Positions 1 through 64,000 of a stretch of DNA of 64,000 bases are shown here, piece after piece. The stretch covers positions 123,233 through 187,232 of the forward strand of contig JAPPMU010000052.1 in the NCBI GenBank assembly GCA_028873965.1, in the 5' to 3' direction. The translations under genes were made by a program, and so were the position numbers. Position 1 is the first letter of the stretch, and every line of letters starts with the position of its first letter. The DNA is from Chloroflexota bacterium (lineage in GTDB: Bacteria; Chloroflexota; Dehalococcoidia; Lucifugimonadales; UBA3495). Under the pieces are notes generated by a model. It was not told the origin of the DNA, ran no database searches, and saw only the letters and a program-made list of their open reading frames with translations.

Positions 1-115
1 GTGTTAATAGAACCGCACAAAACCCACCCAGAGTCAAAAAAAACCCCACCCCCCTGTTTTTTCCCTATAAAAAAAAAATTTACTACCGCCTTTGTTTGCT
101 TTTGGGGGTTTGGCC
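1..115. other. Low-complexity, probably low-quality contig end
   Basis: This stretch has runs of C, A, T and G (for example an A run near 69-78 and a GGGGGTTTGG block near 104-112) unlike anything else in the window. The frame of the following methylase gene is open through it, but the encoded residues (K, P, F rich) do not resemble that family. I infer erroneous assembly or read-end sequence. It could instead be a real AT-rich junction. Confidence 0.5.
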
Positions 116-1049
116 CAAAATCCCCAACGACAGCAGGCACTTTTGGACGCGAGAGCAGCTCATCGAATACGGAGCATATCCGGTTGCCCTAAACCGCTGG
201 CGCAAGGGAGACGAATGGTGGCTGCCCCTGTATCAGGGTCGGGCGATACATCACTTTGACCATCGCTTTAATTCGGTAGGCTTCAATCCTGACAACCTGC
301 ATAACCCATACACCAATGAGCGTGTAACCGATGAACAACACGCTGACCCACGGTTTTACTCCCGTACACAATATTGGGTTCGCATCGAATCCGTGCTTCA
401 GAAGTTCCCTGAACAACCGGGTTATGCTATCGGGTTTAGGGATATAGCCAGGACGACGGACGAGCGGACTATGATCGCGTCCGTCGTCCCTTGGGCTGGC
501 TACGCCAACAACCTGCCGATATTGGTCCGTAACGGGAATGAAGCAGCCGACACTTTCGTTGACGTGGCTACCTTGTGGGCAGCCAACTTCTGCTCATTCG
601 CGTTCGACTTTACGGCCCGTAGCAAAGTGCAGGGCACTCACATGAACCTGTACATCCTTCAGCAGCTCCCCGTCATCACCCGCGCCGCCTACGACCGCCG
701 CTTCGGCGACACCACTGCCGCCGACCTGGTGCGCGATCACGTCCTGCGGCTTTGCTACACCGCATGGGATCTGGAACCCTTCGCCCTGGCCCAGGGCAAC
801 GATGGCGAACCCTTCGGCTGGGACGTGGAGCAGCGCCGCCATCTCCGCGCCCGCCTGGACGCCCTCTACTTCATCCTCTACGGCCTGGACCGCGATGACG
901 CCGCTTACGTCATGGACTCCTTCCCCATCACCCGCCGCAACGACCAGCGCGACCACAACGGCCGCTACCTCACCAAAGACCTGATCCTGGCCTACATGAG
1001 CGCGTTAGCCGCCGGAGACACGCAAACGGTGGTGGCCGTGACTGCATAG
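3..1049 (+). CDS. Eco57I-like restriction-modification methylase, C-terminal part
   Basis: Only the 3' end is present. The frame is open to the window edge, and family-like sequence starts near base 106. The protein contains the motifs NDSRHFWTREQL and LPLYQGRAIHHFDHRF, typical of the target-recognition and C-terminal region of large Eco57I/type IIG-like or class I DNA methyltransferases. The catalytic NPPY methylase motif and any nuclease would lie upstream, outside the window. Near the end, residues such as QRRHLRARLDALYFILYGLD match the conserved C-terminal helical part of the same family. It probably methylates, and perhaps cuts, unmodified foreign DNA. No partner gene follows; the next genes are a divergent TA pair. 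The family is fairly sure. Intactness cannot be judged. Confidence 0.75.
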   Translation, partial: VNRTAQNPPRVKKNPTPLFFPYKKKIYYRLCLLLGVWPKIPNDSRHFWTREQLIEYGAYPVALNRWRKGDEWWLPLYQGRAIHHFDHRFNSVGFNPDNLHNPYTNERVTDEQHADPRFYSRTQYWVRIESVLQKFPEQPGYAIGFRDIARTTDERTMIASVVPWAGYANNLPILVRNGNEAADTFVDVATLWAANFCSFAFDFTARSKVQGTHMNLYILQQLPVITRAAYDRRFGDTTAADLVRDHVLRLCYTAWDLEPFALAQGNDGEPFGWDVEQRRHLRARLDALYFILYGLDRDDAAYVMDSFPITRRNDQRDHNGRYLTKDLILAYMSALAAGDTQTVVAVTA

Positions 1050-1072
1050 ATCGCCTCACCACTGCTTACAGC

Positions 1073-1531
1073 CTACTGACCGTGCCCTTCCGCACTGAGT
1101 AGGTCAGCCAGAACGGCGGTAAGCAACCTCGGAACCCGGCGAAAGTCGGCGTCATTGGTGACAAAAAGCGCGCAGTTGGCCGCGATGGCGGTCGCAGCAT
1201 GAAGAGCATCGGGAAGTTTCAAGCCGGTTTCGGCCCGCAACCGGGCGGCGTCTTCCCATATTTCGCGTGTGGCCGGGATTAGGGTGACTTCCTGAGCATT
1301 GAACAGCGACCGAAGCAGCGTCTCAACCACCTCGTCTCCCGCTCGGAACGGTTTGACCAGCGTCTCTGCCACAATGATCTCGCTGCTGATGATCTCAAAC
1401 CTCCCGTCCCGCGCTTCATGCCAGATCGGCTCCAGCAATGTGCGGAACGGTTCAATTCGTTCCACGCTGTAAATGAAACAATTGGTATCCAGGTACACCG
1501 GCCCTTGGGCCGGGAGCGTCAGCGGTCCCAC
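1073..1531 (-). CDS. PIN-domain toxin (VapC-like ribonuclease)
   Basis: A 152-residue PIN-fold protein. The N-terminal YLDTNCFIYS carries the first catalytic Asp, SEIIVAETL the conserved Glu, KLPDALHAATA the central Asp, and FVTNDADFRRV the last acidic cluster. PIN toxins are Mg-dependent RNases that cut tRNA or rRNA and stop growth unless bound by their antitoxin. The start overlaps the last 13 bases of the upstream antitoxin gene (1519-1752), the usual antitoxin-first order with translational coupling. All four acidic positions appear intact, so it is probably active. The exact RNA target cannot be told. Confidence 0.85.
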   Translation of the reverse strand: MGPLTLPAQGPVYLDTNCFIYSVERIEPFRTLLEPIWHEARDGRFEIISSEIIVAETLVKPFRAGDEVVETLLRSLFNAQEVTLIPATREIWEDAARLRAETGLKLPDALHAATAIAANCALFVTNDADFRRVPRLLTAVLADLLSAEGHGQ

Positions 1532-1752
1532 GATGCCCGCTCGCCCTTGATGTAGTCATCAACTTCCTCTGCGGTCTTGAACAGCCGTTGTCCAGGACAC
1601 TCAGCCAGAATGTCCACAGCAGACCGCCGGTGGACCGGAGCGTATGGCACCACGATGACGTCCACCCTTTGGCCGTCCTCTAACTCCGGGCTGGCAATTT
1701 CCACTTTGCCGCCGGGCAACACCGTGGCAGCAAGGCGTAAGGCTTTCTGCAT
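1519..1752 (-). CDS. Antitoxin partner of the PIN toxin
   Basis: A small protein of 77 residues (MQKALRLAATVLPGGKVEI...) immediately upstream of and overlapping the PIN toxin. The N-terminal part resembles short beta-strand antitoxins (the LPGGKVEI segment is like the AbrB-type or DUF2281-like antitoxins found next to PIN genes). The C-terminal part (TAEEVDDYIKGERASW) is the helical tail expected to wrap the toxin. The reading frame extends to 1797, but ATG 1752 gives the canonical N-terminus and lies after an AGAGG-like ribosome site. Assignment rests mainly on size and overlap with the toxin. Confidence 0.7.
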   Translation of the reverse strand: MQKALRLAATVLPGGKVEIASPELEDGQRVDVIVVPYAPVHRRSAVDILAECPGQRLFKTAEEVDDYIKGERASWDR

Positions 1753-1931
1753 GGCTAAACCTCTTGACGCCGGGGACAAAGAAATAACGCTCACCAATTC
1801 CCCAACTCTTCGCGGGCAGGGGAAGGGTGAGCAACATTACAGTCAATGTAATAGCCGCCGCGGCCCGGAGTCAAGCGCAGGGCAAACTCACAACAGTTCA
1901 GACAAGAGCTCATTCTGCCCATCCGTGCCAA

Positions 1932-2064
1932 CAGGGCCTGTGCAAAGTCCTTTCTCATCCGCTCGTGGTGAGCCTGTCGAACCATCCGCCGATTGCAAAG
2001 GGCATCCTTCGACAAGCTCAGGATGAGCGGAAAAGGGTCGAGGGGTGACTTTGCACAGGCCCTG
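1932..2064. repeat. Inverted-repeat element with 18-bp perfect ends
   Basis: CAGGGCCTGTGCAAAGTC at 1932-1949 is repeated as its exact reverse complement at 2047-2064. The 133-bp interior holds two inward copies of a widespread dispersed motif (AGCCTGTCGAA and TTCGACAAGCTCAGGATGAG). The structure looks like a small non-autonomous mobile element or REP-like unit between the TA pair and the MFS gene. No coding content is convincing inside it. The rest of the 1753-2119 gap holds no other feature I can support. Confidence 0.6.
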
Positions 2065-2119
2065 CCGTGCCAAGCTGAACATTGGCGCGGCGGCGTCGGT
2101 AGGAGTACAATGCCCTCCT

Positions 2120-2410
2120 ATGGTCGGGTACGCGAGGCGCAACTTCGCCATATTGACCACCGTCGGTGCGATGGTGATCACTCTTCTGCTGATCGTCTTC
2201 TTCGGCGCGTGGGCAGTCGCGTCTGCCGGCGATGCCGACATCTCCAGCATTACGAACTCTGCCACCAGCGGATTCGCCGGCGCCCCTTATCAACCCGGCG
2301 CAGTCCCGGGAGCCGTCGAATCCGATACCGTCCCCCGTTTGGCTTCGGCCACGCCGGTCTCCGAAACCTGGTGGGGCAAGTCCTTCCTGGTCGCCTGCCC
2401 GTTGCATTGA
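2120..2410 (+). CDS. Small single-pass membrane protein, unknown
   Basis: A 96-residue open frame. One hydrophobic segment at about residues 10-36 (ILTTVGAMVITLLLIVFFGA) is followed by a Ser/Ala/Pro-rich tail without a clear fold. It ends 36 bases before the MFS carrier in the same orientation, so the two may be cotranscribed. The ribosome site is weak, and an overlapping frame starts at ATG 2110, so the start is uncertain. I do not recognise the family. The membrane segment is the main reason for believing it is real. Confidence 0.4.
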   Translation: MVGYARRNFAILTTVGAMVITLLLIVFFGAWAVASAGDADISSITNSATSGFAGAPYQPGAVPGAVESDTVPRLASATPVSETWWGKSFLVACPLH

Positions 2411-2446
2411 CCGGCCGCCAACCCTCCTCACAGGAGTCCTCTCTGA

Positions 2447-3853
2447 ATGGCCACATTTGACCGCGTTCGCGGCTCGTCCGGCGGATTCCACTATGCCTGG
2501 GTGATCATCGCCATCCTGGCGGTTGTCCAGATTTTCGGACAGTCCATTTCGATGTCGGCCGGCATCATGGTGCCCGAGCTCCGCATGCCCCTGGAAGAAG
2601 GCGGCCGCTTCGGTTGGTCTCCGGCAATCATCGGTTTCGCGCTGGCCGGCTATTACCTGGTGGGCTCGCTCACCTCGCCGTTCAGCGGACGTTTCGGCGA
2701 CATCCTGGGCGCCCGAAAGTTGCTGATGGCGGGAGGGGTCCTGTTCGGCGTGAGCATGATCCTGATCGGGTTCATCACCCAGGTCTGGCAGTTCTTCATC
2801 GTGTACAGCATCATGCTGGCGCTCACCTCGTCGATTGCCATGGTGCCGCTGATGGCCGCCGTGAACCCCTGGTTCAAGCGCCGGCTGGGTCTGGGTATCG
2901 GCCTGATGTGGGCCGCCGGGGGTGTGGGAGCGGCAGCCCTGGCTCCCGTGTACTCGCTGCTGCTGGTCAACTTCGGCTGGACCCGCACCTTCGTGATCAT
3001 CGGCCTGGTTGGTGCCGGACTTACCCTCGGCCTGATGCCGTTTTTCCGCAACCAGCCGGCGGAGAAGGGACTGATGGCCTACGGCGCGTCACCCACCGAC
3101 CCCCCGCCGGTTAGGTTCAGCGCCGAAGCCTCCCGGCTCCGTCTCAAGGTGTTCCAGCGCCAGATGAAGCACACCCGCGCTTTCTGGAACCTGCCCGTGA
3201 TTCACGGCATGGGTTGCGCCGGCCACGGCATTGTCCTCATTTTCGTCGTTGACTTCGCGGTCAACCGCGGCATCGAGTTCACCACCGCCGCGGTCATCCT
3301 GACGCTCATCAACGTGTTCAGCATCGCCGGCCGCTTCCTGGTGCCCATCATCACCGAGCGCATCGGCGGCAAGCTCATCATGTCCGCCGCGCTGGCCATT
3401 CAGGCTGGTTCCGTGGCCATCCTCCTGTTCGCGGGAGATGTCTGGGCCTTCTACCTCTTTGCCTGCGTCTTCGGCTTGGGCTTCGGCGGTGAGATGTCGG
3501 CCTACCCGGTGGTCAACCGTCAGTATTTCGGCACCGGCCCGGTGGCTACGGTGTATGGCTTCCAGATATCCGGCGCCATGATGGGACACTTCATCTCCAC
3601 GCTGGTCGCCGGTGTCATCATCCAGTTCATCGGCTACATTCCGGCCTTCATCCTGTCCATGGCTTTCAGTGGCTTCGGCGTTGTCATCATCATGACTCTG
3701 GAAACCACCAAGCGGCAGTTGATCCCCGACTGGGAGGACCAGTTGCCTCCCGAAGCGCGCACGCCGTCCACCAATGCGGCCCCGGCGATAGTCCCTCCGG
3801 CTGCCGCCGCCACCGGCGTCGCGTTCGGCAGCGCCGGCGGCGACGGTAACTAG
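2447..3853 (+). CDS. MFS transporter, oxalate/formate antiporter (OFA)-like
   Basis: A 468-residue polytopic membrane protein with about 12 hydrophobic segments. It has the MFS loop between helices 2 and 3 (SGRFGDILGARKLL). The opening (HYAWVIIAILAVVQIFGQSISMSAGIMVPEL) resembles the OFA and monocarboxylate-carrier branch. The central loop near residues 210-235 divides the two six-helix halves. The last 45 residues are Ala/Pro-rich and cytosolic. It probably moves a small organic acid by proton symport or antiport; the actual substrate cannot be inferred. An AGGAG site lies 11 bases before ATG 2447. Confidence 0.85.
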   Translation: MATFDRVRGSSGGFHYAWVIIAILAVVQIFGQSISMSAGIMVPELRMPLEEGGRFGWSPAIIGFALAGYYLVGSLTSPFSGRFGDILGARKLLMAGGVLFGVSMILIGFITQVWQFFIVYSIMLALTSSIAMVPLMAAVNPWFKRRLGLGIGLMWAAGGVGAAALAPVYSLLLVNFGWTRTFVIIGLVGAGLTLGLMPFFRNQPAEKGLMAYGASPTDPPPVRFSAEASRLRLKVFQRQMKHTRAFWNLPVIHGMGCAGHGIVLIFVVDFAVNRGIEFTTAAVILTLINVFSIAGRFLVPIITERIGGKLIMSAALAIQAGSVAILLFAGDVWAFYLFACVFGLGFGGEMSAYPVVNRQYFGTGPVATVYGFQISGAMMGHFISTLVAGVIIQFIGYIPAFILSMAFSGFGVVIIMTLETTKRQLIPDWEDQLPPEARTPSTNAAPAIVPPAAAATGVAFGSAGGDGN

Positions 3854-3890
3854 GGCGCCTTGGTAAATGCCGTCATTGCCATGAAAATAG

Positions 3891-3913
3891 CCCTCTCCCC
3901 TTGTGGGAGAGGG
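3891..3913. terminator. Hairpin after the MFS gene, dispersed-repeat type
   Basis: CCCTCTCCC and GGGAGAGGG form a 9-bp stem around a short loop, 37 bases after the MFS stop. There is no clean T run. The motif with its GGGTTGGGTGAGGGG tail is a common dispersed palindrome in environmental genomes. It may act as a weak terminator. Confidence 0.4.
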
Positions 3914-3978
3914 TTGGGTGAGGGGTATCGCTCACTCTGCACACTCCATTTTTCATCATCGTATCCGGCTTGGCCGGG

Positions 3979-4012
3979 CCATCATTCATCCCGGCTTTCG
4001 CCGGAATCCGGC
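3979..4012. repeat. Short dispersed palindrome
   Basis: CCGGCTTTCGCCGG (3991-4004) inside ATTCATCCCGGC...GCCGGAATCC is one copy of the recurrent motif seen also near 8060, 8140, 11525, 45605, 45690, 54730, 54965, 55045 and 57605. It ends six bases before the DUF6941 start codon. Confidence 0.6.
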
Positions 4013-4017
4013 TGCGT

Positions 4018-4416
4018 ATGACCACTGATCTGGCCTTCCTGTGCGACTCTGCTCTTGAAGACCGGGGCAAGCTGCATGCCCTGGGCGTTGGCATCGACAG
4101 CGTCTCGGGCGGTTCCCTGCCCATGACCCACCCCCGCTTCGTGGTGGTCTGCGTCATGCGCTATTCCGTGGTCGAAGCCGGCGACAAGCGCATGGCCATT
4201 CGTCTGCTGACCCCGGACGCCCGCGATGCCGTCCCGCCCATCGAGCGGAACATCACCCTGCCCGTGCGCGACGGCGTGGTGGACGCCACCGCCCGGATCA
4301 TCGCCGAGGTCAACGGGGTCACTTTCAACCAGGGCGGCCCCCATGCCTTCCACGTCGCCATCGACGGAGCGGAAGTGGCCCGGCTGCCCATCAACGTCAG
4401 CGTGCGCCGTTCCTGA
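4018..4416 (+). CDS. DUF6941 family protein
   Basis: A 132-residue cytosolic protein. The opening TDLAFLCDSALEDRGKLHALGVGID matches the start of DUF6941 proteins as I remember them: a short sandwich-like domain of unknown function. It ends VARLPINVSVRR, also family-like. I chose ATG 4018; a longer frame from 3970 would translate through the palindromic repeat just upstream. The next gene starts 28 bases downstream, so they may share a transcript, but the context gives no role. Confidence 0.6.
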   Translation: MTTDLAFLCDSALEDRGKLHALGVGIDSVSGGSLPMTHPRFVVVCVMRYSVVEAGDKRMAIRLLTPDARDAVPPIERNITLPVRDGVVDATARIIAEVNGVTFNQGGPHAFHVAIDGAEVARLPINVSVRRS

Positions 4417-4444
4417 TCCCCCACTCCTTGTTGGCGGTTTTCCG

Positions 4445-5104
4445 GTGTCCGTTCCCAAAATCCTGCTGGCCACGGGCAACGCCGACAAGCAGCGCATGCT
4501 CGCCTGGCTGCTGGAGGATGCGCCGCTGCGGGCCGTTTCGCCCGCTGAACTGGGCGTGCGCGCCGACCCTGACGAGAGCGGCGACACCCACGAGGCCATC
4601 GCCCGGGCCAAGGCCGAGGAGTGGTCCCGCGTGGCCGGGATGCCCGCCATCGCCAGCGACGGCGGGCTGGTCGTCCCCGCTCTGGGCGCCAATTGGGAGA
4701 GCCGGCACACCCACCGCTTTGCCGGCCCGGCTGCCGACGGCGCCGAACGCCAGCGCCGCCTCCTGCGCCTGATGGAACCCTTCTCCGGCGACCGGCGCAA
4801 CGCCGCCTTTGTGGAAGCGCTGGCCATTGCCGACGCCGGCGAAACCGTCGCGTCCTGGCAGGTGTCCGGTGCCACCGGACGCATCGTGGACAGCCTTGCC
4901 GACCGCGGCGGAGACACCGACGGCGATGGCTTCTGGGTCTTCCCCCTGTGGCACTTCCCCGAGTTCGGTCGCACCTACGACCGCCTGACCGAAACCGAAC
5001 GGGCTACCCTGGGCGATCACTGGGAAGCGCTGCGCGCCCATGTCCGCGCCTTTATCCCCGGCTGGCTGGCCGGCCTCTCCGCTTCCCCAAATCGGCTACA
5101 ATAA
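4445..5104 (+). CDS. Ham1/RdgB-like non-canonical purine NTP pyrophosphatase
   Basis: A 219-residue protein starting at GTG 4445. The N-terminal KILLATGNADKQRML is the Ham1/RdgB signature (ATGNxxK) that binds the triphosphate. IASDGGLVV matches the conserved SDDSGL region, and an HEAIARAKA helix lies between them. Family members hydrolyse dITP, dXTP and ITP to monophosphates and so keep deaminated purines out of nucleic acids. The C-terminal half is more divergent than RdgB, with a longer FWVFPLWHFPEFGRTY segment, so it may be a distant member with altered specificity. A separate RdgB elsewhere in the genome would support that. Confidence 0.7.
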   Translation: MSVPKILLATGNADKQRMLAWLLEDAPLRAVSPAELGVRADPDESGDTHEAIARAKAEEWSRVAGMPAIASDGGLVVPALGANWESRHTHRFAGPAADGAERQRRLLRLMEPFSGDRRNAAFVEALAIADAGETVASWQVSGATGRIVDSLADRGGDTDGDGFWVFPLWHFPEFGRTYDRLTETERATLGDHWEALRAHVRAFIPGWLAGLSASPNRLQ

Positions 5105-5138
5105 TCTGAACCCTAGTCTATCGCCGACGGAGCCTCCC

Positions 5139-6092
5139 GTGACCGCCCTGCCCATCGAGAAAGAATCAGCTGGCCCGGCTTCAGTAGAAGACGTGCAGTC
5201 TCTCCTGCGCGACCAGGCTTACATAACCGACCGGGGGTTGGCCATCGCCATCTTCCTCGCGTTGAAACTGCGCCGCCCGCTGTTCCTGGAAGGCGAGGCC
5301 GGCGTCGGCAAGACCGAGATCGCCCGCGCCCTGGCCACCGGCCTGAGCACCGACCTGATCCGCTTGCAGTGCTACGAGGGCCTCGATGTCAACCACGCGG
5401 TGTACGAGTGGAACCACACCCGCCAATTGCTGGAAATCCGCTTGATGGAAGCCCGGCGCGACGCGGGCAACGGTGGCGCGCCGGACGTAGATCTGTTCAG
5501 CCCGCAGTTCCTGATCAAGCGCCCCCTTCTCGAAGCCATCGACGAGGGACGTGACCGCGCCCCGGTGCTCCTCATCGACGAGCTCGACCGCTCCGACGAG
5601 GAGTTTGAGGGGTTCCTCCTGGAACTCCTGGCCGACTACCAGATCACCATACCCGAGCTGGGCACCTTTCACGCCGCCTTCCCGCCCGTGGTGGTCATCA
5701 CCTCCAACCGCACCCGCGAGGTGCACGACGCGCTGAAGCGACGCTGCCTCTACTACTGGGTAGATTACCCCGATTACCAGAAGGAGCTCCAGATCGTCAC
5801 CGCCCGGCTGCCGGACGCCCCCCGCCAGCTTGCCCAGCAGGTCACCGGGTTCATCCAGGAGCTCCGGGAGACCGAGCTCTACAAGATCCCCGGCGTCTCC
5901 GAGACCCTGGACTGGACCTCAGCGCTGATGGCGCTGAACATGCGCGAGCTGGAACCCGAGGTCATCGACGACACCCTGGGCATCATGCTCAAGTACCAGG
6001 ACGACATCGAAGCCGTGCGCGGCGAACCGGCCCGCGCTCTCCTGGAGCGCTCCCGCAACCGTGGCCCCCGCCGCGGCGGGCGGCGGGGGTAG
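5139..6092 (+). CDS. MoxR-type AAA+ ATPase
   Basis: A 317-residue AAA+ protein. Walker A is FLEGEAGVGKTEIARALA (about residues 48-65) and Walker B is VLLIDELDRSDEEFEGF (about 144-160). The sensor segment VVVITSNRTREVHDALKRRCLYYW is typical of MoxR. It is closest in style to the CoxD/MoxR subgroup that helps insert metals or activate partner enzymes, usually beside a VWA-domain gene. No VWA gene is next to it here, so its client is unknown. GTG 5139 follows a GGAG site; the frame is open further upstream but overlaps the previous gene. The C-terminus is Arg/Gly-rich. Confidence 0.8.
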   Translation: MTALPIEKESAGPASVEDVQSLLRDQAYITDRGLAIAIFLALKLRRPLFLEGEAGVGKTEIARALATGLSTDLIRLQCYEGLDVNHAVYEWNHTRQLLEIRLMEARRDAGNGGAPDVDLFSPQFLIKRPLLEAIDEGRDRAPVLLIDELDRSDEEFEGFLLELLADYQITIPELGTFHAAFPPVVVITSNRTREVHDALKRRCLYYWVDYPDYQKELQIVTARLPDAPRQLAQQVTGFIQELRETELYKIPGVSETLDWTSALMALNMRELEPEVIDDTLGIMLKYQDDIEAVRGEPARALLERSRNRGPRRGGRRG

Positions 6093-6156
6093 CATCCATA
6101 GCTTGGAAATGAACTGCCCTTTGCCGGGCGCGACCTGATCCTCTGGGGACAATTGT

Positions 6157-6675
6157 ATGGACCGACTTTTTGAATCACCGGACTTCGAAGGCATCCCGCC
6201 CCTGAGTGTGGAAGTCGTCGATGAAGCCCTGAACCGGGGCGACATCACCGCGGCGGAGTTGTTGATGCTGTACTTCGCCTGCGCCACCGCCGAGCCGGAG
6301 GATACCGGTGAACTGAGCGATGCGGCGGAACGCATCGCCGACTACCTGCTCGACCTGGCGGAAGATGAAGACGAGGATGCGGCCATGGCGCTCATGGCTT
6401 TGAACACTCTTCTGTCCGATGACAACTCCGAGGCCGCCCGGATCGTCGGCGCCGAGATGTTCCGCTCCGTCACCATTCGCTCCGTGCTGCGCAACGTCAT
6501 CGCCGACCGGATGGAAACGGAAGAGGCCGCCGCCGCGATAATGGTCATCAACTCCCTTACCGCGCATCATCTCGGCGTGGACCTGGACGATGTTGATGAC
6601 GTTGATCTGGACGATCTGGCGGCCATGCTGGGCGGCTCCGACCTGGATTGGGATGATGACCTCGATGACCGTTAA
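6157..6675 (+). CDS. Acidic hypothetical protein
   Basis: A 172-residue very acidic protein with no family I recognise. Residues 1-135 look helical, with Ala/Leu-rich helices (AAELLMLYFACA, AMALMALNTLL). The last 35 residues are an Asp-rich tail with repeats such as DLDDVDDVDLDDLAAM. There is no signal peptide or membrane segment. It lies between the MoxR ATPase and the FAD oxidoreductase, overlapping the latter by 11 bases, so it is probably cotranscribed. The tail could bind divalent metal or a basic protein; that is only a guess. Confidence 0.6.
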   Translation: MDRLFESPDFEGIPPLSVEVVDEALNRGDITAAELLMLYFACATAEPEDTGELSDAAERIADYLLDLAEDEDEDAAMALMALNTLLSDDNSEAARIVGAEMFRSVTIRSVLRNVIADRMETEEAAAAIMVINSLTAHHLGVDLDDVDDVDLDDLAAMLGGSDLDWDDDLDDR

Positions 6676-7852
6676 CAATAATATGCCTCGCCACGTCGTC
6701 GTCATCGGCGCCGGCATCGTTGGCGCCTCCATCGCCTGGCGCGTCGCCTCCCGGGGCGCCCGCGTCACCATCCTCGATCGCGCTGAGCCCGGCAGTGGCG
6801 CGTCCAGCCACAGCTTCGCCTGGATCAACGCCGGCGCCAAGGAACCCGTCGGCTACCACAACCTGAACCGCCGCTCGCTGGAAATGTGGCCCCGTTTCGC
6901 CGACGCCCTGGGCGAGGACGTCGGCCTCCGGTGGGGCGGCAAGCTCGCCTGGGAAGTCGAACCGGAGGCTGCCAAAGCCCTGGTCGCCCGCGTGCAGCAG
7001 CTCCAATCGTGGGGTTATCCCAGCCGCCTCGTTTCCCGCGAGGAATTGCAGGAACTCGAGCCCGCCCTGAACATCGGCCCTGTCGTCGCGGCGGACTATA
7101 ACGAGAATGAGGGACAGGTCGAGCCGCAAATGGTTGTCAACGCTTGCCTCAACCGGCTGCGCGAACTGGAGGCTTCCATCGTCACCGGCGCCGCAGTCAC
7201 CGGATTGCGTAAGGACTCGCAGGACCGCGTCGTTTCGGTTCAAACCGCCGCCGGCGACATCGACGCGGACATCGTGGTCGTTGCCGCCGGTACCGCCACC
7301 ACCGCCGTGGCCGCCTTGGCCGGCTTGAACGTCCCGCAGGCCGAGAGCCCGGGCGTGGTGATCCGCACCACCCCCATGCCGTCGCTGTTGCAAAACGTGC
7401 CCGTGGTTTACGCTCCTCCCCTGGAGGACGGCCGCCGTGAAATCCACCTCCGCCAGTGCCCCGACGGCCGCCTCATGATCGGCGAAGGCGACCAGGAAAG
7501 CCTCGCCGAGGACGACAGCCAGGCCCACGCCGACGACCTGCTGGCCCGGGCCTGCCAGCATCTGCCGGGACTGACTGGCGCCACCGCTATTCCCGTGCCC
7601 GTTGGCTGGCGCCCCATGCCCCTGGATGGTTATCCGGTCATGGGGTTTGCGTCAGAGGCGCCCAACCTGTACGTTGCCCTTACCCACAGCGGGGTCACCC
7701 TGGCCCCGGCTCTGAACCAGCTCGCCGCATTGGAGATCTGCGACGGCGCCCGGGCTGATGCCGTTCTCGGACCCTACCGTCCCGAGCGGTTCGCGGGCAT
7801 GACGCCGGAGACCGCGTCACAGATGGAACACCCGCGCGCCCGGCACCGCTAA
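6665..7852 (+). CDS. FAD-dependent oxidoreductase (DAO/glycine oxidase-like)
   Basis: A flavoprotein of 395 residues. The N-terminal HVVVIGAGIVGASIAWRVA is the Rossmann GxGxxG motif, followed by the acidic ribose contact in VTILDR. SGASSHSFAWINAGAK matches the FAD-binding stretch of D-amino-acid oxidase-type enzymes (glycine, sarcosine or D-amino-acid oxidases and dehydrogenases). The C-terminal segment GWRPMPLDGYPVMGF and LTHSGVTLAP is the second FAD-binding part. It probably oxidises an amine or imino acid. ATG 6665 overlaps the preceding gene; ATG 6683 is an equally good start with the usual MPRHVVVIG beginning. Confidence 0.85.
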   Translation: MTVNNNMPRHVVVIGAGIVGASIAWRVASRGARVTILDRAEPGSGASSHSFAWINAGAKEPVGYHNLNRRSLEMWPRFADALGEDVGLRWGGKLAWEVEPEAAKALVARVQQLQSWGYPSRLVSREELQELEPALNIGPVVAADYNENEGQVEPQMVVNACLNRLRELEASIVTGAAVTGLRKDSQDRVVSVQTAAGDIDADIVVVAAGTATTAVAALAGLNVPQAESPGVVIRTTPMPSLLQNVPVVYAPPLEDGRREIHLRQCPDGRLMIGEGDQESLAEDDSQAHADDLLARACQHLPGLTGATAIPVPVGWRPMPLDGYPVMGFASEAPNLYVALTHSGVTLAPALNQLAALEICDGARADAVLGPYRPERFAGMTPETASQMEHPRARHR

Positions 7853-8023
7853 ACCGTCATCCGTTCCCCGCCGTGGCTTATCGTCGGACCCGGGCCTGGG
7901 TTCCGTTCGGTTAGGGTTGGCGACTGCGGGACCGCTACGCCAGAGCCAACCGATTCCACCCCGAATTTCGTCGCCCAACCGCGTTCCGCCCGGCCCCGTA
8001 TCTCCCCAGCGGCCACGCCGTTG

Positions 8024-8194
8024 GCTGTAGGGCAATCGCATATGGGCAGTCTAATGCCCGTCATTCCTGCGAAAGCAGGAATCCAGTGTGCGAATTCGTT
8101 AATGCCGTTTCAGATGCGTTTATTTGGTGTCTAATGGACTCCGGCTTTCGCCGGAGTGACGCCGTTGTAATTTCATATGCGATTGCCCTGCGGC
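8024..8194. mobile_element. MITE-like element, family A copy 1
   Basis: Ends at 8024-8044 and 8174-8194 are inverted repeats matching at 19 of 21 positions around the core AGGGCAATCGCATATG. The interior holds two inward-facing palindromes of the dispersed type (8060-8085 and 8131-8160). It is the same design as the copy at 54934-55095. No transposase is encoded, so it would need one in trans. No convincing target duplication flanks this copy. It fills most of the 7853-8291 gap; 7853-8023 holds nothing I can support. Confidence 0.75.
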
Positions 8195-8208
8195 CTGCCC
8201 CGCTTCCC

Positions 8209-8237
8209 TTGCCCAACCCGGCCTCCCGGCGTAGAAT
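8209..8237 (+). promoter_or_regulatory. Sigma-70-type promoter for the CoA-transferase
   Basis: TTGCCC at 8209-8214, a 17-base spacer and TAGAAT at 8232-8237 make a good housekeeping promoter. The start codon of the CoA-transferase follows 54 bases later, after a TAGGAG ribosome site. The promoter begins 15 bases after the end of the MITE-like element. Confidence 0.6.
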
Positions 8238-8291
8238 GGCGAAACTTCATCCGGGAACCCCATCTGCGCGTTCAATTTAGGAGAATCTGTC

Positions 8292-9506
8292 ATGCCGGAA
8301 GCTAAAGGCCCTCTGGACGGAATACGCGTCATCGACCTCGGTCGGCACCAGGCCGGCCCCCGCTGCGCCCAGGTTTTGGCCCGTTTGGGCGCCGAAGTCA
8401 TCAAGGTGGAACGCCTGGGAGGCGAGGAAACCCGTTACCACGCGCCCTGGGTCCGCAAGCAGTCCGCGTACTGGGTGCAGTACAACAGCGGCAAGAAGAG
8501 CCTCAGCATCGACCTCCGCAAGGAACAGGGCAAGGAGGTCCTCCGCAAGCTGGTCAAGGTCTCCGACGTGCTGCTGCAAAACTTCCGCCCCGGCACCATT
8601 GACGTGATGGGCTTCGGCTACGACGTGCTCTACGAGCTGAACCCTCGCATCATCATGGTCAACGTGTCCGCCTACGGGCAGTTCGGGCCCTACCGCGAGC
8701 AGATCGGCTACGACCCCATCGGTCAGACCATGTCCGGCATCGCCATGGTGACGGGAGAAGAGGGTATGCCGCCCATCCGCGCCGGCGTCCCCATCATCGA
8801 CCGCACCACCGCCCTGCACGCCGCAATCGGCACCCTGGCCGCCCTGCACGAGCGCGAGAGTTCCGGCGTCGGCCAGACCATCGATGCCTGTCTTGCCGAC
8901 ACCGGCTACAGCTACACCGAAATTCCCATTACCGCGTACCACGGCGCCGGCATCGAGCCCCGTCGCGGCGAGTCCGCGGCCCCGCCGTCCGGCACCTACC
9001 CCTGCGCCGACGGTTGGGTGCTCATCTCCGCCGGCGACCAGCACCACTGGCACCGCGTCTGCAACGCCCTGGGCAAGCCCGAGTGGCTGGAGGACCCCCG
9101 CTTCACCACCCGCCACGAGCGCGGCCGGAACGGCGAACTGGTCAACCAGGCTATGCGCGACCTGATGGCCAATATGACCATGCAGGAAGCCATCGCCCAC
9201 TTCACCCACCACGACGTGGTGGCAGCTCCGGTCAACACCATCGCCCAGGCCGCGGCCGATCCGCATCCGTGGGAACGGCGCGCCATGGTCGAGGTCGACG
9301 ACTTCCTGGCCGGCACCATCGCCGTGTCCGGCGACTTCTGGCACTTCAGCCGCACCCCCGCCGTGGTCGGCACCACTCCGCAGGTCGGCGAGCACAACGA
9401 GGACGTGCTCACCGGCATCCTCGACTACACCGAGGACCAGGTACAGGAGATGTACGAGGCCAACGTCATCGGCACCTTCCACCACTACGACGAAGTGCCC
9501 GGCTAA
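8292..9506 (+). CDS. CaiB/BaiF family (class III) CoA-transferase
   Basis: A 404-residue family III CoA-transferase. The opening GPLDGIRVIDLGRHQAGPRCAQVLARLGAEVIKVE and LLQNFRPGTIDVMGFGYD are family hallmarks; catalysis in this family uses an Asp near residue 170. Members move CoA between carboxylic acids (formyl, oxalyl, carnitine, aromatic or succinyl types), so the substrate cannot be fixed. It has its own promoter upstream and a strong terminator at 9531, so it is a single-gene unit. Length is normal for the family. Confidence 0.9.
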   Translation: MPEAKGPLDGIRVIDLGRHQAGPRCAQVLARLGAEVIKVERLGGEETRYHAPWVRKQSAYWVQYNSGKKSLSIDLRKEQGKEVLRKLVKVSDVLLQNFRPGTIDVMGFGYDVLYELNPRIIMVNVSAYGQFGPYREQIGYDPIGQTMSGIAMVTGEEGMPPIRAGVPIIDRTTALHAAIGTLAALHERESSGVGQTIDACLADTGYSYTEIPITAYHGAGIEPRRGESAAPPSGTYPCADGWVLISAGDQHHWHRVCNALGKPEWLEDPRFTTRHERGRNGELVNQAMRDLMANMTMQEAIAHFTHHDVVAAPVNTIAQAAADPHPWERRAMVEVDDFLAGTIAVSGDFWHFSRTPAVVGTTPQVGEHNEDVLTGILDYTEDQVQEMYEANVIGTFHHYDEVPG

Positions 9507-9530
9507 CCCGACCGCACACCAGCGCATCCG

Positions 9531-9561
9531 CAGGGGCGAATAACCATTCGCCCCTGTTTGG
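9531..9561 (+). terminator. Rho-independent terminator after the CoA-transferase
   Basis: CAGGGGCGAAT and ATTCGCCCCTG form a perfect 11-bp stem with an AACC loop, followed by TTTGGTT, 24 bases after the stop codon. Confidence 0.8.
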
Positions 9562-9583
9562 TTGATGGGGCGATGACGATAGA

Positions 9584-9844
9584 ATGAATGACCTATATGA
9601 ATGGGACGAGGCCAAGCGGCGGATCAATTTGGATCAGCACGCCCTTGATTTCGAGGATGTGCGCCAATTTGGTTGGAATACCGCTATCATCAAGTCAAGC
9701 GACCGCGGTGGCGAGTCCCGCTGGATAGCCTACGGCTATTTTGAGGACCGGCTGCACGCAGTGGTATACACTTGGCGCGGCGACGTAAAGCGCATCATCA
9801 GTTTTCGTCCCGCTAGGATCAGCGAGGTACAGCGACATGGCTGA
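9584..9844 (+). CDS. brnT: BrnT family toxin (RNase)
   Basis: An 86-residue protein with the BrnT pattern: YEWDEAKRRINLDQHALDFEDV at the N-terminus, then RWIAYGYFEDRLHAVVYTWRGDVKRIISFRPA. BrnT is a small RelE-fold-like RNase toxin neutralised by BrnA, which also represses the operon. The BrnA-like gene starts before the toxin stop with an 8-base overlap. Length and motifs are normal, so activity is likely. Confidence 0.85.
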   Translation: MNDLYEWDEAKRRINLDQHALDFEDVRQFGWNTAIIKSSDRGGESRWIAYGYFEDRLHAVVYTWRGDVKRIISFRPARISEVQRHG

Positions 9845-10247
9845 TGGATACTTGGAAAACGGCCTTACGCCGGAAGAACTGGCCGCTTTGCCACCTTACG
9901 AAAAGGTTGCCAACTTGACCTTTGTCGAAGTTGAGGCTCTTTACGGTGAAGAAACGGCTATCTGCGTTGGCATTGCGAAGGATCCTGATACCTGGGTGCC
10001 CACCGATGAAGAATTCGCCCAGATGCGCCCAGCAATCGAAGTCGAACCAGAATGGGTCGAGGCCCACCGCGCCGGCAGGATCAAAATGCCACCACGTCCG
10101 CCCGTAACCAAGGTGCAGCAAGAGGTCGTCCTGGACAGCGACATCGTGGAATTCTTCGAGCACCTCGACCCCCATTGGCAGAAAGGCCGCCTCAACGACT
10201 TCCTGCGCATTGTCATCTTCAAGCGCCACCCGGACAGCACGCCATAG
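9837..10247 (+). CDS. BrnA-like antitoxin, extended
   Basis: A 136-residue protein overlapping BrnT. The C-terminal part (QQEVVLDSDIVEFFEHLDPHWQKGRLNDFLRIV) is the ribbon-helix-helix-like BrnA domain (about residues 97-130). The preceding 95 residues are longer than usual for BrnA, acidic and rich in Pro and Glu, probably the toxin-binding part. It should bind BrnT and the operon promoter. Its long N-terminus is a mild oddity for the family. Confidence 0.75.
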   Translation: MADGYLENGLTPEELAALPPYEKVANLTFVEVEALYGEETAICVGIAKDPDTWVPTDEEFAQMRPAIEVEPEWVEAHRAGRIKMPPRPPVTKVQQEVVLDSDIVEFFEHLDPHWQKGRLNDFLRIVIFKRHPDSTP

Positions 10248-10321
10248 GCTAACCGCCGCTATGGGCCGGCGCCTTATGGCATAATACCCAAACCCCATCC
10301 CCCAACGGAGGTATCTCCCCC

Positions 10322-11503
10322 ATGGTTGACCTCAGGCGCGCCGCCGCCATCGTGGGCATCCACGAGCACGTCACCCGCTACGCTCCCGACAAGAGCGAAC
10401 TTCAGATCCAGGGCGAAAGCGTCATCAATGCCCTGGCCGACGCCGGCCTGACCAAGGACGACGTCGACGGCCTGTTCACCGCCTCCAGCAGCGCCCGTAA
10501 CAGCGGCATGAACCTGGCCGACTACCTAAACCTGTACCCCAGCTACGTCGACAACACCACCGTCGGCGGCGGGTCCTTCGAGTTCCACCTCTCCCACGCC
10601 CTCGCCGCCATCGCGGCCGGCCGCATCAACGTGGCCGTCATCACCTACAGCAGCCTCGCTCGATCCGGTGGCGTGTCCGTGGGAACCGGCGGCGTCGGCC
10701 GCTTCGGCCATCCCATCCTGGAGCCGTCCCCGGACAGCTTCGAGGAACTCTACGGTATGACCACGGTGGGCCTGTACGCCATGATCGCCCGCCGCCACAT
10801 GCACCTCTACGGCACCACCTCCGAGCAACTGGCCGAGGTCTCCGTGGCCATGCGGCATCACGCCTCCATGAACCCGGAGGCGTTGTTCCGCGACCCCATC
10901 ACCGTTGAGGACGTGGTCGGCTCCCGCGTGATCTCCGACCCGCTGCACCTGATGGACTGCTGCGTTATCACCGACGGTGGCGGCGCCGTGGTCGTTGCAT
11001 CCCCCGAGGTTGCCCGCAACTGCCGCCACACTCCGGTATGGGTCCTGGGCACCGGCGAGGCCATCGCCCACCAGGGTGCCGGCAAGCGCGACCTCATCTA
11101 CATCGCTGCCCACCAGAGCTCGCCCCGCGCCTTCGAGATGGCCGGCGTCACCCACGACGACATCGACATGGCCATGGTCTATGACTCCTTCACCATCACC
11201 GTGGTCGAGACCCTGGAGGACCTGGGCTTCTGCAAGAAGGGCGAGGGCGGAGAGTTCGTCAGTGGCGGCCGCCTCCAGGTCGGTGGGGCATTGCCCATTA
11301 ACACCGACGGCGGCGGCCTCTCCTCCAATCACCCTGGGATGCGCGGCCTCTTCCTGCTTCTCGAAGCCACCCGCCAGCTCCGCCACCAGTTCGACGGCTC
11401 CGGACGCCAGGTTCCCAACTGCCGGATCGCCCTGGCTCACGGAACCGGCGGCGCTCTCGGTTCCCGCCACAGCGGCGGCACCGTCATCCTGGCTCGCGAC
11501 TAA
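10322..11503 (+). CDS. Thiolase-like (SCP-x/lipid-transfer type) acyl-CoA enzyme
   Basis: A 393-residue thiolase-fold protein. The opening RAAAIVGIHEHVTRYAPDKSELQIQ and the paired segments (ALADAGLTKDDVDGLF, AHGTGGALGSRHSGGTVIL) match the SCP-x or lipid-transfer thiolase branch. The usual nucleophilic Cys position appears replaced (GGSFEFHLSHALAAI instead of a C[AS]S pattern), as is common in this branch, so plain thiolysis is uncertain. The next gene is a DUF35 zinc-ribbon OB-fold protein, the standard partner: together they form aldolase or retro-aldolase complexes acting on acyl-CoAs. A TGG-CATAAT extended -10 box lies at 10277-10285. Confidence 0.85.
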   Translation: MVDLRRAAAIVGIHEHVTRYAPDKSELQIQGESVINALADAGLTKDDVDGLFTASSSARNSGMNLADYLNLYPSYVDNTTVGGGSFEFHLSHALAAIAAGRINVAVITYSSLARSGGVSVGTGGVGRFGHPILEPSPDSFEELYGMTTVGLYAMIARRHMHLYGTTSEQLAEVSVAMRHHASMNPEALFRDPITVEDVVGSRVISDPLHLMDCCVITDGGGAVVVASPEVARNCRHTPVWVLGTGEAIAHQGAGKRDLIYIAAHQSSPRAFEMAGVTHDDIDMAMVYDSFTITVVETLEDLGFCKKGEGGEFVSGGRLQVGGALPINTDGGGLSSNHPGMRGLFLLLEATRQLRHQFDGSGRQVPNCRIALAHGTGGALGSRHSGGTVILARD

Positions 11504-11522
11504 TCCGTTCTTCCCGTCTAAC

Positions 11523-11550
11523 CCGTCATTCTCGCGCAAGCGGGAATCCA
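11523..11550. repeat. Short dispersed palindrome
   Basis: CGTCATTCTCGCGCAAGCGGGAATCC between the thiolase and its OB-fold partner is another copy of the recurrent motif, here inside a probable two-gene transcript. Confidence 0.55.
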
Positions 11551-11571
11551 TAATCTTCACAAGGATTCACC

Positions 11572-11985
11572 ATGACAACCGCTTGGAACAAACCCCTACC
11601 CACCGTCGCCGGTGAGACCAAGGCTTTCTGGGATTCCTGCCGCCGCGGGCAACTGGTAATCCAGTACTGCGACGAATGCGACGAGTACCAATGGTACCCC
11701 CGCGGCATCTGCGCAGACTGCTGGGGCGATAGCGTCCGCTGGGTCCAGGCCAGCGGCCGGGGCACAGTCTGGACCTATACGGTGACCTACCAGAACCGCA
11801 CTCCCGGTTTCGCCGAGATGGTGCCCTACGTCCTCGCCCTGGTCGAGCTCGAAGAAGGCGTCCGCATGTTCACCAACATCGTGGACTGCAACCCCCGGGA
11901 CGTGCACATCGGCATGGCCGTGGAGGTCACCTTCCAGACCGCCACTCCCCAGCTGACCATCCCGTATTTCAAGCCCGCCGGATGA
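11572..11985 (+). CDS. DUF35 zinc-ribbon OB-fold protein
   Basis: A 137-residue acyl-CoA-binding partner. An N-terminal helix (FWDSCRRGQLVIQYC) leads into a rubredoxin-like zinc ribbon with Cys in QYCDECDEYQ and GICADCWG (CxxC...CxxC), then an OB-fold (GRGTVWTYTVTYQNRTPGF to AVEVTFQ). Such proteins dock on SCP-x thiolases and help bind the acyl-CoA and pass substrate. It follows the thiolase by 68 bases and precedes a strong terminator, so the pair is a closed unit. Confidence 0.88.
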   Translation: MTTAWNKPLPTVAGETKAFWDSCRRGQLVIQYCDECDEYQWYPRGICADCWGDSVRWVQASGRGTVWTYTVTYQNRTPGFAEMVPYVLALVELEEGVRMFTNIVDCNPRDVHIGMAVEVTFQTATPQLTIPYFKPAG

Positions 11986-12008
11986 CCACGGCCGATCTCC
12001 ACGCACCA

Positions 12009-12042
12009 GCCCCGCCGGCGCAACCGCCCGGCGGGGCTTCTT
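12009..12042 (+). terminator. Rho-independent terminator
   Basis: GCCCCGCCGG (12009-12018) pairs perfectly with CCGGCGGGGC (12028-12037), then TTCTT. It closes the thiolase-DUF35 unit. Confidence 0.8.
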
Positions 12043-12130
12043 AATGAGCGTAACCGCCCGCGCGTAAGCAGCGTCGGCGGCGCATCCGGCGAGCATTCGG
12101 CGCACCGGAGGTGGGTCTGGAAAAGCGCGG

Positions 12131-12306
12131 GTAACTGTTCAGTGTCTATAGGTTTCCTGGTCAATTACACGTTGTTCCTGCGCAAGCAGGAACCCGGAAA
12201 TCCCCGCCACCGTCAATCGTGAGCAGAGCCGGGATTTCATGGGTACCGGCTTGCGCCGGTGGGACGGTTCTGACGACGGACCGGCACGTTGAATCCGAAC
12301 AGTTAC
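12131..12306. mobile_element. MITE-like element, family C
   Basis: GTAACTGTTC at 12131-12140 is repeated as its exact complement at 12297-12306. Inside are two imperfect palindromes of the dispersed type (TTCCTGCGCAAGCAGGAA near 12172 and ACCGGCTTGCGCCGGT near 12246). Length is 176 bp, close to the family A and B elements, but with different ends. It fills most of the 11986-12390 gap. No coding potential is seen. Confidence 0.55.
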
Positions 12307-12390
12307 AAACGCGACCGTTACTACAATTCGACCCGCAACCCTGCTAGACTGGCCGGGCGATATCTATAAGACGGAGCTATTGGCCTCACC

Positions 12391-13095
12391 ATGACTACCA
12401 CACCGCAGCAGTTATATCAGCTGCAGGAATTGGACCACCGCATCGACGGTATCGACGCCGAGCGCGACCGCATTGAAAAACGGTTGGCCGCCGGCGTCAA
12501 CCGCCCCGACCTGACCAGCGAAGCCGAACACCATTCTGCTCGCGCCGTCGCCGTTGGCGCAAATATGGAGTCCCGGCGCGAAGAGATGGAGCGGATACGC
12601 GAGCGGCTGACCGGTCTGGAATCCCGCCTGTATGGCGGTAACGCTTCCCGCCGCGACCTGTCCGCCATCCAGCGGGAGGTCGACTCATCGAAGTACCAGA
12701 TCGACCAGCTGGACGAGTTGTTGCTGGAACTGGAAGAGGAGCAACGCACCCACGAGGAGGCCGCCGTCGCTGCCCGCGACCAGATGCAGGCCGCTGAGGT
12801 CGAATGGCACAGCCTCACTGAAACCCTCGGCAACCGGCTGACTGAGTTGGAGAGCGACCGCGTAGCTGCCGCCGGTGAGCGGCAGGATATGGCCGTTACC
12901 CTTCCCCAGGCCGATCTACAACGATACGAACGCCTGCGCCGCAACAAGGCCGGCACCGCCGTAGCCCTGGTGGACAACGGCCGCGTCTGCCTGGCCTGCC
13001 GCATGACCCTCACCAGCAACGTCATTCGCCAGTTGCGGGACAAGTCAAAACAGGTCCCGTGCAGCACCTGCGGCCGAATCCTGTTTCAACAGTAG
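12391..13095 (+). CDS. Coiled-coil protein with C4 zinc ribbon
   Basis: A 234-residue soluble protein. Residues 1-170 are Glu/Arg/Leu-rich and predicted to form a long antiparallel coiled coil. The C-terminal 40 residues hold CLACRMTL...CSTCGRIL, a four-Cys zinc ribbon. This layout matches the widespread zf-RING_7 or C4-type zinc ribbon family thought to bind nucleic acid; the cellular role is not settled. ATG 12391 is the first start. Extended -10-like TGC-TAGACT lies about 40 bases upstream. Confidence 0.8.
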   Translation: MTTTPQQLYQLQELDHRIDGIDAERDRIEKRLAAGVNRPDLTSEAEHHSARAVAVGANMESRREEMERIRERLTGLESRLYGGNASRRDLSAIQREVDSSKYQIDQLDELLLELEEEQRTHEEAAVAARDQMQAAEVEWHSLTETLGNRLTELESDRVAAAGERQDMAVTLPQADLQRYERLRRNKAGTAVALVDNGRVCLACRMTLTSNVIRQLRDKSKQVPCSTCGRILFQQ

Positions 13096-13159
13096 GCCGC
13101 TCGAACCCAGCAGCCGGATCGCGCCCGGACCTATCAATTCAAGCAGGGAGAGGTGACCG

Positions 13160-13936
13160 ATGAAACCGTTGCGCGTTGCCATGCTTCACTTGTCCCCGGA
13201 GCTCGCCAATGTCGCCCACAACCGCGGCCTGGTCGAAAAAGGCCTGGCCCGCGCCGTCGCCATGGGCGCCCAGTGGGTGATCACTCCGGAACTGTTCATC
13301 ACCGGCTACAAGTTCGCCGAGAAAATAGGGACCGACTGGATTCTGCCCCAGCCCGATGAATGGATGCAGACCTTCTGCGGCCAGGTGCGCGAGCACGGCG
13401 TCACCGTGTTCCTCTCCCATCCTGAACGCGATCCCGAAGCCGGTTTGATGTACAACACCGTGTTTGTCATTGGATCCGACGGCTCCATCATGGGACGTCA
13501 TCGCAAGGTCAAGGCCCTGCGCGGACCGGAAGCATGGTCGTCCGCCGGCGCTGAAGTCGTCCCCATCGATTGCGACGGCACCGCGGTCGGCGTGATGATC
13601 TGCGCCGACGCCTACCGCAACGACGTTGCCGGCATCCTCAAAGACCGTGGCGCTGAGATCCTCGTGTCCCCGGCCTCCTGGGGCCCCGGCGACTGCGGCC
13701 CCCTGGGAGAGTGGGAGCAGCGAACCCTGGACACCGGCCTGCCCATCATGGTGTGCAACCGCTCCGGCTGGGAAGCCGACGACCTCGATTTCAACGAGGC
13801 CGTCAGCGTCGTGGCCGTCAACGGCGAGCGCGTGCTCCAGGCTTTCTGCGGCGAAGAATCGGCCGTCCTGGTATTCGACTGGGACCTGGACAGCATGGCG
13901 CCGCTGTCCACTGAGTATGAAACCGCCTGGATCTGA
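13160..13936 (+). CDS. Nitrilase-superfamily carbon-nitrogen hydrolase
   Basis: A 258-residue protein with the Glu-Lys-Cys triad visible: E44 in TPELFITGY, K116 in GRHRKVKAL and C148 in VMICADAYRN. It starts at ATG 13160 after GGGAGAGG. Family members hydrolyse amides, carbamoyl groups or nitriles. The sequence does not let me choose among omega-amidase, carbamoylputrescine amidase or others. Length is normal. It stands just ahead of the DUF1538 pair but 75 bases away, so linkage to them is uncertain. Confidence 0.85.
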   Translation: MKPLRVAMLHLSPELANVAHNRGLVEKGLARAVAMGAQWVITPELFITGYKFAEKIGTDWILPQPDEWMQTFCGQVREHGVTVFLSHPERDPEAGLMYNTVFVIGSDGSIMGRHRKVKALRGPEAWSSAGAEVVPIDCDGTAVGVMICADAYRNDVAGILKDRGAEILVSPASWGPGDCGPLGEWEQRTLDTGLPIMVCNRSGWEADDLDFNEAVSVVAVNGERVLQAFCGEESAVLVFDWDLDSMAPLSTEYETAWI

Positions 13937-14011
13937 AATGACCCGCGCCCGATGCTGTCCAACGGGGTGCAGTTGCGGTTTCGACATCATCCGGTAGACC
14001 TCAGTCCGGGC

Positions 14012-14770
14012 ATGAACAACGCCGTTAGGCTCCTGCTCACGGTGATGTGGCGGAGCATCGGCCCGCTGCGTGACCTGGCGCCCATCGTCATCGTCATTGC
14101 CTTCTTCCAGATAGTGGTGCTGCGGCAGCCTTTCCCCAATCTCGGTAATGTTCTCGTTGGGCTGCTCTGTGTGTACGTCGGCCTGGCCCTGTTCATCCGA
14201 GGTTTGGAAAGCGGCCTTTTCCCCCTGGGTGAGGCCCTGGCCGAGGGCTTCGCTAACCGGGGCAGCCTTACCGCCCTGTTGGCTTTCGCCTTTTGTCTCG
14301 GGTTCGCCACCACCGTGGCGGAGCCGGCGCTGATCGCCGTCATCGACGAGGCCGCCGAGGTGGCGGCGGAAGCCGGCGCAATCGCCGACAGTGACCAGGC
14401 GCGTAGTTCCTACGCCCTGGAACTGCGCCTGGTGGTGGCCGGCTCGGTGGGAGCGGCCATCGTTCTCGGCGTTTTCCGCATCCTCAAGGGCTGGCCCATT
14501 CACTTCCTGATTATCGGCGGCTACGTGCTGGTGACCGTGCTGACCACGGTGGCGCCGGACGAGATAATCGGCGTGGCCTACGATTCCGGCGGCGTTACCA
14601 CCAGCACCATTACCGTGCCCCTGGTCACTGCGCTGGGTGTAGGGCTGGCGTCGTCTATCCGGGGCCGCAACCCCATGGTTGACGGCTTCGGACTCATTGC
14701 CCTGGCCAGCCTGACCCCCATGATCTGTGTGCTTGCCTACGGCATGGTGATCCAATGGCTGAATTTCTGA
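14012..14770 (+). CDS. DUF1538 membrane protein, first of a pair
   Basis: A polytopic inner-membrane protein of about 252 residues with at least six hydrophobic segments. Hallmarks are [37 protein letters not shown] and [25 protein letters not shown], all repeated in the next gene. DUF1538 proteins often come as two copies or one double-length chain next to a PII protein, as here. They are suspected transporters with unknown cargo. ATG 14012 is preferred because the hydrophobic region starts soon after; ATG 13952 would add 20 polar residues. Confidence 0.8.
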
Positions 14771-15579
14771 ACACGCTGGGCGCAACCGTTTGGTCCACCG
14801 TATTCGACGTGGCACCCATAGTCGTCGTCCTGGTTCTGTTCCAGGTCGTCGTGCTGCGCCGTCGTCTGCCCAACCCGCGCCGGATGGCCATGGGGTTGGT
14901 GTACGTTTTGCTGGGACTGGCGCTATTTCTGGTCGGATTGGAAGAGGCGCTTTTCCCCATCGGCGAGACTATGGCGCGCCAGCTCACGTCTTTTGGCGCC
15001 ATTGGCGATCCTGATCTGGCTGCCGGGGTGGACTGGCGCGACTATCTGCTGGTGTACGCTTTCGGCGCTGCCATCGGGTTTGCCACCACGGTGGCTGAGC
15101 CGTCGCTCATGGCCGTGGCAATCAAGGCTGAGGAAGTCTCGGGAGGTACGGTTCACGCGTGGGGCCTGCGGATTGCCGTGGCCGTGGGTGTAGCCATCGG
15201 CGTGTCGTTGGGCTGCTTCCGCATTGTCACCGGCACTCCCCTGCCCTGGTACATCATCGCCGCCTATATCGTCGTCATCGTCCAGACCCTGCGCTCCGCC
15301 CGAACCATCATACCGTTGGCCTACGATAGCGGCGGCGTCACCACTTCAACCGTTACGGTGCCGGTGGTCGCCGCCCTTGGTCTCGGTTTGGCCAGCAGCA
15401 TTCCGGGACGCAGCCCTCTCATCGACGGTTTCGGCCTGATCGCGTTCGCCAGCGTTTTTCCCATAATGACCGTGTTGGGTTATGCTATGGTGGCGTCTTG
15501 GTGGAGGCGTCGGAGCGCCGTCGCGAATTCCAGGGAGACCGGCCATGAGAATGAAGTTGATAGTCGCCTTGGTCAATGA
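14755..15579 (+). CDS. DUF1538 membrane protein, second of a pair
   Basis: A 274-residue paralogue of the preceding gene, overlapping it by 16 bases. It carries the same motifs in the same order: [42 protein letters not shown] and [25 protein letters not shown]. About seven membrane segments are seen. The two probably form a heterodimeric channel or carrier. The gene overlaps the PII gene by 35 bases, so all are translated from one message. Confidence 0.82.
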
Positions 15580-15895
15580 TGACAACATGCAGGCCGTGGT
15601 CGACGCGGCCCGCTCCGGTGGCGCCACCGGAGCAACCATCATCCCCGGCGCGCGCGGCGAGGGCGTTCGGCCCGAAAAGACCTTCTTGGGACTTACCCTG
15701 GAGGCCAAGCGCGACCTCGCCCTGTTCCTGGTGGTGGAAACCCGCGCCCGTGACATCCTGGAGCGCATCCGGGACGCCGGACGCTTCGACACCCAGCACG
15801 GCGCCGGCATCGCGTTCCAGCTGGATATCGAGGACACCGTCGGGCTGGTCAGCCAATTGCCCACCATACGCCAGGAATTGGAATCCGACCTGTGA
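15545..15895 (+). CDS. PII-like signalling protein
   Basis: A 116-residue protein with the PII pattern: an opening [30 protein letters not shown], a loop with GARGEGVRPEKTFLGLT, and the closing ferredoxin-like strand LFLVVETRARDILERIRDAG. PII trimers bind ATP, ADP and 2-oxoglutarate or related ligands in the clefts and gate membrane transporters. Position between the DUF1538 pair and a CBS protein suggests it controls those membrane proteins. The T-loop is not the classical GlnB one, so uridylylation is unlikely. Confidence 0.8.
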   Translation: MRMKLIVALVNDDNMQAVVDAARSGGATGATIIPGARGEGVRPEKTFLGLTLEAKRDLALFLVVETRARDILERIRDAGRFDTQHGAGIAFQLDIEDTVGLVSQLPTIRQELESDL

Positions 15896-16296
15896 GCGCG
15901 CCGCGGCCGACCAGGGTCGGCGACATCATGGACGTCCAGTTCCCCAGCATCGATGGTCTGGCTACCGTCGCCGAAGCCCTGTCGTTGATGCGGCGGCACG
16001 GCGTGGACGCCCTGGTCGTCAACCGCCGCGATGAAACCGACGAAGCCGGCCTGGCGCTCCTCTCCGACATCGCCCGGGAAGTCATCGGCCCCAACCGCTC
16101 GCCGGAACGGGTGAACGTGTACGAAATTATGAACAAGCCCGCGCTGACCCTGCCCGCCGACATGCTGGCGCGTTACGCGGTGCGCTTGCTGACCCGGTTC
16201 CAGTTATCTCATGCCGTCGTCGTGGACCCCGACCGCAACCCGGTCGGTTTGGTCACCGTGCGCAACCTGGTATTGGGACCCGAACCGGCGGCATGA
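15892..16296 (+). CDS. Two-CBS-domain protein
   Basis: A 134-residue protein made of one CBS pair: residues 8-60 (TRVGDIMDVQFPSIDGLATVAEALSLMRRHGVDALVV) and 78-130 (VYEIMNKPALTLPADMLARYAVRLLTRFQLSHAVVV). CBS pairs sense adenine nucleotides. It overlaps the PII gene by 4 bases and ends the DUF1538-PII-CBS operon, giving that cassette two nucleotide-sensing proteins. The CBS fold is clear; the partner is inferred from the operon. Confidence 0.82.
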   Translation: MSAPRPTRVGDIMDVQFPSIDGLATVAEALSLMRRHGVDALVVNRRDETDEAGLALLSDIAREVIGPNRSPERVNVYEIMNKPALTLPADMLARYAVRLLTRFQLSHAVVVDPDRNPVGLVTVRNLVLGPEPAA

Positions 16297-16345
16297 CCGG
16301 CAGCAGAGTCCGGCGACGGCCGGCAATTTACTGGAGCTTATCAAG

Positions 16346-17983
16346 ATGGACCCCATCAATGTCGTAGCCGAACGCCTGGGCATCGACCCGCAGCACCTGA
16401 TCCCATTCGGCAACACCAAGGCCAAGGTGAGCCTCGACGCCATCCGCGAAAACGGCCGGCGCGGCAAGCTGGTGGTCGTCACCGGCATCACGCCTACACC
16501 GGCCGGCGAAGGCAAGACCACTACCTCCATCGGCTTGACCGACGGCCTCGGCCGGCTGGGACACCAGGCCGTGGTCAACCTCCGCGAGCCCGCCCTGGGC
16601 CCGATCTTTGGCATCAAGGGCGGCGGAACCGGCGGCGGCAAGGCCCGCGTCGTTCCCGAGGACGAGATCAACATCCATTTCACCGGCGACGCCCATGCCG
16701 TCGGCTCCACCCACAACCTCCTCGCCGCTCTGGTGGAGAACGCCGTTTACCGCAACCGGGCCTGCGACATGGCCCCCGACGGCATCACTTGGTCCCGCGT
16801 CACCGACGCCTCTGACCGCGCCCTCCGTCAGATAACCTCCGGTCTCGGCGGCAACGCCAACAGCCCCCTGCGCGAGACCCGGTTCGACTTCATCACCGCC
16901 TCCGAGATCATGGCCATCCTTGCCCTGGCCACGGACCTTGAGGACCTCCGCGCCCGCCTGTCCCGCATCGTCGTGGGAACCAGCCGCGCCGGCGATCCCG
17001 TATCCGTTGGCGATCTCGGCCTCGTCGGACCCCTCATGGCCGTCATGCGCCACACCGTCATGCCTAACCTCGTGCAGACCATGGAGGGCATGCCCGCCAT
17101 CGTTCATTCCGGTCCCTTCGGCAACATCGCCCACGGCTGCAGCTCCATCATCGCCGATCGCCTCGCCCTCGGTTACGCGGACATCATCATCACCGAGGCC
17201 GGCTTCGCCTCGGACCTGGGCTTCGAGAAGTTCATGCACATCAAGACCCGGAACAGCGGCCTCCCCATTGCCGCCGCCGTCCTGGTGTCCTCCGTTCGCG
17301 CCATGCGCTGGCACGGCGGCGCCCTGCGCCGGAACCTCTCCCAGCCTGACCTTGATGCCATGAAGGCCGGTGCGGCCAACATGGTCCACCACATCAACAT
17401 CGTGCGCAGCTTCGGCTTGCCGGTGGTGGTTGCCCTCAACCGCTTCGACGGCGACAGCGCCGAGGAGCTCCAGGCCGCCGCCGAGATCGCCGAGCAGGCC
17501 GGAGCCTACGCCACCGCCGAATACTCCGGTTTCACCGACGGCGGCGAGGGCGGAGTCGCCCTGGCTGAAGCCGTCGCGCGGGCCGTCGACGACCCTGCCG
17601 TGGCCCCCGACAGCATCGACTACGCCTACGACCTCGATGCGTCTATCGAGGACAAGGTGCTTGCCCTGGCCCGTCGGATCTACGGCGCCGAGAGGGTCAC
17701 CTGGACCGCCGAGGCCCGCCGTCGCGCCCGTTTCTTCGCCGCGCAGGGCTGGGACAAGCTGCCCATCTGCATGGCGAAAACCCACCTGTCCATCTCCCAC
17801 GATCCGACGCTCAAGGGCAGCCCGTCCGGCTACACCTTCCCGGTATCCGACATCCGCGCTTCCGTCGGCGCTGGCTTCCTCTACACCCTGGCCGGCCGCA
17901 TCGAGACCCTGCCCGGCCTACCCACCCGCCCCCGCGCCGTCGACATGGACGTCTCCCCCGACGGCGAGATCGTAAACCTGTAG
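16346..17983 (+). CDS. fhs: Formate-tetrahydrofolate ligase
   Basis: A 545-residue enzyme, close to the usual ~555. It joins formate to tetrahydrofolate with ATP to give 10-formyl-THF in the cytosol, entering the Wood-Ljungdahl methyl branch or one-carbon synthesis. The P-loop is GITPTPAGEGKTTTSIGL; GIKGGGTGGGKARV and FTGDAHAVGSTHNLL are family-specific. Start ATG 16346 (DPINVVAERLGIDPQHLIPFG) agrees with family N-termini, although the frame is open further up. It may share a transcript with the CBS gene 50 bases before it. Its presence fits the formate- or hydrogen-linked NADH module seen at the far end of the window. Confidence 0.95.
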   Translation: MDPINVVAERLGIDPQHLIPFGNTKAKVSLDAIRENGRRGKLVVVTGITPTPAGEGKTTTSIGLTDGLGRLGHQAVVNLREPALGPIFGIKGGGTGGGKARVVPEDEINIHFTGDAHAVGSTHNLLAALVENAVYRNRACDMAPDGITWSRVTDASDRALRQITSGLGGNANSPLRETRFDFITASEIMAILALATDLEDLRARLSRIVVGTSRAGDPVSVGDLGLVGPLMAVMRHTVMPNLVQTMEGMPAIVHSGPFGNIAHGCSSIIADRLALGYADIIITEAGFASDLGFEKFMHIKTRNSGLPIAAAVLVSSVRAMRWHGGALRRNLSQPDLDAMKAGAANMVHHINIVRSFGLPVVVALNRFDGDSAEELQAAAEIAEQAGAYATAEYSGFTDGGEGGVALAEAVARAVDDPAVAPDSIDYAYDLDASIEDKVLALARRIYGAERVTWTAEARRRARFFAAQGWDKLPICMAKTHLSISHDPTLKGSPSGYTFPVSDIRASVGAGFLYTLAGRIETLPGLPTRPRAVDMDVSPDGEIVNL

Positions 17984-18044
17984 CCACGGACGGCCGCTTG
18001 CGTTGTGCTAGTGGGCAAAACTACCCAGCACATGGAGCGTCAAG

Positions 18045-18401
18045 ATGACTACACAGAAATACCGCGACGACAGCCGCAGCCTGTTAGCCCAAGCCCGTAT
18101 CGAGCTGGCCGGCGGCGATGTGCGGCAAGCGTCGGAAAAGGGTTGGGGGGCCGCCGCTCAGATTGTGAAGGCCGTTTCCGAAAGCCGGAGTTTGCCCCAC
18201 CGCGGTCACCGTCTGCTGTTCAACATGGTGGACACCCTATACGACGAGACCGGCGACGCGGACATCCGTCGCTTGTTCAACGTGGCCAACGCTCTTCATA
18301 TGAACTTTTGCGAGGACTGGCGCAGTTCGGAAAGTGTGAGGGAAAGCCTGGACGATGTGGAGCGCTTCCTGGACAAGATGGATCCCTTGGTTCTCGCGTA
18401 G
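18045..18401 (+). CDS. PaREP1-like helical protein
   Basis: A 118-residue all-helical protein with the pattern AQARIELAGGDVRQASEKGWGAAAQIVKAV, seen in PaREP1-family and HEPN-like proteins and repeated in the genes at 47208 and 47615. PaREP1 proteins are thought to be HEPN-related, with the conserved ASEKxWGAA helix; some pair with nucleotidyltransferases. No partner is next to it. A GGAG site (GGAGCGTCAAG) precedes ATG 18045. Confidence 0.7.
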   Translation: MTTQKYRDDSRSLLAQARIELAGGDVRQASEKGWGAAAQIVKAVSESRSLPHRGHRLLFNMVDTLYDETGDADIRRLFNVANALHMNFCEDWRSSESVRESLDDVERFLDKMDPLVLA

Positions 18402-18578
18402 AGCCGCCAATCCCGGCGGGGAGACCGGTTGAACAAGGGCGGCAACACCTGCCCCGATCAGGAGCGCCACCATGACTACTGCCAATGACAACCGTTCATC
18501 TTGCAAATCCTGTTCATCCATGCAAAACGAGACCGGCTATGGTGCCGTGATGGTCGGGCACGGCACCATCCGACCGGC

Positions 18579-18608
18579 TTTACACTGCTGAAACCGCCAG
18601 AATATAAT
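18579..18608 (+). promoter_or_regulatory. Strong sigma-70-type promoter for def-cca
   Basis: TTTACA at 18579-18584, an 18-base spacer and a perfect TATAAT at 18603-18608. It lies 66 bases before the def start. Between 18402 and 18578 there is a short dispersed motif (CAAATCCTGTTCATCCATGC) and no convincing gene. Confidence 0.75.
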
Positions 18609-18674
18609 CCCCGGCAAGTTTACGAATTTCGCAACATCAACGGGGGCAATGCCGCCCAACATAGGAGTCCTACC

Positions 18675-19325
18675 GTGGCCATGCTCCAGATGCGCGTGTT
18701 TCCCGACCCCATCCTGCGTCAGCGTGCCCGCAAGGTCACGCAGTTCGACGCCAAGCTGGCTCAGCTTGCGGCCGACATGGAGGAGACCATGAACGCCCAC
18801 CACGGCGTCGGGTTGGCCGCCAACCAGGTCGGCGTGCTGCAGCGCGTGTGCGTGGTGAAGATGGAGGATTGGGAGGAAGCGCTGGTTCTGGTCAACCCGG
18901 AGATCATGCGCCGGGAAGGTCTCCGCGAGGTCGAGGAGGGCTGTCTCAGCCTGCCCGGCTACCGGGGCATGGTCAACCGCTCCGAGCGCATCCGCGTGCG
19001 TTACCAGGACATCACCGGCAAGCAGCAGCGCCTCCGGGCCGAGTGCATGCTCGCCCAGGCCATCGAGCACGAGACCGATCACCTCAACGGCATCCTCTAC
19101 CTTGACCACCTCATCGCCCACGACCAGTTCTTCCGCATCCACGTCAACGAGGATGGCGACGTGGAATACCTGCCCACCGGCGAGCCGGACGCCGCCGAAC
19201 TGGAGGCCGCGGCCCAGCGCATGAACCGCCGCAACGCCGAGCCCCGGTCAAATCTGCCCCAGTTCGACCCCAGCAACGGCCGGCCCGCCACCCGCCAGGC
19301 CGACGACGCCACCGTCGCCGACTAG
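18675..19325 (+). CDS. def: Peptide deformylase
   Basis: A 216-residue enzyme that removes the formyl group from the starting Met of new proteins. All three motifs are present: GVGLAANQ (44-51), EEGCLSLPG with metal ligand C90, and EHETDH with metal-binding His132 and His136 and catalytic Glu133. The start is GTG 18675, seven bases after AGGAG; ATG 18681 is possible. The C-terminal ~45 residues are an extra Arg/Ala/Asp-rich tail beyond the bacterial core. It is followed by the cca gene one base later, so the two are coupled. Confidence 0.93.
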   Translation: MAMLQMRVFPDPILRQRARKVTQFDAKLAQLAADMEETMNAHHGVGLAANQVGVLQRVCVVKMEDWEEALVLVNPEIMRREGLREVEEGCLSLPGYRGMVNRSERIRVRYQDITGKQQRLRAECMLAQAIEHETDHLNGILYLDHLIAHDQFFRIHVNEDGDVEYLPTGEPDAAELEAAAQRMNRRNAEPRSNLPQFDPSNGRPATRQADDATVAD

Positions 19326-19326
19326 C

Positions 19327-20799
19327 ATGGACTCCGCCAGCCTGATTACCCGGCTGGCCGGGTTTTTCGACGCCCGGATCGACACGCCGGCGTGGCTGGT
19401 GGGCGGCGTAGTTCGTGACGCCCTGCTGGGCCGCGACGCTCAGGACATCGACGTCGCGGTTTCCGGCGACGCCCAGCCCGTGGGCCATGCCGTTGCCGAC
19501 CATCTCGGCGCGACCGCAGTGCCGCTGCCGGAATGGAACATCGTCCGTGTCGCCCTACCCGGGATCGCGAAAAACTCGCGTCCCTTCCTGATCGACGTTT
19601 CCGGTCACGCCGGCACCATTGAAGACGATCTCCGGTCTCGCGATTTCACCGTCGACGCCATGGGCATCCCCGTCGGCTGCTGGGATTCCGAGGAGCGGTT
19701 CGACTCCATCATCGATCCCCTGAACGGCCGGGCGGATCTGGCCCGTCGCATCCTGCGCGCCGGAAGCGATGACGTGTTCGCCTCCGACCCGGGCCGGATG
19801 CTTCGCGCCGTCCGCCTCGCCCAGCAGGTGGGGCTCCGCATGGAGCCGGACACCGCCCGCCTCATACGCCGCGACGCTTCCCAGCTGCACCGTGTGTCCC
19901 CGGAGCGCATCCGAGATGAGTTCATGACCATCCTGGCCGCAACGGGCGCGCGGCCCCAGCTTGAGGTGCTGGACCGCCTTGACCTCCTCTGTCGCGTGAT
20001 ACCCGAGCTGGAGGCCACCAAGCGTTGTGAGCAGCCCCGGTCGCACCACTATTGGGACGTGTGGGGCCACCTGCTGCACTGCGTCGAATATGCGGAAGAG
20101 GTCACCGCCGGCCACCGCAACAACGCCATCTACACCATGGCGCCGTGGACTGCCAACGAGGACTCCTACTTCGCCGAGGTCATCGGCGACGGCCATACCC
20201 GCCGCACCGTGCTCAAGTTGGCGGCCCTGCTCCACGACATCGCCAAACCACAGACCCGCGCCGCCGACGCCGACGGCCGGGTCCGCTTCCTCGGCCACAG
20301 CGAGGAGGGAGCCGAAATTGTGGAACAGCGGCTAACCTCTCTGCGCATGTCCCGCCGGGTCACCGACCTGGTTTCCGATATGGTGCTGCACCATCTGCGA
20401 CCCAGCCAGCTCCGCCATGGGTCCGCCATGCCGTCCCCGCGCGCGATCTTCCGGTTTTACCGCGATGTCGGAGATGCCGCGGTGGATACGCTGTACCTGG
20501 CCATGGCCGACGTGCTGGCCGCCCGCGGCCCCGACCTGGTCCCGGAACGCTGGGCCAACTATGCTAGAATGGTTGCCGCTGTTCTCGAAGCCGGGGCCGA
20601 ACAACCCGGAAATCGAAACGGCAACCCACCCCTGATCAATGGCCACGACCTGATGGACGCTCTCAACCTCCCTTCCGGGCCCCGCATCGGCGCTTTGTTG
20701 GCGCGCTTGCGGGAGGCCGAAGCGGTCGGCGAAATCTCCAGCCGGCAGGACGCCATGGAACTGGCCGCCCGGTTGGTCGATCAGGGTGACCGGCAATAA
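19327..20799 (+). CDS. CCA tRNA nucleotidyltransferase / polyA polymerase family with HD domain
   Basis: A 490-residue class II nucleotidyltransferase. The head domain has WLVGGVVRDALLG and QDIDVAVSG (the GG...DxD motif), then SRDFTVDAMG and RILRAGSDDVFASDPGRMLRAVRLAQQVG. The C-terminal half holds an HD domain (LAALLHDIAKPQTR, residues ~297-310). Enzymes of this form add or repair the 3' CCA of tRNA; a polyA-type role is possible. It is coupled to def. The HD part may hydrolyse 2',3'-cyclic or phosphate ends. Confidence 0.88.
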   Translation: MDSASLITRLAGFFDARIDTPAWLVGGVVRDALLGRDAQDIDVAVSGDAQPVGHAVADHLGATAVPLPEWNIVRVALPGIAKNSRPFLIDVSGHAGTIEDDLRSRDFTVDAMGIPVGCWDSEERFDSIIDPLNGRADLARRILRAGSDDVFASDPGRMLRAVRLAQQVGLRMEPDTARLIRRDASQLHRVSPERIRDEFMTILAATGARPQLEVLDRLDLLCRVIPELEATKRCEQPRSHHYWDVWGHLLHCVEYAEEVTAGHRNNAIYTMAPWTANEDSYFAEVIGDGHTRRTVLKLAALLHDIAKPQTRAADADGRVRFLGHSEEGAEIVEQRLTSLRMSRRVTDLVSDMVLHHLRPSQLRHGSAMPSPRAIFRFYRDVGDAAVDTLYLAMADVLAARGPDLVPERWANYARMVAAVLEAGAEQPGNRNGNPPLINGHDLMDALNLPSGPRIGALLARLREAEAVGEISSRQDAMELAARLVDQGDRQ

Positions 20800-20973
20800 T
20801 ACTCTCTGGCCGTCGCCCTCGTGAGACCACCGCACATAAACCCGTCATTTTCTTGATTCGCTCGACGTGCGCGTTCACCGCCTCGCCACAATAGCGGTCA
20901 TATAACCGGTTCGATCCCCATCGGCGCAGCGATGCGCCGGCAAATACCAGCACAGAGGTCTGGAATAGGCAGC

Positions 20974-22812
20974 ATGCGACGACGCACCGTTTTACTGACG
21001 ATCTTCATTTTGGCGGTGCTGGCCGTCTCGGCCGTTTCGCTCGCTCTGCCGGAAATCCATATCGGTATCCCGGGCATTCCGCGCATCGACCGGGCCGCCA
21101 CCGGCCCGCTGGGTCTCAAGCTGGGCCTGGACCTGCAGGGCGGCGCGCACCTCGTTTACCAGGCCGACACGGGCACCGTCCTGACGGTCACCTTCTCCGA
21201 CGACGCTGAAGCCGACCTTGAGACTGTCCAGGAAGCCCTCGCCTCCGTAAACTACCAGGGCGACGCGGCCCGGTTGGATGCCCCGCAGTCCTACCGGGTC
21301 TCCGGCGAGTTCCTCGGCCCCGAACGCCGCGAAGCGGTGCTCCAGGCTTTGACCGAGGCCATCGCCGAGCCCGTTGACCTAATCACCGACGACACGCCGC
21401 CTCCCACCAACGAGCAGATGGAAGGCGTGCTCGACATCATCAGCAATCGCGTCAACCTCTACGGAACCGAGGAGCCTATAGTCCAGCGCTTCGGCGACGA
21501 CCGGATCATCGTCCAACTTCCCGGCGCCAGCGGCTCCGTCGTGTCCGTGGAGTTCGTTGAAAACGCCGACGTGGAGAAGCTGGGCACCACAATCTTTGAT
21601 CAGGGTTACGGTACCGACGTTGAGAGCCGGGGCGATAATCGCTTCCGCATCACTACCGAAGCCACCCTGGACACCTCGGAACGCCAGGCCCTCCGGACCA
21701 TCCTCGAATCCGAGGTGGGCACAATCGTCAACTACCAGGTGACCGGAAGCATCGACGATGCCAAAGCGGTAATCGGCGAAACTGCCCAGCTGGAGTTTCT
21801 GCGCCGCAAGTGCGGAGCGCCCATCGCCGCAATTGACCCCCCCCGCTGTATCGCCCCGTTCACCGACAGCAGCGTCGGCCTCACCGGCGACGACCTCGTG
21901 GATGCCTACGTCGGCACCGAGCAGGCCACTGGCGCCTGGGTGGTCAACATCCAGTTCGACGACCGCGGCGCCGAGTTGTTCGGCCAGATGACCGGCGAAA
22001 TCAACACCCAGACCAACCCCCAGACCGACGAAGTTATCGCCGTGTTCCTCGACGGCCGCGAGCTCATCGCCCCCGTCGCCCGCGCGCACATCCGCGACGG
22101 CCGCAGCCAGATCTCCGGCAACTTCAACCGCGAATCCGCCCGCAGGCTGGCCATCCAGCTCAAGTCCGGTCGTCTCCCCGTGCCCCTGATCCTCATCCAG
22201 GAGTCGGGTGTTGACTCAATACTGGGCAAGGAATCCCTGGAACTCAGCCTCAAGGCCGGGCTGGTTGGGCTAGGCTTGGTGCTGGCATTCGTCATTGCCT
22301 ACTATCGCGCTGCCGGCGTGGTCGCCGCCGTTGCCCTTTTCTACTACGCCATCGTCACCCTGGCCATCTTCAAATTGGTGCCCATCACCCTCACCCTGCC
22401 CCACATCGGTGGGTTCATCCTCTCCATCGGTCTCGCCGTTGACGCCAACATACTGATCTTCGAGCGCATCAAGGAGGAGATCCGGCTGGGCCGCTCTCTC
22501 GGCTCGGCGATGGATGTAGGGTTCAACCGCGCCTGGCCGGCCATTAGGGACGGCAACGTCAGCACGCTTATCACCTGCGTGGTGCTCCTCTGGTTCGGCA
22601 ACCGCCTGGGTGGCGGGCTGGTCAACGGCTTCGCGTTGACCCTGCTGGTGGGCGTGCTCGTCAGCATGTTCACCGCGGTTCTGGTCAGCCGCAACCTGCT
22701 GCAGGTCCTGCAGGCCACGGGTTTGGGCCGCTCCGCCAACCTGTTCACCCCCGAAAAGATCCAACCCCGGTCCACGGGGCAGCGTCCACAGTCGGCCCAG
22801 GGGGGCCAATAG
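20974..22812 (+). CDS. secD: Protein translocase subunit SecD
   Basis: A 612-residue inner-membrane protein that pulls proteins through SecYEG using the proton gradient. TM1 is residues 4-24. GLKLGLDLQGGAHLVYQ is the D1 signature of the periplasmic part. The five C-terminal TMs include GLVGLGLVLAFVIAYYRAAG, LPHIGGFILSIGLAVDANILIFERIKEE and LLVGVLVSMFTAVLVSR. ATG 20974 gives the short cytosolic start MRRRTV. SecF follows after 3 bases, the standard order. Confidence 0.95.
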   Translation: MRRRTVLLTIFILAVLAVSAVSLALPEIHIGIPGIPRIDRAATGPLGLKLGLDLQGGAHLVYQADTGTVLTVTFSDDAEADLETVQEALASVNYQGDAARLDAPQSYRVSGEFLGPERREAVLQALTEAIAEPVDLITDDTPPPTNEQMEGVLDIISNRVNLYGTEEPIVQRFGDDRIIVQLPGASGSVVSVEFVENADVEKLGTTIFDQGYGTDVESRGDNRFRITTEATLDTSERQALRTILESEVGTIVNYQVTGSIDDAKAVIGETAQLEFLRRKCGAPIAAIDPPRCIAPFTDSSVGLTGDDLVDAYVGTEQATGAWVVNIQFDDRGAELFGQMTGEINTQTNPQTDEVIAVFLDGRELIAPVARAHIRDGRSQISGNFNRESARRLAIQLKSGRLPVPLILIQESGVDSILGKESLELSLKAGLVGLGLVLAFVIAYYRAAGVVAAVALFYYAIVTLAIFKLVPITLTLPHIGGFILSIGLAVDANILIFERIKEEIRLGRSLGSAMDVGFNRAWPAIRDGNVSTLITCVVLLWFGNRLGGGLVNGFALTLLVGVLVSMFTAVLVSRNLLQVLQATGLGRSANLFTPEKIQPRSTGQRPQSAQGGQ

Positions 22813-22815
22813 CGA

Positions 22816-23772
22816 ATGTTCAATATCGTCGGCAAGCGCGGCTGGTACTTTGTCATCTCGGCCCTGGTGATCATACCCGGGCTGCTGTCCATGATTGCCC
22901 CTCCCGGCTGGGCCTCCGGTGGGTCTGGCCTCAGGCCGGGCATCGACTTCTCCAGCGGCTCCGCTCTCACCGTCGCCTTCGTGGAACCGGCCAGCCCCGA
23001 CGCCGTTCGCAGCGTCTTGGCCACCGTTGGCCATCCCCAGGCGTTGGTGCAGTCCGTGGGTGAAAACTCCGTCCTGATTCGTACCCGGGTGCTGGAAGAG
23101 GCATCCGGCAACGTGGTATCGGAGCGCCAGCGTATCGAGGACGCGCTGGAGGCGCAGGTCGGCCTCATCGATGCCTCCGGCGTCGACACCGTTTCTCCCA
23201 TCATCGCTCAGGAGACCGTGCGCAACACCTTCCTGGCTTTGCTCGTGGCCTCCGTCTTCATCCTCATCTACATCTGGTACGCCTTCCGCCGCGTTCCCCG
23301 GGCCTATCGCTACGGCGTGGCCGCAGTCGTGACCTTGATTCACGACACCGTGATCGTCCTCGGCGTCTTCTCCATTCTCGGTCGCGTTCTGGGCATGGAA
23401 GTCAACGCCATGTTCATTGTCGGCATCCTGACCGTGGCCGGATACTCGGTCAATGACACCATCGTGGTGTTCGACCGCATCCGCGAGAACTCCATACGCG
23501 TTCCCGACCGCAGCCTCGAGGACACCGTCAATCTCAGCATCATCGAGAGTGTAGGCCGGTCTGTTAACACCAGCTTCACGACGCTGCTGGTGCTGGTCGC
23601 CATGTTGCTCATCGGCGGCGAGTCTATCCGCGAACTGCTGCTGGTGGTGGCAATCGGCGTGGTGGTGGGAACCTACAGCTCCATTTTCATCGCCGCCCAA
23701 TTCCTGGTGATCTGGGATCGCCGCGAGTTCGGCCGCGTCTTCACCCTCGGCCGCCGCGAGGCAGCCGCTTAG
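22816..23772 (+). CDS. secF: Protein translocase subunit SecF
   Basis: A 318-residue partner of SecD with TM1 at residues 9-29, the GIDFSSGSALTVAF motif in place of the usual DFxGG stretch, and five more TMs. VNAMFIVGILTVAGYSVNDTIVVFDRIREN and SVNTSFTTLLVLVAMLLIGGESIR are the conserved transmembrane motifs. Length is normal. A 178-base gap without a supported feature follows. Confidence 0.95.
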   Translation: MFNIVGKRGWYFVISALVIIPGLLSMIAPPGWASGGSGLRPGIDFSSGSALTVAFVEPASPDAVRSVLATVGHPQALVQSVGENSVLIRTRVLEEASGNVVSERQRIEDALEAQVGLIDASGVDTVSPIIAQETVRNTFLALLVASVFILIYIWYAFRRVPRAYRYGVAAVVTLIHDTVIVLGVFSILGRVLGMEVNAMFIVGILTVAGYSVNDTIVVFDRIRENSIRVPDRSLEDTVNLSIIESVGRSVNTSFTTLLVLVAMLLIGGESIRELLLVVAIGVVVGTYSSIFIAAQFLVIWDRREFGRVFTLGRREAAA

Positions 23773-23950
23773 ATCGACGAGTTGCCGCCGATATTGCCTC
23801 GGTGATTGGTGTGTCCAGTCTGCGGGCTTTGGTGCTCAGCGTTGGATACAATGGTTTCCAAGGTCTTGCCGCGGGTACGGTGGGACGGATCGCGTTATTC
23901 TGACGCGGCGGACAGGCTGGCGTATTGAAGAGACGCCGGGAGGCCATGCG

Positions 23951-24460
23951 ATGGCGATCGTGTCTGACATCACTCGAAAAGCCGTTTGGGACACCCTTTG
24001 CGATCTGGAATGGCAGATGCGCTATTACCGGGCAATGGCGGACCGGCGGCAGCGCGTCCATCGCTGGGTGCGTCTGGCGCTGCTCGTAGGCATCGCCGTG
24101 GAAGGCGGCATACTCTACGGCGGAACTCTGTACCCCTGGCTGTTCTATGTGGGCATAGTGGGCGGCCTTGCACTGGCCGGCCTGACCGTCTGGGACGCGC
24201 TGTCCAATTACGCCAGGGACGTTGCCATCTGCCGGCTGGCAGCCGAAACTTGCAGCCTGCTAATGGATGACGCGGACGACCTGTGGCGAAAGATTGAGAC
24301 GGATCGGGTTCAGGACGCTGATGTTGAGGCGGCCCTCAGTTACATTCGCCGGTGGTGGGACCATGCAACCCAGCGGGTTGATTTGGAAGTGGATCATGCT
24401 TTGAATCTGGCATCTGCGGAAGCCGCCAACGAGGAAGTAGTGAACCGCTATGCCTCGTGA
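23951..24460 (+). CDS. SLATT-like two-TM membrane protein
   Basis: A 169-residue protein with a helical N-terminus (residues 1-38), two adjacent membrane segments (about 43-60 and 64-86) and a long helical cytosolic tail (RLAAETCSLLMDDADDLWRKIE...). This is the layout of SLATT-type proteins, predicted pore-forming effectors in nucleotide-linked conflict systems, but motif-level proof is lacking. It overlaps by 11 bases a tiny proline-rich ORF. It could equally be an unrelated small membrane protein. Confidence 0.6.
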   Translation: MAIVSDITRKAVWDTLCDLEWQMRYYRAMADRRQRVHRWVRLALLVGIAVEGGILYGGTLYPWLFYVGIVGGLALAGLTVWDALSNYARDVAICRLAAETCSLLMDDADDLWRKIETDRVQDADVEAALSYIRRWWDHATQRVDLEVDHALNLASAEAANEEVVNRYAS

Positions 24461-24602
24461 CCGGCAGGCTGACCGTCGCCAAACAGTGACAGATCAGCGA
24501 CAACAGCCGCCGGGAGATCCACTCGCAGATCATTGGCTGGGCAATGATCCACTGCCTCGCCCCAATCCGCGACCCCAACCACCGCCGCGCCCGTCACGAT
24601 AA
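24450..24602 (+). CDS. Tiny Pro/Arg-rich ORF coupled to the SLATT-like gene
   Basis: A 50-residue frame whose ATG lies inside the last codons of the preceding gene (11-base overlap). It is rich in Pro, Arg, Gln and Asp (QQPPGDPLADHWLGNDPLP, then PRPNPRPQPPPRPSR) and probably disordered. It ends four bases before the convergent alcohol dehydrogenase gene. The overlapping start resembles translational coupling, but high-GC proline-rich frames arise by chance, so it is only a candidate. Confidence 0.4.
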   Translation: MPRDRQADRRQTVTDQRQQPPGDPLADHWLGNDPLPRPNPRPQPPPRPSR

Positions 24603-24605
24603 TTG

Positions 24606-25640
24606 TCAGGGTACCAAAACCACCCGCCCCAACGGCTCCCGCTCCCGCACCATCCGCACTGCCTCGCGCACCCCTTGCTCAGTAAGTGGCAGCGCCTCGG
24701 CGACCACCGGCTCCAGCTGCCCCGCCGCGGCCATCTCGACGCACCGCTCCAGCGTCCGCCGCGATACTCCGGATACCCCGGTCAGTCGCAGATCCCGGAA
24801 TATCACCTCGGCCAGCCTTACGGTAGCCGGCTCCCCGGTCACGTCCCCCAGGAGAGCCAGCCGTCCGTATTGCCCCAGGCATTGCAGAACATCGGGCCAC
24901 AGCGGCGGCCCCACCGTGTCGATCACCGCGTCTGCCCCCGCGTCATCAGTGACGGCCAGCACGATCTCCGCGAGATCCGGGCCGTCTGCAACGTCAATCA
25001 CGATTGACGCTCCCAGTTTTTCCAGCCCGGCCGCCTTTCCTGGCGAGGACGTCACGGCGATTACCTGCACGCCTCCAGCCGCCGCCAGTTGCACCGCGTG
25101 GCTGCCCAATCCGCCCCCGGCGCCCGTGACCACCACCGTCTCGCCGGCAGCGACCTCGGCGCTGTCAAGCGCCGAAAGCGCGACCCCGGCCGGACACGCC
25201 AAAAGGGCTGCCCGCTCCGGTGGCACGCTGTCAGGCGCCGCCACCAGCGCCGTTTCCGGCAATGCCACGTACTCCGCGAAACCGCCGTCTCGTCCGTGCC
25301 CGATACCGGCGCCGTGCCGGCACCGGTGCTCCCGTCCGATCCGACACCGCGCACACTCGCCGCACGCCGCGGTCAGTAGACTGACCACGCGGTCCCCTTC
25401 GCCAAATGCTGTGACGCCGTCTCCCGATGCGACCACCGTCCCGGCTATCTCATGCCCCAGGATGACGCCCGGCGCCACGCCCCGCCGCAGGGTTCCCGTC
25501 AGCACCAGGTAGTCGTGGTGGCAGAATCCGCAGGCGTCCACCCGCAGCAGGACCTCGCCAGGTTCCGGCGTCGGGACCTTCCGCTCTGCTATCGCCAGCG
25601 TGGGAGGATTGCCGGCTTGCACCAGCGTCAGCGCGGACAT
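24606..25640 (-). CDS. Zinc-dependent alcohol dehydrogenase (MDR family)
   Basis: A 344-residue medium-chain dehydrogenase. Catalytic zinc ligands are in GFCHHDYL and GHEIAG; the structural zinc loop is CGECARCRIGREHRC with four Cys. The nucleotide motif is VVVTGAGGGLGSHAVQLA. It probably oxidises an alcohol, or reduces an aldehyde, with NAD(P). ATG 25640 (MSALTLVQAG) gives the usual N-terminus; ATG 25667 or 25676 would add 9-12 residues. It runs opposite to both neighbours and is alone. Substrate unknown. Confidence 0.87.
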   Translation of the reverse strand: MSALTLVQAGNPPTLAIAERKVPTPEPGEVLLRVDACGFCHHDYLVLTGTLRRGVAPGVILGHEIAGTVVASGDGVTAFGEGDRVVSLLTAACGECARCRIGREHRCRHGAGIGHGRDGGFAEYVALPETALVAAPDSVPPERAALLACPAGVALSALDSAEVAAGETVVVTGAGGGLGSHAVQLAAAGGVQVIAVTSSPGKAAGLEKLGASIVIDVADGPDLAEIVLAVTDDAGADAVIDTVGPPLWPDVLQCLGQYGRLALLGDVTGEPATVRLAEVIFRDLRLTGVSGVSRRTLERCVEMAAAGQLEPVVAEALPLTEQGVREAVRMVREREPLGRVVLVP

Positions 25641-25759
25641 GGTGTCGGGAAGCGATGAAAGCGTCATGGAGATCATGGTAAAGCAAGGGCGGTTTCTGCG
25701 ATACTGTGCCTTACCACGATCCTGCCCGGGTCCGCCGGGAAACCACCGAGGCAATCAGG

Positions 25760-26620
25760 ATGATTATTGGCGCTCATGTTTCCGCCGCCGGCGGCATCGG
25801 CAACGCCGTGGATCGCGCCGTCGATATCGGAGCCGAGGCTGTTCAGATTTTCGGGTCGTCCACCCGTTCCTGGCGTTTCAAAGCGCTGACCGATGGGCAG
25901 GCGGACGCCTTCCGCGAAAAGAACGCTGAAGCCGGGCTGGCCCCGCCCTTTCTGCACGCTATCTACCTGATCAATCTGGGCAACTCCAACCCTGAAAACG
26001 TCGATAAGTCCGTGACCTCGTTGGTCCAATACATGCACCTGGCCGACCAGATTGGAGCCGGCGGCGTCATCTTCCATCCCGGCAGTCACGGCGGCGCCGG
26101 CTACGAGGGCGTCTTCCGGCAGGTCGTCGACAGTATTCATCGGGTTCTGGATCAGACACCCGAAGGTCCGCTGCTGTGCTTGGAAAACATGGCTGGCATG
26201 GGTCAGCACATCGGCGCCAAGTTCAGCGAGCTGGGCGAGGTCATGCGCGCGGTGGACAGCCCTCGCCTCGGCATCTGCCTGGACACCCAGCACGCCTTCG
26301 CCGCCGGGTACGATCTAACCAACCCGGAAGGCGTTGCCGGCATGATCGGCGAATTCGACCGCGACATCGGCCTGGACCGGTTGAGCGCCGTCCACGCCAA
26401 CGATTCCAAGCGCCCCTGCGGCTCCGGGGTGGATCGCCACGACAACATCGGCGAGGGCTTGATCGGCGAGGCGGGCTTCACCAACATCATGTCCCACCCC
26501 GCCTTCGCCGACGTTCCCTTCTTCCTCGAGGTGCCCGGCTACGACAAGGACAATCGTGGCCCCGACAAGCCCAACGTTGACATCCTCAAGGAAATCCGCG
26601 CCCGCGTGTCCGCCGGCTGA
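25760..26620 (+). CDS. nfo: Endonuclease IV (apurinic/apyrimidinic)
   Basis: A 286-residue TIM-barrel base-excision enzyme that nicks DNA 5' to abasic sites. It has IGAHVSAAGGIGNAV at the start, IFHPGSHGG with a zinc-binding His, LENMAGMGQHIG, CLDTQHAFAAGYD and VHANDSKRPCGSGVDRHDNIGEG, together supplying the three-zinc cluster ligands. ATG 25760 follows an AGGA site. It overlaps the next gene by 1 base. Confidence 0.95.
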   Translation: MIIGAHVSAAGGIGNAVDRAVDIGAEAVQIFGSSTRSWRFKALTDGQADAFREKNAEAGLAPPFLHAIYLINLGNSNPENVDKSVTSLVQYMHLADQIGAGGVIFHPGSHGGAGYEGVFRQVVDSIHRVLDQTPEGPLLCLENMAGMGQHIGAKFSELGEVMRAVDSPRLGICLDTQHAFAAGYDLTNPEGVAGMIGEFDRDIGLDRLSAVHANDSKRPCGSGVDRHDNIGEGLIGEAGFTNIMSHPAFADVPFFLEVPGYDKDNRGPDKPNVDILKEIRARVSAG

Positions 26621-27009
26621 TGCCCAATGCTTCCATGAGCCCCGACGAGTTTGAAGGCCTGGTCCAGCGGGCCTACTGGGAGTTGCCCGAAAACTTCCGC
26701 GCATCCCTGGAGAACGTCGACATCTTGGTCGAGGATGTTCCGGGGCTCGAAGCCGCCGACGCCGAAGACTTGTCCGACCACGATCACGGCGACAACCTCC
26801 TCGGCCTCTACGTCGGCGTCCCCCTGATCGATCGTTACGCCGCCGATCCCATGATGCCCGACCGCATCTACATCTACCGTCTGCCCATCCTCGACATCTG
26901 CGACACCCGCGAGGACGTCGTCCGCGAGGTCCGCACCACCCTCCTTCACGAAATCGGACATTACCTCGGCCTGAGCGAACATGATCTGGACCGGCTGGGC
27001 TACGCCTGA
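26620..27009 (+). CDS. Zincin-like metallopeptidase family protein
   Basis: A 129-residue protein of the compact MMP_TTHA0227-like metallopeptidase family. LLHEIGHYLGLSEHDLDRLGY carries HExxHxxGLxxHD with three zinc ligands and the catalytic Glu. The N-terminus (SPDEFEGLVQRAYWELPENFRASLENVDILVED) is also family-typical. Substrate and role are unknown. It is coupled to nfo by a TGATG overlap. Confidence 0.85.
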   Translation: MPNASMSPDEFEGLVQRAYWELPENFRASLENVDILVEDVPGLEAADAEDLSDHDHGDNLLGLYVGVPLIDRYAADPMMPDRIYIYRLPILDICDTREDVVREVRTTLLHEIGHYLGLSEHDLDRLGYA

Positions 27010-27019
27010 CTGGCGCGGC

Positions 27020-27580
27020 ATGGGCTGGACCGACCGTCTGGCCTGGCTGATCGGCAGCGGGTTCGGCAGCGGCCTGTCGCCCCTCGCGCCCGGCACCGCC
27101 GGCGCCGCCGTTGCCGCCGGCATCTACTGCGTCCTGATGGTCCTGCTGGAATTGGCGTGGCCCTTCGCCTTCTTTCCCCGCCTGATCGCTCTGGCGGTGA
27201 TGATCTTTGGCGGCGCGGCTGTCGGCGTGTGGGCTACGGGTCGCATGTCCACCGCCGACGACCCCGACCCCGGCTCCGCCGTCTGGGACGAGTTCGTCGG
27301 CATGTGGATTTCCCTGATCCAGACCGCCTGGGCCACCTGGCACCTGCCCACCATCGTACACCCACCCTGGTGGCCCATCTGGTGGGTGGCGGTCTGCTTC
27401 TTCGCCTTCCGCGCCTTTGACACCCTGAAACCCTGGCCCTGCCGGAGACTTGAAGACCTTCACGGGGGCTGGGGCATCATGCTCGACGACATCGCCGCCG
27501 GGCTTTGGGCTCTCGCCGCAACCGCGGTGATCTTCATCGTTATCATGGCGGTGAACTTTTATTTCGCCTCGCCCACCTGA
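27020..27580 (+). CDS. pgpA: Phosphatidylglycerophosphatase A
   Basis: A 186-residue inner-membrane enzyme that removes phosphate from phosphatidylglycerol phosphate. Motifs SGLSPLAPGTAG, DPGSAVWDEFVGMW (with the catalytic acidic residues) and RAFDTLKPWPCRRLEDLHGGWGIMLDDIAAG are diagnostic. Four hydrophobic segments are seen, with a longer loop than Escherichia coli PgpA. The last 22 bases overlap the convergent ybeY gene. Confidence 0.9.
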   Translation: MGWTDRLAWLIGSGFGSGLSPLAPGTAGAAVAAGIYCVLMVLLELAWPFAFFPRLIALAVMIFGGAAVGVWATGRMSTADDPDPGSAVWDEFVGMWISLIQTAWATWHLPTIVHPPWWPIWWVAVCFFAFRAFDTLKPWPCRRLEDLHGGWGIMLDDIAAGLWALAATAVIFIVIMAVNFYFASPT

Positions 27581-28122
27581 TCCTCGGCCTCGCCGAACAC
27601 TCTCGCCAGCGCGGCCCGCTCCATATCCTGCATCTCCGACCGCTCTGCGTCTTCATAATGGTCATGGCCCAGCAGGTGCAGCGCGCCGTGCACGATGAGC
27701 AACGCCAACTCCCGCGCTAACGGTACGCCCTGGCTCTCCGCCTGCCGCCCGGCCTGCGGAACCGAAACGATGATCTCCCCCAGCGGCGGCGGCTCGTCCT
27801 CCGGCAGTGGCCAACTCGGAGGCGCGTCGTCACCCGACCGCGGCCCATCGTCATCCCCTTCCCAGTGCCCCCAGTGCTCGAAGGAAAACGACAGCACGTC
27901 CGTCGTCCTGTCCACTCCCCGGTACTCCCGGTTCAACTGCCGCACCGTCTCGTCATCCGTCAGCAGCAGGCTGATTTGCCCGTAGGTATCCGCCGGAAGC
28001 GAACCGGCCAGCCCATGCCGAACCGCCGCCTCCAACCACCTTTCGTCGCCAACGTCGGCGCACTCTTCCGGCCAGTCGATCTGCACCGCTACGGCAATAT
28101 TGGGGAGCATCCTGTCCATCAC
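27559..28122 (-). CDS. ybeY: Endoribonuclease YbeY
   Basis: A 187-residue single-strand-specific RNase that matures the 16S rRNA 3' end and helps ribosome quality control. The zinc motif is HGALHLLGHDHYEDAE (HGxLHLxGxDH). SLLLTDDETVRQLNREYRGVDRTTDVLSF is the conserved central stretch. An insertion of about 25 acidic/Pro residues (GDDDGPRSGDDAPPS) follows it. ATG 28122 or ATG 28119 may be used. It converges on and overlaps pgpA. Confidence 0.92.
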   Translation of the reverse strand: MMDRMLPNIAVAVQIDWPEECADVGDERWLEAAVRHGLAGSLPADTYGQISLLLTDDETVRQLNREYRGVDRTTDVLSFSFEHWGHWEGDDDGPRSGDDAPPSWPLPEDEPPPLGEIIVSVPQAGRQAESQGVPLARELALLIVHGALHLLGHDHYEDAERSEMQDMERAALARVFGEAEDQVGEAK

Positions 28123-28190
28123 ACCAAAATTATCGCCTCAATGGCCCCGTGATACAATTGCATCTATAGCTTCGGACGCAGGACGACGCA

Positions 28191-28664
28191 ATGAGCGATG
28201 AGCAGTTTACCCCCAACTCGGACCCCGGCGACGACCGCTGGGCCGACTACGCCCTGCCGGAAGAGGGCGTCGCCGACCTCGCTGATCGGTTGGTGGAGTT
28301 CCTCCCGGAACACGAAGAAAATGATCCACCGCTCATCATCGGCCAGGTGCTGGACGATTTCATCGACCAGTCCGGCGCCATGCCCGAAAACCTGCGCGAG
28401 GAAGACGCGCACGCGGTGATCTGCCAGATGCAGATGGCGGTCACCCTGGCTTACCAGTTGGGCCGCCTCGAGTCCCGGTCCCCGGAAATGGTGCGCCGGT
28501 TCATCCTCGAGGCCATCGAAAAGTGGGAGGCCAAACCCCTCTCCGATTCCTTGGATTTTGTCGAAACCGATTTTCGCAAGCCCAAGGAATTGGTGCTGCC
28601 CCGCCTGCGCCGCTGGTGGCAGGAAAACCTCGCCGCCGAAGACTATTACTGGGACGAAGACTAG
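28191..28664 (+). CDS. Acidic hypothetical protein
   Basis: A 157-residue acidic cytosolic protein with no family I can name. It looks helical, with QVLDDFIDQSGAMPENLREEDAHAVICQMQMAVTLAYQLG at the centre and WWQENLAAEDYYWDED at the end. An extended -10 box, TGA-TACAAT at 28150-28158, lies 32 bases before the ATG, so it has its own promoter divergent from ybeY. No homology-based role can be given. Confidence 0.6.
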   Translation: MSDEQFTPNSDPGDDRWADYALPEEGVADLADRLVEFLPEHEENDPPLIIGQVLDDFIDQSGAMPENLREEDAHAVICQMQMAVTLAYQLGRLESRSPEMVRRFILEAIEKWEAKPLSDSLDFVETDFRKPKELVLPRLRRWWQENLAAEDYYWDED

Positions 28665-28760
28665 GCTCACACGCTTGGCTTCTGCGGCGTAACGCGCCGA
28701 CCATCCGCGCGCGGCCGGAGCCTGCCAGCGCCCCGGCGTTGATTGGAGGGAACCTATCCG

Positions 28761-29939
28761 ATGACCACCGCCACTTATGACCTGGTGCTGTCGGGCGGCA
28801 ACCTGCTCGACCCGGCCCAGGGCATCAACGACGAACCTCGCGACATAGCGTTCAAGGACGGCAAGGTCGCCGCCGTCGCCGACCAAATCGACCCGGCCGC
28901 CGCGACGCAGACCATCGATGCCAGCGGCAAATTGATCACCCCAGGCCTCATCGATCTCCATGGGCACTTCTACCACGGCGGCAGCGGCACTGCCGTACAT
29001 GCCGACCAGACCTGCCTCGGCAGCGGGGTCACCACTGGTGTAGACGCTGGATCCGCCGGTTTTCTCAACTACGGCGCCATGCGCGACTACGTGTTTTCGG
29101 CGCACCGCACCCGCCTGCTCGCGTTTCTGCACATCGGAGCCGTGGGTCTGGCCGCCAATGGTGTGTTGGGCGGCGGCCTCCATGACATGCGCATCATCGA
29201 CGTGGACCAGACGGTCCAGGCCATCAAGGAAAACCCCGGTTTCATCTTCGGCGTCAAAGTCCGCATGCACCATAATGCCGTCGCACGTTGGAACGCCCAT
29301 GAGGCCATGGCCCGCGCCCGCGAAGCGGCATCAGAGGCCGGAGTGCGCCTCATGGTGCACGTCAGCGGCACACCCATACCTCTGCCCGACGTGCTGGAGC
29401 ACCTCGGCCCCGGCGACATCTCCACCCATGCCTTCAACGGTCTTCCTGACAACATCCTTGACGCGGCCGGCAAGGTTCGACCTGAAGTTCGCGGGGCCGT
29501 CGACCGTGGGGTCATAATGGACGTCGCCCACGCGGGCGTCCATTGCGACGTGGAGGTCGTGAAGGCCGCCATGGATCAGGGCGTCGTCCCCGACACCATC
29601 AGCACCGACGTCCACATTGCGCCGCCGGGCCGCGTCGTTTACCTGATGAACGATCTGGTCAGCAAGTTCCACGCCCTGGGCATGCCCCTGGCCGACGCCG
29701 TCGCCGCCGGCACCAGCCGCCCTGCCGAGATCCTGGGCCTGCAGGACAGCATCGGCTCCCTGGTCGTCGGTATGGAGGGAGACGCCGCGATTTGGGATAA
29801 GCGCCAGGGACGGTTCGTTTGGCACGATATGGCCGGCCACAACGTCGACGGCGCCATCCGCCTCGACACTTTCGCTACCATCAAGGGAGGCCTGACCGCC
29901 TGGCGGGAGGGACACCTGGTCGAGATGGGTAACTGCTGA
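28761..29939 (+). CDS. Amidohydrolase/deacetylase family metallohydrolase
   Basis: A 392-residue amidohydrolase-superfamily enzyme with the N-terminal small beta domain (YDLVLSGGNLLDPAQGINDEPRDIAFKDGKVAAV). LIDLHGHFYHGG holds the HxH metal pair, GVKVRMHHNAV likely the carboxylated Lys, and ISTDVHI the catalytic Asp. It most resembles the N-acyl-amino-acid/selenaminoacid deacetylase-like group rather than dihydroorotase. It probably cleaves an amide or cyclic imide. The GGAGGG at 28745-28750 favours ATG 28761. Confidence 0.85.
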   Translation: MTTATYDLVLSGGNLLDPAQGINDEPRDIAFKDGKVAAVADQIDPAAATQTIDASGKLITPGLIDLHGHFYHGGSGTAVHADQTCLGSGVTTGVDAGSAGFLNYGAMRDYVFSAHRTRLLAFLHIGAVGLAANGVLGGGLHDMRIIDVDQTVQAIKENPGFIFGVKVRMHHNAVARWNAHEAMARAREAASEAGVRLMVHVSGTPIPLPDVLEHLGPGDISTHAFNGLPDNILDAAGKVRPEVRGAVDRGVIMDVAHAGVHCDVEVVKAAMDQGVVPDTISTDVHIAPPGRVVYLMNDLVSKFHALGMPLADAVAAGTSRPAEILGLQDSIGSLVVGMEGDAAIWDKRQGRFVWHDMAGHNVDGAIRLDTFATIKGGLTAWREGHLVEMGNC

Positions 29940-30224
29940 TCACGTTACCCAACGGAATCGCGGCTGCGAAAATGCGCTAGAATATGAGCGCTAGCAGACC
30001 CGAGCACGGTGATGACCCCGGATGGGGATCCATCCTCGGATTGCCAGTTCCGCTCCGGCGTATCCGATGGCACTTTTGGAGTTTCAGCGCTTGTATAACT
30101 GCCGCCAGCGGTTTCAACATCGCCGCTCGCTGGGCCGCTATGGCTGATGAATCCCCCGAGAGGCAACTGCAATGGCACCAGATACCGCCCCTGTTCACAA
30201 TTGACATCATTCCCACCGCAATTT

Positions 30225-30697
30225 TCTGCGGAATTTTCAGCCCCATCGGAGTGGAGACAATAGCCATGGTCATCGCCGCGTATTACAGTCGCCGCAAGCG
30301 CCGCGAAAACCTCGCTGCCGGGCGCACCGAGGGGCTTGAAGAGGCGAATGCGGTGTGGCGCGAATGGAACCGGCGCCGTATGGCCGCAGAAAAGGCCGGC
30401 CAGCTTTTTGAAGAACCCCCTCCTGATTTCGACAACGGAGCATCCGAGCAATAATCTGCCCAGAAGGTTCATCTGCGGAATTTTCAGCCCCATCGGAGTG
30501 GAGACAATAGCCATGGTCATCGCCGCGTATTACAGTCGCCGCAAGCGCCGCGAAAACCTCGCTGCCGGGCGCGCCGAAGGGCGCACCGAGGGGCTTGAAG
30601 AGGCGAATGCGGTGTGGCGCGAATGGAACCGCCGCCGCATGGCCGCAGAAAAGGCCGGCCAGCTTTTTGATGAGCTCCCTCCTGATTTTGACAACGG
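30225..30697 (+). repeat. Tandem duplication of a mini-gene with its ribosome site
   Basis: The 214-base segment 30225-30438 is repeated at 30472-30697 with a 12-base insertion and a few substitutions; the spacer is 33 bases. The duplicated unit begins 41 bases before the start codon and so includes the GGAGTGGAGA ribosome site. The insertion duplicates part of the GCGCACCGAGGGG-like codons and adds four residues. Confidence 0.85.
30266..30454 (+). CDS. Mini-gene copy 1: small basic helical protein with one N-terminal hydrophobic stretch
   Basis: A 62-residue protein: MVIAAYYSRRKRREN, then a Gly/Glu/Arg linker, then EANAVWREWNRRRMAAEKAGQLFEEPPPDF. I recall similar WREWNRRR...EPPPDF tails in small proteins of environmental bacteria, but know of no function. 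ATG 30266 follows GGAGTGGAGA. A longer frame from 29984 exists, but its first 94 residues look random, and the duplicated copy supports the shorter start. The 29940-30224 stretch holds nothing else I can support. Confidence 0.55.
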   Translation: MVIAAYYSRRKRRENLAAGRTEGLEEANAVWREWNRRRMAAEKAGQLFEEPPPDFDNGASEQ

Positions 30698-30713
30698 CGT
30701 CTCAGAGCGGTGA
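30513..30713 (+). CDS. Mini-gene copy 2
   Basis: A 66-residue tandem copy of the protein at 30266, with four extra residues in the linker (GRAEGRTEG in place of GRTEG) and small changes at the end (QLFDELPPDFDNG). Translation-level conservation is high, so both copies may be expressed, or the duplication is very recent. Function unknown. Confidence 0.55.
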   Translation: MVIAAYYSRRKRRENLAAGRAEGRTEGLEEANAVWREWNRRRMAAEKAGQLFDELPPDFDNGVSER

Positions 30714-30821
30714 AACGCCGAGTACTTTCTTATCGGCTTGATAAACGCCAAATATCCTTGATGCCAGTGGCGAACCCGGCTTTGGCCTCGTTCAAAGCCG
30801 GCGATGCGGTGAGGACACAGC

Positions 30822-31715
30822 ATGCGTATTGGTGAATTTGACATCGCCGAACCGGTACCGGAACTGCGCGAGCCGCACATGCTGGCCGTACTCCGGCCGT
30901 GGATCGACGTGGGAAACGTGGGCAGCCTGGCCCTCGGCAGGATCGAGCGCCATCTGCGCAGCCAGGAACTCGGCCGCCTGTATCGCCCCGGCCGCTACTA
31001 CGATTTCACCCGCTACCGCCCGCGCTCCTATCTCGTCAACGGCCGCCGCGAGGTCACGGTTCCCAATACCATCATCCGGTACGCCAACCCGGAGGACGGT
31101 CCGCACCTGCTGACCGCGCATCTCCTGGAACCGCACCTCTATGGCGAAGACTACTCCGACGCCCTGCTGGAGATCATCAACCACTTCGGCGTCAAGCAGT
31201 ACGCCCTCGTCGGCGGTATGTACGACATGGTCCCGCACACCCGCCCGCTGGTGGTTTCCGGCTTGGGCACCGGTGAGAACGTGGAACGGGACTACCGTAT
31301 CGCCAACGCTCGCGCCAGCAGCTACGAGGGACCCACCACCATCACCTACACCGTCAGCCAAACCGCCGCGGAGACGGGCGTGGAGACCCGGGCCTTCGTC
31401 GTCCACCTGCCTCAATACCTGAACCTGGACGACGACCACCAGGGCGCGGCCCGTATGATGGACCTGCTCTGCCGCCTGTACAACCTGCCGGACTACATCG
31501 CCCAGACCGAACGCGGCCAGAAGCAATATGACGAGCTTGGCCCTAACGACGGGCAAATCCCCAGCGGCGACACGCTCGCTCGCATCGAGGAAATGTACGA
31601 CAACGAGTACGGCGAAGCCGAACCGACCGAGCCCACCACCCCGCTGCCGTCCAGCATCGAAGAATTCCTCCAAGGCTTGGGCGCGGATCTGGGCGATGAC
31701 GAAGAAACTCGTTAG
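30822..31715 (+). CDS. PAC2 family protein
   Basis: A 297-residue protein. The core (MLAVLRPWIDVGNVGSLALGRIERHL to YALVGGMYDMVPHTRPLVVSGLG) is the PAC2 fold named after the eukaryotic proteasome-assembly chaperone; bacterial members are of unknown role. The Asn/Gly loop and GGMYDMVPHTR segment are family-like. The last 60 residues are acidic and probably disordered. It ends 31 bases before the M20 peptidase, so cotranscription is likely. Confidence 0.8.
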   Translation: MRIGEFDIAEPVPELREPHMLAVLRPWIDVGNVGSLALGRIERHLRSQELGRLYRPGRYYDFTRYRPRSYLVNGRREVTVPNTIIRYANPEDGPHLLTAHLLEPHLYGEDYSDALLEIINHFGVKQYALVGGMYDMVPHTRPLVVSGLGTGENVERDYRIANARASSYEGPTTITYTVSQTAAETGVETRAFVVHLPQYLNLDDDHQGAARMMDLLCRLYNLPDYIAQTERGQKQYDELGPNDGQIPSGDTLARIEEMYDNEYGEAEPTEPTTPLPSSIEEFLQGLGADLGDDEETR

Positions 31716-31746
31716 ACCCGCCTCCTCTGTCGGTACCGGCTGACCG

Positions 31747-33078
31747 ATGGTTTCCGCTTCTCGCTCCACGCAGGTCCGGCCGCCCGTAGCTGAGCTTCTT
31801 CAAAAGCTCATCCGCTTCGACACCACCAATCCTCCCGGCAACGAGAGCGACTGCGCCGCCTATTGCCGCGACGTCCTCGCCGACGCCGGCATCACTGCCG
31901 ACCTCCTCGGCGAAGATCCCGACCGCCTCAACGTGGTCAGCCGCCTGCCCGGCCGAGGCGACGCCTCGCCTTTGCTCCTCTACGGCCACATCGACGTGGT
32001 TCCCACCGTCGCCCAGCCGTGGGACGTCCCGCCCTTTGAGGGCCGCTTGCAGGATGATTACGTCTGGGGACGCGGCGCGCTGGACATGAAAGGCGGCGTC
32101 GCCATGATGATGGACGCCTTCATCCGAGCTCACCAGGAGGATGCGAGCCTCCCCGGCGACGTGATCCTGGCGCTGGTCAGCGACGAGGAGGCCGGCGGCA
32201 ACACCGGCGCCGCCTGGCTGGCGCGATCCCACCCCGAGATGTTCGACGGTGTGCGCTACGCTGTCGGCGAGTTCGGCGGCTTCAGCAAGACCTACCGAGG
32301 CCGCAAGTTCTACATGGTGCAGGTCGCTGAGAAGCAGGGCTGCCTGGTCCAGGCCGTCGCCCGCGGGCCCGGCGGACACGGTTCCCTGGTGCACCATGAC
32401 ACCGCGCCCACGCGCATGTCCCGGTTCCTGGTCGAGCTTGACCGCACTCCCCTGCCCTTCCACGTCCATCCGGTCACGCGCATGATGATCGAGGCCATGA
32501 GCGGTAGCCTGCCGATGCCGGACTGCGCCTTTCTGAAACTGCTGCTCAACCCCGCGTTCACCGGCCGTATGTTGCGACGCATGGGAACCGCCGGCCAGGA
32601 GCTGGAGCCGCTGTTCCGGCATACCGCCAACGCCACCGTCATCGCCGGCGGCGAAAAAACTAACGTCATCCCCAGCGAGGTGACGGTCACCCTGGATTGC
32701 CGGATGCTCCCCGGCTATGACGCCGAGGATCTGCTTGGCGAGTTGCAGCATATCGCCGGCCCCGATATCGAGCTCCAGGCCATTCGCTTCGAGCCCAAGC
32801 CTTGGGTCCTGAACATGGGCCTCTTCGACACCCTTTCCGACATCATCCGGGAGCAGGACCCCGAGGGCGTCTCCGTTCCCATGCTCATGCCCGCCAGTAC
32901 CGACGGCCGCCATTTCGCCGCGCTGGGTATCCAGACCTACGGCTGGATGCCCATGAACCTGCCCGCCGATTTCGACTTCCTCAAGACCATTCACGCCGCC
33001 AACGAGCGCGTGCCGGTCTCCGCGTTGCAGTTCGGCTCCGAAGCCCTCTACCAGTTGCTGCAACGGTTTCACGACTGA
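31747..33078 (+). CDS. M20 family metallopeptidase (ArgE/DapE-like)
   Basis: A 443-residue zinc hydrolase. LLYGHIDVVPTVAQPWDVPPF carries the first metal His, VWGRGALDMKGGVAMM the bridging Asp, and LVSDEEAGGNTGA the catalytic Glu pair. The lid domain spans about residues 195-330. Family members deacylate amino acids or cleave dipeptides; the precise substrate cannot be told. No signal peptide is seen, so it is cytosolic. It converges with the membrane protein that follows. Confidence 0.9.
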   Translation: MVSASRSTQVRPPVAELLQKLIRFDTTNPPGNESDCAAYCRDVLADAGITADLLGEDPDRLNVVSRLPGRGDASPLLLYGHIDVVPTVAQPWDVPPFEGRLQDDYVWGRGALDMKGGVAMMMDAFIRAHQEDASLPGDVILALVSDEEAGGNTGAAWLARSHPEMFDGVRYAVGEFGGFSKTYRGRKFYMVQVAEKQGCLVQAVARGPGGHGSLVHHDTAPTRMSRFLVELDRTPLPFHVHPVTRMMIEAMSGSLPMPDCAFLKLLLNPAFTGRMLRRMGTAGQELEPLFRHTANATVIAGGEKTNVIPSEVTVTLDCRMLPGYDAEDLLGELQHIAGPDIELQAIRFEPKPWVLNMGLFDTLSDIIREQDPEGVSVPMLMPASTDGRHFAALGIQTYGWMPMNLPADFDFLKTIHAANERVPVSALQFGSEALYQLLQRFHD

Positions 33079-33132
33079 CGGTGGTTCCGAGTGAAGACGA
33101 CGTTATTGGTTGCCTCACCACGTCTTGGCATA

Positions 33133-33972
33133 TCACATTGTCCGCCAGCTACGGATTGCAATAGAGGCAGTGTAGACGAATGTTCCGAAACCGACGATCA
33201 AGCCCGCTGCGACGGCGGCCAATATCGACACCGCGCCCCATGTCGCTGGCAAGTTACATCCAACTGATATAAAAGCGGCAGGTACCAAAGCGACAAAAGA
33301 AGCAATTGACGCTGCCATCACTCCGGCCAATACGGGCGCAACAAAAATCCGTACCACGTTGTGGGAGCTGAACGCCGGTCCCATGAGCAATGCACCTGTG
33401 ACTATGCCGGCAGCGATCAATATGGTCGAAATCTCAACTTGGCTGTTGCTCTCGGCAAGAGCTTGGTCCGCTTCAATATACGCTCCAGTAATCGATATGA
33501 CTGCCCCAGCCCCGGCCAGGATGGTCTTTAGGTTTAGTTTTGGGGATATTGACGCAGCCGCCGTAATGCCGATGCCAGCGAATGCCAGTAGTTTTGTACG
33601 TGATCCCGATAGATCCTCATCTGTTATCGCCAAGTATGCTACCAGAACCATTATCAGGGCCAAGGCAATCTGCACGAACGGGACTATCCCTATGTACGCT
33701 TCATATGGTTTGGTATCGGATCGATCAATGCTATCGTCTCTGTCAGTGCCTGTATTCTGGCGTGTTCTGCGGGCCTGGAAACTGACGACCGTTGCCAGAG
33801 CAGCCACTATGCCAGCCGTCGTAAGTCCGGCTGTTACACCGCTCCTCAAGTCGCACCAATACGTTGGCCACCACGTTAGTGCTAGTATGGTTGCGCTACC
33901 AGTAAAAGCAGCCACGTTGGCTGTGCTTGGGTACTGGCGCGCCTTTTGATAGCCGAGGTACGCGAAGCACAC
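33133..33972 (-). CDS. Multi-pass membrane protein, probably truncated by an upstream TAG
   Basis: A 279-residue frame with about eight hydrophobic segments and no family I recognise. The listed start is a GTG inside what looks like a membrane helix (ATVCFAYLGYQ), with no ribosome site. The same frame continues upstream through SIPGWLFATFFTVLATV to a TAG at 34048-34050, and beyond the TAG to ATG 34173. Base composition and use of rarer codons differ from its neighbours, suggesting acquired DNA. It is probably the remainder of a 346-residue protein, or is translated by readthrough. Confidence 0.5.
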   Translation of the reverse strand: MCFAYLGYQKARQYPSTANVAAFTGSATILALTWWPTYWCDLRSGVTAGLTTAGIVAALATVVSFQARRTRQNTGTDRDDSIDRSDTKPYEAYIGIVPFVQIALALIMVLVAYLAITDEDLSGSRTKLLAFAGIGITAAASISPKLNLKTILAGAGAVISITGAYIEADQALAESNSQVEISTILIAAGIVTGALLMGPAFSSHNVVRIFVAPVLAGVMAASIASFVALVPAAFISVGCNLPATWGAVSILAAVAAGLIVGFGTFVYTASIAIRSWRTM

Positions 33973-34047
33973 GGTTGCGAGTACTGTAAAGAATGTCGCA
34001 AATAGCCAGCCGGGGATCGAGACGCCCCAACCAACGCCCGGCGACTT

Positions 34048-34173
34048 CTAGGTCCCTCCCACCTCCATCGCGTAATAGGCAATGAGCGCAGCGACGGTAC
34101 CAGCCACCGCTGGTGGCAGTATCATGGCGACAGGCTTGTTTGCCCGTTCGAGAAAAGCCAGGGAATTTTTCAT
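34048..34173 (-). pseudogene. N-terminal fragment of the broken membrane protein
   Basis: ATG 34173 opens a 41-codon frame (starting MKNSLAFLERANKPV, then a helix AMILPPAVAGTVAALIAYYAM) that ends at TAG 34048 in the same frame as the 33133-33972 gene. Joined, the two give one continuous polytopic protein. A nonsense mutation or a sequencing error best explains this. Confidence 0.5.
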
Positions 34174-34214
34174 GTAGGAGTAGGTCTTGGAGCGCATATG
34201 AGAGGATTGTTTCC

Positions 34215-35045
34215 TCAGCCTCTCGGCCCCGGCGGCGCGTATCGAGGCAGCCTCGCCCCGGCGTCGTTTTCGATGAACTCCATCATCGCTCCGACGGTTG
34301 CCTTGATCGCGGAGAGGACCCCCGCTTCGTCAGGCGGCGGCTCTTGGACTCCCTCATAGGGCGCATCAATGGCGTACTCGGTGAGGAATGAGAAATCGTT
34401 GCCGGCCAAGATGCGCCGGCCGTCGGCAAAAGCATTCACCGCCCGCTGTAAAACGCCGATGTCGTGGGTTCGCAACCACGTATTTCCCTGGCCATCGTCG
34501 TACTGCATATAGGCCAAAAAGCCTTTGAGCGCGTTTTCAAGACAGCGCTGGAAGTTGTGGCCGACTTCTTCGTAGCCCAGACCAGCGTCAAGCGCAATTT
34601 CGGCCAGCAATACTTGACGTTGGTAGTTAATGAACCGCTGCTCCACGTCCGGCCAGTTGTTGGGCTGGGTATGCGGATAGCGGTCGCCTTCATTCGCCGG
34701 CTCATGGTTCATTTTGATCCCGTCCCTGAGCGCAGCATAAGTCAGGTGGGTACGAGCCCGCCGGTAACGGTGAAAGTCGGCGGGACTGTAGCGAACCAGG
34801 TCGATTTTCACGGGGTGGCCGTATATCTCCAACGCCTTCGCTTTGCCCGCTTGCAGACCTAACTGGTATTTTTCCTTGGTGTCGGCGTCGGATTCCGAGA
34901 TGGTGAAAATGTCGATGTCGGAGTCATCCCGCCAGTCGCCCCGGGCGCGGGAGCCGAACAGGAAAATGTCAACGGGCTGGATGACGTCCCGGATGACTTG
35001 GGCCACGGCGATGGCGCGCTCATCGTAATTTGGCGTGGCGGTCAT
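34215..35045 (-). CDS. MNT-HEPN fusion protein (nucleotidyltransferase plus HEPN)
   Basis: A 276-residue protein. Residues 1-110 are a minimal nucleotidyltransferase with VDIFLFGSRARGDWRDDSDIDIF (GSxxxGxxxxxSDID). Residues ~125-230 are a HEPN helical domain (FINYQRQVLLAEIALDAGLGYEEVGHNFQRCLENALKGFLAYM). In two-gene versions the MNT protein neutralises the HEPN RNase by adding nucleotides; here both are in one chain, which is less usual. The HEPN Rx4-6H motif is not obvious, so it may act as a binding rather than a nuclease domain. ATG 35045 follows AGAGG. Confidence 0.85.
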   Translation of the reverse strand: MTATPNYDERAIAVAQVIRDVIQPVDIFLFGSRARGDWRDDSDIDIFTISESDADTKEKYQLGLQAGKAKALEIYGHPVKIDLVRYSPADFHRYRRARTHLTYAALRDGIKMNHEPANEGDRYPHTQPNNWPDVEQRFINYQRQVLLAEIALDAGLGYEEVGHNFQRCLENALKGFLAYMQYDDGQGNTWLRTHDIGVLQRAVNAFADGRRILAGNDFSFLTEYAIDAPYEGVQEPPPDEAGVLSAIKATVGAMMEFIENDAGARLPRYAPPGPRG

Positions 35046-35100
35046 CAAGCGACCTCTCCGATATCCGGCCCCTATGCCCCTTTCCGGTTTAGAAACTGTT

Positions 35101-35132
35101 ATGCCACGACCGGGAAAACCCGGTCATGGCAT
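35101..35132 (-). terminator. Terminator of the infC-rpmI-rplT operon
   Basis: Read on the minus strand, ATGCCATGACCGGG pairs with CCCGGTCGTGGCAT (14 bp with one wobble, TTTT loop) 37 bases after the rplT stop. The following T run is weak. Confidence 0.7.
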
Positions 35133-35168
35133 TCACTGATTCAATCTGTGCCGCCCCGGCCATCGAGA

Positions 35169-35528
35169 TCAGCCCACGGCCGCTCCCTTGGCAACTTCAA
35201 TCAGCCGCTCGAAGGCGTCCGGATCCCGCACCGCCATGTCCGCCAGCATCTTGCGGTCAATCTCGATGCCCGCCACGTTCAGCCCGTGCATGAACTGGCT
35301 GTAGGTCATCCCGTGCTGCCGGGTCGCCGCGCCGATGCGTATGATCCACAGGCGCCGGAAATCGCCCTTGCGCTGCCGGCGATGCCGGTACGCGTGGCTC
35401 CACGCGTGCATCACCGCCTCTTTGGCCCACTTATAGTTACGCCCGGACGACGCCTGGTAGCCCTTGGCAGCTTTGATTATTTTCTTGTGGCGGGCGCGCT
35501 TGGTGACGCCCCTCTTCACTCTTGGCAC
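35169..35528 (-). CDS. rplT: 50S ribosomal protein L20
   Basis: A 119-residue basic rRNA-binding protein of the large subunit. [64 protein letters not shown] is the L20 pattern. Length is typical. It is third in the infC-rpmI-rplT order, in which L20 commonly represses the operon by binding its own mRNA. It is 19 bases after rpmI. Confidence 0.97.
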
Positions 35529-35547
35529 GGTTGGGGGGTTCTCCAGT

Positions 35548-35748
35548 CTAGACGTCGTAGGGTACCAGCCGGCTCAGACGCTTCACGTCCGCGTCCGCGA
35601 AACCGATCTTCTGCGCGAATTTCCGCGTGACCTTCTTCGGTTTCTTCCGCCGGAGGTGGCTGCTCATCCGCTTGCGGCGGAGCAGCTTGCCGGAGCCCGT
35701 CACGTGGATGCGGGCCTTGGCCCCTTTGTGGGTTTTCAGTTTGGGCAT
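35548..35748 (-). CDS. rpmI: 50S ribosomal protein L35
   Basis: A 66-residue basic protein ([20 protein letters not shown], then [24 protein letters not shown]) of the large subunit. The family start MPKxKTxKGAxKR is clear. It lies 6 bases after infC and before rplT in the conserved operon. Confidence 0.96.
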
Positions 35749-35754
35749 GTGTGA

Positions 35755-36309
35755 TTATTCCGTAGCTACTGCTTCCTTGCGCTCGTTGCGGGCGGCGACC
35801 GTCGGATTGGGTATCAGGACCATGGACATGGCCCGACCTTCCATCGAAGGCTGCTGCTCCAGTCGAATGTCGTCTTTCAGCTCTTCGGCCACCCGCTTCA
35901 ACAGCGATAGGCCGTTCTGCTGGTGCACCGCCTCCCGTCCACGGAACCGTACCGTCAGCTTGACCTTGTCGCCGTTACCGATGAACTGGCGCACCTTGCG
36001 AAGCTTGGCGTCAAAGTCGTGGGTGCCGATGTTGGGGCGGAAGCGTACTTCCTTCAGCTCGTTGCTCTTCTGGGATTTACGGGTCTCGCGTTCCTTCTTG
36101 GACGTGAGGTACCGGAGTTTTCCGTAGTCCAGCAGCCGCGCGACCGGCGGATCGGCGTTGGGCGCCACTTCCACCAGGTCAAGGTCATTCATCCGCGCCC
36201 TGGAGAGAGCGTCGGACACCGTCATTACGCCAAGCTGCTCGCCATCTTCTCCAATTACTCGTACCCTGGGGACGCGTATCTGTTCGTTGACCCTGTACTG
36301 CCTGGCTAT
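35755..36309 (-). CDS. infC: Translation initiation factor IF-3, rare AUA start
   Basis: A 184-residue factor that keeps ribosomal subunits apart and proofreads start codons. The N-domain is RVNEQIRVPRVRVIGEDGEQLGVM to DLDLVEVAPNADPPVARLLDYGKLRY; the C-domain is KEVRFRPNIGTHDFDAKLRKVRQFIGNGDKVKLTVRFRGR. The frame is open upstream, but the perfect site AAGGAGGT (36316-36323, minus strand) stands six bases before ATA 36309. That gives the family start (M)ARQYRVNEQI. The GTG at 36315 overlaps the Shine-Dalgarno and is unlikely. Rare starts let IF-3 limit its own synthesis. Confidence 0.93.
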   Translation of the reverse strand: MARQYRVNEQIRVPRVRVIGEDGEQLGVMTVSDALSRARMNDLDLVEVAPNADPPVARLLDYGKLRYLTSKKERETRKSQKSNELKEVRFRPNIGTHDFDAKLRKVRQFIGNGDKVKLTVRFRGREAVHQQNGLSLLKRVAEELKDDIRLEQQPSMEGRAMSMVLIPNPTVAARNERKEAVATE

Positions 36310-36315
36310 GGCGAC

Positions 36316-36323
36316 ACCTCCTT
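36316..36323 (-). promoter_or_regulatory. Shine-Dalgarno deciding the infC AUA start
   Basis: AAGGAGGT on the minus strand, six bases before ATA 36307-36309. It is one of the strongest ribosome sites in the window, paired with one of the weakest start codons. Confidence 0.75.
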
Positions 36324-36383
36324 CAGTGGTGCGTAGCGTAGGAGGCTGGGACCGGAACAGTCCCAACCGCTCATCATTGCACT

Positions 36384-36412
36384 ATTCTAGCGGCGGCCCA
36401 TCGGGCAGTCAA
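36384..36412 (-). promoter_or_regulatory. Promoter of the infC operon
   Basis: On the minus strand TTGACT (36412-36407), a 17-base spacer and TAGAAT (36389-36384). The predicted leader to the infC start is about 70 bases, enough for a small regulatory structure. Confidence 0.75.
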
Positions 36413-36507
36413 CGATTTGAGAAGCGGTTCGAGTCGTCGCGGACGCTCACTTCACCGTCGGTTGCGTCGTCTCCGCGCCCGGGCCGCTGCGTCGAGCCGA
36501 GCCGGTT

Positions 36508-37128
36508 TCAGTCCGGCTCGTCGTCCTCGTCCTCATCGTCTTCGTCCAGCTCGTCGTCCTCATCGTCGAGGTCGTCTTCGCCGAACTGGTCTTCGTCGTC
36601 GTCATCCGCGGCGAGAGCCTCGAATATCCTGGTCAACTGCTCGTCTTCGTCCACCCCTGGCGCCGCCAGCATGCGGGCGGCTCCGGGAACTTCATCGGGC
36701 TCCGGTTCTTCGACGGGAATCCCCGCAAATCCGTAGAAAACGTCGCTTTCCAGCACCCTGGCCAACCCGCCCACCGTCAGCGTGATCGGGCGAATGGGCG
36801 TGGACCACTTTTCGGTCAGCTCCGCGTGCAACTCCGACAGCGGCATCGGCTCATCTCCCCGCAGCAGCAGCGTCCGAAACACTATCTCCTGCAGGGGCAT
36901 TGCTGACCGTATGAACTCGGTGTCTTCGGCGCAATGTGCCCTGATCTCTTTCACCAGGTCGGACACGTCCGCGATTTCGGCCGGCGTTTTGCCAAACGAC
37001 GGGCACGCGGTGTTCAGCCGAGCCAGGAGCAATGGAATCGGAGACCGGTTCAGTTCCTCCAGCCTTTCCAGGCTGAACCGGTATTCGGGCTCCGCCGATC
37101 TGCTATTCCCCGTGACGGTGGTGGTCAT
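36508..37128 (-). CDS. Hypothetical protein with acidic tail
   Basis: A 206-residue protein. Residues ~75-140 (MPLQEIVFRTLLLRGDEPMPLSELHAELTEKWSTPIRPITLTVGGLARVLESDVFYGF) look like a winged-helix-like unit. The last 50 residues are almost pure Asp/Glu. I do not recognise the family. It overlaps the stop of moeA by an ATGA, so the two are cotranscribed and coupled, moeA running downstream of it. Confidence 0.6.
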   Translation of the reverse strand: MTTTVTGNSRSAEPEYRFSLERLEELNRSPIPLLLARLNTACPSFGKTPAEIADVSDLVKEIRAHCAEDTEFIRSAMPLQEIVFRTLLLRGDEPMPLSELHAELTEKWSTPIRPITLTVGGLARVLESDVFYGFAGIPVEEPEPDEVPGAARMLAAPGVDEDEQLTRIFEALAADDDDEDQFGEDDLDDEDDELDEDDEDEDDEPD

Positions 37129-38570
37129 GCGCTAACCTCTTCATTCCAGTCCAGCATTATGATCTTTACGGCCTGCCCGGCGTTCTTTCGTGGCAGGTCC
37201 GCCGGGCATATCGCCAGTCCGTTGGCCTTGGACAGCGACGTCAGGATGTTTGATCCCTGCGGCCCCGTCGGCGTGGCGTACCAGGCGCCGTCCCGCCGTT
37301 CGACCTCAACCCGCGCGTACACTCGCCGTCCGTCGCTGTTGAAAATCGGCCCCATGAGCACACCTTCCACTGCTGGGCGCGTCAGCAAGTCCCGTCCCAA
37401 CATGCGCCGCACGGCCGCACGGCCGAACATTTCGAACGCCAGCAGTGCGCTGACCGGGTTCCCCGGCAACCCCAGCAGCGGCAGCGGTTCCCGTCCCTCA
37501 CGCTGGATCAGCCCGAACGCCAGGGGTTTGGCCGGCCGCATCCGCACCGACCAGAAGTTCATGTCCCCACGCTGCTCCAGCACGTCCTTCACCATGTCGT
37601 AGTCGCCCTTGGACACGCCGGCCGAGGTGACCAGCAGGTCCGCGTCCGACGCGGCGTCGATGCAACGGTGCAGGTCGTCCAGGTTGTCTCGCGCGATGCC
37701 GATCAGCTTCGCCTCGCCACCGGCCGCTCGCACGGCCGCCGCGACGCTGCTGCTGTTGCTGTCGTAGATGTGACCTGGCGCCAACTCTTGGCCCACCTTG
37801 GTCAGTTCGTCTCCCGTGGAGAGCACCGCGACCACCGGACGCCGGATAACCCGCGCCGTGGCCAGTCCCAACGAGGCCAGGACTCCAGCCTCCGCCGGAC
37901 GAACCACGGTGCCGGCTGGCAGCACCAACTCCCCGGCTCTAACGTCCTCGCCGGCCGGCCTGACGTTGCTGCCCAGCGGCAGGGCCTTGTGGATCACGAT
38001 CTCGTCCAGCGGTGTGCCGGCGCGTCGGCGATCCAACTCGTCCGTTTCCTCAAAGGGAACCACCGTGTCCGCGCCGTCCGGTACCGGGGCGCCCGTCATG
38101 ATCCGTATCGCCGTGCCTTTGGTGACGGTCTGGTCCGAGACTTGCCCGGCCGCGACTGCGGAGATCACCGCCAGTTTCGGCGCTGCATCGTCCGCCGTAG
38201 CGATGTCATCGTGCAGCACGGCGTAGCCGTCCATGGCCGAGTTGGCCAGCGGCGGCAGGTTCAGCGGCGAGGTGACATCTTCCGCCAGCGCCAACCCCAG
38301 GCACTCCAGGACGGGCAGTTCCACCGCATCCAGCGGGCTGAAGTGGGCGATGATGCGCTCGAAAGCCTGCTCCACCTCCAGCATGTCCTCATGCCCGTGG
38401 CCATCGTGCCCCGGGCCGTCAGAGTGGCCCCGATGCTGTCCGCCGTGACCGTGATGCCCGTGCTCCCGGTGATCCCGGTCGACGTGCCCGTGGTCATGTA
38501 TGCTTTCGTGGTCGCCGTCGCCGTGGGCGTCGTGGGCGTGCAGGTGGCGAGGGTGTTGATGTGTGGTCAT
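37125..38570 (-). CDS. moeA: Molybdopterin molybdenumtransferase MoeA with His-rich N-terminus
   Basis: A 481-residue protein; the MoeA core starts near residue 63 (LEVEQAFERIIAHFSPLDAVELPVLECLGLALAEDV). It inserts molybdate (or tungstate) into adenylated molybdopterin. ANSAMDGYAV, GTAIRIMTGAPVPDGADTVVPFE, LSTGDELTKVGQ, DSNSSSV and VSKGDYDMVKDVL are conserved. Residues 1-62 hold 20 His interspersed with Asp and Gly, a metal-binding type tail normally seen in nickel or zinc chaperones. ATG 38384 (residue 63) is the alternative start. Overlap ATGA with the next upstream gene. Confidence 0.9.
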   Translation of the reverse strand: MTTHQHPRHLHAHDAHGDGDHESIHDHGHVDRDHREHGHHGHGGQHRGHSDGPGHDGHGHEDMLEVEQAFERIIAHFSPLDAVELPVLECLGLALAEDVTSPLNLPPLANSAMDGYAVLHDDIATADDAAPKLAVISAVAAGQVSDQTVTKGTAIRIMTGAPVPDGADTVVPFEETDELDRRRAGTPLDEIVIHKALPLGSNVRPAGEDVRAGELVLPAGTVVRPAEAGVLASLGLATARVIRRPVVAVLSTGDELTKVGQELAPGHIYDSNSSSVAAAVRAAGGEAKLIGIARDNLDDLHRCIDAASDADLLVTSAGVSKGDYDMVKDVLEQRGDMNFWSVRMRPAKPLAFGLIQREGREPLPLLGLPGNPVSALLAFEMFGRAAVRRMLGRDLLTRPAVEGVLMGPIFNSDGRRVYARVEVERRDGAWYATPTGPQGSNILTSLSKANGLAICPADLPRKNAGQAVKIIMLDWNEEVSA

Positions 38571-38606
38571 AAGGCTAGCGTCCGGATGCGATGGATAGCG
38601 GTGGGT

Positions 38607-38900
38607 TCAGTTATCCCCAACAATCCTAACAGATTCCAGCCATACGGTGCGGTCATCTTCTACGATGGAGTACCAGAGCCAAACCCTGGGGTTAAGCGCA
38701 ACCCACCGGCGATTGGCGGGGACGTTTGGGCGTTGGTCAATGGCGTAGGGGCTCTGCGCCAGCCATCGCCTGACGTGCATCAGGGTTGCTGGGTCAACCA
38801 TTGGATTAATGTAGCCGAGGCGCACTGCGCCCTGCCATTCGGCATCGAACTGCTCCGTTTCGCGGATGTTATACGGATTTGCGTTGTTGGGCGACGTCAT
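38607..38900 (-). CDS. RelE/ParE-like toxin paired with a Panacea antitoxin
   Basis: A 97-residue protein with a RelE-like strand pattern at its end (RRWVALNPRVWLWYSIVEDDRTVWLESVRI). Its start overlaps the preceding antitoxin by 32 bases. Such toxins are ribosome-dependent or free mRNA-cutting RNases. The family link is by shape and context only, since the N-terminal 50 residues are not diagnostic. Confidence 0.55.
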   Translation of the reverse strand: MTSPNNANPYNIRETEQFDAEWQGAVRLGYINPMVDPATLMHVRRWLAQSPYAIDQRPNVPANRRWVALNPRVWLWYSIVEDDRTVWLESVRIVGDN

Positions 38901-39435
38901 TGGCAGTGCGCTGCGCCTCTCTCAATTCGTTGGCGCTCAGCCGCGGAGAGGTCGCCTGGGCAGTTACGAGGGGTATGGGTTCGCCGTCTTCCGTGAAGCG
39001 CCAGCCAAGTAATTGGTGCGAATGCTCAGAAATGCCGGCAGTGTTGAACAAGGAGAACCGTTTCCGTTGTTCGTCCAGGATGGCGCACTCCTCGGCAGTC
39101 AAAGCCGCCGGTTTCATCGTCCGGTTGGGCAGCATTCGGTAGCGATGATGGCCATCGTCGTCGTTTTCGTACAGCACTTCCACGTCGCCGGCCGCCTGCA
39201 TCTCTCTCCGCACCTTGTACCAATGCTCCGGGTACGGGCCGTGGGGAAAATGCAGATAGGTCACGCCGGTGATGGGCGCTCCGTGTTGCAGGTAGGCGGC
39301 GCAATCGGCGTAGTACAGCAGGTGGACCAGCTTGATTACCCCAAAATTGGGGTCGTCCGCAGAGCGTTCACTCAAGTAGATTACGGCTTCTATTAGTTTG
39401 TCCTTCCGCAGCTCGAACTCCCTTTCGGTTTCCAT
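38869..39435 (-). CDS. Panacea-domain (DUF4065/SocA-like) antitoxin
   Basis: A 188-residue protein. KLIEAVIYLSERSADDPNFGVIKLVHLLYYADCAAYLQHGAPITGVTYLHFPHGPYPEHWYKV is the Panacea/SocA pattern (LxKLLYfADxxxxxxxGxxItGxxyxxxxxGPvp). These domains neutralise many unrelated toxins. It lies 17 bases after pheT with a strong AAGGAG site, and overlaps the toxin gene downstream. Confidence 0.8.
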   Translation of the reverse strand: METEREFELRKDKLIEAVIYLSERSADDPNFGVIKLVHLLYYADCAAYLQHGAPITGVTYLHFPHGPYPEHWYKVRREMQAAGDVEVLYENDDDGHHRYRMLPNRTMKPAALTAEECAILDEQRKRFSLFNTAGISEHSHQLLGWRFTEDGEPIPLVTAQATSPRLSANELREAQRTANDVAQQRKSV

Positions 39436-39452
39436 AGCCGTATTCTCCTTGA

Positions 39453-41873
39453 CTACGTCCGCACCGTCGCCCCGGCTTCCCGCTCCAACGCTCGTGTCAG
39501 CCCGTTCACCGCCCGGTTCACGTCCTCGGCGGTAAGTGTCCTGTCGGCGGCTCGGAACCGGATGCGAAAGGCCAGCGATCGGGTGCCCTCCGGCAGGTTC
39601 TCACCGGCGTACACGTCGAACAGCTCGGCCCGCTCCACCAGCCGCACCCTTTCGATCAGACCTTGCACCCTGGCCGCCGGCACGTCCGCCGGCACCACCA
39701 GCGCCAGGTCCCGGTTCGCTGCCGGGAAGCGCGACAGTGACTGGAACCGACCGCCGTCCGGTCCCGCTTCCAGCAGGTCGTCCAACCGCACCTCGAAATA
39801 AACCACCGGGTCGGTTCCCAGGTCGAAGGCCGCTCGTATGTCGGGATGCAATTCCCCGATCACCCCTGCGTCTGTCCCGTTGCCCGCGCCTGTTGTCACT
39901 CGCGCGCACCGTCCCGGATGGAACATCGGTTGATCGTCCGTTTCCAATGCGGCTCTGATCCCAACGCGCTCTAACGCCGCCGCCAACGTTCCCGAAAGGT
40001 CAAAAAAGTCCAGCGGTTCGCCGGAACTCAACCAGTTCGCGTCGTAACGCGGCCCTGACATCACCCCGGCCGCTATCTCCCGCTCGACCGGCAAACCCGT
40101 TGCTTGCGGGATGAACGCCCTGCCCAGCTCGAACAGGCGGAATCCGCCGTCATTGTGTCCCCGGTTGTATGCCAGCGTGTTCAGGATGCTGGCCGCCAGC
40201 GTCGGGCGCATGATGTCCTGCTCGGTTGACATCGGGTTCGCCACCCGCAGCCGCACGGGCTCTCCATCCGCCTCGCCGTTCACGGTCAGCCTGTCCAGGT
40301 CCTCCGCGCTCACCAGGGGGTAGCTGATCGTCTCTTGCATCCCCGCCGCCGACAGCGCGTCCCGCAGCGCGTCCTTCAACGCCGTCATCTCGTTGGGCCG
40401 GTGGTACGGTATCGGCGAAGACAGCATGGTGGTCGGCACTTCGTCGTACCCGATGATGCGGATAACTTCCTCGATCAGATCCTCTTCGATGGCAATGTCG
40501 CTGCGCCAGTAGGGCGGGTCCGCCTCCAGGCTGTCGGGACCAGTGCGTCGCGTCACGATCCCCAAGCTCGCCAGCACCGTCTCGGCACGGGCGATGTCCA
40601 GGTCCATGCCCAGCACCTGCCGCAGCCGCGCCGCCGTCAGCGGAACCGCCGCAACCTCGGCGTCGCCCCCGGGGAACACGTCGATGATCCCGGCCGCCGC
40701 CTGCCCGCCCGCAGTCTCCAGGATCAACTGCGTCGCCCGACGCAACGCGATTGGTGCCAGTTCCGGCCGCAGCCCCTTTTCGAAACGCAGGCTCGCCTCC
40801 GTCCGCAGGTTCAGGTCCGTGGACGTGCGCCGGTTGTTCAGGGGGTGGAACGTCGCCGATTCCAGCAGCATGTTTGTCGTAGCCGCCGTGATCTCGCTGT
40901 TCGCTCCTCCCATCACGCCGCCGATGCCAATCGCCTGCGCCGGGTCCGCGATCAATAGGTTGTCGGTGGTCAATTCGCGGTTCACTTTGTCCAGCGTGGT
41001 GAACTTCTCGCCGTCGGTCGCTCGCCGCACCACCACGTGGTGGTCGGTCACCGTGTCCAGGTCGAAGGCGTGCAGCGGTTGGTTGAACTCCAGCATCACG
41101 TAGTTGGTAACGTCCACCACGTTGTTGATGGGCCGCAACCCGGCCCGGTTCAGCCGTTCCTGCAGCCATTGCGGTGACGGCCCGATGCTGATCCCCGTGA
41201 TCACCGATGCCGTGTAGCGCGGGCAAAGATCCGGATCTTCTATGGTTACCTGCGCCAGAGTCTCCACCGCTACGTCCGTCTCAGCGTATCCCGTCTCCGG
41301 AACCCGCACCGGCTGCCCGGTGATCGCCCCTATCTCCCGCGCCACGCCCAGGATCGACAGGCAGTCGCCGCGGTTCGGCGTCAGCTCCAGCTCCAGGAAC
41401 GTGTCCCCCAGCGCTTCGTCCAGAGGGGTGCCGACCACCGCGTCGTCCGGCAGCACGATAATCCCTTCGTGCTCGTCGCTGATCTCCAGCTCCGCCTCCG
41501 AACAGATCATCCCCTCGGAGACGACACCTCGTATCGTCGCCGGCTTCAGTTCTTCCCTTCGGCCGCTGTGCATGTTCATTAGCGTCACGCCGGGACGCGC
41601 GAAGCAGATCTTCTGGCCGGCGGCAACGTTCGGCGCGCCGCAAACCACCTCCAGGGGTGGGCCGTCCCCCGGATCAACTTCGCAAAGTGTCAGCGTGTCC
41701 GCGTTGGGATGCGGCCTCGTCGCCCGTACGTACCCGACCACACAGCCCTCCCAACCACCCCGGGTGAACACGTCGCCCACCTCGATGCCGCCCATGGTCA
41801 GCCGGTGGGCCAGCTCATCGGGCTCCAGCGTGATGTCAACGTACTGAGAAAGCCAGGAGAAGGGAATCAGCAT
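39453..41873 (-). CDS. pheT: Phenylalanyl-tRNA synthetase beta subunit
   Basis: An 806-residue beta chain. The N-terminal MLIPFSWLSQYVDITLEPDELAHRLTMGGIEV, a tRNA-binding OB domain (VVGYVRATRPHPNADTLTLCEVDPG), the B3/B4 editing region (NRGDCLSILGVAREIGAITG), B5 and the C-terminal anticodon-binding FDX domain (LSRFPAANRDLALVV) are all present in order. It pairs with PheS to charge tRNA-Phe. Unusually, a two-gene toxin-antitoxin module separates it from pheS. Confidence 0.97.
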   Translation of the reverse strand: MLIPFSWLSQYVDITLEPDELAHRLTMGGIEVGDVFTRGGWEGCVVGYVRATRPHPNADTLTLCEVDPGDGPPLEVVCGAPNVAAGQKICFARPGVTLMNMHSGRREELKPATIRGVVSEGMICSEAELEISDEHEGIIVLPDDAVVGTPLDEALGDTFLELELTPNRGDCLSILGVAREIGAITGQPVRVPETGYAETDVAVETLAQVTIEDPDLCPRYTASVITGISIGPSPQWLQERLNRAGLRPINNVVDVTNYVMLEFNQPLHAFDLDTVTDHHVVVRRATDGEKFTTLDKVNRELTTDNLLIADPAQAIGIGGVMGGANSEITAATTNMLLESATFHPLNNRRTSTDLNLRTEASLRFEKGLRPELAPIALRRATQLILETAGGQAAAGIIDVFPGGDAEVAAVPLTAARLRQVLGMDLDIARAETVLASLGIVTRRTGPDSLEADPPYWRSDIAIEEDLIEEVIRIIGYDEVPTTMLSSPIPYHRPNEMTALKDALRDALSAAGMQETISYPLVSAEDLDRLTVNGEADGEPVRLRVANPMSTEQDIMRPTLAASILNTLAYNRGHNDGGFRLFELGRAFIPQATGLPVEREIAAGVMSGPRYDANWLSSGEPLDFFDLSGTLAAALERVGIRAALETDDQPMFHPGRCARVTTGAGNGTDAGVIGELHPDIRAAFDLGTDPVVYFEVRLDDLLEAGPDGGRFQSLSRFPAANRDLALVVPADVPAARVQGLIERVRLVERAELFDVYAGENLPEGTRSLAFRIRFRAADRTLTAEDVNRAVNGLTRALEREAGATVRT

Positions 41874-41923
41874 GATATTGCCGCGCGCTTCCTTTGGTAT
41901 GAAATTCGAGGGGCAAGGTTTGT

Positions 41924-42136
41924 TTACGTACCAGTCGGTACCGATTCCGGGGGCGCGTCGGTCAAATGATCGACGTCTGGAACGGGTTCCTCCAGAATGT
42001 CGTCGAAGATACGTTTGGCTGCGGCGCGTTCTCCTTTTGCCAGCATCGATTTCGCTTCTTCGCGCAGTTCGTCGCGCACAACATGGCTACGCTTCACCGC
42101 CGACCGAGCTGTCTCAATCCAACTCGCCATTACCAT
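41924..42136 (-). CDS. Antitoxin-like small protein between pheS and pheT
   Basis: A 70-residue helical, charged protein (MVMASWIETARSAVKRSHVV...). Its ATG overlaps the stop of the upstream toxin frame as TGATG. Toxin-first order is seen in HigBA-like and other RelE modules. The second half (AAAKRIFDDILEEPVPDVDHL) is acidic, as in toxin-binding tails. No clear DNA-binding domain is visible. Assignment rests on its position. Confidence 0.5.
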   Translation of the reverse strand: MVMASWIETARSAVKRSHVVRDELREEAKSMLAKGERAAAKRIFDDILEEPVPDVDHLTDAPPESVPTGT

Positions 42137-42465
42137 CACCTCGTCCTGTTTACCCACTCGTTACGGTATTCACGAGCCAGATCTATATCTGACTGTTGTG
42201 CCCTCGCTGAACTCTTGCTGCCCGCCACCAACAATATAACCAATTCGTCGCCGATTTGCGTGTAATACAACCTGGGACCGAGGCCGCGACCGAGAAAGCG
42301 CCGCTCTCAAAGGCCGCCTCCAAGGTTTCGCGTATTGGCGAAGTTACCCAGTTCGATACGAGCTATGCCGGCGATCACCCGTGCCTGACTGCGGTCGTCA
42401 AGTCGGTCAAAACTGCGGCGGAACAGATTGCGGCCACTCGCATCCGTGTACTCCTCGATGATCAT
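42136..42465 (-). pseudogene. RelE/HigB-like toxin interrupted by an in-frame TGA
   Basis: Frame from ATG 42465: MIIEEYTDASGRNLFRRSFD, then ...ARVIAGIARIELGNFANTRNLGGGL, TGA at 42307-42309 (codon 53), then ERRFLGRGLGPRLYYTQIGDELVILLVGG and AREYRNEWVNRTR. The two halves together match the RelE/HigB-type killer layout (GxGxxEyRxxxGPGyRvYy, then VILLxGG). The stop sits where relatives have a variable hydrophobic residue such as Trp, so TGG to TGA is the simplest cause. Sec is not expected here. Confidence 0.6.
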
Positions 42466-42499
42466 GCTTCATCGGACCTGCAATTGACCACTGCGAGGG

Positions 42500-43549
42500 T
42501 CAGAACTGCCGCAAAAACCTCACGTCGTTCCGGTAGAAATGCCGGATATCGTCAATCCCGTACTTCAGCATCCCGATCCGCTCCGGCCCCATGCCGAAGG
42601 CGAAGCCGGTGTACCGTTGTGGGTCGTACCCGACGCCTTCCAGCACCCGCGGGTGAACCATGCCCGCCCCCATGATCTCGATCCAGTCCTCGTCCCGGTT
42701 GATCGGTCGCCGGCCGGTCTCCGGGTCAACGAAGTTGGAGATGGACATGTCCACCCCCGGCTCCACGAACGGGAAATAGTCGCACCGGAAACGGATCTGC
42801 CGGTCCTCGCCGAACACCCGCCGCGCGAATTCGTACAACGTGCCCTTGAGGTCGGCGAAGGTGATCCCCTCGGCCACGGCCAGACCCTCGATCTGGTAGA
42901 AGTGCCATTCGTGGGTGGCGTCCGTGGCCTCGTAGCGATAGCACTTGCCCGGAACCACCACGCGCACCGGCGGATCCTGCGCCTCCATCACCCGCGCCTG
43001 CATCGGCGAGGTATGCGTGCGCAGCAGCATCGGCTGCTGATCCTCTTCATTAGCGTAATCGATCCACAGCGTGTTCCACATGTCCCGTGCCGGGTGCCCC
43101 GCCGGGATGTTGAGCATCTCAAAGTTGTAGTGATCCAGTTCGACTTCCGGCCCTTCCACCACGCTGAACCCCATGGCCATGAACGCCGCGCAGATCTCGC
43201 GGACGATCTGCGTCGTCGGGTGCAGCCGTCCGGTCACCACCGGCCGACCCGGCAGCGTGACGTCCAGCGCGTCCTGTGCCGCCAGCGCCGCCTGTGCGAT
43301 CTCCCGCGTGCGCCGCGCCAGCGCCTCTTCCAGCGTGTTCTTGGCCTGGTTGGCCCGCGAACCCACCTCCCGCCGCTGGTCCGGCTCCAGGTCCGACAGC
43401 GACCGCAGCAGTCCCGTCAGCTTCCCCCGGCGTCCCAGATAGGCTACCCGCCACTCCTCCACACCGTCGGCCTCGCCGATGCTGCCGAGCTCGTCGAGCG
43501 CGTCGCGGGTCATTTTATCGATGGTTTCTACGGAAAGTGCGTCTGCCAT
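42500..43549 (-). CDS. pheS: Phenylalanyl-tRNA synthetase alpha subunit
   Basis: A 349-residue class II synthetase catalytic chain. Motif 2 lies near HTSPMQARVMEAQDPPVRVVVPGKCYRYEATDATHEWHFYQIEG and motif 3 near GFAFGMGPERIGMLKYGIDDIR. The N-terminal coiled coil binds tRNA (LGRRGKLTGLLRSLSDLEPDQRREVG). ATG 43549 (MADALSVETIDKM) is chosen; the longer frame has no family sequence. A strong promoter lies just upstream. Confidence 0.97.
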   Translation of the reverse strand: MADALSVETIDKMTRDALDELGSIGEADGVEEWRVAYLGRRGKLTGLLRSLSDLEPDQRREVGSRANQAKNTLEEALARRTREIAQAALAAQDALDVTLPGRPVVTGRLHPTTQIVREICAAFMAMGFSVVEGPEVELDHYNFEMLNIPAGHPARDMWNTLWIDYANEEDQQPMLLRTHTSPMQARVMEAQDPPVRVVVPGKCYRYEATDATHEWHFYQIEGLAVAEGITFADLKGTLYEFARRVFGEDRQIRFRCDYFPFVEPGVDMSISNFVDPETGRRPINRDEDWIEIMGAGMVHPRVLEGVGYDPQRYTGFAFGMGPERIGMLKYGIDDIRHFYRNDVRFLRQF

Positions 43550-43593
43550 GAGAACGGACACCAATACAAAGCGAATACAGTGGAGCCGCAAAA

Positions 43594-43623
43594 ATTATAG
43601 GCAGCGCATTCGTGGAGGGTCAA
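43594..43623 (-). promoter_or_regulatory. Promoter of pheS
   Basis: On the minus strand TTGACC (43623-43618), an 18-base spacer and perfect TATAAT (43599-43594), 45 bases before the pheS start. The -35 box contains the stop codon of the upstream hydrolase gene. Confidence 0.8.
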
Positions 43624-44516
43624 GAAACTTCCAGGCCCAAACGGGCCGCCAGCCAGGCCCCGCGCGCTTGCCCGTGGATGTGTCCGCCGCCTTCCGCCGC
43701 CCCGTCGTAGACCCTGAAATCGCAATCCGGCAGCGCCGACGCCAATTCCTCCGCAAACGCCAGTGGGCACAGGCTCCGGTCGAACCGTCCTGCGCTCATC
43801 AGGACCGGGCACCTCACTTGGGACGCAGCGGTCACCGGATTCACCACCGACAGCAGATCCTGCACCGCGCTGCGGCTTCCCGGGTTTGCCCGCAGGTAGT
43901 CACCCAATTCCGCTAACGGATAGCCCAGGCCAGCCTCCAACGCCGTCGGGTGCCCCAACGCCATCGGCGTGTCCGCCGTCACCGCCGATATCATCGGTCG
44001 CCGCGCCGCGGCAGCCAACGCCAGGCTGGCCCCAAGCCCTGCACCCGTCAGCGCCACGACGCCGGACAATTCGGCAATGCTTTGCAAGCCCAACACGTCC
44101 ACGGCCCGCACCGCGTCGGCATACGCCCCGAAGAGCGTGTACGTGCTCGCGTTTTCGATCCCGTCGGTCAACAGACCCGGATAGCTCGCCCGCACCTGGC
44201 CGTCGCTGTTCCTCTGCCCCCGGTGCGTCGCGTTCATCACCACCGCCCTTTCCCGCAGCGGCGTGTAGATGATGTCGTGAACGCTGGCGTAATCCGGCAT
44301 TCGGATCAGGGCGGGAAACGGTCCGCCCTCTTTGGGAACCGATAGCCATGCGAATATTCGGTGCCCGCCGGCGCTCGTGTAGCGCATCCGGAACACGTCC
44401 CATTCCGTTTGAGAGTAGAACGCATCGCGCTCGATCTCGATGTTGGGATCGGTTTCGGCCAGTTGCGCCTCGATCCTTTCCCAGAAGGCGTCGGAGTGTT
44501 GCTGAACGGATGTCAT
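43620..44516 (-). CDS. Acetylxylan-esterase-like hydrolase lacking the nucleophile Ser
   Basis: A 298-residue alpha/beta-hydrolase of the AXE1/cephalosporin-C-deacetylase type, paralogous to the next gene (shared GLLTDGIENASTYTLFGAYADAVRAVDVL). The nucleophile elbow reads LTGAGLGASLAL, where the paralogue has CGSSQGGGLTL; the catalytic Ser position is Gly. A C-terminal His remains (GGHIHGQARG). It is probably a non-catalytic or altered copy. ATG 44516 overlaps the upstream paralogue by ATGA. Confidence 0.7.
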   Translation of the reverse strand: MTSVQQHSDAFWERIEAQLAETDPNIEIERDAFYSQTEWDVFRMRYTSAGGHRIFAWLSVPKEGGPFPALIRMPDYASVHDIIYTPLRERAVVMNATHRGQRNSDGQVRASYPGLLTDGIENASTYTLFGAYADAVRAVDVLGLQSIAELSGVVALTGAGLGASLALAAAARRPMISAVTADTPMALGHPTALEAGLGYPLAELGDYLRANPGSRSAVQDLLSVVNPVTAASQVRCPVLMSAGRFDRSLCPLAFAEELASALPDCDFRVYDGAAEGGGHIHGQARGAWLAARLGLEVS

Positions 44517-45460
44517 GATGCCGCCACCTGCCCGTCGCTCACGCCTATACGATCCTCCAGCCATGCTCGCTCCCGCGCCGGATACTCATGGGCGTTGCCG
44601 TGCCCCGACTCCGGGAACAGCCACAACTCCCGCTCGCCGCCCAGTGCCTCGTACGCCGCGTAGCTGGTTTCCGGCGGACACACCTCGTCCTCCATGGCGA
44701 TCCCCACCACCATGGGGCATTTGATACGGGGCGCAAAGTTGACGGCGTCGAAATAACGGAGCGTGTCCAGCATTCGCTCCGTTTGGTCCGGATGCGCCCG
44801 CTGATAGCACGCAAGCTCGTCATACGGGTAGCTGCGCAGCATCCGCATCGACTCCGGGAAACAGCACAGGAACGGGTATCCGGCGACGCCCGCCTTGATC
44901 TCCGGCCGCAGCGCCGACGTGATCAGCGTCAGCCCGCCCCCTTGGCTGCTGCCGCAACAGTAGATCCTCTCGCCGTCGATCTCCGGCCGCGACAGCAGAA
45001 AATCCACTCCGCGCATACAGTCCGAAATCACGCCCTTGTAGCTGTACGTGTCCCGGTCCTCAACCCCGCTGGTCAGGAGGCCCGGGTACCCGGGGTTGAA
45101 CTCCCCGCTGCTGGGCAGCTTGCCCCGTACCGCAACCGACAGTACCGCGACGCCCCTGGCGCCCCAGTCTCGCCGCAGCGCTGGCTCCGATTTGTACCCC
45201 GGCAGGTGCAGTATTGCCGGAAACGGACCCTGGCCTACCGCCGGCAGTGCGTACCACGCGAATATTTCCAGCCCCCCGAGGCTCCGGTACCGAGCCTGGT
45301 ACACTTTCACCGTCTCAGTGCTGCGCAAAGCGTCCGCCTCGCATATCGTATCCAGCGGCATCCCGTCGAGTTCGGAGCGAACCCCTTGCCAAAAGGAGTC
45401 GAAATCGCCCGGGCATGTAACTTCCGTGACGAATGACTCCAACTCTGCTCTGGTGGCCAT
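44513..45460 (-). CDS. Acetylxylan-esterase-like hydrolase
   Basis: A 315-residue alpha/beta-hydrolase. The elbow is YCCGSSQGGGLTL with Ser nucleophile, the acid is in GIAMEDEVCPPETSYAAYEAL, and the His in LFPESGHGNAHEYP. The family deacetylates sugars, cephalosporin C or related esters. No signal peptide is visible, so it is cytosolic. AAGGAG precedes ATG 45460, with a perfect TATAAT 31 bases before the start. It is first in a two-gene operon with its Ser-less paralogue. Confidence 0.8.
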   Translation of the reverse strand: MATRAELESFVTEVTCPGDFDSFWQGVRSELDGMPLDTICEADALRSTETVKVYQARYRSLGGLEIFAWYALPAVGQGPFPAILHLPGYKSEPALRRDWGARGVAVLSVAVRGKLPSSGEFNPGYPGLLTSGVEDRDTYSYKGVISDCMRGVDFLLSRPEIDGERIYCCGSSQGGGLTLITSALRPEIKAGVAGYPFLCCFPESMRMLRSYPYDELACYQRAHPDQTERMLDTLRYFDAVNFAPRIKCPMVVGIAMEDEVCPPETSYAAYEALGGERELWLFPESGHGNAHEYPARERAWLEDRIGVSDGQVAAS

Positions 45461-45491
45461 ATCAGCTCCTTACATTGGGTGCGACTGCCCC

Positions 45492-45497
45492 ATTATA
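45492..45497 (-). promoter_or_regulatory. -10 box for the esterase pair
   Basis: Minus-strand TATAAT at 45497-45492. A weak TTTCCG lies 16 bases upstream as a possible -35. Confidence 0.55.
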
Positions 45498-45576
45498 GCC
45501 TCGTAGTCAAAAACGGAAATACGGCCATCCGCATGTCCCCGGCCATCTCACGCGTACCCAGTTTCGCCCGAACTGT

Positions 45577-45743
45577 CATAGGAGTTACGCACTTGAAATT
45601 ACAAACCCGTCATTCCTGCGCAAGCAGGAATCCATAGGCTTCACAGTGAACGAATCTGGAACACTGTTAACGATTTCGGCCACTGGATTCCCGCTTTCGC
45701 GGGAATGACGGGTGTAAAGTCTCCCAACTGCGTAAGTCCTATG
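45577..45743. mobile_element. MITE-like element, family B
   Basis: Ends at 45577-45595 and 45725-45743 are inverted repeats matching at 17 of 19 positions (core CATAGGAsTTACGCAsTTG). The interior has two inward palindromes (45603-45632, 45680-45715). The right half shares the stretch GGCCACTGGATTCCCGCTTT with family A copy 2. A 6-of-7 direct repeat (CTGTCAT/ATGTCAT) flanks the AGGA...TCCT core. No transposase is encoded. Confidence 0.65.
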
Positions 45744-45840
45744 TCATTGCGACGGCAATCTCGTTGGGGCAAGGAACGCTGCTGCGGGAACGAGATCGCC
45801 ACGTCGCTTCGCTCCTCGCGATGACAAACTGGGTACGCGT
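45743..45840. repeat. Palindromic repeat D, copy 1
   Basis: GTCATTGCGACGGCAATCTCG at the left and CGAGATCGCCACGTCGCTTCGCTCCTCGCGATGACA at the right form a large imperfect palindrome, ending in the tail AAACTGGGTACGCGTGAGCC. It abuts the family B element. The same repeat occurs at 53336 and 54823. Confidence 0.65.
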
Positions 45841-45868
45841 GAGCCCGGCCATTGACCGGAATGCCCGG

Positions 45869-45877
45869 TGTTATAAT
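45869..45877 (+). promoter_or_regulatory. Extended -10 promoter for the beta-hydroxyacid dehydrogenase
   Basis: TGT-TATAAT at 45869-45877. TTGACC at 45852-45857 is only 14 bases upstream, so the extended -10 probably does most of the work. Confidence 0.5.
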
Positions 45878-45928
45878 TCGGCCACTTGCCGCCGTTCGAG
45901 TATCGGCGCGTTTCAGGAGCAAAAACCT

Positions 45929-46834
45929 ATGAAAGCTGGGTTTATCGGGGTTGGCAACATGGGCAACCCCATGGCCGCTAACATGATCAAGGCTGGGCAT
46001 CAGCTCACCGTACACGACCTGCGCCGCGAATCGGCCATCAATCTGCTGGAAATGGGCGCCGAGTGGTCCGATTCCCCGGCCGGCTGCGTCAGCGGCAACG
46101 ATGCCGTGTTCACCTCCCTGCCCGTGCCGCGGGACGTTGAAGCCGTGGTGATGGGCGAGAACGGCATCATGTCCGCCGCCAACTCCGGCGACGTTTACGT
46201 CGACCTGTCCACCAACTCCCCGACCGTCATTCGCCGCATCCACGACGAGTGCGCTGCCCGTGGCGTGACCGTGCTCGACGCTCCCGTGAGCGGCGGCGTC
46301 TATGGCGCGGCCGCCGGCACCCTTGCCGTCATGGTCGGCGGCGACGAGGAGACCTACAACTCCGTCAAGCCCATGCTCGACGCCATTGGAACCCACGTCG
46401 TCTATTGCGGCGAAATCGGCAACGGCATGGTCACCAAGATCTGCAACAACCTGCTATCCATGGGCATCGGCGTCCTTATGTCTGAGGCTCTCACCCTTGG
46501 TGTCAAGGCCGGCGTCTCCCTGGAAACCCTCGCCGACGTCATCGCCAACAGCAGCGGCGGCAACCGTCGCTTGGTCGAGAAGTTCCCCCGCTATCTCTTC
46601 GCGGACAACTTCGAGCCCGGCTTCGCCACCGCCCTGGCCGCCAAGGACGTGCGCCTCGCCACCGACCTCGGCCGCGAGTACGGCATCCCCATGGAACTGT
46701 CCAACCTGGTCGACCAGCGCCACGTCGAAGCCCTCTTCCGCGGCTGGGGCCCCGAGGACTCCGACGCCGTCGCCAAGCTCCAGGAGGAAAAATCCGGCGT
46801 CCAACTCCGCTTCGGCAACATGGGCGGCAACTGA
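45929..46834 (+). CDS. NAD(P)-dependent beta-hydroxyacid dehydrogenase
   Basis: A 301-residue enzyme of the 3-hydroxyisobutyrate/tartronate-semialdehyde reductase family. It has KAGFIGVGNMGNPMAANMIKAGH (Rossmann GxGxxG), VLDAPVSGGVYGAAAGTLAVMVGG (substrate motif) and YCGEIGNGMVTKICNNLLSMG with the catalytic Lys. The C-terminal helical domain ends near residue 290. Substrate is not decided by sequence. CAGGAGC precedes ATG 45929. Confidence 0.88.
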   Translation: MKAGFIGVGNMGNPMAANMIKAGHQLTVHDLRRESAINLLEMGAEWSDSPAGCVSGNDAVFTSLPVPRDVEAVVMGENGIMSAANSGDVYVDLSTNSPTVIRRIHDECAARGVTVLDAPVSGGVYGAAAGTLAVMVGGDEETYNSVKPMLDAIGTHVVYCGEIGNGMVTKICNNLLSMGIGVLMSEALTLGVKAGVSLETLADVIANSSGGNRRLVEKFPRYLFADNFEPGFATALAAKDVRLATDLGREYGIPMELSNLVDQRHVEALFRGWGPEDSDAVAKLQEEKSGVQLRFGNMGGN

Positions 46835-46872
46835 TCCATCGATCCGGCCCTCTGCTGTTCTAGAGGCATGGT

Positions 46873-47208
46873 GTGTTCCGATCGGCCCATCCCACCACCG
46901 GCAAGCCCGCGTACATCACGCGCTACGTGTACGCGGACACCACCCTGTCCACCCACGGTGGAAATGTCGGCAAGGTCAGCGTAACCAGCGAAGAGCACAC
47001 CCGCCTCCAGCAGATGGCCGAATACCTTGAGCGTTGCTGTAATGATCTCGACGCCGCCGGCTACGACGTCATATCCATCACTCCGGTTATCAGCGGCCGC
47101 ACCGCGTACACTCACACCGAGACTACCGATATCCACCCCGGCCACGGCTACAGCGTTACCGACGGCTTGATCGTCACCGGCCGTCTCAAGACCAACGAAA
47201 CCGGATAA
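46873..47208 (+). CDS. Hypothetical protein
   Basis: A 111-residue soluble protein with no family I know. GTG 46873 starts RSAHPTTGKPAYITRYVYAD; a helix EEHTRLQQMAEYLERCCNDLDAAG at residues ~40-63 is followed by strands (YDVISITPVISGR, GYSVTDGLIVTGRLK). The helix-then-strands layout is that of a small alpha/beta domain. It overlaps the following PaREP1-like gene by 1 base. Confidence 0.55.
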   Translation: MFRSAHPTTGKPAYITRYVYADTTLSTHGGNVGKVSVTSEEHTRLQQMAEYLERCCNDLDAAGYDVISITPVISGRTAYTHTETTDIHPGHGYSVTDGLIVTGRLKTNETG

Positions 47209-47615
47209 TGAGTCAGTCCTCTCCCATCGAACCTTTCAACGAGCCCGCGGTCGCCATCGCCGACTACCGTCAGCAAGCCCGCGAGTTCCTGGTGAGGAGC
47301 CGCCAGTACCTGGCCGACGACGACCTGCACCAGGCATCCGAAAAAGGCTGGGGCGCGGCGGCTTGGATGGCCAAGGCCGTCGCCGAAGCCCAAGGATGGC
47401 AGTACAAGCGTCACGAAGAGTTCGCGGATATCCTCAATCGAACTCGCAACGCGTCGGGAGATGAAAGGTTGCGTGATTACCGGCGTGTGGCTAACGAATT
47501 GCACGGCTACTTTTACACTCGCAAGAGGTTCCTGGACTCTGAAGACATCGGAAATGGTTTGGATCGCATAGCCGAGCTCCTCGACATCCTCGAACCCCTC
47601 ACCGAAACCAGCTAA
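47208..47615 (+). CDS. PaREP1-like helical protein, copy 1 of a tandem pair
   Basis: A 135-residue helical protein with ARE FLVRSRQYLADDDLHQASEKGWGAAAWMAKAVAEAQGWQYKRHEEF as conserved core, the same core as the next gene and related to 18045. HEPN-related proteins of this type often form toxin-like or nucleotide-binding modules. It overlaps the next copy by ATGA. No nucleotidyltransferase partner is adjacent. Confidence 0.7.
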   Translation: MSQSSPIEPFNEPAVAIADYRQQAREFLVRSRQYLADDDLHQASEKGWGAAAWMAKAVAEAQGWQYKRHEEFADILNRTRNASGDERLRDYRRVANELHGYFYTRKRFLDSEDIGNGLDRIAELLDILEPLTETS

Positions 47616-48046
47616 TGAGCTCAGGCCAACCCATGACCCAATCCTCTCCCATGGAACCTTCCGACGGTCCCGCGGAAGAAATCGCCGACTACCGCCGTCA
47701 GGCCCGCCAATTTCTGCTTAAAAGCCGTCAATACCTCGCCGAGGATGACCTGCACCAGGCATCCGAAAAGGGCTGGGGCGCGGCGGCCTGGATGGCCAAG
47801 GCGGCCGCCGAGGCACAAGGTTGGCAGTACAAAAAGCACGACCAGTTCAACGTTGTGCTCAATAATGCCCGTCTATTGACCGGAGACGACCGATTGCCAG
47901 GGCTGCGCGGTATTGCCAACGACCTGCACACCAACTTTTACAAACGCAAGCTGTTGCTGAACGCCGACGCCATTGCTGTAGACTTGGACCACATCTCGAC
48001 CCTCCTCGAAATCCTCGAACCCCTCACCGAAACCAATGCACCTTAG
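47615..48046 (+). CDS. PaREP1-like helical protein, copy 2
   Basis: A 143-residue paralogue of the preceding gene with nearly the same core (ARQFLLKSRQYLAEDDLHQASEKGWGAAAWMAKAAAEAQGWQYKKHDQF) and the same ending (LLEILEPLTETN). The pair arose by tandem duplication. ATG 47615 overlaps the previous stop; ATG 47633 is a possible second start. The next gene follows by 10 bases. Confidence 0.7.
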   Translation: MSSGQPMTQSSPMEPSDGPAEEIADYRRQARQFLLKSRQYLAEDDLHQASEKGWGAAAWMAKAAAEAQGWQYKKHDQFNVVLNNARLLTGDDRLPGLRGIANDLHTNFYKRKLLLNADAIAVDLDHISTLLEILEPLTETNAP

Positions 48047-48055
48047 GAGTCCCAC

Positions 48056-49084
48056 ATGACCAGCAGCGCAGAACGCCACGTCGAAACCGCCGACACCATC
48101 GAGGCCATCGAGGAGTGCTTCCGCCTCGGTTGGACCGATGGCCTCCCCGTCGTCCCGCCGGCCGATTACAAGGTCCGCGAAATGCTCTCCGCAGCCGGCC
48201 TCACCGGTGAGGAGGAACTGATCAACCTCGACATGCGCAGCCGTGTCATCACCTCCGAGAACGCCGCCGCCAACGCCGTAATGGCCGGCTGCGAGGCCAG
48301 TTATTTCCCCGTCCTCGTCACCGCCCTGCGCACCCTCGAGGAAGAGCGCAACTTCGTCAACATGGCCGCTTCCTCCACCAGCTCGCCCACGATACTCATG
48401 GTCCTCAACGGTCCAATTCGGGATGAGTTGGGCATCAACAGCCGCGATGGTCTCTTTGGCCCCGGCTTCCGCGCCAATGCCAGCATCGGCCGCGCCGTCC
48501 GCCTCTGCTTCATGAACGGCTTCGACGCCTGGCCCGGCCAACTCGACCGCGGCACCCTGGGCACCCCGGCCAAGTTCACCCTCTGCATCGCTGAAAACGA
48601 GGAGACGTCCCCCTGGGAACCGCTCCACGTCAGCCGCGGCTTCGACGCCTCCGACAGCGTGGTCACTGTCGCCGTCGCCTACAACCCGGTCAGCGTGCCC
48701 AATAGCTACGCCCACACCGGTCGTGCCATCCTGCTGTCCATCTGCGACGCCCTGCGCTCCGCCGCCCTCGCCCATCGCTACCCCGCCCAGTGGGTCATCG
48801 TCATCGGACCCGAACATGCCCTTACTCTTCAGGGCGATGGCTGGACCCGGCGCGACATCCAGGACTTCCTGATCGAAAATAGCGGCCGCTCCCGCGCCGA
48901 ACTGGTGCGCCTCGGCTCCAAGCAGGGCCCCGAGCGCCCCGGCGACGAGGAACTCATCATGCGCTGCGCCAACGATCCCGATGACATCCTCATCATGCAC
49001 GGCGGCGGCACCGGCGGCCGCTACAGCGCCATCATCGACACCACCGGCTACCGCATCCGCACTCGCAAAGTCACCGCCAATTAG
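48056..49084 (+). CDS. Conserved hypothetical protein of a UGSC-linked cluster
   Basis: A 342-residue protein of unknown function. ECFRLGWTDGLPVVPPADYKVREMLSAAGL opens it; GCEASYFPVLVTALRTLEEE, ASSTSSPTILMVLNGPIRDELGINS and LIMHGGGTGGRYSAII follow. I recall similar proteins encoded close to UGSC selenoproteins, as here (the UGSC gene starts 0.9 kb downstream), but cannot prove this. It has no signal peptide or membrane helix and no Cys pair of thioredoxin type. Confidence 0.6.
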   Translation: MTSSAERHVETADTIEAIEECFRLGWTDGLPVVPPADYKVREMLSAAGLTGEEELINLDMRSRVITSENAAANAVMAGCEASYFPVLVTALRTLEEERNFVNMAASSTSSPTILMVLNGPIRDELGINSRDGLFGPGFRANASIGRAVRLCFMNGFDAWPGQLDRGTLGTPAKFTLCIAENEETSPWEPLHVSRGFDASDSVVTVAVAYNPVSVPNSYAHTGRAILLSICDALRSAALAHRYPAQWVIVIGPEHALTLQGDGWTRRDIQDFLIENSGRSRAELVRLGSKQGPERPGDEELIMRCANDPDDILIMHGGGTGGRYSAIIDTTGYRIRTRKVTAN

Positions 49085-49085
49085 C

Positions 49086-49898
49086 ATGACCACCCAACTG
49101 CCTCAAAATCCTTTCCCCGGCATGAACCCGTACCTGGAGCGCCCTGAGCTTTGGCACGGAGTGCACACTCGCGTTATTGTCGAACTGGGCAATACCTTGG
49201 CGCGTCATCTCCGGCCCGAGTATATGGTGCGCGTTGAGGAGAGGATGTACGTTTCGGCGGAGACCGACGACGAAATCCGCCTCCAAGCTCGGTTGCCCGA
49301 CGTTATGATCCTGGACGACGGCGCCGGAGCGGCAACCTCGGTGGCGGTGGCCCCCCGCAGCAAGGACGCAATCCCAGTGCGCATACCCTATCAGGATGAG
49401 CAGCGGCAACGGTACCTTGAGGTAATTCGCGTCAGCAATCGCGAAGTAGTCGCGGTGATCGAACTGCTCTCTCCCAGCAACAAGACCAACCCCGGCCGTC
49501 AAGCCTACAAAGCCGAGCGCAATCAAGTGTTCCACAGCACGTCGCATCTGGTCGAGATTGACTTGCTCCGTGCCGGCCAGCCCATGCCAGTGATTGGCGA
49601 TGTGCCGCCCAGCCACTATCGCATCCTGGTGACGAATACCCACGCCACTGATGGCCTTGCCGACTTGTACCCTTGCAGCATCCAGACACCCATACCCGTC
49701 TTCGTCATGCCCCTGGCGGAAGGCTCCGAAGGCATAGCCATCGACCTGAAGCCCATCATCGATGAGGTTTACCTCCTCGGCTCCTACGACCGGGACATCG
49801 ACTATGACCAGGACCCCACTCCGCCCCTTCCCGACCCCGACCGTGCATGGATCGACCAACTCCTCCGCAGTCAGGGGTTACGCAACCGAGCCGTTTGA
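49086..49898 (+). CDS. DUF4058 family protein
   Basis: A 270-residue protein with the DUF4058 opening NPFPGMNPYLERPELWHGVHTRVIVELGNTLARHLRPEYMVRVEERMYV, then VIELLSPSNKTNPGR, where Glu and Lys are those of a possible PD-(D/E)xK nuclease-like core. DUF4058 proteins are common in cyanobacteria and Chloroflexota with no proven role. ATG 49086 lies one base after the preceding stop, so it is in the same transcript. Confidence 0.8.
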   Translation: MTTQLPQNPFPGMNPYLERPELWHGVHTRVIVELGNTLARHLRPEYMVRVEERMYVSAETDDEIRLQARLPDVMILDDGAGAATSVAVAPRSKDAIPVRIPYQDEQRQRYLEVIRVSNREVVAVIELLSPSNKTNPGRQAYKAERNQVFHSTSHLVEIDLLRAGQPMPVIGDVPPSHYRILVTNTHATDGLADLYPCSIQTPIPVFVMPLAEGSEGIAIDLKPIIDEVYLLGSYDRDIDYDQDPTPPLPDPDRAWIDQLLRSQGLRNRAV

Positions 49899-49956
49899 TT
49901 GTACAATCCGCCCATCATCGTCTTCCCATTTCGACACGTACCGATGGAGGTAACGC

Positions 49957-50517
49957 ATGACAACCGCTGAATCGAGCCGACTCCGGCTTGTCAACCCCAA
50001 AGGCACCGAGTTGCCCCAGTCCGAGTTCCGCATGAACGACCGGTCCGCCGGCCTTGCCGGCAAGCGCCTCGGCCTCATGGAAAACTCCAAGGCCAACGCG
50101 GGTGCACTCCTTATGGAGCTCGGCAACATCCTCAACGAGCGCCACGGCTTCTCCGAGATCAAGTTCTACGACAAGGGCCACGCCAGCCTCCCCGCGCCGC
50201 AGCAAACCATCGATTCCATTCTCGGTGAGGTGGACTACCTCATCACTGGGGTCGGGGATTGAGGGTCCTGCAGCTCGTGCAGTGTGCACGACGGAATCGA
50301 CTTCGAGAAGCGCGGCGTTCCCACCGCGGCCATCATCACCCATGTCTTCCTCAACACCGCCCAGGCCATGACCCGCATGATGGGTGTGCCCGACTACCGT
50401 TACGTGGTCGCCCAGCATCCCCTGTCCAGCCTCACCGACGACCAGGTCAAGGCCCGCGCCGCTGAGATCGCCGACGAGGTGGAGTCCATCCTGACCGGCC
50501 AACCCGTCGCCGCTTAA
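49957..50517 (+). CDS. UGSC family selenoprotein (Sec at TGA 50260-50262)
   Basis: A 186-residue protein read through TGA at codon 102. The frame is ...ILGEVDYLITGVGD-U-GSCSSCSVHDGIDFEKRGVPTAAI..., matching the UGSC motif of a known family of (seleno)proteins. Unread, it would appear as two unrelated ORFs. It starts at ATG 49957 with a strong GGAGGT site five bases before. A hairpin at 50275-50291 serves as a candidate SECIS. The UGSC Sec and the following Cys are probably a redox centre. Neighbours are DUF4058 and a FlK-like thioesterase, 25 bases downstream. Function of the family is unsettled. Confidence 0.88.
50275..50291 (+). promoter_or_regulatory. Candidate bacterial SECIS hairpin for the UGSC gene
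   Basis: TCGTGCA (50275-50281) and TGCACGA (50285-50291) form a perfect 7-bp stem with loop GTG. The loop starts 20 bases after the last base of the TGA, within the 16-37 range of known bacterial SECIS elements, and has G as its first base. It would bind the SelB-Sec-tRNA complex. Confidence 0.65.
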
Positions 50518-50542
50518 TCATCAGCGTACCCGGCTCGCCGCC

Positions 50543-50941
50543 ATGGCGACTCCCGGAGCTTCGCAACCGTCTCGCCTGCCTATCGACCCGGCCATCCGGC
50601 CCGGTCTGGCAGGCGAAACTCAATTGACCGTTGCCGCCGAGCACCTCGCTCCCCACACTCCCAAGTTCAGCACCCCGGCCATGGTCATGCTCATGGAGCA
50701 GGCCTCCTATCAGGCGGTATTGCGTCTGCTCCACCCGGACCAGACCGTCGTCGGCTACGAGGTAAACGTCAAGCACCTCGCCCCGGCCGACGCTGGGTCA
50801 GTCGTCTCCGCCCGATCCGTCCTCACCGATGTATCCGGCAACAAGCTCCGCTTCGAAGTCGAGGCCCGTCACGGCGATCTGTTGCTCGGAACGGCTGAGC
50901 ATAGAATGGCCATCGTGACCCAGGAGCCAGTCGAAGGTTGA
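50543..50941 (+). CDS. FlK-like hotdog thioesterase
   Basis: A 132-residue hotdog-fold protein. STPAMVMLMEQASYQAV holds the Thr and Glu, and VNVKHLAPADAG the His of the Thr-Glu-His triad of fluoroacetyl-CoA thioesterase FlK and relatives. It probably hydrolyses a short acyl-CoA; fluoroacetate specificity cannot be claimed. It follows the UGSC gene by 25 bases and likely shares its message. Length fits the family. Confidence 0.8.
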   Translation: MATPGASQPSRLPIDPAIRPGLAGETQLTVAAEHLAPHTPKFSTPAMVMLMEQASYQAVLRLLHPDQTVVGYEVNVKHLAPADAGSVVSARSVLTDVSGNKLRFEVEARHGDLLLGTAEHRMAIVTQEPVEG

Positions 50942-51042
50942 CCGCCGCCACGGCCGGGGTAGATTACATTACTGTGGCGGAGTAACAATCGCTGACGCCG
51001 GCGCGAGTAGGAAATCTGCGGCATCAAATATCGGGTGAGGAA

Positions 51043-51375
51043 ATGGTCGATCCTATCAGCATCGAGTGCCCAATCTGCAAAGTAGGGGATGGTCGTCCTT
51101 GCATAAACCTCGGAAACAGAAGGGCAATGAACAATTTTCATCCCGCTAGGAGATCTCTCGCCGGGCGTATTGAAACTCCGCCGATGGCCACCCAGCGCCA
51201 GATTAGGGCAGCCACCCAGAGAGCTCTTGCCCAGCCTGTTGAAGATTCCGACTCCTTTGGCAAATGGATCGTGCGGGGCATCGCAATCGGCATCGGGTTG
51301 CTTATCGTGGAGATCCCACTCGCTTTGATCGTTATGTGGTGGCTCAACCATCAATTGAGCAAGATTGGGTTTTGA
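51043..51375 (+). CDS. Zinc-finger small membrane protein
   Basis: A 110-residue protein. Residues 9-40 (CPICKVGDGRPCINLGN, then ...HPARR) follow the CPxCxxxxGxxC...HxxR pattern of short zinc fingers best known from actinobacterial phages. A membrane helix lies near the C-terminus (IAIGIGLLIVEIPLALIVMWW). This mix of zinc finger and TM is unusual. Codon use is more AT-rich than its neighbours, suggesting acquisition. Confidence 0.5.
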   Translation: MVDPISIECPICKVGDGRPCINLGNRRAMNNFHPARRSLAGRIETPPMATQRQIRAATQRALAQPVEDSDSFGKWIVRGIAIGIGLLIVEIPLALIVMWWLNHQLSKIGF

Positions 51376-51420
51376 AGCAGTGGCATGCGCACTGCTAACA
51401 AGACGACGTGGAGGACAATA

Positions 51421-52002
51421 ATGCCAGAAATCATGAATATAGCAGACTTTTGGGACTGTGAAATCGAGCACGCAGAGGCGAAGAAACGATGGGTGAGCGA
51501 GCATTTGCGCTATATCATCGGCAGGACTGCTGGAAGGTGGAATCTGACGAAATTAGACGTCGAGGTGGCCCTCGTAGATATGGCCGTCGCGCAAGCCGTG
51601 GAAGTGCAGCGGGAAGTAGGTGACAGAATCCTAGATTTTGCTGACGGTAGCCGGTTGGGGATCGTAGCAATGGCTGCCAACACAATGGCCGGATCATCGC
51701 GAGTGATGGAACCAGGTGAGCATGTACTGCGGGCAAAAATCCGCGGTAACCGCCCTTACGAGCATGGAGTCACGCGTACCGCATGGTACTGGACTCAAAA
51801 CGGCAAGACCTACGGAAAGCCTGATTTGGTCTGGGCCGCTACAGATACCGCCTGTCCAAAGGACGGCCTATGGGTCAGAAGATTCTGCAACAGAAGTTGT
51901 GGTGACAAGTCTATATGGGCAGAACGCCTCACGGCGGGAACAGAGATGCCGCAATGCGCGGACTGTAGATCTGGCGCCAACTATGGATGGGCTACACCAT
52001 AG
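51421..52002 (+). CDS. Hypothetical protein in an AT-richer patch
   Basis: A 193-residue protein with no family I recognise. A GGAGGACAATA site favours ATG 51421. Helices near residues 10-70 (EHAEAKKRWVSEHLRYIIG, VEVALVDMAVAQAVEV) lead to a C-terminal part with Cys at CPKDGLWVRRFCNRSCGD and CADCRSG, possibly a zinc site. Its nucleotide use differs from its neighbours, as for the preceding gene. Confidence 0.5.
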   Translation: MPEIMNIADFWDCEIEHAEAKKRWVSEHLRYIIGRTAGRWNLTKLDVEVALVDMAVAQAVEVQREVGDRILDFADGSRLGIVAMAANTMAGSSRVMEPGEHVLRAKIRGNRPYEHGVTRTAWYWTQNGKTYGKPDLVWAATDTACPKDGLWVRRFCNRSCGDKSIWAERLTAGTEMPQCADCRSGANYGWATP

Positions 52003-52167
52003 GTTCACCTTGAGGGACTTGCAATTGATGTTGTCAGGAATGCAAGTACGGAGATGAAGAAGGAACGCCCAACGCGTAATCCTGCCGTGGGGCAAGCAAG
52101 TGGCTGAGACTGAGCGGGAACGGATTGAGAACCAGAGCCGAACCCTCTGAAGAGTCAGGGGCACAGC

Positions 52168-52323
52168 ATGACCACCGCCACCGAAACCGCGCTCAAACCG
52201 GACACCATTGGCCTGGCTGTCGCCAGGGTCGCGCAGCGGGCGGCTACTTCCGACAGGGTGATCTTCTTCGCCTCTCGGGCTAGTGGAGACCATCACGCCG
52301 CTCTCCTAGTCTCTGATGCGTAA
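52168..52323 (+). pseudogene. Remnant of a nucleotidyltransferase N-terminus
   Basis: A 51-residue frame (MTTATETALKPDTIGLAVARV, then ...SDRVIFFASRASGDHHAALLVSDA). The stretch IFFASRASGDHHAALLV looks like the decayed GSRARGDHHPDSDIDLLV motif of MNT nucleotidyltransferases. The catalytic Asp residues and the rest of the fold are gone. It may be a degraded TA gene; chance resemblance is possible. Confidence 0.4.
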
Positions 52324-52365
52324 GGTTGATTAGTTCCCCGCACCGCCCAATCCGAGGAGGGCATC

Positions 52366-53193
52366 ATGACTCTGCTACCATCCGGTCGTCCCCGCCTGCA
52401 GGACAAAGTCGTTATCGTCACCGGTGCCGGTTCCAGCGGACCCGGCGTTGGCACCGGCAAGGCCACGTCAATCCTCTTTGCCCGCGAGGGCGCCAGCGTC
52501 CTGCTGGTCGACCGCAACCTCCAGGCCGCGGAGGAAACCCTTGCCATCATCCACGAAGAGGGTGGCGAAGCCTCGGTCATCGCGGCGGACGTTACTTCCG
52601 CCACCGACTGTGAAGCTATCGTCGACGCCGCCGTCGAACGCTACGGCGCGCTGCACGTCCTCTTCAACAACGTTGGCATCACGGGTCCCGGTACTCCCAC
52701 CGACGTTGAAGAATCGGTTTGGGACAACGTGCTCGACGTGAACCTCAAGAGCATGATGCTCACCACCAAGTACGCCGCCCCGAAGATGATCGACGCCGGC
52801 GGCGGCAGCATCATCAACATGTCGTCCATCGCCGGCGTCCGCGCCGGCAGTGGCCTGGCCAGCATTCCCTACTCCGCGTCCAAGTCAGGGGTGATCGGTA
52901 TGTCCGAGACCATGGCGGTCCACCTCGGCCGCGACAACATCCGCGTCAACGTTATCGCCCCCGGCCACATCTATACCCCCATGGTCGCCGGCGCCATGGC
53001 CGAGGAAACCCGCGAGAATCGCCGCAAAGCCGGCCCGCTGGGCGTCGAGGGCAACGCCTGGGACATCGCCTACGCCGCCCTGTTCCTCGCCAGCGACGAG
53101 GCCCGCTGGGTCTCTGGGATCGTTCTGCCCGTCGACGCCGGCCTCCTCGCCGCCACTCCCCTCGCCATGTACAACCGCATCCGCGACGAGTAG
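52366..53193 (+). CDS. Short-chain dehydrogenase/reductase (SDR)
   Basis: A 275-residue classical SDR. KVVIVTGAGSSGPGVGTGKATSILFAREGASVLLVDRN is the cofactor site, unusual for an inserted GPGVG after TGAGSS; VLFNNVGITG is the NNAG-like motif. The catalytic Ser is in INMSSIAG, and the Tyr/Lys pair in IPYSASKSGVIG. The Asp after the cofactor strand (VDR) points to NAD(H). Substrate unknown. GAGGAGGGC precedes the ATG; a strong terminator follows. Confidence 0.9.
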   Translation: MTLLPSGRPRLQDKVVIVTGAGSSGPGVGTGKATSILFAREGASVLLVDRNLQAAEETLAIIHEEGGEASVIAADVTSATDCEAIVDAAVERYGALHVLFNNVGITGPGTPTDVEESVWDNVLDVNLKSMMLTTKYAAPKMIDAGGGSIINMSSIAGVRAGSGLASIPYSASKSGVIGMSETMAVHLGRDNIRVNVIAPGHIYTPMVAGAMAEETRENRRKAGPLGVEGNAWDIAYAALFLASDEARWVSGIVLPVDAGLLAATPLAMYNRIRDE

Positions 53194-53233
53194 CCGCATT
53201 CTTACCCACCCCTGCCAATCTGCTACCAAACCC

Positions 53234-53258
53234 CGGCCCCGCAGGATTTGCGGGGCCG
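53234..53258 (+). terminator. Rho-independent terminator after the SDR
   Basis: CGGCCCCGCA and TGCGGGGCCG form a perfect 10-bp stem with loop GGATT, then CAACTTTA, 40 bases after the stop. Confidence 0.75.
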
Positions 53259-53335
53259 CAACTTTATGCCCCAGCTCTTCCCGGACAACCTTCACTGCGA
53301 CCCAAATCCGTCTGCACCGGTGATCTCCCCCGCAT

Positions 53336-53475
53336 GTCATTGCGAGCGCAGCGCGGCAATCTCGTTGGGGCAGGGAACGCCGCTGCGGGAACGAGATCGC
53401 CAACGTGGTTCGACAAGCTCACCATGAGCGGCTTCGCCCCTCGCGATGACATATCGGGTCCGCGTGAGCCGTCTG
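53336..53475. repeat. Palindromic repeat D, copy 2
   Basis: Begins GTCATTGCGAGCGCAGCGCGG and ends TTCGCCCCTCGCGATGACA with tail ATCGGGTCCGCGTGAGCC. A second dispersed motif (TTCGACAAGCTCACCATGAGC) sits within it. The rest of 53194-53999 holds short ATCCATG/CATCCATGC dispersed motifs and no gene I can support. Confidence 0.65.
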
Positions 53476-53999
53476 GTCGCCCCATCCATGGAACATCAAT
53501 CAAATCCTGTCCATCCATGGAACCACAACCCCGTCCGGCGCAGAAGAAAACTTCTGACAGCCGCGCCCCACCTCTGGCAGAACGCCCGTGCTATCCTGGC
53601 TTCCACAGGCGATCAATCATCCCCATCCCGACCAGGTCCCGGCAACAACGGCCAACCCCATCAGCAACCAAGTCGCTACCGGCCTCTGCGGGAGACTGCC
53701 TCCAATCGTTCTAACCGGTGCAGTCGCCCCGGCCACCGCGCCCGCCACAGCGCGCCATGCTTCGGGCATGGGCAATAAGAGCAAAAAACCCCAAGCGCAA
53801 ATCCTCCGGCCGTAGGGCTGATCAATCCCGGGACCTGGTCATCAACATCACCATCGCCACCAACCGATCCCCAATCGCCTGTAGCAACCCACACCCATTC
53901 GCCTGTGAACATCCCACCCCAGGAAGCCATCCAACCCGCAACCATCAACCCAATCCCATCCATCCCGTGCATCCATGCAAGATAGGAGCGTCATCAATC

Positions 54000-54692
54000 A
54001 TGGGCAGTGTCCAACATCACCAGGCCCAGGCCCGGCGGTTCTTGTCGCTGGCCCGGTCCGACCACAACGCTGGCAGCTACGCTCGTGCCGCCAACGCGCT
54101 GGCCCGTGCGGCGTCCCACGCCGCCACGGCGGTGGTGGTTCACCAGACCAATTTCCGCCGTCGCAGCCGGCGCAAGCTGACCAATCGACTGTTCGCCCTG
54201 GCTGCGGAGGGCAGAATCTCCAACGGCGGCGTGCGCATCTTTCGGAACATCTACGCGCTGCCCGACCGGCTCGCTGGTGCCGATGTCCAGGAAGCCCAAC
54301 GCCTGAGCCGCCAGGCCCGCACCCGGGTGGCCATGCTGGTGCGTTCGGTGGAGGGAGCCATCTCCGGCCGGCCGGTGACGGGTCGTGCCCGCCGTCCGCC
54401 GCGACCGCCGTGGCGTCCGGCGCCCCGGTCGGTGTCGGAGATCATCGCGCTGCCGGACTATCGGGAGATCGCCCGGGCCCACAACCTGGAGGGAGCGCCG
54501 CTGGCGAGGCGTCCCGACCCGCACGGTTTCTACGACCGTGGGCAGGAGCCTCCGCGGTGTCCCTGCCACCCGGTGAAGTTGCCGTTGCGGGAGGAAGGCG
54601 AAACCATCGAGCTGTCGCCCCTGTGGCAGCGCGCCCTGGAACGCGCCTTCCGCGTCCCCTTCCCCCACACTATCCCCATCAGTGCAGCGTGA
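54000..54692 (+). CDS. Helical HEPN-like hypothetical protein
   Basis: A 230-residue protein. Residues 1-110 look like a helical bundle of HEPN type (HHQAQARRFLSLARSDHNAGSYARAANALARAASHAATAVVVHQ) followed by a basic, proline-rich stretch. The last 80 residues (SEIIALPDYREIARAHNLEG to PHTIPI) resemble no domain I know. AGGAG lies 10 bases before ATG 54000. It stands alone between repeat arrays, with no MNT partner. Confidence 0.5.
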   Translation: MGSVQHHQAQARRFLSLARSDHNAGSYARAANALARAASHAATAVVVHQTNFRRRSRRKLTNRLFALAAEGRISNGGVRIFRNIYALPDRLAGADVQEAQRLSRQARTRVAMLVRSVEGAISGRPVTGRARRPPRPPWRPAPRSVSEIIALPDYREIARAHNLEGAPLARRPDPHGFYDRGQEPPRCPCHPVKLPLREEGETIELSPLWQRALERAFRVPFPHTIPISAA

Positions 54693-54721
54693 ACAACAAA
54701 CCCACGGCACGGCCCGGCACA

Positions 54722-54755
54722 CAAACTGTCATACCTGCGCCGGCAGGTATCCACC
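54722..54755. repeat. Short dispersed palindrome
   Basis: AACTGTCATACCTGCGCCGGCAGGTATCC is another short palindrome of the recurrent type, 30 bases after the helical gene. Confidence 0.5.
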
Positions 54756-54822
54756 ACCCCCTCCCCCGGACTGCCGCTTGCGGGAGCCGTCCGTCCCACG
54801 CGCATCCAGTTCAGGAGAAACG

Positions 54823-54933
54823 TCATTGCGAGCGCAGCGTGGCAATCTCGTCGCCGGAGGAAGTATCCTCGATTCGACGAGATCGCCGCGTCGCTGCGCT
54901 CCTCGCGATGACAAACTGAGTGCGCGGGAGCCG
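54823..54933. repeat. Palindromic repeat D, copy 3, interrupted at its tail
   Basis: Begins CGTCATTGCGAGCGCAGCGTGG, with GACGAGATCGCC then GCTCCTCGCGATGACAAACTG on the right, and tail GTGCGCGGGAGCCG. Its tail continues on the other side of the MITE at 55096 (GCGGGAGCCGTCCCGTCCATTGACC), so the MITE was inserted into this repeat. Confidence 0.65.
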
Positions 54934-55095
54934 CAGGGCTATCGCATATGAAATTCCAGCCCCGTCACTCCGGCGAAAGCCGGAGTCCAGGCACCAGAAA
55001 AGGCTTCATTTCCGCAACGAAACCGATGATTTAGGCCACTGGATTCCCGCTTTCGCGGGATGACGGCGATTAATGGCTCATATGCGATAGCCCTG
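54934..55095. mobile_element. MITE-like element, family A copy 2, with 10-bp target duplication
   Basis: A 162-bp element beginning CAGGGCTATCGCATATGA and ending with its exact reverse complement. It is flanked by perfect direct repeats GCGGGAGCCG (54924-54933 and 55096-55105). The interior has two inward palindromes. It matches the ends of the copy at 8024-8194. Its exact boundaries and target duplication show recent mobility. Confidence 0.85.
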
Positions 55096-55114
55096 GCGGG
55101 AGCCGTCCCGTCCA

Positions 55115-55143
55115 TTGACCAAACCGTTCTCGTGTGGCACAAT
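55115..55143 (+). promoter_or_regulatory. Promoter of otsAB
   Basis: TTGACC (55115-55120), a 17-base spacer and CACAAT (55138-55143) preceded by TGG. It begins 19 bases after the MITE end. About 85 bases of leader separate it from the otsA start. Confidence 0.6.
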
Positions 55144-55229
55144 TCACCCTTGATGATAATGATTATAGTTTTTTGCAGTGCATAATTTCTTCATACTGCG
55201 AGGCGCACCCGGGACGGAGGTGGCCCGTT

Positions 55230-56738
55230 ATGTGGACCGGCGATGATTTACAACGCTTGGTAAGCCGGGAACTGAGCGACTATCGGCTGATCGTGGTGTC
55301 CAATCGACAGCCGTACGTGTTTTCGATGCAGGACGGCGTTCCCCGGGGGGTGATGCCCCCGGGCGGACTGACCGCGGCCATCGATCCCCTGATGCGTGCC
55401 TGCGGCGGCACCTGGATCGCCCAGAGCGACGGCGAAGACGATCGCGCCGCTATGGACGAGACCGGCCGTATCCACGTGCCCACCGACGCGCCCGCCTATT
55501 CTATGCGGCTGCTCAACTTGAGCGATGAGGAGAACCAGGGCTTCTACTACGGTTTCTCCAACGAGGGCCTGTGGCCGCTGTGTCACATCGCCTACACCGA
55601 GCCCGTCTTCGACGCCGAGCAATACGGCTTTTACCAGTCCGTGAACCGCCGGTTCGCAGATCTGGTCCTCGACGAAATCAATGACGAGCCGGCCATCGTC
55701 CTCATCCAGGACTACCATCTGGCCCTCCTCCCAAGATACATCCGCGAGGTCAATCCCGATGCCATCATCGGGCAGTTCTGGCACATCCCTTGGCCCAATC
55801 CTGACATCCTCCGGATTTGCCCGTGGCAGGACGAAATTCTCGACGGCATGTTGGGCAATGACCTTTTGGGTTTCCACCTCTCCGGAGATTGCCAGAACTT
55901 CCTCAACTGCGTCGATGCCAATCTGGATGCCCATGTCGATTCCGAGTACGGCCTCGTCGATTACCGGGACGAAACTACCCTGGTGCGTCCGTTCCCCATC
56001 AGCATCGATTTCGACAGCCTGGACGCCGAGGCCCGCTCCGAAGAAGTTGAAGCCGAAATGGAACGCCTTTCCCGGGAGTTGGGACTGAACCGCGGACGCA
56101 TCCTTGGCCTCGGCATCGACCGGCAGGACTACACCAAGGGCATCCCCCACCGCCTCCGCGCCGTCGAGCGCCTGTTTGAAAAGTGGCCCCAGTACCGCGG
56201 CCGCCTGGTATTCCTCCAGGCCGGCGCCACCAGCCGGACCAGTATCAACTCGTACATGCAGTTGACCATCGACATCGAATCCGCCGTCAACCGCATCAAC
56301 GAGCGTTTCGGACACGACGGCTGGCAGCCGGTCCTCTATTGGCCCACCTCGTTGCCTTCGTCCACTTTCTCCGCTCTCCGCCGTCTTGCCAGTTTCTGCG
56401 CCGAAAGCAGCCTCCACGACGGCATGAACCTGGTCGCCAAGGAGTACGTCGCTTCCCGCGTCGATGAGGACGGTGTGCTGATCCTCAGCGGGTTCGCCGG
56501 GGCTGCCCAGGAGCTTACCGGCTCTCTCATTATCAACCCCTACGCCACCGAGCAGTTCGCCGAGGCCATCCACCAGGCCCTCACCATGAGCGGCGCCGAG
56601 CGTCGCATCCGGATGCGCCAGATGCGCAACACGGTCCGCGAAAATAACATCTATAAGTGGGCCGGCCGTATTATGATGCACCTCATGCAGGCCAGTACCC
56701 CCGACCACGCTCGCCTCACCGTCGCAACCACGGCATAG
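55230..56738 (+). CDS. otsA: Trehalose-6-phosphate synthase (GT20)
   Basis: A 502-residue enzyme that joins UDP-glucose (or another NDP-glucose) to glucose-6-phosphate. [10 protein letters not shown] and [11 protein letters not shown] form the N-terminal sugar-phosphate site, WIQDYHL-like [17 protein letters not shown] and [15 protein letters not shown] follow, and [22 protein letters not shown] is the donor site. [17 protein letters not shown] is the conserved acceptor end. ATG 55230 is 9 bases after GGAGG; upstream frame 55134-55229 has no family sequence. Product is handed to OtsB, whose gene is 12 bases downstream. Confidence 0.93.
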
Positions 56739-56750
56739 CGCCCATCCACG

Positions 56751-57527
56751 ATGCACGACCTCAACCTCGACGAGATCAAATCCCTGGTCTCCGGGCGGGA
56801 ACCCATCCTGCTCCTCCTCGATTTCGACGGCACCTTATCCGAAATCGCTCCCCGGCCTGAGCAGGCCACCCTGTGCCCGGGCAATGAGATGCTCCTCTGC
56901 CAGCTCGCCGACCGTCCCGAGTTCGTAGTCGGGGTGATTAGCGGACGGTCCCTGCAGGATGTGGAGGCGCGGGTGAACGTTCCGGGCCTGGTGTATGCCG
57001 GCAACCATGGCCTGGAGATACGCGGCCTCGGACTGGATTATCGCCACCCGGACGCTGACGCTGCGTCTCGAACCATCAGCCAGGCGTCCCATGATCTGGA
57101 ACTCCGTCTGGCCGGTGTGCCCGGCGCGTTCGTCGAGAATAAGACCTACACCCTCACCACGCATTTCCGGCAGACCCCGCCCTACTATCACGACCAGGTA
57201 GTGTCCACGTTCGACGACATTGCCCATCCGTTGATCCAGTCTGGCTCTTGCCACGTAACCGAAGCCAAGATGGCGCTGGAGCTCCGCCCGTCCATCGACT
57301 GGAACAAGGGCAGAGCCCTTACGTTGATCCGATCCCGGTTGTCCCCCGAGTCTTTCCCCATCTACATGGGCGACGACGCAACCGACGAGGATGCTTTCGG
57401 CGCAGTCAGGTCCGCCGGCGGCGTTGGAATATACGTCGGGCCGTCTGGCGTCAGTACCTGCGCGACCTGGCGGCTGTCCTCTCCCGGAGAGGTCTCCGCC
57501 GCCCTGGTCGAACTCGTCACTCTGTAG
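56751..57527 (+). CDS. otsB: Trehalose-6-phosphate phosphatase
   Basis: A 258-residue HAD-type phosphatase that yields trehalose. LLLDFDGTLSEIAPRPEQA holds the nucleophile DxDGT; VGVISGRSLQDV is motif II, VYAGNHGLEIRG the OtsB signature, KGRALTLI the Lys, and YMGDDATDEDAF motif III. It follows otsA closely, so the two steps are cotranscribed. Trehalose would serve as an osmolyte or stress protectant. Confidence 0.93.
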   Translation: MHDLNLDEIKSLVSGREPILLLLDFDGTLSEIAPRPEQATLCPGNEMLLCQLADRPEFVVGVISGRSLQDVEARVNVPGLVYAGNHGLEIRGLGLDYRHPDADAASRTISQASHDLELRLAGVPGAFVENKTYTLTTHFRQTPPYYHDQVVSTFDDIAHPLIQSGSCHVTEAKMALELRPSIDWNKGRALTLIRSRLSPESFPIYMGDDATDEDAFGAVRSAGGVGIYVGPSGVSTCATWRLSSPGEVSAALVELVTL

Positions 57528-57599
57528 ACACCAACCCGTGCTCCGCGGTTCGGCAACCCCGTTTTATGCCTGAGCACGGCAGGGCTTCCCCAAAGTTAG

Positions 57600-57680
57600 T
57601 CCGTCATTCCGGCGAAAGCCGACGTCATTCCGAACCAAGCGACCTGCTGGATTCTCGCGGAAGCGGGAATGGCGGCTCAC
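57600..57680. repeat. Dispersed palindromes after otsB
   Basis: CCGTCATTCCGGCGAAAGCCG and GGATTCTCGCGGAAGCGGGAATGGCGG are two inward half-copies of the dispersed palindromes. They could be the interior of a MITE-like unit, but no terminal inverted repeats are evident. The rest of 57528-57832 holds a possible extended -10 (TGC-TATCAT at 57765-57773) before the HAD gene. Confidence 0.5.
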
Positions 57681-57832
57681 GGTGCAAGGCAGCCACCCGG
57701 GACTTTGGAAAGACCCTGCGAGCACGGTACGCCGTAGGGGCCCCGCGTCACGCCCCACTCGTTGTGCTATCATTGCGCTGGCAGCATCGGGTCGCCCCGC
57801 GAAACTGAACGCCCCTGCTGCGCTCCCTGCCG

Positions 57833-58543
57833 ATGATTGAGGCCATCTTTTTCGATTTTTACAACACGCTGGTGCGTTTCTGGCCGCCGTTGCCGCAGAT
57901 CCAGCATGCCGCCTGCCAGAACCTCGGTATTCGGGTACCCGCCGACCGGCTGGCCCGTGGCTACGCCATCGCCGACCTCTATTTCAACGAGGAAAACCAC
58001 CGCTGGCCCCTCGGCGAGCGCGACCCTGCTGCCCGCGGCGAGTTCTTCGCCCGCTACGAGCAGATCATTCTCGAAGAGTCTGGCGTTGCCGTGTCTCTCC
58101 GCATGGCCAAGCAGATCTGGGACATGGCTATCTCCGTGCCCAAGGAATTCGTGGAGTTCGAGGAGACCCGTCCCGTGCTGCAAGAGTTGTGCGGGCGCGG
58201 CTACCGCCTGGCTGTCCTGACCAACCTCCGCCGCGATATGGACGAGTTGACCCAGAGCCTGGGGATCCGCCAGTACCTTGAATTCTGCATTACCAGTCGT
58301 GAAACCGGCGAGAAGCCGGCCACCGCCATTTTCGAGGCCGCTCTGCAACGCATGGCTCTGCGCCCGGAACAAGCCATGCACGTCGGCGATCAGCCCCGCT
58401 CCGATGTGCAGGGCGCCCGGGACGCCGGCCTCCTGCCGGTCCTCATCGATCGCGGCGGTTTCCACGCCGACGTCACCGATTGTGACCATATCGACAGTCT
58501 GGAAGGACTGTACCCGCTGCTGGACCGTTTGGTGTCCTGCTAA
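57833..58543 (+). CDS. HAD-family hydrolase (haloacid dehalogenase type)
   Basis: A 236-residue cap-containing HAD phosphatase. FFDFYNTLVRF is motif I (DxYNT in place of DxDGT), LAVLTNLRRDMDEL is motif II with Thr, ISRETGEKPATAIFEAAL supplies the Lys and MHVGDQPRSDVQGARDAG is motif III. The first Asp and Tyr pair fits the HAD-IA/haloacid dehalogenase group, so the substrate is a small phosphate or a haloacid; not decidable. It precedes the seleno-DsbA gene by 64 bases. Confidence 0.85.
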   Translation: MIEAIFFDFYNTLVRFWPPLPQIQHAACQNLGIRVPADRLARGYAIADLYFNEENHRWPLGERDPAARGEFFARYEQIILEESGVAVSLRMAKQIWDMAISVPKEFVEFEETRPVLQELCGRGYRLAVLTNLRRDMDELTQSLGIRQYLEFCITSRETGEKPATAIFEAALQRMALRPEQAMHVGDQPRSDVQGARDAGLLPVLIDRGGFHADVTDCDHIDSLEGLYPLLDRLVSC

Positions 58544-58607
58544 TCAATAGCATCCGCGCGCCGCCTTGTCGCTGCTTCGTGATCGCTCCAATTCCAGAGG
58601 TGATGCC

Positions 58608-59264
58608 ATGACCACCCAGCCGCCGGCCCACAGCCATCCCGACGACCCTAATCCGGTCCACGTGATCGTTTGGTACGATTACATTTGACCTTGGTGCTAT
58701 GTCGGCCTTGAGCGCGTCGACAAACTTTCTGAAGAGTACGACATCACCGTGGAGGGCCGCGCCTACCTGCTGCGCCCCGACACTCCCCAGGAGGGCCGCG
58801 TGCGCGAGGCCCGTCCCGGCGAGACCGAAGACGAGCTGTCGGATCCCCTCCGCACCCATGCCCGCGAGGCCAACCTCGTCATGCGGCCGCCCCGGCACAC
58901 GCCCAACAGCCTCTACTCCTTGCAGGCCACGGAGTATGCCCAGGAACAGGGCAAGTTCCTCGAATACCACCACGCCGCCTACGAGGCGTACTGGGACCAC
59001 CGTGCCGATCTGGGAGACCCGTCGGTTCTCGCGGACATCGGTACCAGCGTGGGCCTTGATGGCGCTGAACTGCGTGAGCGCGTCGAATCGGGTCACTACG
59101 CCCAGAAGGTGGTCGACCAGTACCACGAAGCGTTGGGGTATAACATCCGCGGCATACCCACCTTCGTGTTCGACAACCTGCTCTTCAGCGGCGCCCAGCC
59201 CTACGAGGTGTTCCAGCGCGTGATGGACAAAGCCCTGGAGAACCGCGCCGCTGCTGAGGAATAG
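58608..59264 (+). CDS. DsbA/FrnE-like selenoprotein with U-P-W-C (Sec at TGA 58686-58688)
   Basis: A 218-residue thioredoxin-fold protein read through TGA at codon 27. The frame reads VHVIVWYDYI-U-PWCYVGLERVDKL, where the family has CPWC: the first active-site Cys is replaced by Sec. The DsbA/FrnE pattern continues (YAQEQGKFLEYHHAAYEAYW, then GYNIRGIPTFVFDNLLFSGAQPYEVF with the cis-Pro). No signal peptide is visible, as in FrnE-like cytosolic proteins. It starts at ATG 58608 after GAGGTGA; a stem-loop follows the TGA. It probably reduces or isomerises disulfides, or detoxifies. Confidence 0.88.
58700..58722 (+). promoter_or_regulatory. Candidate SECIS hairpin for the seleno-DsbA gene
   Basis: TGTCGGC (58700-58706) pairs with GTCGACA (58716-58722) as seven pairs including one G-U; loop CTTGAGCGC starts 19 bases after the TGA. 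Position matches the UGSC hairpin. The loop lacks a G in the first two bases, so it is a weaker fit than that one. Confidence 0.5.
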
Positions 59265-59276
59265 GGTCCGCTCGCG

Positions 59277-59867
59277 ATGACCACTCCTGTAGCGTCTCCG
59301 CCGGCGGCGGCAGTTCCCACCCGCCGCCGCTTCACCGTGGCCGAGTACTACGCCATGGCCGACATCGGCATCCTGTCGGAAAACGACCGCGTTGAGTTGC
59401 TGGACGGAGACGTCATCGTAATGCCGCCCATCGGAGACTGGCACGCCGCCAGCGTTAAGCTTTTCAACAATACAATACTCCCATCTTTGCAGGGTCGGGC
59501 CATAGTTGCTGTTCAAGACCCCGTGCGGCTTGGCGATGACAGCCAGCCGCAGCCGGACATAATGCTCCTTCAGTGGCGCGATGACTTCTACCGGAACGGC
59601 CACCCGGCTCCCGGCGACGTGCTGCTGCTGATTGAGGTTGCCGACAGCAGCGTGGAGTTTGACCGCACCGTCAAACTGACGGCCTACGCCCGCGCTGAAA
59701 TCCCGGAATTGTGGATTGTCGCCCGCGCGGAACGTCGCATTGAAGCCTACACGGAACCTGCCGGAAACGAGTATGCCACCGTGCGCTACTTCGGCCCCGG
59801 CGAAACCGTCGCTCCCCAAGCCTTCCCCGACATCACCATGGCGGTTGATCGGATCATCGGAGACTGA
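59277..59867 (+). CDS. Uma2/DUF820 family endonuclease, copy 1
   Basis: A 196-residue PD-(D/E)xK-fold protein: RRRFTVAEYYAMADIGILSENDRVELLDGDVIVMPPIGDWHAA, then QPQPDIMLLQW and GDVLLLIEVADSSVEFDR, where the Asp and Glu-x-Lys-like triad lies. Uma2 proteins are abundant in cyanobacteria and Chloroflexota; role unproven. It shares most motifs with the gene 12 bases downstream, from which it differs mainly in the middle. Confidence 0.85.
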   Translation: MTTPVASPPAAAVPTRRRFTVAEYYAMADIGILSENDRVELLDGDVIVMPPIGDWHAASVKLFNNTILPSLQGRAIVAVQDPVRLGDDSQPQPDIMLLQWRDDFYRNGHPAPGDVLLLIEVADSSVEFDRTVKLTAYARAEIPELWIVARAERRIEAYTEPAGNEYATVRYFGPGETVAPQAFPDITMAVDRIIGD

Positions 59868-59879
59868 GCCGCTCTCGCC

Positions 59880-60476
59880 ATGACGACAACCACTGCCGCA
59901 TCCGCCCCGCCGACGATCTCCGCTCCGGCCCGCCGCCGCTTCACGGTGGCCGAGTACTACGCCATGGCCTACGCCGGCATCCTGTCGGAAAACGACCGCG
60001 TTGAGCTGCTGGCCGGGGACCTGATAGTTATGCCGCCCATTGGAGACTGGCACGCCGCCAGAGTTAATCTGTTCACCAACCTCCTGCCGCCACGATTAGA
60101 AGGGCGCGCCATCGTAAGTATCCAGAATCCGACACGTTTGGACAATGCCAGCGAACCGCAACCCGACGTATTACTCCTTCAGTGGCGCGATGATTTCTAC
60201 GGCTCGGGACACCCCGGCCCTGCCGACGTCCTGCTGTTGATCGAGGTTTCCGATACCGCCTTAGATTTTGACCGGAACGTAAAACTCCCGCTTTACGCCC
60301 TCGCTGGCATCCCTGAAGTCTGGATCGTCAACCGACCATCCCGTTGCATTGAAGCCTACACGGAACCTAGCGGAAACGAGTACGCCACCGTGCGCTACTT
60401 CGGCCCCGGCGAAACCGTCGCTCCCCAAGCCTTCCCCGACATCACCCTCGCGGTTGACCGGATCATCGGTGAGTAG
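59880..60476 (+). CDS. Uma2/DUF820 family endonuclease, copy 2
   Basis: A 198-residue tandem paralogue of the gene before it. N- and C-terminal parts are nearly the same (RRRFTVAEYYAMAYAGILSENDRVELL; IEAYTEPSGNEYATVRYFGPGE), while the central 60 residues differ more. The last ~120 bases of the two genes are almost identical, suggesting recent gene conversion. Confidence 0.85.
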   Translation: MTTTTAASAPPTISAPARRRFTVAEYYAMAYAGILSENDRVELLAGDLIVMPPIGDWHAARVNLFTNLLPPRLEGRAIVSIQNPTRLDNASEPQPDVLLLQWRDDFYGSGHPGPADVLLLIEVSDTALDFDRNVKLPLYALAGIPEVWIVNRPSRCIEAYTEPSGNEYATVRYFGPGETVAPQAFPDITLAVDRIIGE

Positions 60477-60491
60477 CGCCGCCGCTCCACA

Positions 60492-60521
60492 TTGCCCGTC
60501 CGCTGTCGCCTGTGCTAAACT
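60492..60521 (+). promoter_or_regulatory. Promoter of the nuoE-F-G-like operon
   Basis: TTGCCC (60492-60497), an 18-base spacer and TAAACT (60516-60521) with TGC before the -10. It ends 38 bases before the nuoE-like start. Confidence 0.6.
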
Positions 60522-60559
60522 CGCGCCGTTCCAATCGGGATTTGTAACGGATTTCACAA

Positions 60560-61039
60560 ATGGACGATGCCACCCTCCAGTTGATTGATCGGGCGGTCAA
60601 CGATCAGCCGCAAAGCACGGTCACCGTCCTTTCGTCCCTGCTGGCGGTGGAAGACGCCATCGGTTATATCCCCACCGAGGCTGTCGAAGCCGTCGCTGCG
60701 CGCATGGACGCTACCGTCAATGACGTTTGGGCGGTGGCCACCTTCTACCCGAACTTCCGGTTTGATCCGCCCACCGATATCCGCGTCGAGGTCTGCTGGG
60801 GCCCGTCCTGCCACGTAATGGGCGCAACCGCGGTCATTGCGGCCGCTCAGGAGGCGTTGGGCCTGTCTGACGAGGGCGATACCGCCGACGGCAAAGCCAC
60901 CCTGCGCTACAACACTTGCCTGGGCGCCTGCGCCCACGCTCCGGTGATGGCCATCAATCACCACCTGGCCGGACGGATTACCCCCGACAATGCCCGTTCG
61001 AGGATCGCTTCAGCCCTCGCGTCGGCTCCGGCGCACTGA
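60560..61039 (+). CDS. NuoE-like 2Fe-2S (24-kDa) subunit
   Basis: A 159-residue thioredoxin-fold ferredoxin. The 2Fe-2S ligands are C79 and C84 in EVCWGPSCHVMG and C120 and C124 in NTCLGACAHAP. Residues 1-70 form the N-terminal helical part (VLSSLLAVEDAIGYIPTEAVEAVA). Such proteins pass electrons between NAD(H)-FMN and other centres in complex I, NAD-dependent formate dehydrogenases and bifurcating hydrogenases. It is first in a three-gene operon. Confidence 0.88.
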   Translation: MDDATLQLIDRAVNDQPQSTVTVLSSLLAVEDAIGYIPTEAVEAVAARMDATVNDVWAVATFYPNFRFDPPTDIRVEVCWGPSCHVMGATAVIAAAQEALGLSDEGDTADGKATLRYNTCLGACAHAPVMAINHHLAGRITPDNARSRIASALASAPAH

Positions 61040-61053
61040 TTGGCGACTGAACC

Positions 61054-62811
61054 GTGACCGCACCAACGGAATCTCCGTTTGCCGCTATCCTCGCCGCGGC
61101 GCGCCGCCGCTGGGACGAGTTGACCGCGGGTGACCGCCCGTGGATCCGCGTCGGCACCGGTTTGGCAGGGGAAGCCGCTGGAGGGTTCGAGGTCGTTGCC
61201 GCCGTCAAAGATGTCCTGGAGAAACACCAAATCCAGGCTAACGTGTCGGAGGTCGGTACCCTCGGCCTGTGTTTCGCCGAACCATTGCTCGACGTCCAGG
61301 TGCCCAACGGCCCCCGCGTTTTTTACGGTCAGGTCACACCCGACTTGGCCGAGCGCATCGTCCGTCAGCATGTGGCCGGCGGAGACCCGTTGTCGGAGCA
61401 CGCCATCGGTTACCTCGGGGAACCCGCCCAGGCGCCCGCGGGTATCTCGAACCTCCAGGACCACCCGATGATGGCCTTGCAGCAGCGCATCGCCCTGCGC
61501 AACGCCGGCAACATCGACCCCTCCGACCTCTACCAGTACATCGCTAACGGAGGCTATGCGGCCTTGAACAAGGCCCTCACCGAAATGTCTCCCGAAGAAG
61601 CCCTGGGTGAGGTCCGGACCTCCGGCCTGCGCGGTCGTGGTGGCGCAGCCTTTCCGGCCGGCGTCAAATGGGGGTTCTTGGCCGGCAACCCCGACCCCAA
61701 CAAGTACATCCTGTGCAACTGTGAGGAAGGCGACCCGGGCGCCTTCAACGATCGGGGCATCCTGGAGAGTGACCCGGCCACCGTGGTCGAAGGGATCACC
61801 ATCGCGGGATACGCTTGCAACGCCAACCGCGGCTACATCTTCATCCGTCACGGTCACAACCAGCCCATCGACCGCACCCGTGCCGTGATCGAGCAGGCTT
61901 ACGATCTCGGCCTCCTGGGCCAGAACATATTGGGAACCGATTTCTCGTTCGACGTCGAGGTCGCCCTGACCGGCGACTCCTACGTTTCCGGCGAGGAAAC
62001 CGCATTGATGGAAGCCATCGAAGGCAAGCGGTCCATGCCCCGCTACCGTCCTCCTTTCCCGGCCCAGGTGGGAGTTTTCGGCAAGCCTTCGAACATTAAC
62101 AACGTCAAGACCCTGGCTTACGTGCCCGAGATCGTGGCGCGCGGCGGCGCATGGTTCGCCGGCATCGGGACTTCGCCTGATCCCGACAATCGCATCAACG
62201 GAAGCAGCGGCACTGCCATCCTCTGCCTGTCGGGTGATATCACCTACACCGGTTTGATCGAAGTGCCGCTGGGCATGACTCTGCGCCAGGTGCTCTTCGA
62301 TATGGCTGGAGGCGTCCCCAACGGCAAGTCCATGAAGCTGCTCCAAACCGGCGGACCGCTGGGAGGCGTCCTCTCCGCCAGCGACGCCAATCTGGACCTG
62401 GTCCTGGATTTCGATGTTTTTCGCGCGGCCGGCGCCATCCTTGGCTCGGGTGGCATCATCGTTGCCGACGAGGACACGTGCGTGGTTGACCTGACCCGTA
62501 ACCTGATCGCCTTTTGCCAGTACGAATCCTGCGGAAAGTGCTTCCCCTGCCGAATGGGAATGAGCCATCTGTTGGAAGTTTTGGAACGCATCAGTAACCT
62601 GGAAGGCACCGAGGAAGATCTGGCGCTCATGCGTAACATCGGGGAAAACATGCAAGCCGGTTCGCTGTGCGGACACGGGCAGCTCGGGTTCAATCCGGTC
62701 TCCTCCGCGCTCCGATATTTCGGGCACGAATTCGACGCTCACATTCGCGAAAAGCGCCACACCGGAGACTGCCCTGACCAGGTGTTCTCGCCCCGCCTCA
62801 CCAGGCGCTAA
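61054..62811 (+). CDS. NuoF-like NADH-binding FMN and 4Fe-4S (51-kDa) subunit
   Basis: A 585-residue flavoprotein, longer than NuoF (~440) because of a thioredoxin-like N-terminal domain of about 130 residues. GRGGAAFPAGVKWGFL binds NADH, NCEEGDPGAFNDRGILESDP binds FMN, and CGKCFPCRMGM plus a late Cys (GSLCGHGQ) hold a 4Fe-4S cluster. Long NuoF forms are typical of formate dehydrogenase or hydrogenase complexes (HoxF/HydB-like). Starts at GTG 61054, 14 bases after nuoE. Confidence 0.9.
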   Translation: MTAPTESPFAAILAAARRRWDELTAGDRPWIRVGTGLAGEAAGGFEVVAAVKDVLEKHQIQANVSEVGTLGLCFAEPLLDVQVPNGPRVFYGQVTPDLAERIVRQHVAGGDPLSEHAIGYLGEPAQAPAGISNLQDHPMMALQQRIALRNAGNIDPSDLYQYIANGGYAALNKALTEMSPEEALGEVRTSGLRGRGGAAFPAGVKWGFLAGNPDPNKYILCNCEEGDPGAFNDRGILESDPATVVEGITIAGYACNANRGYIFIRHGHNQPIDRTRAVIEQAYDLGLLGQNILGTDFSFDVEVALTGDSYVSGEETALMEAIEGKRSMPRYRPPFPAQVGVFGKPSNINNVKTLAYVPEIVARGGAWFAGIGTSPDPDNRINGSSGTAILCLSGDITYTGLIEVPLGMTLRQVLFDMAGGVPNGKSMKLLQTGGPLGGVLSASDANLDLVLDFDVFRAAGAILGSGGIIVADEDTCVVDLTRNLIAFCQYESCGKCFPCRMGMSHLLEVLERISNLEGTEEDLALMRNIGENMQAGSLCGHGQLGFNPVSSALRYFGHEFDAHIREKRHTGDCPDQVFSPRLTRR

Positions 62812-62858
62812 TCGGCCGGCGCCGGCCCACCTGCGCCCTATCTTGACTAGGAAACGCC

Positions 62859-64000
62859 ATGCCTGACGATATCACCATCTCCATCGACGGTGTGGAAATC
62901 AAGACGCAACCGGGGAAGATGGTGCTTGAAGCCGCCATCGACGCCGGCGTCTATGTCCCCTATCTTTGCTACCACTCGGGCATGAAGCCCTATGCTGCCT
63001 GCCGGATGTGCGTGGTGGTCGCGGAAAACGAGCGGGGCCGCGTACCGGGGTTCCCGGCAGCTTGCACCCTGGCAGCCACCGACGGCATGACCGTATGGAG
63101 CGAGACCCCAGACGTCATCGAGCTCCGTCGCTCGGTAATGCAGATGCTCATCGCCGAGCACCCCAACGGCTGCCTCACTTGCCACCGTGTGGATATCTGC
63201 GGGCCATCCGACGTCTGCCTCCGCCACGTCTCGGTCAACGATCGTTGCATTACCTGTCCCAAGAACGAGCGTTGCGAGTTCAAGGACACCGTCCGGTATC
63301 TGGGCATGGAGCTCGAATCCCCTATGTCCTATGTGTACCGCGACATCCCGTTGGAGGTCAGCGATCCGTTCTACGACCGCGACTACAATCTATGCATCAC
63401 CTGCGGCCGCTGTGTTCGCGCCTGCGAGGAAATGCGCGGCGACAACGCCATCTGTTTTACCGAGCGGTCCGGCAAAGCCCTGGTTGGCACGTCCTTCGGC
63501 ACCTCCCTGCTGGAGTCGGGTTGCGAGTTCTGCGGGGCCTGCATTGACGTGTGTCCGGTCGGGGCTCTTACCGAACGCGAGGGCAAATGGGAAAAGCCCG
63601 CCCGTGTTGAACGCACCATCTGCACCCACTGTCCAGTCGGCTGCCAGATGAACCTCGAGATCAATGAGCAGGGCCGGGTGATTCGCGCTGTTCCCGAACT
63701 CAACTCCCCTGCCAACCGTGGCCAGGCCTGCTACAAGGGCAAGTTTGGCCTCGGACATTTGACCAGCGGTCAGCGCCTGCGCCGGCCCATGATCCGCCGC
63801 AACGGTCGGCTGGAAAACGCCACGTGGGATGAGGCTTTGGACCTTGTTGCCGAGCGGCTCCGCGCTCACCAATCGGGCGAGGGGTTCGGTTTGATCACCG
63901 CTCCCGACAGCACCAACGAGGAACTGTACCTGGCCCAGAAATTTGCCCGCATCGGAATGAACACCAACAACATCGATCATTCCGGCAACACGCAGCCCGC
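62859..64000 (+). CDS. NuoG/FdhA-like molybdopterin oxidoreductase, 5' part
   Basis: The first 380 residues; the gene runs off the window. Residues 1-80 hold a 2Fe-2S domain (PYLCYHSGMKPYAACRMCVV...CTLA). Next come the His-Cys cluster (HPNGCLTCHRVDICG), a ferredoxin pair (CITCGRCVRACEE and CEFCGACIDVCPVGAL), and a 4Fe-4S motif (CTHCPVGCQMNLEI) opening the molybdopterin domain. In formate dehydrogenases the metal ligand Sec or Cys follows TNNIDHCARV; here the text is TNNIDHSGNTQP, with Gln at that position. So it may be NuoG-like rather than a true formate dehydrogenase. Confidence 0.85.
   Translation, partial: MPDDITISIDGVEIKTQPGKMVLEAAIDAGVYVPYLCYHSGMKPYAACRMCVVVAENERGRVPGFPAACTLAATDGMTVWSETPDVIELRRSVMQMLIAEHPNGCLTCHRVDICGPSDVCLRHVSVNDRCITCPKNERCEFKDTVRYLGMELESPMSYVYRDIPLEVSDPFYDRDYNLCITCGRCVRACEEMRGDNAICFTERSGKALVGTSFGTSLLESGCEFCGACIDVCPVGALTEREGKWEKPARVERTICTHCPVGCQMNLEINEQGRVIRAVPELNSPANRGQACYKGKFGLGHLTSGQRLRRPMIRRNGRLENATWDEALDLVAERLRAHQSGEGFGLITAPDSTNEELYLAQKFARIGMNTNNIDHSGNTQP

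Follow-up and report, generated by a model that had tools for sequence, protein, structure and literature searches.

The window analysed here is a 64,000-nucleotide stretch of DNA from a Chloroflexota bacterium, and it contains a UGSC-family gene whose reading frame runs on beyond an in-frame TGA. The locus raises the question of whether this TGA is read as selenocysteine (Sec), and of which reaction the protein takes part in and with which neighbours. According to the GOS survey (PMC2398784), UGSC ranks among the most abundant selenoprotein families of aquatic environments, and a 2026 review lists it among the selenoproteins with largely uncharacterized functions (PMC13188914). The features of the window that are discussed below are as follows.

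45929-46834, + strand: 3-hydroxyisobutyrate-dehydrogenase-like gene, upstream (PF03446, E 3.4e-49; start inferred from the domain, ORF 45764-46834)
48056-49084, + strand: partner protein, 342 aa, unclassified family, probable second subunit
49086-49898, + strand: DUF4058 gene between partner and UGSC (PF13267, E 7.9e-80; start chosen within ORF 48981-49898)
49946-49950, + strand: GGAGG, probable ribosome-binding site of the UGSC gene (direct reading, 6 nt before the ATG)
49957-50517, + strand: UGSC-family selenoprotein gene, 186 residues, predicted Sec at residue 102
50260-50262, + strand: TGA predicted to be read as selenocysteine (Sec102), motif U-G-S-C
50275-50291, + strand: SECIS-like hairpin, 7-bp stem with loop GTG (TCGTGCA-GTG-TGCACGA)
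50543-50941, + strand: FlK-like hotdog thioesterase, downstream neighbour (PF22636, E 1.1e-25)

The UGSC gene and its in-frame TGA

The gene starts at the ATG at 49957 and ends at the stop at 50515-50517, which gives 186 residues when the TGA is read through. The start site is as the first-pass annotation described it, with both the ATG and the GGAGG sequence in place. Translation across the TGA gives ...LITGVGD-U-GSCSSCSVHDGIDFEKRGVP.... The protein's match to PF24696 (UGSC) extends from residue 11 to residue 180, before and after the TGA, with an E-value of 1.3e-55 and 188.6 bits against a cut-off of 25. It also matches NF041046 (UGSC family (seleno)protein) with 151.7 bits against a cut-off of 125. 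Since both scores exceed the cut-offs and the match spans the TGA, the first-pass assignment of 49957-50517 to a UGSC-family selenoprotein is well founded. The UGSC motif occupies residues 102-105. Residues Sec/C102, G103 and C105 are invariant in 52 of 52 aligned sequences (Sec read as C); the second Cys of UxxCxxC varies among them.

Seven UGSC matches, with one in-frame TGA each, were found in the genome to which the window belongs (3.88 Mb in 70 contigs, completeness 96.94 and contamination 7.31); at this level of contamination, a different organism could be the source of one or more of them. Among 301 genomes of the phylum, exactly one in-frame TGA lies inside the full-length match in 72 of 75 UGSC matches. 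The remaining three have no in-frame TGA. Two of them (L181 and L183) lie at a contig end or at a run of N, where the codon is not assessable, and in the third (L180) the motif is lost. The latter is a second copy near 6384-6872 of its locus in genome G178; it reads GFGDTRSGS in place of U-G-x-C and adjoins a Sec-containing UGSC-partner copy. Judging from the lost motif, this second UGSC-partner copy is possibly a non-catalytic paralogue.

Decoding of the TGA

The first-pass annotation had also described a perfect 7-bp hairpin with a GTG loop behind the TGA. Covariation over 79 relatives and a synonymous-recoding test both support this element. Across the 79 distinct sequences the seven stem pairs are formed in 91.0% of cells, compared with 81.2% in shuffles (0 of 500 as high). 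The covariation score is 0.225 compared with 0.075 in shuffles, with 0 of 500 reaching it, and all six slid registers fall below the hairpin's own register. The outermost position of the stem, U-A in the window, can pair in the standard way in just 46 of the 79 sequences. Four pairs have changed on both sides, which is less striking because 63 of 500 shuffles match this number. When genes were compared with their synonymous recodings for stability, the stretch from +12 to +36 after the TGA fell in the 5% tail in 69 of 79 genes; in the control stretch from +36 to +60, only 2 of 79 did so. The window's own gene gives a z-score of -3.0 in this comparison (p 0.027).

The TGA could alternatively be an ordinary stop, with the downstream frame a decayed or separate gene. 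Standard ORF calling does split the gene, and the simple fold z-score is unremarkable, as the 51 nt from the TGA in the window are not exceptional against dinucleotide shuffles (z 0.48). Rfam at gathering scores gave no match within the window. However, the hairpin covariation and recoding tests, the single TGA inside the full-length match in nearly all of the phylum matches, the Cys codons or TAG at the same position in other organisms and the presence of Sec machinery in the window's genome all speak against an ordinary stop, and we regard it as extremely improbable. The first-pass annotation had named two findings as contrary to its reading, a lack of Sec machinery and an ordinary stop with no conserved downstream frame. 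Neither is the case: the genome has one tRNA-Sec above the gathering score, with selA, selB and selD all above their cut-offs, and the frame 3' of the TGA is conserved across the 52 aligned sequences. A selA match occurs in 250 of the 301 phylum genomes, including all 32 UGSC genomes, and is weak only in G217; its presence therefore hardly discriminates the UGSC genomes. Taken together, the computations show that the frame around the TGA is conserved, that the hairpin behind it is under selection and that the genome has the genes for Sec machinery. This sequence evidence supports the predicted reading of the TGA at 50260-50262 as selenocysteine. The selD gene of the same genome (L204, G000:C10:54762-55679) has one in-frame TGA itself, as in selenocysteine-containing SelD proteins.

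Cys codons and TAG in place of TGA

The GOS survey counts 255 Sec forms and 21 Cys forms of UGSC (PMC2398784). In the UGSC genes on an Arthrobacter plasmid and on three haloarchaeal plasmids, the Sec position is occupied by TGC or TGT. Geodermatophilus ruber (L084, L198, L184, L193) has TAG at the Sec codon of one UGSC gene (L084:6747-6749) and TGC in two, and all of them adjoin the partner. UAG is able to encode Sec in the family of Geodermatophilus ruber. A literature search found no paper on UAG-encoded Sec in this family. The plasmid p2-T1 of Acidovorax sp. T1 (L230), which is typed as conjugative, carries a UGSC gene with an in-frame TGA at 5707. In the record its CDS, labelled hypothetical protein, stops at this TGA, an analogue of the split which, according to the first-pass annotation, conventional annotation would make of the window's gene.

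A partner protein that accompanies UGSC

The conserved protein at 48056-49084 had been listed as one of several neighbours that are useful clues, and it turned out to carry more weight than the first-pass annotation gave it. A public-genome scan with the partner alignment returned at least 583 relatives. The best 80 of them, six further stretches of the window's genome and the window itself make up 87 loci. UGSC lies within 2 kb of the partner on the same strand in 76 of the 87 loci, with the split TAG case (L084) counted as a match. Two of the 11 loci with no UGSC within 2 kb end close to the partner (L048, L081), and in L071 UGSC is 5.2 kb off. In the remaining eight UGSC is absent from the examined stretch, but it is found elsewhere in all eight genomes.

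The same association is seen among the 301 phylum genomes. UGSC is present in 32 and the partner in 32, with both in 31, or 31 of the 33 positives (Fisher p 6e-40, uncorrected for kinship). The two exceptions are G251, which has UGSC only, near a contig start, and G073, which has the partner only. In the window's genome each of the seven UGSC genes has a partner paralogue adjoining or fused to it. Natural UGSC-partner fusions are thus observed. The 2008 GOS survey describes UGSC fused to a second domain, 'Unknown_1' (PMC2398784), which is perhaps the partner.

Genes around the pair

The other two neighbours proposed as clues, DUF4058 and the FlK-like gene, did not hold up as pathway clues and are rejected. 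DUF4058 had a tblastn match in 0 of the 86 other loci. The FlK-like gene had one in 5 of 86; only the copy in L036 is near-identical (91.5%), and the other four are 30-36% identical. The partner of L036 is 96% identical to that of the window, and there UGSC and partner lie about 0.12 kb apart with no gene between them. DUF4058 therefore appears to have been inserted into the pair in the window and not to belong to the conserved unit. The upstream 3-hydroxyisobutyrate-dehydrogenase-like gene has 74-94% identical copies in the close orthologous loci L036-L039, and L037-L039 have subunits resembling NAD-type formate dehydrogenase 3' of the pair. Two tandem similar ORFs lie upstream of the partner at 47208-48046 of the window. 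The first matches PaREP1/HEPN, and among the 86 loci they have a relative in L036 only.

Outside the groundwater genome described in the next section (G303), no shared third gene stood out among the 121 nearest genes. The commonest neighbour families there, each found five times or fewer, are MFS, amidohydrolase, alpha/beta hydrolase, NHL, Sugar_tr and TctC. Several of these loci have TRAP, TctC, ABC or MFS transporters. A PLSDB search gave 24 plasmid records with a match to the partner and seven with a match to the UGSC protein; eight plasmid loci were examined, among them one from Sporomusa. An Arthrobacter plasmid has the order trxB-trxA-partner-UGSC, 3' of an ABC transporter. A Roseovarius plasmid has partner-UGSC-trxB with a TRAP transporter nearby, and a Variovorax plasmid has trxB within the UGSC-partner cluster. 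Three haloarchaeal plasmids have TRAP or TctC components, CoA transferases or lyases near the pair. The trxB linkage, in 3 of the 8 plasmid loci examined, is a minority one; among the 86 genome loci trxB occurs in one and trxA in one, and neither gene is near the window copy.

Multiple copies in a groundwater Chloroflexi MAG

G303, the genome of locus L098 (record JACPQD01; loci L206-L225), is a MAG of roughly 5.0 Mb that is assigned to the Chloroflexi and comes from groundwater. It has at least 150 UGSC matches (150 scored of 208 candidates), and among the matches listed three have no in-frame stop. A degenerate TGA motif gives 168 matches in this genome compared with 7 for the reversed pattern. 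In 400 kb chosen for richness in UGSC matches, there are 68 UGSC and 66 partner matches. TGA stands at the Sec position of all 68 UGSC genes. The reading frame continues into the partner in 54 of the 68, and for 66 of 68 a same-strand partner is found no more than 400 nt away. Compared with synonymous recodings, the hairpin stretch falls in the 5% tail for 48 of the 68 genes and the control stretch for 7 of 68; in 34 of 68 all pairs of the hairpin form in exactly the register seen in the window. ARAGORN found no tRNA-Sec within the 400 kb.

Pairwise distances of UGSC and of partner are correlated over 64 of the 68 G303 pairs (r 0.903, with 0 of 2000 permutations as high), and the two proteins have the same nearest neighbour in 25 of the 64. 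By computation, the two genes behave as one unit both in where they are found and in how they evolve. Of the other ORFs in the 400 kb, 163 are 150 aa or longer. The scan covered 99 of these and omitted L206, a stretch devoid of UGSC, and the end of the list; 53 of the 99 match SBP_bac_5, a family of solute-binding proteins.

Mixing of strains is disfavoured as the cause of this expansion. The median pairwise identity of the 68 UGSC copies is 0.27, and 1 of 2278 pairs is above 90%. In addition, 23 copies lie within 180 kb of one 350-kb contig, which makes mixing unlikely. According to the 2026 review, the largest set of bacterial selenoprotein genes numbers 63, from a Methylomirabilota MAG, and the earlier maximum was 57; the review adds a warning about co-assembly (PMC13188914). 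This warning applies to the G303 MAG too. If the G303 expansion holds, one selenoprotein family would more than double the largest reviewed bacterial selenoproteome.

Similarity to glycine and proline reductases

UGSC has been grouped with thioredoxin-fold proteins in publications (PMC2398784, PMC13188914). The AF2 model of UGSC (pLDDT 90.2) has a Rossmann-like order of strands and helices, with Sec102 placed between strand 94-99 and helix 103-118. No thioredoxin was found among 50 of the 1650 PDB matches of the model, these 50 being weak themselves. On this predicted structure we reject a thioredoxin-like fold for UGSC.

The similarity searches lead to component B of glycine and proline reductase. 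Among the 52 UGSC members, 25 match TIGR01917 (glycine reductase selenoprotein B; best E 5.9e-7), 18 match TIGR01918, 17 GrdF, 12 GrdH and 11 PrdB; 27 of the 52 miss TIGR01917 at E 0.1. The evidence is at the level of the family and does not come from the window protein alone, which had no match at E 1 to TIGR01917 or to PF07355 (GRDB), the latter a model of 347 positions against 186 aa. In hhalign, UGSC aligns with 19 GRDB sequences at Prob 94.3 and E 1e-7, with Sec aligned on Sec. When the four UGSC columns were masked, the E-value was 2.6e-5 against the GRDB set and 5.8e-6 against four GrdB sequences; these columns are properly blanked in the UGSC alignment, and those blanked in the GRDB alignment miss the Cys owing to a gap. 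The controls, one reversed alignment (against two GRDB sets) and five column-shuffled alignments, gave E 0.015 or worse. The four GrdB sequences score 45.6-49.7, compared with at most 21.5 for 260 other ORFs, and one GrdB-type protein reads UGSCNRC.

By these computations the Sec domain of UGSC is a predicted distant homologue of the Sec domain of GrdB, the selenoprotein B of glycine, sarcosine and betaine reductase (TIGR01917/TIGR01918), and of PrdB of D-proline reductase (TIGR04483), both in Pfam GRDB (PF07355), with Sec on Sec. The two groups share U-G-x-C, (E)xxG(I/V)P and HP stretches. They also resemble each other in working beside a larger second subunit, and trxA/trxB may be linked in both. 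Unlike GrdB and PrdB, UGSC has no N-terminal GRDB domain. In the glycine-reductase-type complex the second subunit is of the pyruvoyl GrdE/PrdA type, whereas the UGSC partner was rejected as a homologue both of GrdE (Prob 0.33 against three GrdE sequences) and of GRDB (Prob 0.45). The pyruvoyl chemistry of glycine reductase is therefore not carried over to UGSC.

The short selenoprotein-B-like GRDB proteins of Chloroflexota (for example L035 and L148-L164) resemble UGSC in being short Sec proteins with U-x-x-C and a related domain. Their similarity to UGSC is weak, however, and they lack a UGSC motif of the G-S/G-C type. Fifteen of them score 15.6-28.0, with 3 of the 15 below the best unrelated ORF (21.5), and UGSC against 16 of them alone gave Prob 15.7 and E 3.7e-4. 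One such gene is in the window's genome (L035, G000:C8, near 9715-10128), with an in-frame TGA in T-P-T-U-P-L-C.

These results bear on the possibility that UGSC is a general thiol or selenol oxidoreductase (a peroxidase, disulfide reductase or similar) and that the partner is its redox client or helper. The UxxC motif, the published grouping with Trx-fold proteins and the occasional trxA/trxB neighbours would suit such a function. The Rossmann-like model with no thioredoxin among the 50 listed PDB matches, and the GrdB homology, do not. One dedicated partner per copy and a large paralogue radiation near solute-binding proteins would also be unusual for redox defence, and we consider this function decidedly unlikely.

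Predicted structure of the partner

The partner had no credible match in Pfam or NCBIfam and no relative by sequence in the PDB, both with 60 members and with the wider set of 80. Stray family matches were at E 0.011 or weaker and involved few members. The AF2 model of the partner has a pLDDT of 93.6, and its PDB structure matches are weak (best E 1.3e-3, TM about 0.2). The top 18 Foldseek matches are cyanuric acid hydrolase, barbiturase and related Toblerone-fold chains, with TM 0.17-0.22 and rmsd 11-15. A Toblerone-fold cyclic-amide hydrolase was not accepted as an identification and counts as a weak hint. Conserved polar residues include D28, N141, R146, N154 and E180 in 60 of 60 members and C79 in 58 of 60. 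In the model C79 comes directly before helix 81-95, and this predicted position would be a usual place for a reactive thiol.

The resemblance to cyclic amide hydrolases, weak as it is, and the amidohydrolase, CoA-transferase and lyase neighbours could suggest that UGSC and partner form a non-reductive lyase, hydrolase or transferase in which Sec is a plain nucleophile and the partner supplies the active site. We judge this to be unlikely. The structural matches are weak, as given above, and the GrdB homology points to reductive chemistry. To our knowledge, Sec is rarely retained for non-redox chemistry.

Proposed enzyme

Given that UGSC usually adjoins the partner and is distantly related to glycine reductase, the two proteins probably form an enzyme for the breakdown of small molecules. 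We lean slightly towards a two-component, sometimes fused, catabolic enzyme in which UGSC would be the Sec subunit and the partner the other subunit, and which would cleave carbon-heteroatom bonds reductively. The reductive part of this reading comes from the GrdB homology, namely the TIGR01917 matches, the hhalign alignment, the masked comparison and the scores relative to the 260 ORFs. The uptake and catabolic part is drawn from the SBP_bac_5 genes of G303 and from the TRAP, TctC, ABC and MFS transporters in several other loci. Thioredoxin is suggested as the donor by the trxB-trxA-partner-UGSC order in Arthrobacter, by trxB in Roseovarius and Variovorax, and by the trxA and trxB genes linked to the glycine and betaine reductase clusters of clostridia and Sporomusa, as reported in PMC4517662. 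Against this explanation, the trxA/trxB linkage is a minority one and no gene other than the partner recurs strongly outside G303.

In the proposed reaction, a small molecule would be imported via a solute-binding protein or permease and bound by the partner. The Sec selenolate, at the start of its helix, would attack carbon and expel a heteroatom leaving group. The resulting Se-alkyl or selenenyl-sulfide intermediate would be resolved by the invariant C105 (UxxC), perhaps together with C79 of the partner, and electrons would come from thioredoxin. The paralogues would differ in substrate, with C-N, C-S, C-O and C-halogen as candidate bonds. We infer this scheme of uptake, a partner that serves as substrate subunit, Sec attack, heteroatom release and reduction by thioredoxin.

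A more far-reaching reading is that the pair represents an undescribed class of Se-dependent reductases which opens carbon-heteroatom bonds in many imported substrates and combines a GrdB-type Sec domain with a new substrate subunit that is no relative of GrdE. The 150 or more copies in G303, many of them near solute-binding proteins, would then be substrate-specific and would form the largest selenoproteome on record. We put this forward tentatively, as plausible but short of probable.

Relation to the published family

The window protein agrees with the published UGSC family (PF24696, NF041046) in its full-length match above both cut-offs and in its U-G-S-C motif, and the family has a precedent for fusion. 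It differs from the published picture in that a separate, unclassified partner is defined here, along with a predicted fold that is not thioredoxin-like and a relation to GrdB. A literature search by title and abstract, outside subscription journals and preprints, found no description of a UGSC partner, of a GrdB relation or of an expansion of the G303 type. The recurrent partner, the distant homologue of known chemistry and the cultured carriers (Arthrobacter sp. ERGS1:01, Roseovarius sp. THAF8 and haloarchaea) make this a testable two-protein enzyme.

A minor observation concerns phosphosulfolactate synthase, which had no match in the 86 genome loci. Genes annotated as this enzyme lie near Cys-form UGSC-partner pairs in Arthrobacter (L226:5710-6498) and Natrinema (L228:4889-5356), and these neighbours are possibly a link to sulfonates.
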